The position numbers and the translations under genes were made by a program. 33,509 nt of DNA, taken from an uncultured Eubacteriales bacterium. GTDB lineage: Bacteria > Bacillota > Clostridia > Christensenellales > DTU072. The stretch spans positions 1 to 33,509 of the forward strand of contig CACXFJ010000116.1 in assembly GCA_902766965.1 (NCBI GenBank), given 5' to 3'. The first letter of the stretch is position 1; the number at the start of each line of letters is the position of its first letter. Of the stretch, positions 1 through 33,509 are shown piece after piece. A model generated the notes under the pieces. That model was not told the origin of the DNA. It searched no databases and saw only the letters and a program-made list of their open reading frames with translations.

Positions 1-969
1 ATGCAGAGATTGCAGATGACCACCACCGAGGGTAAGAACGTTCACGTCTACGGAATAAGAGGCAATTTCGACGACGCGCAAACGGCTGTTAAGAGGGTTT
101 TCGCAAGCGAAACCATTAAAAGTACCCTTGCCGAAAAGGGTTACGATTTAAGTTCGGCTAATTCCATCAACTTCGGCAGACTCCTGCCGCAGATAGTCTA
201 TTACGTTTCGTCCTACGTCGACTTACTGTCCAACGAAATGATAGACGACCGCGAACACATAAACTACGTCGTTCCTTGCGGCAATTTCGGCAACGTGCTT
301 GCGGCTTACTACGCTAAAAAAATGGGCTTGCCGATAAAGCAACTTATCGTCGCGAGCAACGATAACAACGTGCTTACGGAATTCTTCTCGGACGGTATTT
401 ACGACAGCAACAGAGAGTTCTTCAAGACGATTAGTCCGTCTATGGATATTCTCGTCAGCAGCAATCTCGAAAGACTTCTCTACGAGATAGGGGACAGAAA
501 TCCCGAATTCGTAAGACCCCTTATGGAAAGGCTCGCCGACGGCGGAACGTACAGCATAGACGAAGATATGCTCTACGACAAACTCCCCGAGTTTTTGGCG
601 TACTACTCTACGGAAGAAGAGACGAAAGAAGTAATCGATAACTTTTTCGACGAGTACGGTTACGTCCTCGACCCCCACACGGCGGTGGCGGTGAGCGCGC
701 TGTTTAAGTATATGAACGAGGTCGGCGACAACACTACGAGCAGCATTATAGTAAGTACGGCAAGTCCGTTCAAATTCCCGCAGACGGTCTACGAAGCCGT
801 TTCGCATAACGAAGAGGACGATCCGTTCAAGGCGGCGAAAAAGCTCGCCGCGTTTTCGGGCGAAACCGAACCGGAAGCAATTAGGAGCCTCTTGACGAAG
901 CCCGTTTTGCACAGAGAAATAATAGACGTGGAAGAAATAGACGACGTTCTTCTCGCCATAGGAGAATAA
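1..969 (+). CDS. thrC: Threonine synthase, 3' part (5' end outside window)
   Basis: Threonine synthase converts O-phosphohomoserine to threonine using pyridoxal phosphate, the last step of threonine synthesis in the cytoplasm. The 322 visible residues match the C-terminal two thirds of the bacterial/fungal-type enzyme. They include the NVHVYGIRGNFDDAQTAVK segment, the glycine-rich phosphate-binding loop VPCGNFGNVLAAYYAKKMGLP, and the late segment DPHTAVAVSALFKY. The family is usually around 480-500 residues, so roughly 170 N-terminal residues, including the PLP-binding lysine, lie upstream of base 1. The ATG at base 1 is therefore an internal methionine. The stop is 3 bases before trpS, and the GGAG for trpS sits inside the last codons, so the two genes are probably co-transcribed. 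The identification is firm; the 5' extent cannot be seen. Confidence 0.93.
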   Translation: MQRLQMTTTEGKNVHVYGIRGNFDDAQTAVKRVFASETIKSTLAEKGYDLSSANSINFGRLLPQIVYYVSSYVDLLSNEMIDDREHINYVVPCGNFGNVLAAYYAKKMGLPIKQLIVASNDNNVLTEFFSDGIYDSNREFFKTISPSMDILVSSNLERLLYEIGDRNPEFVRPLMERLADGGTYSIDEDMLYDKLPEFLAYYSTEEETKEVIDNFFDEYGYVLDPHTAVAVSALFKYMNEVGDNTTSSIIVSTASPFKFPQTVYEAVSHNEEDDPFKAAKKLAAFSGETEPEAIRSLLTKPVLHREIIDVEEIDDVLLAIGE

Positions 970-972
970 AAA

Positions 973-1971
973 ATGTTAGGTGACAAAAAAGTAGTTTATA
1001 GCGCGGTTCAGCCTACCGGTTGTATCACTTTGGGTAACTTTCTCGGAGCTATAAACAACTGGCTTAAAATGCCGGACGACTATCTTACCATATTTGCGAT
1101 AGCCGATTTGCACGCCCTTACGGTAAGACAAAATCCCGCGGAGTACAGGCAGAGAGCGACGAGCTTTTTCGCGCAGTACCTTGCCTGCGGATTAGACCCC
1201 GAAAAGAGCATACTGTATTTTCAGTCTCACGTTTCCGCTCATACGGAACTTACCTGGATACTGAATTGCTTTACCTATATCGGCGAAGCCAACCGCATGA
1301 CGCAGTTCAAGGATAAGTGCGCAAAACACGCCGATAACGTGAACGTAGGACTTATGGACTATCCCGTCCTTATGGCGAGCGATATTCTTTTGTATCAGAC
1401 AGACTTCGTCCCCGTGGGGATAGACCAAAAACAGCATCTCGAACTTACGAGAGATATAGCGGAAAGGTTTAATAATCTTTACAGCCCCACGTTTACTTTG
1501 CCCGAACCGTTTATCGGAAAGCAGGGCGCTAAAATTTATTCCTTGCAGGATCCCGTGCAGAAGATGAGTAAATCCGACCCCGACGTAAACGGTTTTATAA
1601 GCCTAATAGATCCGCCCGACGTCATCGCCCGTAAGTTCAAACGCGCGGTAACGGACAGCGACGGAAGAATTATTATGTCGGACGACAAACCCGGCGTAAG
1701 CAATCTTCTTACCATTCTTTCGGGCGTTACCGATAAGAGCGTCGAGTCGATAGTAAACGATTTCGCCGGCAAAGGATACGCCGAATTAAAGTCGGAAGTA
1801 GCCGACGCGGTTATTGAACGTTTACGTCCCATTCAGGAAAGATACAACGCTCTTATAAAAGAAAAGGATTATCTCGCGTCGGTCTACAAGAACGGCGCCG
1901 AAGCCGCGGAAAAAATCGCCCGCAGAACTCTGTCGAAAGTGTACCGCAAAGTCGGTTTGGTGGAAAGATAA
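973..1971 (+). CDS. trpS: Tryptophan--tRNA ligase
   Basis: This class Ic aminoacyl-tRNA synthetase activates tryptophan and charges tRNA-Trp. The 332-residue length is normal for bacterial TrpS. The ATP-binding HIGH-type motif appears as PTGCITLGNF near residues 14-23, and the KMSKS loop is intact at residues 197-201, followed by DPD. MDYPVLMASDILLYQ is the typical active-site segment and matches the family strongly. The ATG at 973 is chosen because GGAGAATAAAAA precedes it at good spacing. The gene begins 3 bases after thrC and its stop overlaps the ATG of the next gene by one base (TAATG), which implies translational coupling. No T-box-like leader is visible, because there is no room between thrC and trpS. 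Confidence 0.97.
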   Translation: MLGDKKVVYSAVQPTGCITLGNFLGAINNWLKMPDDYLTIFAIADLHALTVRQNPAEYRQRATSFFAQYLACGLDPEKSILYFQSHVSAHTELTWILNCFTYIGEANRMTQFKDKCAKHADNVNVGLMDYPVLMASDILLYQTDFVPVGIDQKQHLELTRDIAERFNNLYSPTFTLPEPFIGKQGAKIYSLQDPVQKMSKSDPDVNGFISLIDPPDVIARKFKRAVTDSDGRIIMSDDKPGVSNLLTILSGVTDKSVESIVNDFAGKGYAELKSEVADAVIERLRPIQERYNALIKEKDYLASVYKNGAEAAEKIARRTLSKVYRKVGLVER

Positions 1972-2840
1972 TGTTCGGTTACGTCGTAATAGATAAGCCG
2001 AATATACTCATAAAGGACTATAACGTGTACAGAGCCTACTATTGCGGACTGTGCAAGGCGATAGGCAAACGTAACGGTCAGCTCAACCGCCTTACGCTAA
2101 ACTACGATATAGTTCTGCTCGCTCTGCTCGGACACAATTACGAAAACCGCGACCCCGTTTTTTGCGAAGGGAGATGTTTCGTCCACCCCGTCGGGAAAAA
2201 ACTATCCTACGTAAAACGTAACGATATTCTCGACCGTATCGCGGATATAAACGTTATTTTAGGGTATTATAAACTTACCGACGACGTCATCGACGAAAAC
2301 AAACATCGTTCGGTAAGGAGTATAATGCGTCCTTCGTATAAAAAAGCCGCGAAGAGAATGAAAAGTTTCGACGAAGCGGTAAGACGCGGATACGACAGAT
2401 TAAGGGAAGAAGAAAAGAAAAATTCCGATATATCGACTCTTGCAGACTGTTTCGGATATATACTTTCGGCATGCGGCGACGCCCTTACCGATAAATGCGA
2501 CAAGAATTTAAGAAAGTTTCTTTTCTATATCGGGCGTTGGATATACGTTATCGACGCGTACGACGATATAAAAAAAGATTTTAAGGACAAGAGTTTTAAT
2601 CCGTTTTTAAGAGAAATTAAAGAAACGGACGATAATTTTTATAATGAGGCGGAACGTAGGGCGAGAGAACTTCTCTACGAAGATATAGCCGTAGCGACCG
2701 ATTGTTATAACGCTATGAAAATCGAAGTCAGCGAAGGACCGCTCAGCAATATAATATACAGAGGACTAAAGGACAGGACCGAGTTCGTCCTTAAAAGGAG
2801 AGGAGAAAAATGGCGAAAAGAAACCCGTTTGAAATATTAG
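1971..2840 (+). CDS. DUF5685 family protein with two Asp-rich motifs
   Basis: The 289-residue protein fits the clostridial DUF5685 family, whose function is not established. Family marks are the N-terminal YRAYYCGLCKAIGKRNG segment with a CxxC pair, a second pair in FCEGRCFVHP, and a mostly helical remainder. Two acidic motifs stand out: DDVIDE at residues 104-109 and DAYDDIKKD at residues 195-203. They lie about 90 residues apart, on predicted helices, in an arrangement reminiscent of class I isoprenoid synthase folds. That resemblance is inference and no such activity is known. The gene starts on the last base of the trpS stop codon and its 3' end overlaps the J-like gene by 31 bases. Tight coupling to a J-like gene is, as far as I recall, a recurring arrangement for this family. 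Confidence 0.75.
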   Translation: MFGYVVIDKPNILIKDYNVYRAYYCGLCKAIGKRNGQLNRLTLNYDIVLLALLGHNYENRDPVFCEGRCFVHPVGKKLSYVKRNDILDRIADINVILGYYKLTDDVIDENKHRSVRSIMRPSYKKAAKRMKSFDEAVRRGYDRLREEEKKNSDISTLADCFGYILSACGDALTDKCDKNLRKFLFYIGRWIYVIDAYDDIKKDFKDKSFNPFLREIKETDDNFYNEAERRARELLYEDIAVATDCYNAMKIEVSEGPLSNIIYRGLKDRTEFVLKRRGEKWRKETRLKY

Positions 2841-3448
2841 GCGTAAGCGAAGACTGTAATCAGGACGAGTTATACGCCGCGTATAAAAATTTAAGGAACA
2901 AGTACGCGGATCAACGTTTCGAACCCGGAGAAGCGGGAGCGGAAGCTTGCGTAAAAATGCAGGAAATAGAGGACGCCTACAACGACGCCAACGATATTAT
3001 CGCTTCGAGATACGAAATAAAATACACGGGCGACGACCTTAGCGCGGTTGATACCGCTATAAAGGCGGGCAATCTCGAAGAAGCGCAGAATATTTTGGAT
3101 AACTGTATCCGCAGAACGGCAAAATGGCATTACTTGCAATCCGCCGTGTTTTTCCGCAAAAACTGGGTGGGCGACGCTTATAAGCAGCTCGAAATAGCCT
3201 GTCAGATGGAACCCGATAACGAACAGTTCAAAGAGGCGAAAAAGGCAATGGCTACGCACATTAAGGCGAACTCCACCACTCAGGACAATTCGTTCTACAA
3301 CGAGAACAATAAAGAGGAAAGGACTTACGTCGATATGAACTCCACCCGCAATTCGAGAGGGTGCGACGTGTGCGACGTATGCAGCGCTCTTTTATGCGCC
3401 GACTGTTGTTGCGAATGTATGGGCGGAGATTTGATTTCCTGCTGTTAA
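2810..3448 (+). CDS. J-domain-like protein without HPD, TPR-like middle, Cys-rich tail
   Basis: The N-terminus (NPFEILGVSEDCNQDELYAAY) is a clear DnaJ-type domain. At the place of the HPD tripeptide, which J-proteins need to stimulate DnaK ATPase, the sequence reads ADQ (residues 33-35). Residues of roughly 80-150 resemble one or two TPR-like helical hairpins. The C-terminus is extremely cysteine-rich, with 10 cysteines in the last 30 residues in CDVC, CADCCCEC and SCC groups, ending in GGDLISCC. The tail could bind metal or a cluster, or be lipidated; the sequence does not decide. The ATG at 2810 lies inside the DUF5685 gene and follows GGAGAGGAGAAAA, a strong ribosome binding site, so the two proteins probably work together. 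It is probably a scaffold rather than a normal DnaK co-chaperone. Confidence 0.72.
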   Translation: MAKRNPFEILGVSEDCNQDELYAAYKNLRNKYADQRFEPGEAGAEACVKMQEIEDAYNDANDIIASRYEIKYTGDDLSAVDTAIKAGNLEEAQNILDNCIRRTAKWHYLQSAVFFRKNWVGDAYKQLEIACQMEPDNEQFKEAKKAMATHIKANSTTQDNSFYNENNKEERTYVDMNSTRNSRGCDVCDVCSALLCADCCCECMGGDLISCC

Positions 3449-3458
3449 TCTGTCCGAT

Positions 3459-4001
3459 ATGAAAAACCCTCGCGATATAGGCAGAAGAATAGCGTTTGCG
3501 GGCGTAGGCTCGGCAATATCGCTGATTTTTGTCACGCTGGCGTATTTCGTATCGAATATGAGCCTTTCTTTTTACGTTCTTAGTTCGGTTGGAATAATGT
3601 TGCCTCTTACGCAGAACTATTACAGAGAAGGCGTCCTTGCGTCGGTGGCGGTCTCCGTCGTCGGCTTTTTTATAGCAAATCTAAAAATTATTCCTTTTGC
3701 CATGGCGAGCGGTTTTTACGTCGTGTTCGCCGTGTTCTGGCATAACAAAAATTTTAACAGATGGTTAGGGTACGCGATAAAATTCCTTTATTCCGGACTC
3801 GTGTTTTTCATTTTGTATAAACTTACTTCGCTTTTTACGGTAGACTTGTCAAATCTCCCGAAAATCGCCGCGTTGCCTTACGCCGCGTCTTACGCTATAT
3901 TCAACGTAATTTTCTCTCTCGCGTTCATCGTCTACGATATTTTGGTCGAGCAAGGGTATATTTATCTGACTAAATTCGTTGTAAAGAAGATAAAGAGATA
4001 A
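3459..4001 (+). CDS. Small polytopic membrane protein of unknown function
   Basis: The 180-residue protein has about five or six hydrophobic segments, roughly at residues 12-31, 33-52, 57-77, 78-93, 103-122 and 135-162, and ends in a basic KFVVKKIKR tail. I do not recognise a family with confidence. Its size and the AGVGSAISLIFVTLAYF start resemble substrate-binding (S) subunits of ECF-type vitamin transporters or small uncharacterised clostridial membrane proteins, but no diagnostic motif is visible. The start at 3459 has no good Shine-Dalgarno sequence and lies 10 bases after the stop of the J-like gene, so translation may depend on coupling to that gene. The stop faces the end of the leftward arsR-like gene only 11 bases away, with no obvious terminator between them. 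Confidence 0.6.
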   Translation: MKNPRDIGRRIAFAGVGSAISLIFVTLAYFVSNMSLSFYVLSSVGIMLPLTQNYYREGVLASVAVSVVGFFIANLKIIPFAMASGFYVVFAVFWHNKNFNRWLGYAIKFLYSGLVFFILYKLTSLFTVDLSNLPKIAALPYAASYAIFNVIFSLAFIVYDILVEQGYIYLTKFVVKKIKR

Positions 4002-4012
4002 GGGTTTTTTAA

Positions 4013-4333
4013 TTAAACGCTTTCTTCGCTTGCGACCACCGCCTGATAGAGTAAGTTCTCGATATGTTTGTTTTTCAGGTAATAATAAGTCTTTTTGCCG
4101 TCTTTGTAGCAGTTTATCGCGCCGCCGTCTTTCAGCGTCCGCAACTGGTGACTTACCGCGCTTTGATTTAGCCCGGTGACGAAACTTATATCGTTGACGC
4201 ACATATCGTCCATAGACAGAAGACAGATTATTTTCAGTCGCGTTTTGTCGGAAAACGCCGAGAAAAAATCGGCAAGACAGTCGGTCTCTTTTTCGACGGC
4301 AATGTAGTTTTCCAATATTTTTTCTATTTTCAT
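4013..4333 (-). CDS. ArsR/SmtB-family transcriptional regulator
   Basis: The 106-residue protein is a winged-helix repressor of the ArsR/SmtB class. ADFFSAFSDKTRLKIICLL is the typical start of the DNA-binding domain, NQSAVSHQLRTLKDGG is the recognition helix (about residues 55-70), and GKKTYYYLKNKHIENLL forms the wing and last helix. Such proteins release DNA when metal or another signal binds. The alpha-3 metal motif ELCVCDL is replaced by DDMCVNDIS, so only one cysteine (C44) remains there; C19 and C37 lie nearby. The histidine in KNKHI near the C-terminus recalls the alpha-5 site of zinc sensors, but the set is incomplete, so the inducer is unclear. AAGGAGCTTATAA precedes the ATG. It is transcribed away from the cysteine-rich micropeptide gene, which is its likeliest visible target. 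Confidence 0.88.
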   Translation of the reverse strand: MKIEKILENYIAVEKETDCLADFFSAFSDKTRLKIICLLSMDDMCVNDISFVTGLNQSAVSHQLRTLKDGGAINCYKDGKKTYYYLKNKHIENLLYQAVVASEESV

Positions 4334-4423
4334 TTATAAGCTCCTTCGTAACGACGCTATAATTTAAGTGCTTTCGTCGAAATTTAAGTTTTATGCGGAT
4401 TGTGGCGACCCCCCTCGAAAATA

Positions 4424-4458
4424 TGGTAAATTATGCACGAATGCGAAAAGAGTCGCAT
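4424..4458 (+). promoter_or_regulatory. Candidate promoter plus inverted-repeat operator for the micropeptide
   Basis: An extended -10 like element TGGTAAATT ends at 4432. A perfect 6-bp inverted repeat follows at 4441-4458 (ATGCGA, 6-base spacer, TCGCAT), close to the predicted transcription start. It lies between the divergent arsR-like gene and the small cysteine-rich gene, where an ArsR operator would be expected. A 9-base direct repeat AATTTAAGT (4361-4369 and 4381-4389, exactly 20 bases apart) lies nearer the regulator and may also be a binding site. No good -35 box is visible, so this is tentative. Confidence 0.3.
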
Positions 4459-4491
4459 ATTGTAGATTAACGTTAGATTATGGGGGAACGA

Positions 4492-4623
4492 ATGGATATA
4501 ACTCTTCCGATGTTGTTATTTTTGCTGTTAAACAACGGGAACAACGAATCCTGCTGCGACGGAAACGGCTGTTGCGACAGGACCACGCTCGCCATGTGCC
4601 TGTGCCTTCTTTGCCTGTCGTGA
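4492..4623 (+). CDS. 43-residue cysteine-rich micropeptide
   Basis: This short open frame starts at ATG 4492, preceded by GGGGGAACGA, and ends at TGA 4621-4623. The product has a hydrophobic start (MDITLPMLLFLLLNN), a central ESCCDGNGCCDR segment with two CC pairs, and a hydrophobic cysteine-bearing end (MCLCLLCLS), giving seven cysteines in all. The composition is far from random, and the gene sits divergent from an ArsR-family regulator, so a metal- or thiol-related role is plausible but not shown. The hydrophobic ends suggest membrane association. I recognise no named family. A longer frame in another phase (4368-4685) covers the same bases, but its protein looks like noise. The stop is 114 bases upstream of ung, which has its own promoter. 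Confidence 0.5.
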   Translation: MDITLPMLLFLLLNNGNNESCCDGNGCCDRTTLAMCLCLLCLS

Positions 4624-4681
4624 CCGTCGAAGCGTCACGCGTGAAAAATCAACCCGAGCCGCTCCTTTTGCATGTTGACGG

Positions 4682-4710
4682 TTGAAATAATATAGATATT
4701 ATGCTAAAAT
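4682..4710 (+). promoter_or_regulatory. Sigma-A type promoter of ung
   Basis: TTGAAA at 4682-4687 and TAAAAT at 4705-4710 are separated by exactly 17 bases. TG lies one base before the -10 box (ATGC-TAAAAT). The start of transcription would fall near 4717, giving a leader of about 20 bases with TGAGGTGG as ribosome binding site. An overlapping alternative is TTGACG at 4675 with TATTAT at 4697. Confidence 0.65.
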
Positions 4711-4737
4711 AATACCATCAAATTTTGAGGTGGCTCG

Positions 4738-5406
4738 GTGGTACGTATAGGCAACGATTGGGACGAAGTGTTGAAAGAGGAATTCAATTCCGAATATTAT
4801 CAGGTTTTGAGAGGTTTCTTAAAACACGAATATTCGGCGGAAACCGTTTATCCGTCCATGTACGATATTTTCAACGCGTTCAAGGCTACGCCGTATAACG
4901 ACGTCAAGGTGGTGATACTCGGACAAGACCCGTATCATCAACCGTCGCAAGCGCACGGAATGTGCTTTTCGGTAAAACCAGGCGTCCGTCTTCCGCCTTC
5001 ATTAAAAAATATCTATCGGGAAATAACTAATGAATTAGGTATCCAAATGGGCGAAAGCGGATACCTAATGCCGTGGGCAAAGCAAGGCGTGCTTCTTATG
5101 AACACGATTTTGACCGTACGCCGCGGAAAGCCTATGTCGCACGAAGGGTACGGCTGGGAAAGGTTCACCGACGCCGTTCTGAAAAAACTTAACGAGCGTA
5201 AAAAGCCTATTATTTTCCTCTTGTGGGGGGCTCCCGCAAGGAAGAAAGCGAAACTTATAACGAACAGAAACCATATCATTCTGGAAGCGGCGCATCCGTC
5301 GCCGTTAAGCGCGTATTACGGATTTTTCGGGTGCGGACATTTTGCCAAGGTGAACGAAATTCTCGAAAGGATGGGCGAAAAACCCATCGACTGGCAGATT
5401 AAATAG
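4738..5406 (+). CDS. ung: Uracil-DNA glycosylase, family 1
   Basis: Ung removes uracil from DNA, starting base excision repair after cytosine deamination or dUMP incorporation. The 222-residue length is normal. The catalytic water-activating motif GQDPYH is intact (GQDPYHQPSQAHGM), as are the DNA-intercalation motif HPSPLSAYYGFFGCGHF and the LPPSLKNIYREI segment. The start is GTG at 4738, chosen because TGAGGTGG lies just upstream and the protein then begins near the usual family start. The gene stands alone between its own promoter (4682-4710) and a strong terminator (5414-5442), so it is a monocistronic unit. Identification is secure. Confidence 0.97.
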   Translation: MVRIGNDWDEVLKEEFNSEYYQVLRGFLKHEYSAETVYPSMYDIFNAFKATPYNDVKVVILGQDPYHQPSQAHGMCFSVKPGVRLPPSLKNIYREITNELGIQMGESGYLMPWAKQGVLLMNTILTVRRGKPMSHEGYGWERFTDAVLKKLNERKKPIIFLLWGAPARKKAKLITNRNHIILEAAHPSPLSAYYGFFGCGHFAKVNEILERMGEKPIDWQIK

Positions 5407-5413
5407 GAAAGTT

Positions 5414-5442
5414 AAAAGGCGGTTTTTTTACCGTCTTTTTTT
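5414..5442 (+). terminator. Rho-independent terminator after ung
   Basis: AAAAGGCGGT (5414-5423) pairs with ACCGTCTTTT (5430-5439) through ten pairs including one G-U. The loop is six T, and a run of T follows. It begins 8 bases after the ung stop. An A/T-rich inverted repeat (AAAAAACG-AC-CGTTTTTT) follows about 25 bases later, but its loop is too small for a convincing second terminator. Confidence 0.85.
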
Positions 5443-5493
5443 GTATTTATACAAAGTGCGAAAAAACGACCGTTTTTTGCGTTAATTTACCAC

Positions 5494-5522
5494 TTGTCAA
5501 AATAAATATATAGCTGTATAAT
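5494..5522 (+). promoter_or_regulatory. Near-consensus promoter of the giant Ig-like lipoprotein gene
   Basis: TTGTCA at 5494-5499 and a perfect TATAAT at 5517-5522 are separated by 17 bases in an A/T-rich context. Transcription should start near 5529, leaving a short leader that contains the GGAAGGGAA ribosome binding site at 5552-5560. It probably also serves the downstream gene at 10371. Confidence 0.75.
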
Positions 5523-5560
5523 AAATATATATTATAAAAGGCTTGTCCTTCGGAAGGGAA

Positions 5561-8500
5561 ATGAAGAAAAAAGTTTTATTTGTAATCCTCATACTTTTGA
5601 TAGCCGTGTCCGCCGTCGCTTGTTCGGCGGAAATCGAGTATAGAAAACCTTACGTTACGGAAATCGCCGTCACGAACTTTTTCCACGCCGACGAATATAT
5701 AGCGGGCGATTCGCTCAATCTCGAAGGGACGAAACTTTTTGTAAGATATTCCGACTTGAAGACCGAAGAAATCGACCTCACCGCCGAAATGTGTTCGGAT
5801 TACGATATGAACGTACCGGAAATAGGAAAGGTCGTTACCGTAAACTACGGCGGCAAGACCACTTCGTTTAAGGTCAACGTTTACGACCTTACTTTCAGCT
5901 CGGTGGAATTGGCTTCCGCGCCTATCCGCACGCAGTACGTCGTAGGAGAAAACGTATCCGCCGACGGAGCTACGATAAACGTTCGTTACGAGGGGGGCAA
6001 GGTAGTCACCGTCAAAGTTACCGAAAAAATGCTCGAAGCGTACGATAATCAACGCGTAGGCGAACAAAGGATTTACATTTCGTATTACGGGTTCAAACTT
6101 TTCTTTACCGTTAATTTCGACGCGAAGACGGTAATAAAACTCGACGTTTTGCATTTGCCTAATCAAAACGCCGTTTTCAAAGGTTACGGCGACAGGATAG
6201 ACCTTACCGGACTCCGTCTCCGTCTTACTTACGACAACGGACTTATGCCGTCCAAAGAGATAGAAGAAGAGAAAAACAACGTAAAAGTCTATATCGACGA
6301 TTCCGAAGTCCGCACCGTTATGGCAAGGATAGCGTATATCCCCGCCGACTATCCGAAGACTATTTCTTATACTTACGGCGGAGCGGCTCTCGTGTCCACG
6401 GGCGATTACGTTTATCCCGATAAGGAAATCGCAAGCAATCAGCCTTTGGAAAACGTTCGTAGCAAAACTTACGGCAAAGTCACCGAAATTAAGGATAAAA
6501 CGATAGAAGTAAGCACCGTGGTTGAATACGAAGTCACTTCGCCCGAAGTGAAAGTCGGACAGATTTTGAAAGAAAACGAAGTCATCGGCAAAACGGGCGC
6601 GCGTAACGTTTTTAACGACGGCGGCAGCGGAATAATTCTTTCCGTCGGCGACGGCAAAGTAAAGATGCAGACGGCTCCCGTCGCGGCGTTCAACATCAAC
6701 GTTAAGGACAGAAGTTATAAGAGTATGGAAATAGACCGTTTCCCCGTGACCGCGAAGTACGGCAGCGACGTAAATTCCATTATTCAGGGCGACAAGCTCG
6801 ACCTCTCGTCGGGTAAAGTCAGAGTGTATTACGACAACGGAGAATCGCAAGTCTATTCGATGGACGACGCCCTCGTCAAGGTAATCAATTCCGACGACGA
6901 CCTGTTACGTTCGGAAATAGACGATTTGGAATTTACCACCGTCGACAACGTGACGGGAATAACCGCAGGCAGGTACGAACTTAAATACGGTCTTACTCAT
7001 CCTTACGGCGACGCCGTGTCGGTAGTGGCTACCGTGGTCGACGAAACGGGCAAGAGCGTTTACGTCCAGCAGAACAGATACGTTTCTCTCGAAGCGGGAC
7101 TTAACTACACCGTATCCCTTACCGCAACGTATAACGACGGCGGAAAAATAAAAGTAAGCGAATGCGTCTACTATCTCGCTACGATAGGGGCGGGCGTAAG
7201 ACGTAATCAGCTCGATATAACCGCCGCCGGCAAGCATAAACTTCTCGTAATATACGGCGGAGTGAAAGAAAACAACGTTAATATGATAGTCACCGTAATT
7301 CAGCGTTATCCCGTTCGGCTTAACATACTTACGGCAACCGATAATATCAACGGTAAGTCGTTCAGAAAGGGCGACGTAATTCCCATATCGACTTTGCAAT
7401 ATACGATTACCTACAACAACGGCGACGTAAGCGAACCTACCGGCGTAACCATGGATATGCTCGGCGAAGACTGCACTTTGACTTGCGATACCGTCGTCGA
7501 CAGAAAAGAGATTTATTTCCGTATACCGGGTACGGACGTCACGAGCGCGACGATGATTTGTAAAGTCGTTCCCATGCCCATCACTTCGATAGCTTTCGAC
7601 ACCTTGCCCGTGGATACTTTCCTGAAAGCGCAAGCGTCCGACACGGTGAACGTAGATTTGTCCGGAGGCGTACTCAGAGTTTATTACGAAAACGGCAGAG
7701 TGGAAATAATAGGTCAGTCGGGCGTTTTACTTAACGATTTAGTCGGCAACGCGAGCGGTCAGAGAATAGTTCTTTCCTATAATTCCGCCGATAAAAACTT
7801 TCTTTCGTTGGAAGAAATCGCCGCCGGCGTTCATTACGAAGCCACGCTTACCTACATAGACGCGGACGGAGCGCAAGCAGCTACGGCTCTCGATTATTAC
7901 ATAATTGACCCGGATAACGCGATTAGCGCAATCAAGGTAGTGTTAAGCACCGATTATTACAAGCGTAACTACGTTCAATGCGAAGATTGGGATTTGACGG
8001 GCGTAAATATGATAGTCACTTACGCTAAAAACGGTACGACGAGCCAGCCTATGCCCGTCGCCAAAGAAATGATTTACGACTCCACTACGGACAATATCGG
8101 CAAAGATATTCCCGTCAAGGTAAGGTATCTCGGCAAAGTGGACGCCACTACCTTTAAGATTAACGTCGAAGCCCGTATGGAAACCGCCGTCAGCGTGGTT
8201 AAGACGGGTAAAGATTTGTATTACAATACCGATAAAGAACCCGATTTTTCGGGATATAAATTCAGCCTTAGCTACAATGCGGGCGCGAGCGCGGAAATAA
8301 GCGGTCTTACCGATTTTGCCGGCGGCAAAAACAAGGCGGGTTGGTGGTACGAAATTTACGACGAAGACGGCTTGGAACTCACGCAGTTCAGAAGAGTGGG
8401 CAAGAAGATAGTCCGCATTTACCACACTACGGAAATTACCGACGGAGCAAACGCGGCTTACGTCCACGTTTATACCGAATTCCCGATAGAAGTGCTTGAA

Positions 8501-10351
8501 AAGACGATAAATATCGTATCCGTGGCGTACGAAGACGATTCGCTCGGAACGTGGAATAATTTAGGGAAAAAACTTAACGTCCTCGAAATCACCGCTCACG
8601 GGTGGGAACTTTTCCTCAACAAATACGACTCGTCGAAAGGTTATATAGACGATAAGTACCTTACCGTTAATTACGAAGACGGCACGGTAGGCTACGTTAA
8701 AATAACTTCCGATATGGTAATAGGTTACGACAAAGCCGATTTGACAAAGGGTTACAGAGCGGTTACCGTCAAGTATAAGACCTTTGCGGCGGAAGTCTGC
8801 GTACAGGTGCTTAACGCGGCGTTTACCGCGATAGCGGTGGAAAAAACTCCCGTGACCAACTTCATTGCCGGAAGCGAACTTACCAAAAACGGCGGTATCG
8901 TAAGATGCGTGTACGAAGTCACCGACGGCGACGGAACGAAATGGAACTTCTATAAGTATCTCGATATGGACGACGATAACGTAACTTGCAGCGGATTTAA
9001 CAGCAACATAAGCGAGAGCGTAGACAACGTGTCGCAGGATATTACCCTTAAATTCAGAGATAAGACCACCACTTATCAGATTATCGTCTACAACAAACAG
9101 GCGATAGAATTCAAGTATCAGAACACGATATTCTTCTACGGCAACACGAAAGCGGCGAGCGCGACCCCGTTGCAGAGAATACCCGAATTCGATTTGCCCG
9201 CGTCGTCCGATATTATTATGTGGTACGTAAGCAGCGAGTTCTTCATAAACGAAGAAGATTTCGAACAGTACCTTATCGATAACGGTGACGTAACCCGCGG
9301 CGAATTTATGTCGCTTATCTGCGTCGGCGGAGTCAAAAAATACGTCAACAGAAAGTATCTCCAAAGCGTTTATCCCGTAGAACCGCTCAAAAAAGGGTTC
9401 GATAGATTTATCGTAATGGAAGTCCTCGGCAATACGTATTACCGTCAGGAAAACTATTGCTTGCAAAAATATACCGTTATACCCAAGGTAATCGAAGTTA
9501 AGGTAGTGTCCTACACAGAAGACGCATACACGCTCGATTATACCGTCAGCGGCGAAAACAATTTGCCGAAAGTCATTTTGTATCTGTACGAACATCTCGA
9601 CGAGATAGTAGGTTCTTACGTCGGCAAAAACGGCATAACTTCCATAGAAATGCTCAGCCCGAACAAGAACTTCTTCCGTATCGGTATATTCGTAGCCGGC
9701 AGTTTCACCGACGTGGATTTGTTGGACGGAATATTCGCCGCGATTACGAAAAAATGCAACGAATATCTGCAATCCACGAGCGTAAGCGCAAACGTAAGCA
9801 AAAAACGCAAAGGCATAAACGTGGGCGAATACAACGGTATCAACCCCGAATACGTATCCTATCGCTTGTCCGCGGGCGAAACGCTCACCCTTAACGGTAT
9901 TCTCGAATTGCTCGAAGGCAGTCCGGAACTCAAAAATTACGATTATTCCACGGGATTGTACGACGTAGCGGTAGGCACGTTGAAGCACGGCGAAGACCAC
10001 TACACCATCGACTTTACGAGCGGTAAATATAAAGTTCTTACGAGAGCGATAGACGAGTACGCTTGCACGGGGAATTGGGATAAGAATACGAATACGCTTA
10101 CCGTATCCCTTGCCGACTACCTCGCGCGCGGAGTATCGATGTACGTCGTCAATACTTCCGACAAACAGTCGAGAGAGATAGGCGAAGACGAGTTCTCGTA
10201 CTATACCGCCGCCGATATGAGCGACGGAACCAAACTTACCGAGAAACCTTCGACAGCGGGTACTTATTACGTCAAAGTGGCAGCGGACGATAGTTTCAGT
10301 ATGAACGGAACCAACGTAAAGATAACGTTTACGTTAATAATAACAGAGTAA
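5561..10351 (+). CDS. Giant lipoprotein with about ten bacterial Ig-like (Big_3-type) repeats
   Basis: The 1596-residue protein starts with KKK, a hydrophobic stretch and LLIAVSAVACSA, a lipoprotein signal with a slightly unusual lipobox (A at -3). The ATG at 5561 is chosen because GGAAGGGAA precedes it; the frame is open to a TTG at 5543. About ten repeats follow the plan of group 3 bacterial Ig-like domains: a hydrophobic start, YxxGDxLxLxGxxLxVxY, an acidic stretch, GxxxVxVxYxGKxxxFxVxV. Examples begin at approximate residues 30, 110, 190, 385, 590, 680, 790, 885, 985 and 1085. Residues of about 295-378 are unlike the repeats, and the C-terminal 450 residues are more divergent. No LPxTG or S-layer motif is seen, so it is probably anchored by lipid on the outer face of the membrane. 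Its role is unknown; adhesion or surface scaffolding is possible. Confidence 0.85.
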   Translation: MKKKVLFVILILLIAVSAVACSAEIEYRKPYVTEIAVTNFFHADEYIAGDSLNLEGTKLFVRYSDLKTEEIDLTAEMCSDYDMNVPEIGKVVTVNYGGKTTSFKVNVYDLTFSSVELASAPIRTQYVVGENVSADGATINVRYEGGKVVTVKVTEKMLEAYDNQRVGEQRIYISYYGFKLFFTVNFDAKTVIKLDVLHLPNQNAVFKGYGDRIDLTGLRLRLTYDNGLMPSKEIEEEKNNVKVYIDDSEVRTVMARIAYIPADYPKTISYTYGGAALVSTGDYVYPDKEIASNQPLENVRSKTYGKVTEIKDKTIEVSTVVEYEVTSPEVKVGQILKENEVIGKTGARNVFNDGGSGIILSVGDGKVKMQTAPVAAFNINVKDRSYKSMEIDRFPVTAKYGSDVNSIIQGDKLDLSSGKVRVYYDNGESQVYSMDDALVKVINSDDDLLRSEIDDLEFTTVDNVTGITAGRYELKYGLTHPYGDAVSVVATVVDETGKSVYVQQNRYVSLEAGLNYTVSLTATYNDGGKIKVSECVYYLATIGAGVRRNQLDITAAGKHKLLVIYGGVKENNVNMIVTVIQRYPVRLNILTATDNINGKSFRKGDVIPISTLQYTITYNNGDVSEPTGVTMDMLGEDCTLTCDTVVDRKEIYFRIPGTDVTSATMICKVVPMPITSIAFDTLPVDTFLKAQASDTVNVDLSGGVLRVYYENGRVEIIGQSGVLLNDLVGNASGQRIVLSYNSADKNFLSLEEIAAGVHYEATLTYIDADGAQAATALDYYIIDPDNAISAIKVVLSTDYYKRNYVQCEDWDLTGVNMIVTYAKNGTTSQPMPVAKEMIYDSTTDNIGKDIPVKVRYLGKVDATTFKINVEARMETAVSVVKTGKDLYYNTDKEPDFSGYKFSLSYNAGASAEISGLTDFAGGKNKAGWWYEIYDEDGLELTQFRRVGKKIVRIYHTTEITDGANAAYVHVYTEFPIEVLEKTINIVSVAYEDDSLGTWNNLGKKLNVLEITAHGWELFLNKYDSSKGYIDDKYLTVNYEDGTVGYVKITSDMVIGYDKADLTKGYRAVTVKYKTFAAEVCVQVLNAAFTAIAVEKTPVTNFIAGSELTKNGGIVRCVYEVTDGDGTKWNFYKYLDMDDDNVTCSGFNSNISESVDNVSQDITLKFRDKTTTYQIIVYNKQAIEFKYQNTIFFYGNTKAASATPLQRIPEFDLPASSDIIMWYVSSEFFINEEDFEQYLIDNGDVTRGEFMSLICVGGVKKYVNRKYLQSVYPVEPLKKGFDRFIVMEVLGNTYYRQENYCLQKYTVIPKVIEVKVVSYTEDAYTLDYTVSGENNLPKVILYLYEHLDEIVGSYVGKNGITSIEMLSPNKNFFRIGIFVAGSFTDVDLLDGIFAAITKKCNEYLQSTSVSANVSKKRKGINVGEYNGINPEYVSYRLSAGETLTLNGILELLEGSPELKNYDYSTGLYDVAVGTLKHGEDHYTIDFTSGKYKVLTRAIDEYACTGNWDKNTNTLTVSLADYLARGVSMYVVNTSDKQSREIGEDEFSYYTAADMSDGTKLTEKPSTAGTYYVKVAADDSFSMNGTNVKITFTLIITE

Positions 10352-10370
10352 ATTATCCTAAGGAGAGAGT

Positions 10371-11390
10371 ATGGAAAACAACATTCTTGTGAAGGGCAAA
10401 GGTTTAATCACTAAAGTAGCGATCGGCTCGGTCAACGGCGTAGACGCGTTCGAAGGAAAGAGGAATAAAAGAATTTTTATCGACGTTCTGCAAGACGAAG
10501 CCAACGAAAACGTAGTGCTTGTAGCCTATTGCGTACTGGACGCCACCGCTCATTTTATTATAAAAACCAACGAGAAAAGCGACGCGGACAAGTATATAGC
10601 GGCGGTTACCGAAAGATATGCGGCAAGCTATGACGGTTACGGCAGAAGCGGTAATCCGTTAAGGGGCGATTACGTTTCGCAAAAAATAAAAAGCGAAAAT
10701 TTAAGCGGAGCGGTAGCGTACGTCCACAGCCTTGCTCCCACGGCTCCCGCCGATTATCCCTATTGCAGCTACGGATACCTTTCCGAAGGAACGCACGGCG
10801 GCACCGCGGTAATAATTGCCGAAAACGGCGGCGAAATGACCGAACAGGAGTTTTTGAAGTGGCTTTCCGCAGGTTCGGGCAAGGGATTTAAGTCGGTAAA
10901 TTCGGGCAAAGAAAGTTTTTCTTCCGTATTGAAAGAATGCAAAGAAAAATATCTCGTCGGCAACGTAAGCGAATCTACGATAGTGTACGTCCTTGCGGAC
11001 TTGTGTCAGCGTAGCGGAGCTAAGTATAAGAAAGCCGCCCGCGCGCTCGGCGTTTCTTATAAGGAAAGAAGAGACCTTATGATAGGCGTTCTTATAGAAC
11101 TTATGCAAAACAGAAGTTATAACTTCTCCGAAGCCATCGCGCTTATGCAGATTTATACCGAGGACAGACACGCTTTGCTCCTCGACTGCATAGTGGAACA
11201 GAACAGACAAAACGCTTACTCCTACGACCATATAATAAACTCTTTCGGCGTGGACGATTTCTACTACGACATACTGGCGGAAATAATGAGAGGACTTCAC
11301 AGAAAGTACGCTTTCGGTTTCGAAGAACTCTGCGTCAAGTTCCACGTTCAGAACGATATACTGTCGATAAGAGCAAGATGCGGATTTTAA
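10371..11390 (+). CDS. Degenerate RAYT-like (Y1/HUH transposase-derived) protein
   Basis: The first 135 of 339 residues keep the framework of REP-associated tyrosine transposases. VAYCVLDATAHFIIKT corresponds to the family's AYCxMxNHVHLLIxT, ERYAASYDGYGRSG to the RYxxxYNxxxxRxG block, AYVHSLAP to RYIHxNP, and DYPYCSYGYL to DYPWSSYxxY. The metal-binding HUH motif is broken: the first histidine is a threonine (T59) and only H61 remains. A tyrosine is kept at Y117 in the RYIHxNP position. The C-terminal 150 residues are helical with two possible helix-turn-helix parts and do not match the usual RAYT tail. AAGGAGAGAGT precedes the ATG, 20 bases after the lipoprotein gene. It is probably a domesticated DNA- or RNA-binding protein rather than an active transposase. 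Confidence 0.6.
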   Translation: MENNILVKGKGLITKVAIGSVNGVDAFEGKRNKRIFIDVLQDEANENVVLVAYCVLDATAHFIIKTNEKSDADKYIAAVTERYAASYDGYGRSGNPLRGDYVSQKIKSENLSGAVAYVHSLAPTAPADYPYCSYGYLSEGTHGGTAVIIAENGGEMTEQEFLKWLSAGSGKGFKSVNSGKESFSSVLKECKEKYLVGNVSESTIVYVLADLCQRSGAKYKKAARALGVSYKERRDLMIGVLIELMQNRSYNFSEAIALMQIYTEDRHALLLDCIVEQNRQNAYSYDHIINSFGVDDFYYDILAEIMRGLHRKYAFGFEELCVKFHVQNDILSIRARCGF

Positions 11391-11443
11391 GGAAGCGTGT
11401 AAATAACGGACAGTCTGCCCGCTCCTAATTTAAGTAATAAATA

Positions 11444-11472
11444 TTGACGATATAATAAAATAATGCTAAAAT
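11444..11472 (+). promoter_or_regulatory. Sigma-A type promoter of the DUF898-like gene
   Basis: TTGACG at 11444-11449 and TAAAAT at 11467-11472 are 17 bases apart, with TG one base before the -10 box (ATGC-TAAAAT). The layout is the same as the ung promoter, with a leader of about 20 bases. CGGAGGT at 11486-11492 is the ribosome binding site. Confidence 0.7.
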
Positions 11473-11498
11473 ATATCTATTGACACGGAGGTAATAAA

Positions 11499-11852
11499 GT
11501 GGAACAGCAACAATTACAGGCTACGCGCAGAAGAAGAAGTTTAAGATCGAGTTTTTCAGGCACGGCGGGGAAGTTTTTTTTCCTTCGTTTGGGGCTTGCG
11601 TTGTTGGCAATAATACCTTTCGTAGGACTTCCGAATTCTTTGTGCATCTGGGAAAGATATAAGTGCAGGAATACGCAAATAGTCGGTATGCCCCTTCAAT
11701 TCACGGGAAAAGCGGGAGAATTGTTAAAGAAAATAATAGTATGGGGCTTTTTTACGGTGATTACGATAGGTATCTACGGTTTGGTACTGGCTCCGCTTCG
11801 TTACGAACAGTGGAAGACCGAACATACTATTTTCGGACCGGTGACTTTATAA
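11499..11852 (+). CDS. Small DUF898-like membrane protein
   Basis: The 117-residue protein starts at GTG 11499 behind a strong CGGAGGTAATAAA site. Its pattern resembles the DUF898/YjgN family: FSGTAGKFFFLRLGLALLAIIPFVGLPNSLCIWERYKCRNTQIVG, then PLQFTGKAGELLKK, then a second hydrophobic segment with the ITIGIYGLV turn and RYEQWKTEHT. Two transmembrane segments are predicted, near residues 25-48 and 84-106, with a basic N-terminus (RRRRSLRS). YjgN-like proteins are about three times longer, so this is at most a minimal single-unit version. The function of the family is unknown. The gene is monocistronic, between its own promoter and a terminator. Confidence 0.55.
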   Translation: MEQQQLQATRRRRSLRSSFSGTAGKFFFLRLGLALLAIIPFVGLPNSLCIWERYKCRNTQIVGMPLQFTGKAGELLKKIIVWGFFTVITIGIYGLVLAPLRYEQWKTEHTIFGPVTL

Positions 11853-11881
11853 GATTGCCGTATTCGGACAGGTTATAAAAG

Positions 11882-11907
11882 AAGGGAAGCTCGTGCTTTC
11901 CTTTTTT
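11882..11907 (+). terminator. Rho-independent terminator after the DUF898-like gene
   Basis: AAGGGAAGC (11882-11890) pairs with GCTTTCCTT (11895-11903) over nine pairs including one G-U, with loop TCGT, followed by a short T run. It lies 29 bases after the stop codon and upstream of the uvrC promoter. Confidence 0.8.
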
Positions 11908-11970
11908 AATGCGTCTGCGAATATTTCCTCGGCGGCGTAAAGAAAGGCTTCGAGTTCGTTTTCGTAAGAG

Positions 11971-11999
11971 TTGAAAATAACGAGTAATAATGGTATCAT
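11971..11999 (+). promoter_or_regulatory. Promoter of uvrC, placed for a leaderless transcript
   Basis: TTGAAA at 11971-11976 and TATCAT at 11994-11999 are 17 bases apart, with an extended -10 TGG. Only six bases separate the -10 box from the uvrC ATG at 12006, so the usual start point falls on the start codon itself. No Shine-Dalgarno sequence is present before that ATG, which agrees with a leaderless message. Confidence 0.55.
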
Positions 12000-12005
12000 T
12001 GTAAT

Positions 12006-13817
12006 ATGAGCGTAATCAGCGACAAACTTGCCACGCTGCCCGAAAAAAGCGGCGTATATATAATGCTTGACGAGTACGACAACGTACTCTACGTCGGCAA
12101 AGCCAAAATTCTGAAAAACAGGGTAAGACAGTATTTTCATAAGAGCGTCAAGAACGATAAGACGATGGCGCTCGTCGACAAGATTGAGGATTTCCGCTAT
12201 ATAATCACGCCCAACGAGTACGAAGCGTTGATTTTGGAAAACAACTTAATCAAGGAATATAATCCGCCGTACAATATTCTCCTTAAAGACGACAAGACCT
12301 ATCCTTATATAAGGATAAACGTCAAGGAAAAATATCCGAGAATAGAAGTCTGCTATAAGTTAAGGAGCGACGGGGCAAAATATTTCGGACCGTATATGCT
12401 CGGTATCTCGGTACGAGATATAATGGAAGTTATCGAAGCGGTTTTTCCGTTAAGGACGTGCCGCAATATGCCGAAGAAGGAATGTCTTAATTACCATTTG
12501 AAAAAATGTCTTGCGCCGTGCGTGGGCAAAGTCACTCCCGAAGAGTACGGAAAGGTAGTAAAAGACGTAATAAAATTCCTTAACGGCGACGACGCGTTCG
12601 TGTCGGAACTTATCGCAAACAAGATGACGAAGTTTGCCGAGATGGAAGAATTCGAACTCGCTTTGCATTACAGAAACGTATCCGAGATACTTGAAAAACT
12701 CGTCAGAAAACAAACTATTCCGTTCAAACAGGACGTAAATATCGACGTGTTCACGTTTGCAACGAACGGTATGTACTCCGTAGTCAACTGTTTTGCCGTA
12801 AGGGGCGGCAAGTTTTTGGGCGGCGACAATTATCCCTATTACGAAGTGGAAAAAAGCAACTGTCTTGCTTCTTTCATTATGCAATATTACGAAAAAAATC
12901 CCGTTTTGTGCAGCGAGATTATCGTAGGGGAAGAGTTGGAGTTCAAGGCGGAATTAGCCGATTATCTTAGCGAAAAAGCGGGCAAAAAAATAAATATCAC
13001 CACGCCTACGGGCGGTATAAGAAGACAGCTCGTCGAGATGGGCGAAACGAACTGCGCCGAGTATCTGTCGCGACAACTCGAACATTTCAACAAGTATCAG
13101 GAGATGACGAAAGGAGCGGTCGCGCAACTTATGGAGTCGTTGAGTTTGCCGTGCCTTCCGAGAAGAATGGAGTGTTACGACATTTCGCACATAAGCGGCA
13201 CCAACAAGGTAGCGAGTATGGTAGTCTTTATCGACGGAGAAAAATCGTCGAAAAACTACCGTCATTTCAAGATAAGAACGGTTCAGGGAAATAACGATTT
13301 CGCGTCGATGTACGAAGCCCTGTCAAGAAGACTTGCAAAAATCGGCAAGTCGGAAGATTTATCCTTTAACGCGAAACCCGATCTTATAGTAATAGACGGC
13401 GGCAAAGGGCAGCTTACCTACGCCCTTAAAGCGGCGGAAGACGCGGGTGTTGACGTGAACTTTATAAGCCTTGCGAAAAGAGAAGAAGAAGTCTTTTTGC
13501 CGGAGAGAGAGGACAGCGTAATTCTTCCACGGAACAGCCTTGCGTTAAAACTTATAATAAGGATAAGAGACGAAGCGCACCGTTTCGCCATTACGCATCA
13601 CAGGAATTTAAGACAGAAACAGATGACGGAGACCGAGCTTACGAAAATCCCCGGAATAGGCAAAGAAAAAGCCAAAATCTTACTCGGCGCGTTCAAGAAA
13701 ATCGAAGCCGTCGCGGCGGCTACGGAGGAAGAACTCGCCGCCGTAAAAGGCATCTCGAAAAAAGACGCCGAACAAATAAAAAAGTATTACGAAGGAGAAA
13801 AGAATGTTAAGATATAA
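12006..13817 (+). CDS. uvrC: Excinuclease ABC subunit C
   Basis: UvrC makes both incisions beside bulky DNA lesions in nucleotide excision repair, after loading by UvrA and UvrB. The 603-residue protein has all domains in order. First is the GIY-YIG nuclease (GVYIMLDEYDNVLYVGKAK, near residues 17-35), then a Cys-rich segment (CRNMPKKECLNYHLKKCLAPC), then the UVR motif that binds UvrB (about residues 202-236). The RNase H-like nuclease follows (CYDISHISGTNKVASMVVF, DLIVIDGGKGQL), and last a double helix-hairpin-helix (LTKIPGIGKEKAKILLGAF onwards). The ATG at 12006 gives the normal family start but has no ribosome binding site; see the promoter at 11971. The 3' end overlaps the HAD gene by 14 bases. 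Confidence 0.97.
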   Translation: MSVISDKLATLPEKSGVYIMLDEYDNVLYVGKAKILKNRVRQYFHKSVKNDKTMALVDKIEDFRYIITPNEYEALILENNLIKEYNPPYNILLKDDKTYPYIRINVKEKYPRIEVCYKLRSDGAKYFGPYMLGISVRDIMEVIEAVFPLRTCRNMPKKECLNYHLKKCLAPCVGKVTPEEYGKVVKDVIKFLNGDDAFVSELIANKMTKFAEMEEFELALHYRNVSEILEKLVRKQTIPFKQDVNIDVFTFATNGMYSVVNCFAVRGGKFLGGDNYPYYEVEKSNCLASFIMQYYEKNPVLCSEIIVGEELEFKAELADYLSEKAGKKINITTPTGGIRRQLVEMGETNCAEYLSRQLEHFNKYQEMTKGAVAQLMESLSLPCLPRRMECYDISHISGTNKVASMVVFIDGEKSSKNYRHFKIRTVQGNNDFASMYEALSRRLAKIGKSEDLSFNAKPDLIVIDGGKGQLTYALKAAEDAGVDVNFISLAKREEEVFLPEREDSVILPRNSLALKLIIRIRDEAHRFAITHHRNLRQKQMTETELTKIPGIGKEKAKILLGAFKKIEAVAAATEEELAAVKGISKKDAEQIKKYYEGEKNVKI

Positions 13818-14622
13818 ACTTATTTGCAGCGACCTCGACGACACTCTCATTACGTCGGGAGCTGAACTTACCGAAAGGACAAAGGACGCCGTAAGGCGAT
13901 ATAAGGAAGCGGGCGGCAGATTTTGTATAGTTACGGGAAGAATGACGCCCGGGGCAATTCCGGTATGCAAAGAACTTGGTTTGGATACCGAAACAGCCAC
14001 TTATCAGGGAGCCGTCGTCACCGACTTATCTACGGGGGAAGTCATATTCAAGACGGTAATCGACAATAGTAAAGCGGTAAAGATAATAAGGTATATCGAA
14101 AGCAGAGGCTTCTATTGTCAGACTTATTCGGGAGACGAATTCTGGACGAGAAAAGCCGAACCGCATACCGTCCTTTACGGAAAACTTTCTTCCGCTCGTT
14201 ACAGAGAGACCGTAATACCGTTAAGCGAAGCGGTAGAAAAAGAAAGGCTCGAACCTCCGAAAATTCTAATAATGGCAGAGCCCGAAAAAGTACCCGCGTT
14301 TGAAAAAGAATTGATAGAAAAGTTCGGCGACGATTTTCTCATCAACACTTCAAAACCGTTCATTATCGAGATAATTCCGAAAGATATCAGCAAAGCCAAA
14401 GCGGTGGAGAGCATAGCGAAGCGGCACGGAATTAAGAGAGAAGAAATTATCTGCGTCGGCGACTCGGAAAACGATCTTACGATGCTTACGTACGCAGGAC
14501 TCGGCGTCGCGGTAAGCAACGCGTCCGACTACGTAAAAAGTTTTGTCAAAGCGGTAGCCCCCGACAACAATTCCGACGGCGTAGCCTGGGTAATAGACAA
14601 TTACGGATTGCGGGAAGAGTAA
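13804..14622 (+). CDS. Cof-type HAD-superfamily phosphatase
   Basis: The 272-residue protein belongs to the Cof/YidA group of haloacid dehalogenase-like hydrolases, which remove phosphate from small sugar or cofactor phosphates in the cytoplasm. Motif I is DLDDTL with the nucleophile D10 and acid/base D12. VTGRM is motif II, and GDSENDLTML supplies the metal-binding aspartates of motif IV. The central cap (about residues 85-195) is of the C2B type. The substrate cannot be read from the sequence. The ATG lies inside the uvrC end and follows GAAGGAGAAAAGA, so it is translated from the uvrC transcript. A spacer of 134 bases to murB contains the promoter at 14728. Confidence 0.9.
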   Translation: MLRYKLICSDLDDTLITSGAELTERTKDAVRRYKEAGGRFCIVTGRMTPGAIPVCKELGLDTETATYQGAVVTDLSTGEVIFKTVIDNSKAVKIIRYIESRGFYCQTYSGDEFWTRKAEPHTVLYGKLSSARYRETVIPLSEAVEKERLEPPKILIMAEPEKVPAFEKELIEKFGDDFLINTSKPFIIEIIPKDISKAKAVESIAKRHGIKREEIICVGDSENDLTMLTYAGLGVAVSNASDYVKSFVKAVAPDNNSDGVAWVIDNYGLREE

Positions 14623-14727
14623 AAAAGTATTAGGGATAATCGGTAATAACAAAAATCGACAGAAAGTTTTATCCGCCGAAAGCATAAATCGGACGCCTTG
14701 TTTATAGAATACGGATAGTCGGCATGG

Positions 14728-14756
14728 TTGACTAAAATCTATAAAGAAGGTATAAT
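14728..14756 (+). promoter_or_regulatory. Consensus-like promoter abutting the murB start codon
   Basis: TTGACT at 14728-14733 and TATAAT at 14751-14756 are separated by exactly 17 bases, an almost perfect sigma-A promoter. The -10 box ends on the base before the murB ATG (14757). A normal start point near 14763 would fall inside the third codon, which would exclude this ATG from the message. The spacer also holds AAGAAGG, a plausible ribosome binding site for the same ATG on a longer transcript. The element may be real, or partly a coincidence. Confidence 0.4.
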
Positions 14757-15629
14757 ATGAAGACTCGATTTATTGCGGCGGAATCGTCGCTTATATCCTC
14801 GTTAAGATGCGGCGGAATACTCGAAAGACTGTTCGCGCCATACGTTTTAAGCGACGTATTGCGGCTGAAAGAGGATTATCCCGACGAAAAGATACGGATA
14901 ATAGGCGGACTTACGAATACTCTCGTTCTTAGTCACGGCGTTAAGGATATAGTAATAACTTCCGAAAATATGCGCGGACTTACCGTGGAAGGGAGCGTTA
15001 TTAAAGCCTTCGCGGGAGAAAAATTAAGTAACGTGGCTAAGACCGCGAGAACTTACGGGCTGAGCGGTATGGAAAGACTTTCGGGGATACCCGGTACGGT
15101 CGGCGGAGCCGTGATGGGAAACGCGGGGAGTTTCGGCGAAAGCATATCCGACCTCTTTATCGGAGCGGAGACGGTAGATCTCGACAAAGGAAAAACGGAA
15201 TTTATACCCGCGGAAGAAATAGCTTTCGGGTACAGATATTGCAACTTGCGAAAACATAAAGATTTCATCCACCGGGCGTGGTTCGGACTTACGAAAGGAA
15301 GATACGAGACTATCGCCGCCCTTACCGAAAAGGCGAGAGAAGACAGACTGTCGACGCAACCTAAATATCCGTCGCTCGGGTGCGTGTTCAAGAAGTACGG
15401 CAACGAGTCCGCCGGGTGGTATATAGAGCAGGCGGGACTTAAAGGATACCGCTACGGCGGAATGGAAATATCCGACGTCCACGCCAACTTTATCGTAAAC
15501 CGCGGGGGAGGAACACCCGAAGAATATCTTTATCTCGTCAAACTTGCCGAAAGAAAGGTATACGAAACGTTCGGGATAAAACTTATCAGGGAGATAAAAG
15601 TATTAGGTGAGCAAGAGGATAATCGATGA
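14757..15629 (+). CDS. murB: UDP-N-acetylenolpyruvoylglucosamine reductase
   Basis: MurB is the FAD enzyme that reduces UDP-GlcNAc-enolpyruvate to UDP-MurNAc with NADPH, the second committed step of peptidoglycan precursor synthesis. The 290-residue protein keeps GIPGTVGGAVMGNAGSFGES, FGYRYCNLR, GLKGYRYGGMEISDVHANFIVN and the final TFGIKLIREI. It is divergent in places. The flavin-binding GGGSNLLV is GGLTNTLV (residues 50-57), and the proton donor serine before FK is a cysteine (C209 in GCVFK), a change known in some MurB proteins. It looks like the shorter type II enzyme, without the extra tyrosine loop of the E. coli form. AAGAAGG precedes the ATG. The 3' end overlaps whiA by 23 bases. Confidence 0.9.
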   Translation: MKTRFIAAESSLISSLRCGGILERLFAPYVLSDVLRLKEDYPDEKIRIIGGLTNTLVLSHGVKDIVITSENMRGLTVEGSVIKAFAGEKLSNVAKTARTYGLSGMERLSGIPGTVGGAVMGNAGSFGESISDLFIGAETVDLDKGKTEFIPAEEIAFGYRYCNLRKHKDFIHRAWFGLTKGRYETIAALTEKAREDRLSTQPKYPSLGCVFKKYGNESAGWYIEQAGLKGYRYGGMEISDVHANFIVNRGGGTPEEYLYLVKLAERKVYETFGIKLIREIKVLGEQEDNR

Positions 15630-16578
15630 AGTAAAACGGGAACTTCTCGCGGAAGAAATCGGCGGGTGCTGTTCCTACGCCTTTTTATCGGGAGCGATAA
15701 GGGGGTCGGGAGAACTCGGTTTTACTTTCAAAGGTTTTGCTCTTACCTTTCGTCACGACGATAAAGAATTCGTCGAAAAAATCTCTTCCGTCATAGAAAA
15801 AACTTTCGGAGAAAAATTTTTCGTCGAAGAAACCTATATCGATATGGCGATAAAAAAGGGTACGACTTACGTCCTCGCAATCCCTGCGGAAACGGCTGTC
15901 GGAATACTCGAAAAATGCGAAATAGTCCGTTCCCGCTGCGAACTCGTAAGCACGTTACCACGTACGCTCGTAGGCAGAAAATGTTGCAAGAAAGCCTACC
16001 TTGCGGGTTTGTTTTTATCCTGCGGATACTTGGGCGTTCCCGACCAAATCAACGAATGGACGGGCGGTAAATCCCGTTGCGGATACTCTTTGGAATATAA
16101 ACTAAATTCCGATATAGTTATGGAGCCGATAAAAAAGCTCATAATAAAAGCCGCGTTTTTGGACGAAAACAGCGTTTTTACCCGCAAAAGGGGAAGCGTG
16201 ATTTACGTAAAAAACGCCGAAGAGATAGCAAAGGTTCTTACCGCGACGGGGAGTAATCTCGGCGTAATGTCCTTGCAGGAAATCGTCCTCGAACGGCAGA
16301 TGAAAAACAATATAAATCGCGCGAACAACTTCGACTTGGCGAACATCGATAAGTCGGTCAACGCGAGCGAGAAACAAATAAACGATATAAAGTATATCGA
16401 CGGAAAAATAGGCATAGACTCTTTGCCGCCCGCCCTTGCGGAAACGTGCAGAATGAGATTAGCCTACCCGGACGTCGGGTTGGAAGCGTTGGGGGCGTTG
16501 TTCGAGCCGCCGATAAGCAAGAGTTGCATAAATCACAGAATGAGAAAATTAGCGTCGATAGCGACGAAAATACAATAA
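15607..16578 (+). CDS. whiA: DNA-binding protein WhiA
   Basis: WhiA is a conserved Gram-positive DNA-binding protein with a LAGLIDADG-homing-endonuclease-like N-terminal fold and a C-terminal helix-turn-helix. It affects cell division, and sporulation in actinomycetes. The 323-residue sequence has the typical CCKKAYLAGLFLSCGYL segment and a very well-conserved end, LPPALAETCRMRLAYPDVGL followed by LFEPPISKSCINHRMRKL. Only a GTG at 15607 gives the full N-terminus; AGGGAG lies 13 bases upstream, inside murB, so spacing is long and coupling to murB is likely. In most Clostridia and Bacilli rapZ and glmR (yvcK) stand next to whiA, often between murB and whiA; here they are absent. dnaE follows after 24 bases. 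Confidence 0.95.
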   Translation: MSKRIIDEVKRELLAEEIGGCCSYAFLSGAIRGSGELGFTFKGFALTFRHDDKEFVEKISSVIEKTFGEKFFVEETYIDMAIKKGTTYVLAIPAETAVGILEKCEIVRSRCELVSTLPRTLVGRKCCKKAYLAGLFLSCGYLGVPDQINEWTGGKSRCGYSLEYKLNSDIVMEPIKKLIIKAAFLDENSVFTRKRGSVIYVKNAEEIAKVLTATGSNLGVMSLQEIVLERQMKNNINRANNFDLANIDKSVNASEKQINDIKYIDGKIGIDSLPPALAETCRMRLAYPDVGLEALGALFEPPISKSCINHRMRKLASIATKIQ

Positions 16579-16602
16579 GAATAACGGATAAAGGAAACAC
16601 AA

Positions 16603-19600
16603 ATGAAAGAATTCGTACATTTGCACAATCATACCGAATACAGTCTTCTCGACGGTTGTACGAGAGTGGAAAAACTCGTTCAGGAAGCGAAAGCGCAGGG
16701 AGCGAGAGCCGTTGCCATTACCGACCACGGCAATATGTACGGCGCGATTAAGTTCTATAAAGCCTGCGAAAAACACAAAATAAAACCGATTGTAGGTTGC
16801 GAATTCTACGTTGCGGACGATTTGAACGCAAAAAACAAAGAGCATAACGCCCGTTATCACCTTATTTTGCTCGCAAAGAATTTACACGGTTTCCACAATC
16901 TTATGAAACTTTCGAGCGTCGGCTACGTCGACGGGTTTTACGACAGACCGAGAATAGACTATGAGGTTCTTAAACAATATTCCTCCGACCTTATCTGCCT
17001 CAGCGGTTGCGTCGCCGGGGGAGTGAGCAGACGGCTTAACGATATGACGCTCGACGACCCGTACGGAGAAGCGTTGGCGTACGCGAAAAAAACGCAGGAA
17101 CTTTTTGCCGAGGGCGATTATTACATAGAAATCCAAAACCATTTTCTTAAAGAAGAATTGCACGCCCTGCCGCTACTCAGAAAAATTGCGAAAGAGATAG
17201 GGGCAAAAACCGTCGCCACTAACGACTTACACTACCTTTATAAGTCCGACGCGAAAGCGCACGACATTCTTTTGTGTATTCAGACGGCGAAAGACTACGA
17301 CGACCCCAACCGTTTTCGTTTCCCGAACGACGAATTCTACTACAAGACCTACGACGAAATGTTGGCGGTTATCGGTGAAGAAGAATCGCTCGACAACACT
17401 CTCGAAGTCGCCGATAAAATAAACCTCGTTATACCGTTCCATCAGTATACGATACCGTATTACCAACCGCAGGAAGGCTACGCCGAAGACGCCGGGTGGT
17501 GTTCCAAGTTGCACGAAAGACGGGTTTCGGCGTATAACGGAACTACGGTAAGCGTAAAATACGACGATTGCAACCCGTTCTATATGGCGGCGGGAGATTT
17601 CGGCGACGTAAGCAAGCTCTCCAAACATACGGCTTTGAAAGCGTTGGACGCGGTAGTGGCTTCTTTCAGCAACGTCGGCAGTCAGTTCTCGAAATTTTTA
17701 AGTAACTTCGCAATACCGACCGACGGAAAAGAGTTTTATCCCGCGGTCGAAGGGGAAGCCGTCGAAGATTACAAAACCTTCGATAAAATCGCAAAAGAAC
17801 TCTACAATCACGCCCTTTCGGAATTTACGAAATACAAACCCGCAGATATCGAAAGCACTGCGGTGATAGGCTTGAATTATCCGTACGCAATGACTTTCAG
17901 CCCCGAAGTAAGTTCTCACCGCGCCGATTTACTTACCGTTGCGGCGCACCTTTTCGGCTTTAATTCGGCAGACGAATTCGAAAACTACGCAAAAAAACTC
18001 GTTGATATTTACTCGGAGTACAGAAAAAATCCCGAAAATTGCAGCTCGGCTTGGGAAAACGGCTGTTTCCTTACGGACAACGGCACTTTCGTGTTCCCGG
18101 TGGCGTTTACGAACGAATTTTCCGACGTGGTAATAACGTATATGTTTTTGGACGTCGAAGGAAGATTATCTTTATGGATACACGACGTTAACGCTGCATT
18201 AAGAGCTACTAATTTCGACGCGGTTTACCATTCGGGGAATATAACGAACAGTCTGTATTGTAAAAACGTTCTTTTCGTAGTCGGCGGAGCGGACGCGGAA
18301 TATCTCCGCAACATGGCGTATAAAGGACTTGTAGACCGTTACGGCGAAATAACGCCCGACATTAAAAAGAGAGCCGAAGACGAATTACAGACCATCATAT
18401 CGATGGGTTTCGCGTCGTACTATCTCATAGTTTGGGACTTTATCAACTACGCAAAAAGCCACGGTATTCCTGTAGGTGCGGGGCGTGGTAGCGGCGTAGG
18501 GAGTATAATTGCTTACGCCGTAAGAATAACCAACGTAGACCCGTTGAAGTACGACCTTATATTCGAGCGTTTCTTAAACTCTTCCCGTCAGAGTATGCCC
18601 GACTTCGACGTAGACTTCTGTTCCGACAGAAGAGAAGAAGTAATAGAGTACGTCCGCGAAAAATACGGTTACGACCACGTTACGCAGATAATAACCTTCG
18701 GTAAAATGAAGAAAAAGAACGCGATTAAAAACGTGTGCCGCGTCTTCAAAATACCTTTTGCCGAAAGTAACGCGCTCGTAAAAAACATCACCGACAACGA
18801 TAAGAAAGTTCATATCCCGAACCTGCTTGACCCGAACGACGTTCACGCCGTGCCGGAACTTATCGAAATGTACGCTAACGACACCTATAAAGAAATTTTC
18901 GACATAGCCATTCAGCTGGAAGACCTGCCTAAGGACAGAGGCAAGCACGCCGCGGGCGTAATTATTTGTCCGTATCCCGTCAGCGAGAAAGTGCCTTTGT
19001 CAAGGAACGGCGAAGATATAACCACTCAGTTCGATATGACGGAATGTGAGGAGTTAGGGTTACTGAAAATGGACTTTTTGGCACTCAAAACTCTTACGGA
19101 TATAAAAATGGCGCAGGACTTCGTCGAGAAGTACGAAGGGGTTAAGGTAAGTTTCGACAAATTAGGGTACGAAGACAAGGAAGTCTATCAGATGATAGGC
19201 AGCGGCGAGACCGACACCGTGTTCCAGCTCGAAAGCGGCGGAATGAAAGGGTTTATGAAGCAGTTAAAACCTACTCTTCTCGAAGAAATCATAGCAGGAG
19301 TGTCGCTGTACCGTCCCGGTCCTATGGCGTACGTCCCCGCGTACGTATATAACAAACAGCACCAGTCGGAGATAGACTATCGTCACCCGCTTTTAGAGCC
19401 TATATTGAAAAGCACTTACGGTATAATCGTGTATCAGGAGCAGGCGATGAGAATTACGCAGCACCTTGCGGGATACACCCTTAACGAAGCCGACAACTTC
19501 CGTAAGTTCATATCGAAAAAGAAAGTGGAAGAAATACCAAAACATAGGGCGAAGTTCGTAAGCGGCTGTATAGCGAAAGGCATAGACGAAGGGTTCGCGT

Positions 19601-20910
19601 TAAAACTGTGGGACGAACTCGAAGCCTTCGGTAACTACGCGTTCAATAAGTCGCACGCCGCGGCGTACGCCGTCCTTACTTACCAGACCGCTTTTTATAA
19701 GCATTATTATCCCGTCGAGTACCTTTCCGCAGTGTTGAATAACCGCTTGGGAAGCCCCGACGACACCACTAAATACCTTAAACTCATCAAGGATATGGGA
19801 ATAAAACTTCTGCCCCCCGACATTAACGAGTCGGAAGGGCTGTTCCTACCCGAAAACGGCGGTATCCGTTACGGTTTGGTCTGTATAAAGAACGTCGGTA
19901 AAGGAGCTATCGACGGCGTGGTCAAGGAAAGAAAGCAGGGCGGCAAGTTTACGAGTTTTTCCGACTTTGCGAGAAGAGTGCCTATGGACGCTCTTAACAG
20001 AAGAATGATAGAGTGCCTTATTAAAGGCGGAGCTTTCGATTGCTTCGGACATAACAGAAGCACTCTTATGGCAAACTATGAAAATATCCTTGCGAGAGAG
20101 ATTAAGTCGAAAGAGCTTTTAGACGGCGGACAAATGTTCTTCGATTTTATGTTGGAAGACGACTATAAGTACACCGAAGTCAAAGAAAACAGGCGAGTAA
20201 AACTTATGGACGAGAAAGAAGTTCTCGGCAGATACCTTTCGGGTCACCCGCTCGACGGCTACGAAGAGGAATTCAAAGAGTTTAATTTCGACACCTCGAA
20301 AATGCTCCCCGTTAAGACGGAAGACGTCGAGGAGGACGTCAACGACGAAGAGGGCGGAGAGGAAAAGTCCGACGTGTATCAGGTAAACAACGGCGACAGA
20401 GTGTATTTCGGAGGCTTGCTTTCGGGAGTAACGATAAAAACTTCGCAAAAGACCGGCAAGAAGTGGGGATACGCCACGATAGAGGATATGGCGGGCAGTA
20501 CGGAAATCGTATTTTACGCCCGCGCGCTCGAACAGTACAAACCCCTTTTGGTAGACGACGCTCTCGTGAGAATAAAAGGCAAGATAAATATCGGAGCCGA
20601 CGGAATTCCGAAAATCGAAGTTCAGTCGGTATCGCAATGGGCGTTGCAAGAGAAAGAGAGCTTCGTCGATAACAGAACGCTCTGTATCCGCATAGAGAAC
20701 GATATAAACCTTTTTGAAAAAGTGAGAGCTTTGCTCGAACGGAATAAGGGTGCGGGAAGTAACGTTATCATTCAGGTGGATACCTATGAAGACGGACAGG
20801 TGAAGAAAGAAGGCTATCGATTGCCGTACACCGTCGCTAACCCGGATTCGCTTAAATCCACCCTTATCGGTATGGTCGGGTACAACAACGTCAAGATTAA
20901 GGAAGACTGA
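16603..20910 (+). CDS. dnaE: DNA polymerase III alpha subunit with a large insertion
   Basis: DnaE is the catalytic subunit of a bacterial replicative C-family polymerase. Order of parts: PHP domain (VHLHNHTEYSLLDG, AITDHGNMYG, NDLHYL; metal ligands look kept), an insertion of about 266 residues, palm with catalytic D667 and D669 in MPDFDVDF and a third D824 in KMDFLAL, fingers (PKDRGKHAAGV, YRPGPMAYVP), HhH region, a probable clamp-binding QMFFDF at Q1177, an OB fold (VYFGGLLSGVTIK) and a C-terminal domain. At 1435 residues it exceeds the usual 1150-1170. E. coli D401 lines up with D667, which gives the net insertion size. AAAGGA precedes the ATG, 24 bases after whiA. Its terminator lies inside the converging gene. 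Confidence 0.96.
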   Translation: MKEFVHLHNHTEYSLLDGCTRVEKLVQEAKAQGARAVAITDHGNMYGAIKFYKACEKHKIKPIVGCEFYVADDLNAKNKEHNARYHLILLAKNLHGFHNLMKLSSVGYVDGFYDRPRIDYEVLKQYSSDLICLSGCVAGGVSRRLNDMTLDDPYGEALAYAKKTQELFAEGDYYIEIQNHFLKEELHALPLLRKIAKEIGAKTVATNDLHYLYKSDAKAHDILLCIQTAKDYDDPNRFRFPNDEFYYKTYDEMLAVIGEEESLDNTLEVADKINLVIPFHQYTIPYYQPQEGYAEDAGWCSKLHERRVSAYNGTTVSVKYDDCNPFYMAAGDFGDVSKLSKHTALKALDAVVASFSNVGSQFSKFLSNFAIPTDGKEFYPAVEGEAVEDYKTFDKIAKELYNHALSEFTKYKPADIESTAVIGLNYPYAMTFSPEVSSHRADLLTVAAHLFGFNSADEFENYAKKLVDIYSEYRKNPENCSSAWENGCFLTDNGTFVFPVAFTNEFSDVVITYMFLDVEGRLSLWIHDVNAALRATNFDAVYHSGNITNSLYCKNVLFVVGGADAEYLRNMAYKGLVDRYGEITPDIKKRAEDELQTIISMGFASYYLIVWDFINYAKSHGIPVGAGRGSGVGSIIAYAVRITNVDPLKYDLIFERFLNSSRQSMPDFDVDFCSDRREEVIEYVREKYGYDHVTQIITFGKMKKKNAIKNVCRVFKIPFAESNALVKNITDNDKKVHIPNLLDPNDVHAVPELIEMYANDTYKEIFDIAIQLEDLPKDRGKHAAGVIICPYPVSEKVPLSRNGEDITTQFDMTECEELGLLKMDFLALKTLTDIKMAQDFVEKYEGVKVSFDKLGYEDKEVYQMIGSGETDTVFQLESGGMKGFMKQLKPTLLEEIIAGVSLYRPGPMAYVPAYVYNKQHQSEIDYRHPLLEPILKSTYGIIVYQEQAMRITQHLAGYTLNEADNFRKFISKKKVEEIPKHRAKFVSGCIAKGIDEGFALKLWDELEAFGNYAFNKSHAAAYAVLTYQTAFYKHYYPVEYLSAVLNNRLGSPDDTTKYLKLIKDMGIKLLPPDINESEGLFLPENGGIRYGLVCIKNVGKGAIDGVVKERKQGGKFTSFSDFARRVPMDALNRRMIECLIKGGAFDCFGHNRSTLMANYENILAREIKSKELLDGGQMFFDFMLEDDYKYTEVKENRRVKLMDEKEVLGRYLSGHPLDGYEEEFKEFNFDTSKMLPVKTEDVEEDVNDEEGGEEKSDVYQVNNGDRVYFGGLLSGVTIKTSQKTGKKWGYATIEDMAGSTEIVFYARALEQYKPLLVDDALVRIKGKINIGADGIPKIEVQSVSQWALQEKESFVDNRTLCIRIENDINLFEKVRALLERNKGAGSNVIIQVDTYEDGQVKKEGYRLPYTVANPDSLKSTLIGMVGYNNVKIKED
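17485..18291 (+). other. In-frame insertion domain of DnaE (about residues 295-563)
   Basis: Ordinary DnaE proteins read EGxxxxxYLRxLxxxGLxxRYG at the end of the PHP region. Here this string is split: QPQEGYAED stands before the segment and AEYLRNMAYKGLVDRYGE after it. The inserted part is rich in aromatic and acidic residues, alternates helical stretches (KLSKHTALKALDAVVASF, TFDKIAKELYNHALSEF, FENYAKKLVDIYSEY) with strand-rich ones (TFVFPVAFTNEFSDVVITYM), and holds five scattered cysteines. It has no intein splice signals and no stop codons, and codon use looks like the flanks. I recognise no domain. The edges are approximate to about ten residues. Confidence 0.8.
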
Positions 20911-20912
20911 TT

Positions 20913-21893
20913 TTACAGCGTTAAAGTTTTACGAAAAACTGTTTTTTCGGGCGGCGTAAAAGAAATTTTACGTCGCTTTTTCATGACGAAAAGAAAAACG
21001 TATCCCGTGGAAACCATCGCGCCGAGGATACTCAGCACGGGATAGAATTTATCCACGATCGTTCGGAATCCCAATACGGATACGACGAAAGAAAGGGAAG
21101 TGACGATAGCGACGGCGTAAGGCTTGTTTTCCGACACTATCGATAAACAGCTCGTTATCGTCGTAAAAACCGCAAGATACATAACGACGTTGCCGATAAG
21201 AGCAAGGTTACTCAATTTCGCCGCTTCAATAAGTGGCATGTCGGAATTTTGCGTGTTTCTTATCGTGAAGAACACCGCCATAATAAGAATAATTATAAAA
21301 ATTCCGCTGTAAGAAGCGGTTATTACGCAGTCTTTTTTAGAAAAACCTTTACTCATCGTCGATACGAGATATCCGCCGCCTATTATGTTCATCGTGCAGT
21401 AAGAAAAAGCGGGCAGAACGGTTACTTTGCCGACGAAAAAGAGTTCGCCGTTTTTGAAAAACAGCGTAGCGATAAGAAGAATTATTACGGGTACTATAAT
21501 AAAGTTGCTTAGTTTTATTTTTTCCACGCCGGCTACGATGGTTATAAGGGCAAGTATCCCGGTAATTACTCCGCCGCCGTGAAAGGAAAATAAAGTAAAA
21601 ACGGTAATTTCGCTTGCCGCTATCATCGAACACAGCGTGACCAGATTGCTTATCTTTATTACCGCGTCGGCAAATTTACTCGCTTTTCCCCACAAAAGTT
21701 TAGGGTTGCCGTGAGTATAACTTCCTATCAAAAGAAAAAAATAGCAAAAAACCGCTAAAAGTAATCCGCCGAGGAAGGGAACGAGAGGAGAACAGTCGGC
21801 AAAATACAGAGCAATTTCTCTGCCCGAAGCGAAGCCAGCTCCGATAAACGCGCCTAAAAAAACAGCCGCAGTCGATAAACGTTTGTATTTCAT
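20913..21893 (-). CDS. YkvI-like membrane protein
   Basis: The 326-residue protein is a polytopic membrane protein of the YkvI type, distantly related to the LeuT-fold transporters. The N-terminal signature AAVFLGAFIGAGFASGREI has an unwound-helix glycine motif like that of amino acid/sodium symporters. About nine or ten hydrophobic segments follow, with a basic cytoplasmic KKRRKISF near the end. Substrate unknown. The gene lies 46 bases after the ABC permease on the same strand, separated by a strong inverted repeat, so it may be the last gene of that operon or partly insulated from it. No strong ribosome binding site is visible before the ATG. Its stop faces the dnaE stop two bases away, and the dnaE terminator is embedded in its last codons. 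Confidence 0.78.
   Translation of the reverse strand: MKYKRLSTAAVFLGAFIGAGFASGREIALYFADCSPLVPFLGGLLLAVFCYFFLLIGSYTHGNPKLLWGKASKFADAVIKISNLVTLCSMIAASEITVFTLFSFHGGGVITGILALITIVAGVEKIKLSNFIIVPVIILLIATLFFKNGELFFVGKVTVLPAFSYCTMNIIGGGYLVSTMSKGFSKKDCVITASYSGIFIIILIMAVFFTIRNTQNSDMPLIEAAKLSNLALIGNVVMYLAVFTTITSCLSIVSENKPYAVAIVTSLSFVVSVLGFRTIVDKFYPVLSILGAMVSTGYVFLFVMKKRRKISFTPPEKTVFRKTLTL
20951..20981 (+). terminator. dnaE terminator nested in the convergent ykvI-like gene
   Basis: GCGGCGTAAAA (20951-20961) pairs with TTTTACGTCGC (20966-20976) over eleven pairs including one G-U. The loop is GAAA and five T follow. It lies 40 bases after the dnaE stop, within the coding sequence of the convergent gene. 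On the opposite strand the hairpin is not followed by a T run. Confidence 0.85.
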
Positions 21894-21910
21894 AGTATTA
21901 TGAATATGTA

Positions 21911-21938
21911 TTTTCGACGGCCGTAAGACCGCCGAAAA
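21911..21938 (-). repeat. Inverted repeat between ABC permease and ykvI-like gene
   Basis: Read leftward, TTTTCGGCGGTC and GGCCGTCGAAAA pair over twelve positions (two G-U) around a TTAC loop. Read rightward the same bases have two mismatches, so the hairpin fits a - strand transcript. It begins directly after the permease stop codon. No T run follows, so it is probably an mRNA-stabilising or partial-termination element rather than a full terminator. Confidence 0.55.
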
Positions 21939-21939
21939 G

Positions 21940-22728
21940 TCAGAATTTTTTTGCGATGAATTTTTCGAGCAGAGCCACGCCGCCGTACATAAGGGCGGCG
22001 AGCAAACAAAGGATTACCGTGCTTGCCATTACCAAATCCAACTGAAATACCTGACTGCCGTATACGATAAGATATCCTATTCCTTCTCTCGACACGAGGT
22101 ATTCGCCCATAATAGTGCCTACCCAGCTAAGTCCTACGTTAATTTTCAGCACCGATATAATAGTGGGCAAATTCGCCGGGAAAACGAGTTTTGCGAATAT
22201 CTGCATTTTGGTCGCTTTCATTGATTTTAAGAGCATAATTTTTTCTTTGTCCACCGATAAAAACCCGGTAAGAACGCTTATTATCGTAATCACTATGCAG
22301 ATAAGAACAGCCATCGTCACAATCGATGCTTTGCCCGCGCCCACCCATATTATTATAATAGGTCCGAGAGCGATTTTAGGCAGGGCGTTAAGAGTGATAA
22401 GATAGGGTTCCGCCACGTCTTTTATAACGGGACTCCACCACAGTATAATCGCGATTACGGTACCCATAACCGTGGATAACAAGAACCCTAACACCGTTTC
22501 GTACAGCGTAGCGAAGATGTGCGGGAACAGATTGCTTCCGCGGTAAAGTTCTCCTATTATCTTTACTATTCTCGAAGGAGAACTGATAATAAAAGGGTCT
22601 ACTATTTTAAGGTATGCGACAAGTTCCCACGCTCCTATAAAGAGCAGCAAAATCCCCGCTTGAAGTCCCACTATCACGCATTTTCTTACCTTTCTTTTTT
22701 TAATGTATTTTTTGTGTTCTTCCGTCAT
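21940..22728 (-). CDS. ABC transporter permease, NitT/TauT (SsuC) type
   Basis: The 262-residue inner membrane subunit has about six transmembrane helices and the cytoplasmic EAA-like loop LLKSMKATKMQIFAKLVFPANLPTI, which docks on the ATPase. The segment YETVLGFLLSTVMGTVIAI and the NVGLSWVGTIMGEYLVSREGIGYLI end are typical of SsuC/TauC/ThiX-like permeases. The ATG at 22728 is chosen over an upstream one at 22752 because GGAGGTACGAAA lies before it and it overlaps the ATPase stop as ATGA. It works with the ATPase and binding protein encoded just upstream. The substrate could be a sulfonate, nitrate-like anion, pyrimidine precursor of thiamine or related small molecule. Confidence 0.9.
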   Translation of the reverse strand: MTEEHKKYIKKRKVRKCVIVGLQAGILLLFIGAWELVAYLKIVDPFIISSPSRIVKIIGELYRGSNLFPHIFATLYETVLGFLLSTVMGTVIAIILWWSPVIKDVAEPYLITLNALPKIALGPIIIIWVGAGKASIVTMAVLICIVITIISVLTGFLSVDKEKIMLLKSMKATKMQIFAKLVFPANLPTIISVLKINVGLSWVGTIMGEYLVSREGIGYLIVYGSQVFQLDLVMASTVILCLLAALMYGGVALLEKFIAKKF

Positions 22729-23483
22729 TTTCGTACCTCCAACAGACGCCATATTTCCTCGAAATATTTAGAAAAACGCGGACTCTCTCTGCGTTGCAGA
22801 GGGGTGAGCGATTTATCCAAATCCACCTTGACGTCGGCTTTGATTTTTGCCGGACGAGCCGAAAGGACGATTATTCTGTCGCACAGCGAGATACTTTCGT
22901 TGATGTCGTGCGACACGAGCAAGGCGGTCTTTTTTTCCTGTTTTATAATTGAGTGAACGTCGTCGCAAACGTTAAGTCTCGTCTGAAAGTCGAGAGCCGA
23001 GAAAGGCTCGTCGAGTAAGAGTACCGACGGGGCGGTGACGAGAGTCCTTATCAGAGCAACCCTCTGCCGCATACCGCCCGACAATTCCGACGGGTGCTTT
23101 TTAAGAAAGTCTTTCAGTCCGTATTTTTCAAGCAGTTCTCTGCCGTAAGCCTTGTTTTCGGGGGTATTCTTTTTCAGAATTTCCAAACCGAGAAAAACGT
23201 TTTTTTCTATCGTTCTCCATTCGAAGAGTTGGTCTCGTTGCGGCATCAACGCTATTTCGTTTCCCTTCGACGAAAGGGGTTCTCCCCGCAGAAGTATTCG
23301 TCCCGACGAAGGGGTTTCTATTCCTGCGAGGAGGTTGAGGATAGTGGTCTTGCCGCAACCGGACGGACCTACTATTCCCAAGAATTCTCCCTCGTTTACC
23401 GAGAAGTTCATATCGTCTACCGCTTTCGTTTCCGTATCCTTACTGTGATAAGTGAAGGATAAATTTTCTATTTGCAGTATCAT
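22725..23483 (-). CDS. ABC transporter ATP-binding protein, NitT/TauT (SsuB) type
   Basis: This 252-residue cytoplasmic ATPase powers the importer. Walker A is GPSGCGKT at residues 39-46, the signature is LSGGMRQRVALIRTL, Walker B is VLLLDEPFSALD, and the H-loop is in LLVSHDINESISLCDRI. All catalytic residues look intact. The last 30 residues (VDLDKSLTPLQRRESPRFSKYFEEIW) are the normal SsuB/TauB-type tail. AAAAGGAGTCAAG precedes the ATG, 29 bases after the binding-protein stop. The 3' end overlaps the permease start by four bases. Confidence 0.95.
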   Translation of the reverse strand: MILQIENLSFTYHSKDTETKAVDDMNFSVNEGEFLGIVGPSGCGKTTILNLLAGIETPSSGRILLRGEPLSSKGNEIALMPQRDQLFEWRTIEKNVFLGLEILKKNTPENKAYGRELLEKYGLKDFLKKHPSELSGGMRQRVALIRTLVTAPSVLLLDEPFSALDFQTRLNVCDDVHSIIKQEKKTALLVSHDINESISLCDRIIVLSARPAKIKADVKVDLDKSLTPLQRRESPRFSKYFEEIWRLLEVRK

Positions 23484-23512
23484 CTTGACTCCTTTTGTAA
23501 AAGTTACGTTAG

Positions 23513-24514
23513 TTATTTTTCCGCAAGTATTTTTTCCGCTATCGAATTGTCGATTATGTCGGAGAAAGCTATTCTCTGCGTTATACTGCCGCTTTCTTCG
23601 AGAATATCGAGCATGTGTTCGAAAGATTCTTTTGTCATTACGGGGTCGGTCATATACGCGTTTATCGCCTTGTAGCTTTCGACGGATTTTTTAAGAAGAG
23701 CGTCGTCGGTCGTCGGAAAACTCGGTTTCAACGCTTCCGCTATTTCGTCGGGATTACCGTTAATGACGAAGTCGATACCCTTTATTACGGCTTTCATAAA
23801 TCCCGTTATTTTTTCGGGGTTGGCGGCGATATATTCCTTAGTCGCCATAAAGCAGGTGTAGGGGATATCTCCCGCTTCTTTGCCTACGCTCGCCACGATA
23901 TAGCCTTTGCCGAGAGCTTCGTATTGACTTGCGTTCGGTTCGAACATAGTGCAGTAGTCGCCGGTGCCGCCTTCGAACGCCGCGGTGATAAGGTCGAACT
24001 GTACGTCGTAATTAAGATTAAGGTCTTCTCCTACGACGAGATTGTTTTTGTTAAGAGCGTGTTCGAGACTCATTGCCGGCATACCGCCTTTTCTGCCGCC
24101 TATTATTTCTTTTCCTTTAAGGTCGCTCCATTTGAAATCGGGTTCGGCTTTTCTGCCTATAAGGAAAGCCCCGTCGCATTTAGTGAGCTGCCCGAATACT
24201 ACGGGATAGTTGTTGCTGCCGCCGGTCTTTACGTATACGGCTGCCTCCGGACCCATGAGTCCCACGTCAGCCTGACCGCTTATTACCGCCGTCATACTCT
24301 TGTCGGCGCCGCCGCCGTTGGTAAGCTCGATTTTAATTCCGTACTCTTCGAAATAACCTTTGTTCAGGGCTACGTATAAGGGGGCGTAGAATACCGAATG
24401 TGTGACCTCGTTAAGCCTTATTACGTCGTCGTCCGTCTTTGTGCAGGCGGTGAAAGCGATTATACTTAACGTAAGTAACGAGATTATCAACACCGCCGTG
24501 ATGATTTTTTTCAT
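23513..24514 (-). CDS. ABC transporter substrate-binding lipoprotein, NMT1/THI5-like
   Basis: The 333-residue protein begins with MKKIITAVLIISLLTLSIIAFTACTK, a lipoprotein signal with cysteine at residue 24. The mature part fits the NMT1/THI5-like (SsuA/NitT) binding proteins: FYAPLYVALNKGYFEEYGIKIEL, GGGADKSMTAVISGQADVGLMG, and a middle LKGKEIIGGRKGGMP segment. Such proteins capture taurine, sulfonates, nitrate, or thiamine-pyrimidine precursors outside the membrane. The specificity is not readable, and no TPP riboswitch-like sequence lies upstream. The ATG at 24514 is preferred over one at 24568 because GGAGGTATT precedes it and the signal peptide then starts correctly. It is the first gene of a three- or four-gene leftward operon. 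Confidence 0.9.
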   Translation of the reverse strand: MKKIITAVLIISLLTLSIIAFTACTKTDDDVIRLNEVTHSVFYAPLYVALNKGYFEEYGIKIELTNGGGADKSMTAVISGQADVGLMGPEAAVYVKTGGSNNYPVVFGQLTKCDGAFLIGRKAEPDFKWSDLKGKEIIGGRKGGMPAMSLEHALNKNNLVVGEDLNLNYDVQFDLITAAFEGGTGDYCTMFEPNASQYEALGKGYIVASVGKEAGDIPYTCFMATKEYIAANPEKITGFMKAVIKGIDFVINGNPDEIAEALKPSFPTTDDALLKKSVESYKAINAYMTDPVMTKESFEHMLDILEESGSITQRIAFSDIIDNSIAEKILAEK

Positions 24515-24671
24515 AATACCTCCATATTGTGTTTTCGCCGAAAGATAAAAATACGGCGTATAGTACATTCTATGAAGTTGTTTACCGCAGGGTGTGACGC
24601 CCGAAAACGGTTTAAGGGAATTTTAATCTTTTTATTATTAAATAATAACGATAGGAAAAATTTACAAAACC

Positions 24672-24700
24672 GTGATTCTCAAAAAAATGTATGGTATAAT
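24672..24700 (+). promoter_or_regulatory. Extended -10 promoter of the surface protein gene
   Basis: TGG-TATAAT at 24692-24700 is a full extended -10 element. The -35 position (24672-24677, GTGATT) is weak, as is common with extended -10 promoters. A start near 24707 gives a leader of about 20 bases with CCGGGGA as ribosome binding site. The 213-base spacer to the divergent binding-protein gene holds no other gene or recognisable riboswitch. Confidence 0.6.
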
Positions 24701-24727
24701 ACTTGTGAATTTTTCCGGGGACTATAT

Positions 24728-26734
24728 ATGGATAAATTAAATATAAAAAGAAGTGTTTTAATTTTTAATATATTTTGCTTTCTCGTAGCAGCGGTTTTCG
24801 TCGCCGGACTTAACCTTTCCGCAGACGTCGGTTTCGCCGCCGATTTGCCGGAACCTACCGTAACCGCCGTAACCGATGCGTATTTTACCGACGGCGAAGT
24901 AAAGTATAACAGGGGCGATTATTCGGGAACTTACTCAAAAGACGTTGAAATAACCTTCTATTTAGGCTCGGCTTCCTACTATAAAATCGACGTAGACGTA
25001 GACGGCGTTATTACCGAAGGGATAAAGACCGCCGCGCCTTCCGACGGAAAAGTTTTGTATAAAGTCCGTCAGTCGGGAGTGGTGACGGCTACTCTTTACG
25101 CTTACGACGAGGGCGGAGCATTGTCAGGCTCGGTGTCGAAAACGGTTAAGAGCGACAACGTAGCCCCGGTAGTTCCGACGCATATTGGAATGGACAGATA
25201 TTATAAACCCGGTTCCGTATATAACGTAAACATAAACCTTAACGAAGTATCCGACCTTCACAGCGGAAGGGGAGATATTTATTACTCGTTGTCGACAGAT
25301 ACGGGTAATTTAATAAAAGTCACCGACTCCGACGCGGTAACTTTGAGCATTACAGATAAAACCATCGTTTACCTTTACGTTTTCGACAACGCGAAAAACA
25401 GCGTAGTGGAAGAATACGTTTTCGATAAATTCGACGGAACCGCTCCCGCAAAACCCGAAATCACCGTCACGCCTATATCCGACTTGACGAAAACCAACGG
25501 ATATACGAGCGGGTACGAAGTGGAAATAAACTACGGTTTCGATACCGAAAGCGGAATTAAGAACAGGTTTTATTTCGTCAACGACGCAAAGAGCGAATAT
25601 AACGGCGCGTTTACGCTCGACAGAGCGGCGGAATACAAAATAAGAGCTTACAGCTCGGACGCCTGCGGCAACATATCGGAAGAAACTTCTGTAAAAATTG
25701 CGGCGGACGCTTTCGACAACGACGCTCCGAGCATAATTAACGCTACCGCTATCTACGACCTAACGCAGGAAAAACCCGTAAAATTAAGGGTTGAAGCGAG
25801 AGATACGCAGAGCGGAATAAAAGAGATTTCCGCGGCGGGCGGCGAAGTTTTCGCCGAATCTTCGGCAGGAGTGTACGAACTTTATTTCGATTGCTACGGC
25901 GTGCCGTCGGTAGTGATAAACGCAACCGACAAAGTGGGCAACGTATCTTTTCAGCATGTCGCTTTCAATTATTTCAACGATAAAAACTTTTCCGACAAAC
26001 TGAAATTCTATTCGGCGTCTTACCGCAACGCCGATTTTTCCGAATATACCGAAAACGCCGTCGAAAAAATAAACGCGGCTTTCGCAAAGCTCAACGTCCT
26101 CGTCTCTTCAGACCTTACCACGAGCGAAGATTTCGACAGCTGTTTTAAGGAAATAGACGAACTTATGAGCGGAAAGGGTAGTTTTTCTTACGTTATCGAA
26201 AAGGCTCCGACTTATCTGTCGGGAGCTTTGACGTATACGGTAAACGGCGGCGATTTCGACGGGTACAAAAAGGGAGACGAAATAAAACTTACTTTCGCCT
26301 CCGTCGGCAACTCCGACGATTTTCTTAAAAACAGCGGTTTCGACAAAGGTTTTTGCGAAAACTTTGCTCTTAACGTCTTTTATAACGGAGAACTGCAAAA
26401 AAGTTTATCGAACGGACTGAAAATAAGCATGAATATGCCCGTAGGGTTTTACGAAAGGAATTACGCTTTGTTTAACGCCGACACGGGAGAAAAAGTTGAG
26501 ATAAAACTCATCAACAACAAGATAGAGTTTACCCTTACGGAAAGCGGAAATTACAGTTTGGTAATAAGCGGCGCGTCCACGCCGACGACGAACGTTTCCG
26601 CAAGTAAAGGCGTGACGGTATTCGGTCACAGATTAAGCCTTGCCGCATTTTTAGGCACGGTGATAGGGGGAGTAGTCGTAGCCGCCGCGGGGATAGCCGT
26701 CGTAATAATAGTTTTTAAGAAAAGAGGGAGATAA
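24728..26734 (+). CDS. Single-pass surface protein with Ig-like repeats
   Basis: The 668-residue protein starts with a basic stretch and a long hydrophobic signal (SVLIFNIFCFLVAAVFVAGL, cleavage possible after GFA). The ATG at 24728 is preferred over upstream in-frame starts because the promoter and CCGGGGA lie directly before it. The body has several beta-rich Ig-like units of about 90 residues, with phrases such as YKIRAYSSDACGNISEET and VVINATDKVGNVSF typical of bacterial surface Ig-like domains. The end is a threonine/serine linker, a transmembrane helix (AAFLGTVIGGVVVAAAGIAV) and a KKRGR stop-transfer tail, so the protein faces outward and is anchored by its C-terminus. Function unknown. 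The stop is three bases before yifB, so the two may be co-transcribed despite unrelated roles. Confidence 0.8.
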   Translation: MDKLNIKRSVLIFNIFCFLVAAVFVAGLNLSADVGFAADLPEPTVTAVTDAYFTDGEVKYNRGDYSGTYSKDVEITFYLGSASYYKIDVDVDGVITEGIKTAAPSDGKVLYKVRQSGVVTATLYAYDEGGALSGSVSKTVKSDNVAPVVPTHIGMDRYYKPGSVYNVNINLNEVSDLHSGRGDIYYSLSTDTGNLIKVTDSDAVTLSITDKTIVYLYVFDNAKNSVVEEYVFDKFDGTAPAKPEITVTPISDLTKTNGYTSGYEVEINYGFDTESGIKNRFYFVNDAKSEYNGAFTLDRAAEYKIRAYSSDACGNISEETSVKIAADAFDNDAPSIINATAIYDLTQEKPVKLRVEARDTQSGIKEISAAGGEVFAESSAGVYELYFDCYGVPSVVINATDKVGNVSFQHVAFNYFNDKNFSDKLKFYSASYRNADFSEYTENAVEKINAAFAKLNVLVSSDLTTSEDFDSCFKEIDELMSGKGSFSYVIEKAPTYLSGALTYTVNGGDFDGYKKGDEIKLTFASVGNSDDFLKNSGFDKGFCENFALNVFYNGELQKSLSNGLKISMNMPVGFYERNYALFNADTGEKVEIKLINNKIEFTLTESGNYSLVISGASTPTTNVSASKGVTVFGHRLSLAAFLGTVIGGVVVAAAGIAVVIIVFKKRGR

Positions 26735-26737
26735 AAA

Positions 26738-28270
26738 GTGTTCACTACGGTAAAAAGTTTTGCTTTGGACGGGATAAGCGGTTTTCCCGTGGAAGTCGAA
26801 GTATGCGCGCAGAAAGGTCTGCCGTCTTTCGATATGGTCGGACTTGCCGCGGGCGCCGTCAAGGAAGCGAAAGAAAGGGTGCGTTCCGCAATAAAAAACA
26901 GCGGTTTCGAATTCGGTTCTTTCCACACCGTAATAAATCTCGCTCCCGCCGACGTAAAAAAAGACGGCTCGTCGTTGGATCTTGCCATAGCGATAGGGTA
27001 CCTTACGAGTACGGGAAGCGTTCCTTACAAAAACTGCGGCGATTACGTATTTTTAGGCGAACTCGGTCTCGACGGAGCTTTGCGTAAAATAAACGGCGTA
27101 ATGCCCATACTCATATCGGCGTTGCAGTTGGGATACAAAAAGTTCATCGTGCCGTACGGCAACGCAAAAGAAGCCTCTTTCGTGGACGGGGCGGAAGTAT
27201 ACGCCGTAAGAAGTCTTTCCGAAGCGGTAAATATTCTTATAGGTCTTAACGTAAATCCCATAGAGAAAGAGGTTTTCGACCAATATTCCGATTATGTCTG
27301 CGAAGTGGATATGGCGGACATAAAAGGACAAACTATGGCAAAAAGAGCCTTGGAGATAGCGGTAAGCGGAGCGCATAATATGCTTATGTGCGGTTCTCCC
27401 GGCACGGGCAAAACCATGCTCGCGAAATGCGTGACGGGAATAATGCCCGCGATGACTTTCGACGAAGCCATAGAAGTGACGAAAATTCATTCGGTAAGCG
27501 GACTTATAAACGAAGAAGAGGGAATAGTCCGTCACAGACCGTTCCGTTCTCCCCATCATACGGCGAGTTTGCCGAGCATAACCGGCGGCGGAAACAACGC
27601 TAAACCCGGAGAAGTGAGCCTTGCGCACAACGGAGTGTTGTTCCTTGACGAAATGCCGGAATATCCGAGAAAAACGCTTGAAGCTCTCCGTCAACCTTTG
27701 GAAGACGGAGTAATTACCGTGTCGAGGGTAAACAGGACGGCGGAATATCCCGCCGACTTTATGCTGATTGCCAGTATGAACCCGTGTCCGTGCGGATATT
27801 ACGGCAGCTCGGTAAAGAAATGTACTTGCACGCCGAGAGAGATACTGAATTACGTTTCCAAAATAAGCGGACCGCTTCTCGACAGAATAGACATCTACGT
27901 GACGGTAGATAATATAGAGTACGGCGAATTCCGTTCACGCAGAGTACCCGAGTCGAGCGCGACGGTAAGGGAAAGAGTGGAAAGAGCGAGAGAAATACAG
28001 CGAAAACGTTTCGCCGAATACGGAATAAGGACTAATTCGCAAATGAACAATTCCCTTATAAAGCGTTTTTGCACGTTGGACGGCGATAGCGAAAATATGC
28101 TCGGAAAGGTTTTCGTTAAGAATAACCTCAGCCCAAGAGCCACTACGAGAATATTAAAGACCGCAAGAACGATAGCCGACCTTGCCGGCAGAGAGAATAT
28201 AGCAAGCGACGACCTTGCCGAAGCGATACAGTATAAGACCGTCGATAAGAAGGAGCTTACGGTATTTTGA
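26738..28270 (+). CDS. comM: YifB/ComM family Mg-chelatase-like AAA+ ATPase
   Basis: The 510-residue protein is a member of the YifB/ComM family. In Vibrio and Haemophilus, ComM is a hexameric helicase that extends branch migration during natural transformation. The N-terminal Lon-protease-like domain (about residues 1-170) is present, followed by Walker A GSPGTGKT, Walker B VLFLDEMPE, the RSPHHTASLPSITGGG segment, the zinc-like CPCGYYGSSVKKCTC loop, and the C-terminal Mg-chelatase domain (NLSPRATTRILKTARTIADL). The start is GTG 26738, with AGGGAGATAAAAA ahead of it. It shares a four-base TTGA overlap with dprA, in keeping with a DNA-uptake role, although no other competence genes are in view. 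Confidence 0.93.
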   Translation: MFTTVKSFALDGISGFPVEVEVCAQKGLPSFDMVGLAAGAVKEAKERVRSAIKNSGFEFGSFHTVINLAPADVKKDGSSLDLAIAIGYLTSTGSVPYKNCGDYVFLGELGLDGALRKINGVMPILISALQLGYKKFIVPYGNAKEASFVDGAEVYAVRSLSEAVNILIGLNVNPIEKEVFDQYSDYVCEVDMADIKGQTMAKRALEIAVSGAHNMLMCGSPGTGKTMLAKCVTGIMPAMTFDEAIEVTKIHSVSGLINEEEGIVRHRPFRSPHHTASLPSITGGGNNAKPGEVSLAHNGVLFLDEMPEYPRKTLEALRQPLEDGVITVSRVNRTAEYPADFMLIASMNPCPCGYYGSSVKKCTCTPREILNYVSKISGPLLDRIDIYVTVDNIEYGEFRSRRVPESSATVRERVERAREIQRKRFAEYGIRTNSQMNNSLIKRFCTLDGDSENMLGKVFVKNNLSPRATTRILKTARTIADLAGRENIASDDLAEAIQYKTVDKKELTVF

Positions 28271-29337
28271 AACTGACTACGAAACAAAGAATTATTTACG
28301 CTCTGACCAAAGTGCAGGGAATAGGTTGCGTCAAGGGGAGAAAAATAGCTTCCTACGCGGACTTTTCCGATTTCGGAGATTTTCTCGCATCGTTAAGGAA
28401 CGTTTCAGCTAACGAGTATATAGAAATTAAAGCGGCGCTCGAAAACACCGACTTTGAAAAAACGGAAAAAGAGTTGGCAGAAAAAGGCGTCGAGTTCGTG
28501 ACCGTTTTTGACGAGGAATATCCGAAGAGTCTTCTTCCGTATCAGGATATGCCCCTCGCTCTTTATTGCATAGGCGACGTAAGTTTACTTAACACTCCGT
28601 CGTTTGCGGTAATCGGCACTCGTTTTCCCACGAGATACGGTTTGAGAGCGACGGAAGAGTTCGTTTCTTCTTTAAGCGACAGGTTTACGATAGTGAGCGG
28701 AATGGCTCGCGGAATAGATTCCTGCGCCCATAAAGCGGCATTGAAAGCGGGAGGAAAAACGGTGGCGGTACTGGGCAGCGGAGTGGATATAGTATATCCA
28801 CCCGAAAATTTGTCTCTTTACCGTGATATAATAAGTTTCGGCCTCGCCGTAAGCGAGTACGAACCTGGCACTCCCGCCAACAGCTTCAACTTCCCCGCAA
28901 GGAACAGAATAATAAGCGGTTTGTCGCGGAGCGTTCTCGTCACCGAAGCGGGAATAAAGAGCGGGACGATGCTTACCATTAACAGCGCGATAGCGCAAGG
29001 CAAGGACGTATTCTGCGTGCCGGGCAGTATATACAGCGCGGCTTCGAGCGGAGTAAATAAGAGCATACGAGAGTGTCAGTCGAGAGCGGTCACCGACGTA
29101 AACGACATTTACGACGAGTTGGGGCTTACGAAACAGGAAATAGTAAAGCCGTCGTTGATACAGCTCGACTTCAACGAGGACGCCATACTTACCGCTCTTA
29201 AAGAGAACGGAGAAATGCACGTCGAGGAAATTCTGGACGTAGTGGATTTGAGTATATCGCAGTTAAATTCTTTACTTACGAGAATGGAAACCGCGGGACT
29301 TATAAATAAAACGAAACATAACTATTGGAGTGTATAA
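28267..29337 (+). CDS. dprA: DNA-processing protein DprA
   Basis: DprA protects incoming single-stranded DNA and loads RecA during transformation; it is also widespread in species not known to be competent. The 356-residue protein has an N-terminal helix-hairpin-helix/SAM-like region (VQGIGCVKGRKIASYADF), the extended Rossmann fold (GMARGIDSCAHKAALKAGGKTVAVLGSG, YPPENLSLY, FPARNRIISGLS, EAGIKSGTM) and a C-terminal winged helix (about residues 295-356). The start is TTG 28267, overlapping the yifB stop as TTGA, which suggests coupled translation. Its stop overlaps the topA ATG by one base. Confidence 0.96.
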   Translation: MKLTTKQRIIYALTKVQGIGCVKGRKIASYADFSDFGDFLASLRNVSANEYIEIKAALENTDFEKTEKELAEKGVEFVTVFDEEYPKSLLPYQDMPLALYCIGDVSLLNTPSFAVIGTRFPTRYGLRATEEFVSSLSDRFTIVSGMARGIDSCAHKAALKAGGKTVAVLGSGVDIVYPPENLSLYRDIISFGLAVSEYEPGTPANSFNFPARNRIISGLSRSVLVTEAGIKSGTMLTINSAIAQGKDVFCVPGSIYSAASSGVNKSIRECQSRAVTDVNDIYDELGLTKQEIVKPSLIQLDFNEDAILTALKENGEMHVEEILDVVDLSISQLNSLLTRMETAGLINKTKHNYWSV

Positions 29338-31439
29338 TGAAATTAGTAATCGTAGAATCGCCTACTAAGGCGAAAACAATCCAAAAATATCTCGGGGGAG
29401 ATTTCAGGGTGCTTGCGAGCGGCGGACACGTCTGCGACCTGCCCGAAAAGAGCCTCGGTATAGATATAGAACACGATTTCAAACCCGAATACGTACTTGT
29501 TAAAGAAAAAAAGGATTTGATAAAAAGACTTAAACAGGCGGTAAAAGACAGCGACGCCGTTTATCTCGCGACCGACCCGGATAGAGAAGGGGAAGCGATA
29601 AGCTGGCATTTAAGCAACGTATTGGAACTTCCGCACGGCGACAACAGAATCGAGTTTAACGAAATAAGTTCCCGCGCGGTCAACGCGGCGTTAAAGACCC
29701 CGAGAGAAATAAATATGAACCTCGTCAACGCGCAACAGGCGAGAAGAGTTCTCGACAGACTCGTGGGTTATAAAATAAGCCCTATCCTCAACAAGAAGAT
29801 AAAGCAAGGTCTTTCGGGCGGACGCGTTCAGAGCGCGGCGTTAAAAATGATAGTGGACAGAGAAAGAGAAATAAGAGCTTTCAAGCCCGAAGAGTATTGG
29901 AATATATTTGCGTATCTGCAAAAACAAGGTAAAGTGACCGCGATGAAAGCCGCTCTCGCCGACTTCGACGGCAAGAAAATAAAGGTTAAGAACGGCGACG
30001 AGGCGAACAAAATTACCGAAGCGTTAAAGAAGGCTTTATATAAAGTCGACGCCGTAAAAAGAGGGGTAAGCAAGTCTAAACCCAACGCGCCTTTCACTAC
30101 CAGCACGTTGCAGCAGGACGGGGCGAGCAGACTTTCGATTACCGCTCCCGAAGTTATGAAAATAGCTCAGCAGCTGTACGAAGGTATCGAGTTGGAAGGA
30201 GAAGGGCATACAGCTCTCGTTACTTATATCCGTACCGACTCGGTAAGAGTGTCTCCCGAAGCGCAAAGCGCGGCGTTGAATTTTATAAAAGAGCATTACG
30301 GCGCGGACTACGCTCCGAAAAAGCCGAATATTTATACCACGAAGAGCGCGAACGTGCAGGACGCTCACGAAGCGATAAGACCTATTACCCTCGCTCGTAC
30401 TCCCGAAAGTCTGAAAACTATGCTTAGCCGCAATCAGTACAGGCTTTACAAACTCATTTACGACAGATTTTTGGCAAGTCAGATGTCCGAAGCGGTCTAC
30501 AACACCCTCAACGTTCATATAACGGGCGAAACCGAAGAGGGCGGCTACGGGTTTAAGATTACCGGAAAAACCGTGATTTTCAAAGGATATACCATAGCTT
30601 ACGAAAACGATAAGGAAGAAGACGAAGAGGGCAGCGACAAGTTGCCTAATCTCACCGAGGGCGAAAACCTTAATCTTAAAGAAATAAAGAGCGAACAGAA
30701 GTTCACGAAAGCTCCCCCTCGCTATACCGATTCCACTTTCATCAAAGCAATGGAAGAAAACGGTATCGGTCGTCCGGCTACCTACGCGTCGGTAGTAAGT
30801 ATCCTTGCGAAGAGAGAGTATACCTCGAAAGACGGAAAACAGCTCGTCCCCACGCAATTAGGAGAAACCGTAGTGGAGTTTATGGAAAAGAACTTCGCCG
30901 ACATAGTTGATATTAAGTTCACCGCGTCGATGGAAAACGACCTCGACACGATAGTCAACGGCACCGAGTGGCAAAAGGTAATAGCCGACTTCTATCCGCC
31001 CTTCGAGAAGAGCCTTATTAAAGCCTACGCGGGCGAAAAGAAAGTCAAGCTGGAAGAAGAGGTCACCGACGTAATCTGCGATAAATGCGGAGCGAATATG
31101 GTGGTGAGGAACGGTAAGTACGGCAAGTTTTTGGCGTGTCCGAATTATCCTCGTTGCAAGAATATAAAAAACTTCGTCGAACCGGTCGGCAAATGTCCCC
31201 GTTGCGGCGGAGATATAGTAAAAAAACATACGAAAAACGGCAAGATATTCTACGGTTGCGGCAATTATCCCGAATGTGATTTTATGAGTTGGGAACTGCC
31301 TGCTCCGATATTCTGCCCCGATTGCAGACACGTCATGAGAATGATAATAAAAGACGGCAAGACCAAATACGTCTGCACGAACAAGGAATGTAACAAGACC
31401 GTCGTACCCGAACGGCAGGAAGAGAAAAAGGATGAATAA
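29337..31439 (+). CDS. topA: DNA topoisomerase I, type IA
   Basis: TopA relaxes negative supercoils by cutting one strand. The 700-residue protein starts at ATG 29337 (TTGGAG upstream); a frame start 12 bases earlier lacks support. The TOPRIM domain is intact (VIVESPTKAKTIQKYL with E7, ATDPDREGEAISWHL). The active-site tyrosine is Y297 in VTYIRTDSVRVSPEA. NENGIGRPATYA-like text appears as EENGIGRPATYASVV. The C-terminus carries three four-cysteine zinc fingers, beginning near residue 581 (CDKCGANM, CPRCGGDI, CPDCRHVM), which bind single-stranded DNA. It overlaps trmFO by eight bases. Confidence 0.97.
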   Translation: MKLVIVESPTKAKTIQKYLGGDFRVLASGGHVCDLPEKSLGIDIEHDFKPEYVLVKEKKDLIKRLKQAVKDSDAVYLATDPDREGEAISWHLSNVLELPHGDNRIEFNEISSRAVNAALKTPREINMNLVNAQQARRVLDRLVGYKISPILNKKIKQGLSGGRVQSAALKMIVDREREIRAFKPEEYWNIFAYLQKQGKVTAMKAALADFDGKKIKVKNGDEANKITEALKKALYKVDAVKRGVSKSKPNAPFTTSTLQQDGASRLSITAPEVMKIAQQLYEGIELEGEGHTALVTYIRTDSVRVSPEAQSAALNFIKEHYGADYAPKKPNIYTTKSANVQDAHEAIRPITLARTPESLKTMLSRNQYRLYKLIYDRFLASQMSEAVYNTLNVHITGETEEGGYGFKITGKTVIFKGYTIAYENDKEEDEEGSDKLPNLTEGENLNLKEIKSEQKFTKAPPRYTDSTFIKAMEENGIGRPATYASVVSILAKREYTSKDGKQLVPTQLGETVVEFMEKNFADIVDIKFTASMENDLDTIVNGTEWQKVIADFYPPFEKSLIKAYAGEKKVKLEEEVTDVICDKCGANMVVRNGKYGKFLACPNYPRCKNIKNFVEPVGKCPRCGGDIVKKHTKNGKIFYGCGNYPECDFMSWELPAPIFCPDCRHVMRMIIKDGKTKYVCTNKECNKTVVPERQEEKKDE

Positions 31440-32730
31440 AGTCACCGTAATAGGCGGCGGACTCGCGGGAGTCGAGGCTTGCTATCAGTTGGCGAAAAGG
31501 GGCGTAACCGTAGACTTGTACGAAATGCGTCCCGTTAAGACCACGCCCGCTCACAAAACGGGCGATTTTGCCGAACTCGTGTGCAGTAATTCGCTTAAAA
31601 GCGCCGACGTCAACACAGCTCAAGGGGCGTTGAAACGGGAAATGAAACTTCTCGACAGCCTTATAATAAGAGCCGCCGAAAACACTTCCGTTCCCGCGGG
31701 CGGAGCTCTCGCCGTGGACAGAGAAAAGTTTTCTCGATACATAGAAGACGAACTCAATAAATATGACAATATCAACGTAATAAGAGAAGAACGCACGGAG
31801 ATTACCGATTATACGATAATAGCGACGGGTCCGCTCAGCAGCGACGGAATAAGTAAGGCTTTGGCTTCCGTCACAGGTGGCGGATACCTCAATTTTTTCG
31901 ACGCGGTGGCGCCGATAGTCACGGGAGAAAGCATTGACAGAGAAAAATCTTTTTTTGCGGGACGTTACGGCAAGGGCGGAGAAGATTATCTCAATTGCCC
32001 TATGAACAGAGAAGAGTATTACGATTTCGTTGACAATCTCGTAAACGCTGATAAAGTTATATTAAGGGACTTTGAAAAAAAGGACGTCTTTAACGCTTGT
32101 ATGCCGGTGGAAGTAATGGCTGGTAAAGGAGCGGATACGTTACGGTTCGGTCCGCTTCGTCCGGTAGGACTTACCGACCCCGCGACGGGAAGAAGACCTT
32201 TCGCCGCGGTACAGTTAAGGAAGGAGGACGCGGAGGGCAGACTGTATAATCTCGTCGGATTTCAGACTAACCTTAAATTCGGGGAACAGCAAAGAGTTTT
32301 TTCGATGATTCCCGCGTTAAGGAACGCCGAATTCGTACGCTACGGAGTCATGCACAGGAACACGTTTCTGGACGCGCCGAAAGCGTTAGGTCACGGGTTC
32401 GAACTGAAAAACAAACCTACCGTATTCGTCGCGGGGCAGTTAAGCGGCGTGGAAGGATACGCGGAGAGCGCGATGAGCGGACTTATCGCCGGTATCAATA
32501 TGTACAGAAGACTTGTCGGCAAGGAGATAACAGATCCGCCCGAAGAGACCTTAATCGGCGGACTGATGAAGTACGTAATCACCGAAAACAAGGATTTTCA
32601 ACCGATGCACGTCGGGTTTCCGCTGACGCCGGAACTCGAAGAAAAGATAAGAGACAAACAGAAGAGAAAAGAGGCTTACTCTTTGAGAGCGGAAAAAGCA
32701 TTTTCCGACTTTGCGAAAAACTATATATAG
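31432..32730 (+). CDS. trmFO: Methylenetetrahydrofolate--tRNA (uracil-5-)-methyltransferase
   Basis: TrmFO (formerly Gid) methylates U54 in the tRNA T-loop using methylenetetrahydrofolate and FADH2. The 432-residue length is normal. The FAD-binding motif GGGLAGVEACYQLAKRGVTVDLYEMRP is complete, and ELVCSNSLKS with the catalytic-region cysteine, PVEVMAGKGADTLRFGPLRPVGL and FVAGQLSGVEGYAESAMSGL are all typical. AGGAAGAGAAAAAGG precedes the ATG inside topA. In Bacillus xerC (codV) usually stands between this gene and hslV; here hslV follows after 12 bases. Confidence 0.97.
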   Translation: MNKVTVIGGGLAGVEACYQLAKRGVTVDLYEMRPVKTTPAHKTGDFAELVCSNSLKSADVNTAQGALKREMKLLDSLIIRAAENTSVPAGGALAVDREKFSRYIEDELNKYDNINVIREERTEITDYTIIATGPLSSDGISKALASVTGGGYLNFFDAVAPIVTGESIDREKSFFAGRYGKGGEDYLNCPMNREEYYDFVDNLVNADKVILRDFEKKDVFNACMPVEVMAGKGADTLRFGPLRPVGLTDPATGRRPFAAVQLRKEDAEGRLYNLVGFQTNLKFGEQQRVFSMIPALRNAEFVRYGVMHRNTFLDAPKALGHGFELKNKPTVFVAGQLSGVEGYAESAMSGLIAGINMYRRLVGKEITDPPEETLIGGLMKYVITENKDFQPMHVGFPLTPELEEKIRDKQKRKEAYSLRAEKAFSDFAKNYI

Positions 32731-32742
32731 GAGATTTTTACT

Positions 32743-33273
32743 ATGGAAATGAAAGCGACAACGATATGCGCGGTAAAGCGTAACGGCGTGACAGCCATAG
32801 CCGGCGACGGACAGGTAACTATGGGACAGAGCATAGTTATGAAAGGCAACGCCAAAAAAGTCAAAAGAATTTATGACGACAAAGTAGTGGTCGGTTTTGC
32901 CGGGAGCGTAAGCGACGCCTTTACTTTGAGCGAAAAGTTTGAAGAAATGTTACAAAAATATTCGGGCAATCTTATGAGAAGCGCGGTAGAACTCGCCGAA
33001 AACTGGCGTAAAGGCACTATGCGCAATCTCGAAGCCATGCTCATAGTCGCCGATAAAAACGATTTGTACGTAATAAGCGGCGACGGCAACGTGATAGACC
33101 CGGAGGAAGGAGTCTGCGCGATAGGAAGCGGCGGAAACTACGCTTTGAGCGCGGCGAGAGCCTTACTCGAAAACACCGATATGTCGGCGGAAGAAATAGT
33201 CCGTAAGGCTATGAAAATAGCTGCCGATATCTGTATTTTCACCAACCACAATATAGTTGTGGAAACCGTGTAA
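32743..33273 (+). CDS. hslV: ATP-dependent protease subunit HslV (ClpQ)
   Basis: HslV is the proteasome-like peptidase of the HslVU complex. The 176-residue protein begins [15 protein letters not shown]; removal of five residues would expose threonine 6 as the catalytic N-terminal nucleophile. This is the classical threonine type rather than the N-terminal serine of Bacillus Cod[10 protein letters not shown] and [30 protein letters not shown] are conserved, and [18 protein letters not shown] is the usual C-terminal part. GGAGATTTTTACT precedes the ATG at 32743; a second ATG at 32749 is also possible. hslU follows 14 bases later. Confidence 0.96.
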
Positions 33274-33287
33274 AGGAGGTATTTTTT

Positions 33288-33509
33288 ATGGAACTTACTC
33301 CGAGACAAATAGTCACCGAACTCGACAGATACATCATAGGTCAGGACGAAGCGAAAAAAGCGGTCGCGATATCTTTGCGTAACCGTTACAGAAGAAGAAT
33401 GTTGCCGCAGGAAATGCGCGACGAAATCACCCCGAAAAATATCATAATGAAAGGACCCACGGGGGTAGGGAAGACCGAGATAGCGAGAAGACTTGCAAAA
33501 CTCGTCAAA
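33288..33509 (+). CDS. hslU: ATP-dependent protease ATPase HslU (ClpY), 5' part
   Basis: Only the first 74 residues are in the window. [20 protein letters not shown] and the Walker A motif GPTGVGKTE identify the AAA+ unfoldase that feeds substrates to HslV. A very strong AAAGGAGGT site lies before the ATG. The frame stays open to the last base, so the gene continues past 33509; the intact protein would be about 450 residues. Confidence 0.96.

Follow-up and report, generated by a model that had tools for sequence, protein, structure and literature searches.

The dnaE gene in the window, by which the complete analysed stretch of 33,509 nucleotides is meant, contains an additional domain of about 267 residues between its PHP and palm parts. 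This insert is probably one copy of an order-restricted domain that invades genes in frame, folds by itself and stays in the host protein. Complete units of the domain are present in unrelated proteins, where they have nearly constant ends, occupy length-variable loops or linkers and, in one case, interrupt another copy of the domain itself; for several of these proteins, empty orthologues exist.

The host open reading frame (16603–20910, on the forward strand like all dnaE features given below) codes for 1435 amino acids and was assigned to DnaE by Pfam matches to the PHP, palm, fingers and HhH parts and by the intact motifs MPDFDVDF and KMDF. The PHP domain (residues 6–180; 16618–17142) was identified both by PF02811, with an E-value of 4e-58, and by motif comparison. 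The palm/NTPase part (DAEYLRNMAYKGL, with MPDFDVDF intact; 18298–19083), matched by PF07733 with an E-value of 1.9e-92, follows right after the insert. The NCBIfam DnaE models match in two stretches, one reaching to the end of the PHP part and the other starting at residue 563–566, so that residues ~296–563 are left uncovered. This gap corresponds to the inserted domain at residues 297–563 (AGWCS...VVGGA; 17491–18291) and fits the extra domain of about 266 residues that the preliminary description had placed at 17485–18291 between PHP and palm. The displacement of the catalytic aspartates reported there was also found: MPDFDVDF of the palm begins at residue 665, giving D667 as the first catalytic aspartate, exactly 266 residues later than D401 of E. 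coli DnaE.

The GC content of the insert was determined to be 0.467, compared to 0.468/0.471 for the gene, its in-frame codon usage is like that of the gene, and it contains no stop codon. Together with an identity of 42–49% to homologues elsewhere, this argues that the insert is real coding sequence and not a product of chance. The genome is a draft of 141 contigs and the named relatives are metagenome-assembled, which would leave room for an assembly or binning artefact fusing two genes. However, both junctions lie in frame within one continuous open reading frame whose GC content and codon usage the insert matches, the closest homologue is just 49% identical and thus offers no source for a k-mer join, and the same pattern is replicated in other assemblies and hosts. 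An assembly join, which the preliminary description had named as an outcome that would refute it, was rejected on these grounds as extremely improbable.

DnaE is probably the sole replicative polymerase (PolIII alpha) of this genome, since PF07733 gave a single match in it and no PolC above the curated cut-off was identified in ten genomes of the genus, its own and those of nine congeners. Clostridia are said to pair PolC with DnaE1 (PMC3919608). Elsewhere in the window, on the same stretch as the housekeeping genes uvrC and dnaE, an open reading frame of 1602 amino acids with a TTG start (5543–10351) was identified, which has one Big_3 Ig-like domain as its sole Pfam match and probably codes for a large surface protein. 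Another open reading frame with a TTG start (24527–26734; 735 amino acids) has no Pfam match.

None of the other DnaE proteins detected in 58 related genomes carries the insert; they span the junction continuously, with congeners being 71–78% identical in the region. Relatives differ in the length of the linker between PHP and palm (PPKGMGYKDDADYL, PPKEFSDDAEYL, CPDGMKPDEYL), and the insert directly precedes the conserved [ED]YLRKxAY helix. The string EGxxxxYLRxLxxxGL, described before as a usual string interrupted by the insert, shows conservation only in its right part (...[ED]YLRKxAYxGL), whereas the 'xxxx' stretch that receives the insert is length-variable. A 5-bp direct repeat, GACGC, is present at the left (17488–17492) and right (18292–18296) junctions. 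A shared 5-mer was found in 41% of random zone pairs within the dnaE open reading frame; the repeat is thus at chance level and not significant as a possible target-site duplication.

The AlphaFold2 model of the domain, calculated from six sequences, has an alpha/beta fold with a pLDDT of 77.5 and a pTM of 0.82. A fold search of this model against PDB and BFVD gave no match worth naming; OXA-type/serine beta-lactamases recurred as a weak lead (a Foldseek E-value no better than 0.2 and VIA Z values not above 3.5), and the weak matches also included a sensor domain with a Z of 3.8. As the insert matches nothing in Pfam, NCBIfam or the PDB at the level of family or fold, its designation as an unrecognised domain was correct. 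For DnaE residues 1–1166 including the insert, a model with a pLDDT of 79 and a pTM of 0.70 was obtained, in which the stretches 291–348 (left junction and start of the domain) and 551–562 (right junction) are of low confidence, a loose alignment in these stretches being part of the reason. As the preliminary description had proposed, the predicted DnaE was compared with solved alpha subunits, and fold Z values of 41–48 were obtained. It superposes on the DNA-bound E. coli alpha subunit with a Z of 44.8 over 838 residues (rmsd 3.4 A) and on Thermus 4iqj with a Z of 48.4, in both cases across PHP, palm and fingers and with the insert looped out. The predicted first palm helix (562–580) starts immediately after the insert. 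By comparison with a DnaE homologue, the palm aspartates are intact and all nine expected PHP metal-binding positions, which are discussed in PMC3919608, are present. With the active-site residues in place and the predicted fold superposing on solved alpha subunits, nothing suggests that the insert breaks the polymerase.

A search with the insert alone identified matches in proteins as long as ~7,000 residues from the same genus and family. The unit of ~265 residues follows the pattern CS...YxDCN...IGxN...LFGF...NGxFVxP...VWxxD...LYCKNxLF or LYGRCxLF, and copies of the close subfamily are 42–49% identical. Its ends are nearly constant, lying usually 2–5 residues before the Cys-Ser pair and 5–8 residues after the final LF; the nested copy starts 7 residues before Cys-Ser. 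In DnaE, this pair is formed by residues 300–301 (17500–17505), near the left junction, and it is kept in nearly all copies. For the contig scans, the closer alignment set was used as seed, the broad alignment being unusable for this purpose. Of 396 genomes sampled from the order, 18 were found to carry the domain; the class sample gave a single other hit, again from the same order, and in the phylum sample the own genome was the only one with a hit. Judging from these samples, the domain is restricted to this bacterial order, and the named relatives are genomes from rumen, colon and Christensenella-type metagenomes. No second copy was identified in the own genome, even by profile search, so that a paralogue in this genome was rejected as the source. 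Viral contigs, phages and plasmids were also searched and gave no match, and a phage or plasmid origin was likewise rejected. One weak hit to a defence family, DUF3780, was obtained for 1 of 14 members.

Besides DnaE, the in-frame unit was identified in the DNA-repair enzyme AddB, an OppF/DppF-type ABC ATPase, a GH16 glycosidase, cyclophilin-type lipoproteins, GLUG adhesins and giant surface proteins and, once, within another copy of itself. These host proteins share neither function nor compartment, and several of them are extracellular. For DnaE, AddB and GH16, orthologues without the domain were identified, and the inserts lie in length-variable loops. In AddB, the insert is located between ...SLFPA and TEGLEH..., the flanks match TIGR02773, and empty orthologues with 51–57% identity are continuous across the insertion point. 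For the GH16 glycosidase, which is a lipoprotein, one common insertion site was found in at least seven filled loci, while three orthologues lack the domain and are 70–76% identical to the query; the junction reads RTEWRDATETEPAGVYSGAVRT in the empty form versus RTEQRGSRY-CSE...VTG-PEGVYSGALRT in the filled form. In the ABC ATPase, the domain is part of an N-terminal extension. In an open reading frame of 3,205 amino acids, an inner copy of 276 residues splits an outer one behind model position ~77, and removal of the inner copy joins the outer flanks into one complete match of 245 bits. In giant proteins of one relative, short tyrosine-rich modules (YY-rich, KPADWDTHYGSYFVRSGDEYV-like) are scattered and interrupt domain copies, which points to another, shorter kind of in-frame insert.

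A tree was calculated for 33 copies, in which those of one genus are dispersed. The DnaE copy is placed among copies of other genera and families, and its highest identity, 49%, is to a copy in another family of the order. For the inserts of the GH16 orthologues, in which domain and host enzyme have diverged in parallel, dN values of 0.31–0.58 and, where measurable, dS values of about 1.2–1.9 gave ratios of about 0.26–0.44, compared to about 0.1–0.26 for the host enzyme; all of these ratios are rough, with synonymous sites near saturation. By these estimates, the domain in GH16 orthologues is under purifying selection which is weaker than that on its host.

In the preliminary description, a lineage-specific functional module of DnaE was proposed, which at the PHP-palm junction would interact with DNA, with an exonuclease or with some other partner. 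Its location in the sole PolIII alpha identified in the genome, the intact frame with native-like codon usage and the purifying selection on the relatives sited in GH16 are in line with such a role. However, the same domain resides in unrelated and extracellular proteins from AddB to GLUG adhesins and inside itself, it is missing from all other detected DnaE proteins, congeners included, and the active sites and predicted fold of DnaE look unaffected, which makes a dedicated replisome module unlikely. An effect of the insert on PHP activity or partner binding is no more than a possibility. A self-excising protein element, which would cut itself out and ligate its host like an intein but with a different fold and chemistry, was judged slightly less likely still. 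The conserved Cys-Ser near the left junction and the conserved Cys near the right end, the in-frame insertion into a likely essential polymerase and the nesting of copies, as in self-splicing elements, would fit such an element. Protein splicing needs a C-terminal Asn followed by Cys, Ser or Thr. The right ends of the copies read ...YCKNVLFVTG or ...YGRCxLFE with no conserved Asn plus Cys/Ser/Thr at the junction, the N-terminal Cys is absent in 1 of 14 aligned copies, and no Hint, intein or LAGLIDADG match was obtained in Pfam or NCBIfam up to an E-value of 1, on which grounds an intein was rejected. Inteins favour catalytic motifs, whereas the insertions found here are in variable loops, and this argues against excision, because an excised element could occupy conserved motifs while a retained domain could not.

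A promiscuous surface-protein domain copied by illegitimate recombination, without being a genetic element, is the alternative that overlaps with the preferred reading, and it was considered improbable to a lesser degree than the two above. It would account for the location of most copies in surface or giant proteins, for the old and divergent state of the copies and for the absence of terminal repeats. The nearly constant ends of complete copies, the insertion of one copy into another and the independent insertions in cytosolic DnaE, AddB and ABC ATPase would, however, be unusual for surface domains that are shuffled. Still, repeated capture by ordinary illegitimate recombination, without a true element, would give a similar picture. 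At the other extreme, the domain might be a dedicated selfish element confined to the frames of other genes, a protein-level parasite that splices by a new chemistry or homes while folded in a host loop; this was regarded as doubtful, somewhat more so than the copied surface domain. No mobility gene is tied to the domain, and no recent movement was caught, as near-identical copies were not encountered, the best match being 49% identical. A transposon or MITE would be expected to have terminal inverted repeats and a target-site duplication. No terminal or large inverted repeats were found at the insert, and a palindromic or inverted-repeat element was rejected. A group I or II intron or a structured RNA was also rejected, with no Rfam match to the insert up to an E-value of 1 and an RNA fold z of +0.93, which is not unusual.

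For the preferred reading of a gene-invading domain that stays in its host, the following course can be proposed. The domain would fold independently as an alpha/beta unit and bulge from the host protein without being removed, so that the polymerase would keep working; its independent folding within a loop would explain why it is tolerated. Transfer from gene to gene and between species may occur by rare recombination or transposition-like events, with selection filtering frame, orientation and position so that only in-frame insertions located in loops would survive. Since the genome contains no second copy, the DnaE copy probably came from outside or from a donor gene that has been lost. The pattern of insertion, the integrity and the selective constraint were observed, whereas it is inferred that the mature protein keeps the domain, how the domain moves and that DnaE is not affected. 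The case shows a full-size globular domain planted in frame in unrelated cytosolic and extracellular proteins, among them the single PolIII alpha detected in a genome; such a way of making new proteins has hitherto been described chiefly for short Rickettsia peptides. DnaE, AddB and GH16, each with empty orthologues, provide natural and testable cases of domain insertion, and annotators could recognise such inserts rather than propose host-specific functions for them.

The exonuclease insertion in PolC is likewise a whole domain near PHP of a C-family polymerase (PMC3919608). However, it lies within PHP, belongs to the conserved enzymes of the replisome and serves as a hallmark of its polymerase family, whereas the DnaE insert is sporadic. 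PARCELs, which consist of tandem 25-residue repeats with DNA dyad symmetry, are also protein-coding units that have dispersed across genes and taxa, with surface lipoproteins as frequent carriers (PMC2996958); the insert described here differs as a single domain of ~265 residues without dyad symmetry. Inteins, including the cyanobacterial DnaE inteins, share the in-frame position in a DNA polymerase gene, the complete flanking host sequence and a Cys near the start, but differ in having a Hint domain and the terminal Asn and +1 nucleophile, whereas the present domain occupies variable loops and has copies in secreted proteins. Rickettsia palindromic elements (Ogata et al. 2000, 2002) are summarised in PMC10969869 as palindromes of ~150 bp that code for a short peptide. 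Like the domain in DnaE in the preferred reading, they are described there as lying in frame in many unrelated genes, being retained in the protein, being tolerated by the host structure and having a narrow host range. In comparison with these elements, the DnaE-type unit is, at ~804 bp, about five times longer, non-palindromic, a conserved globular domain and self-nesting, and an assignment to this class was rejected by palindrome and size. Among the known systems compared, the behaviour of the domain nevertheless appears to be closest to that of these in-frame protein-coding elements of Rickettsia.
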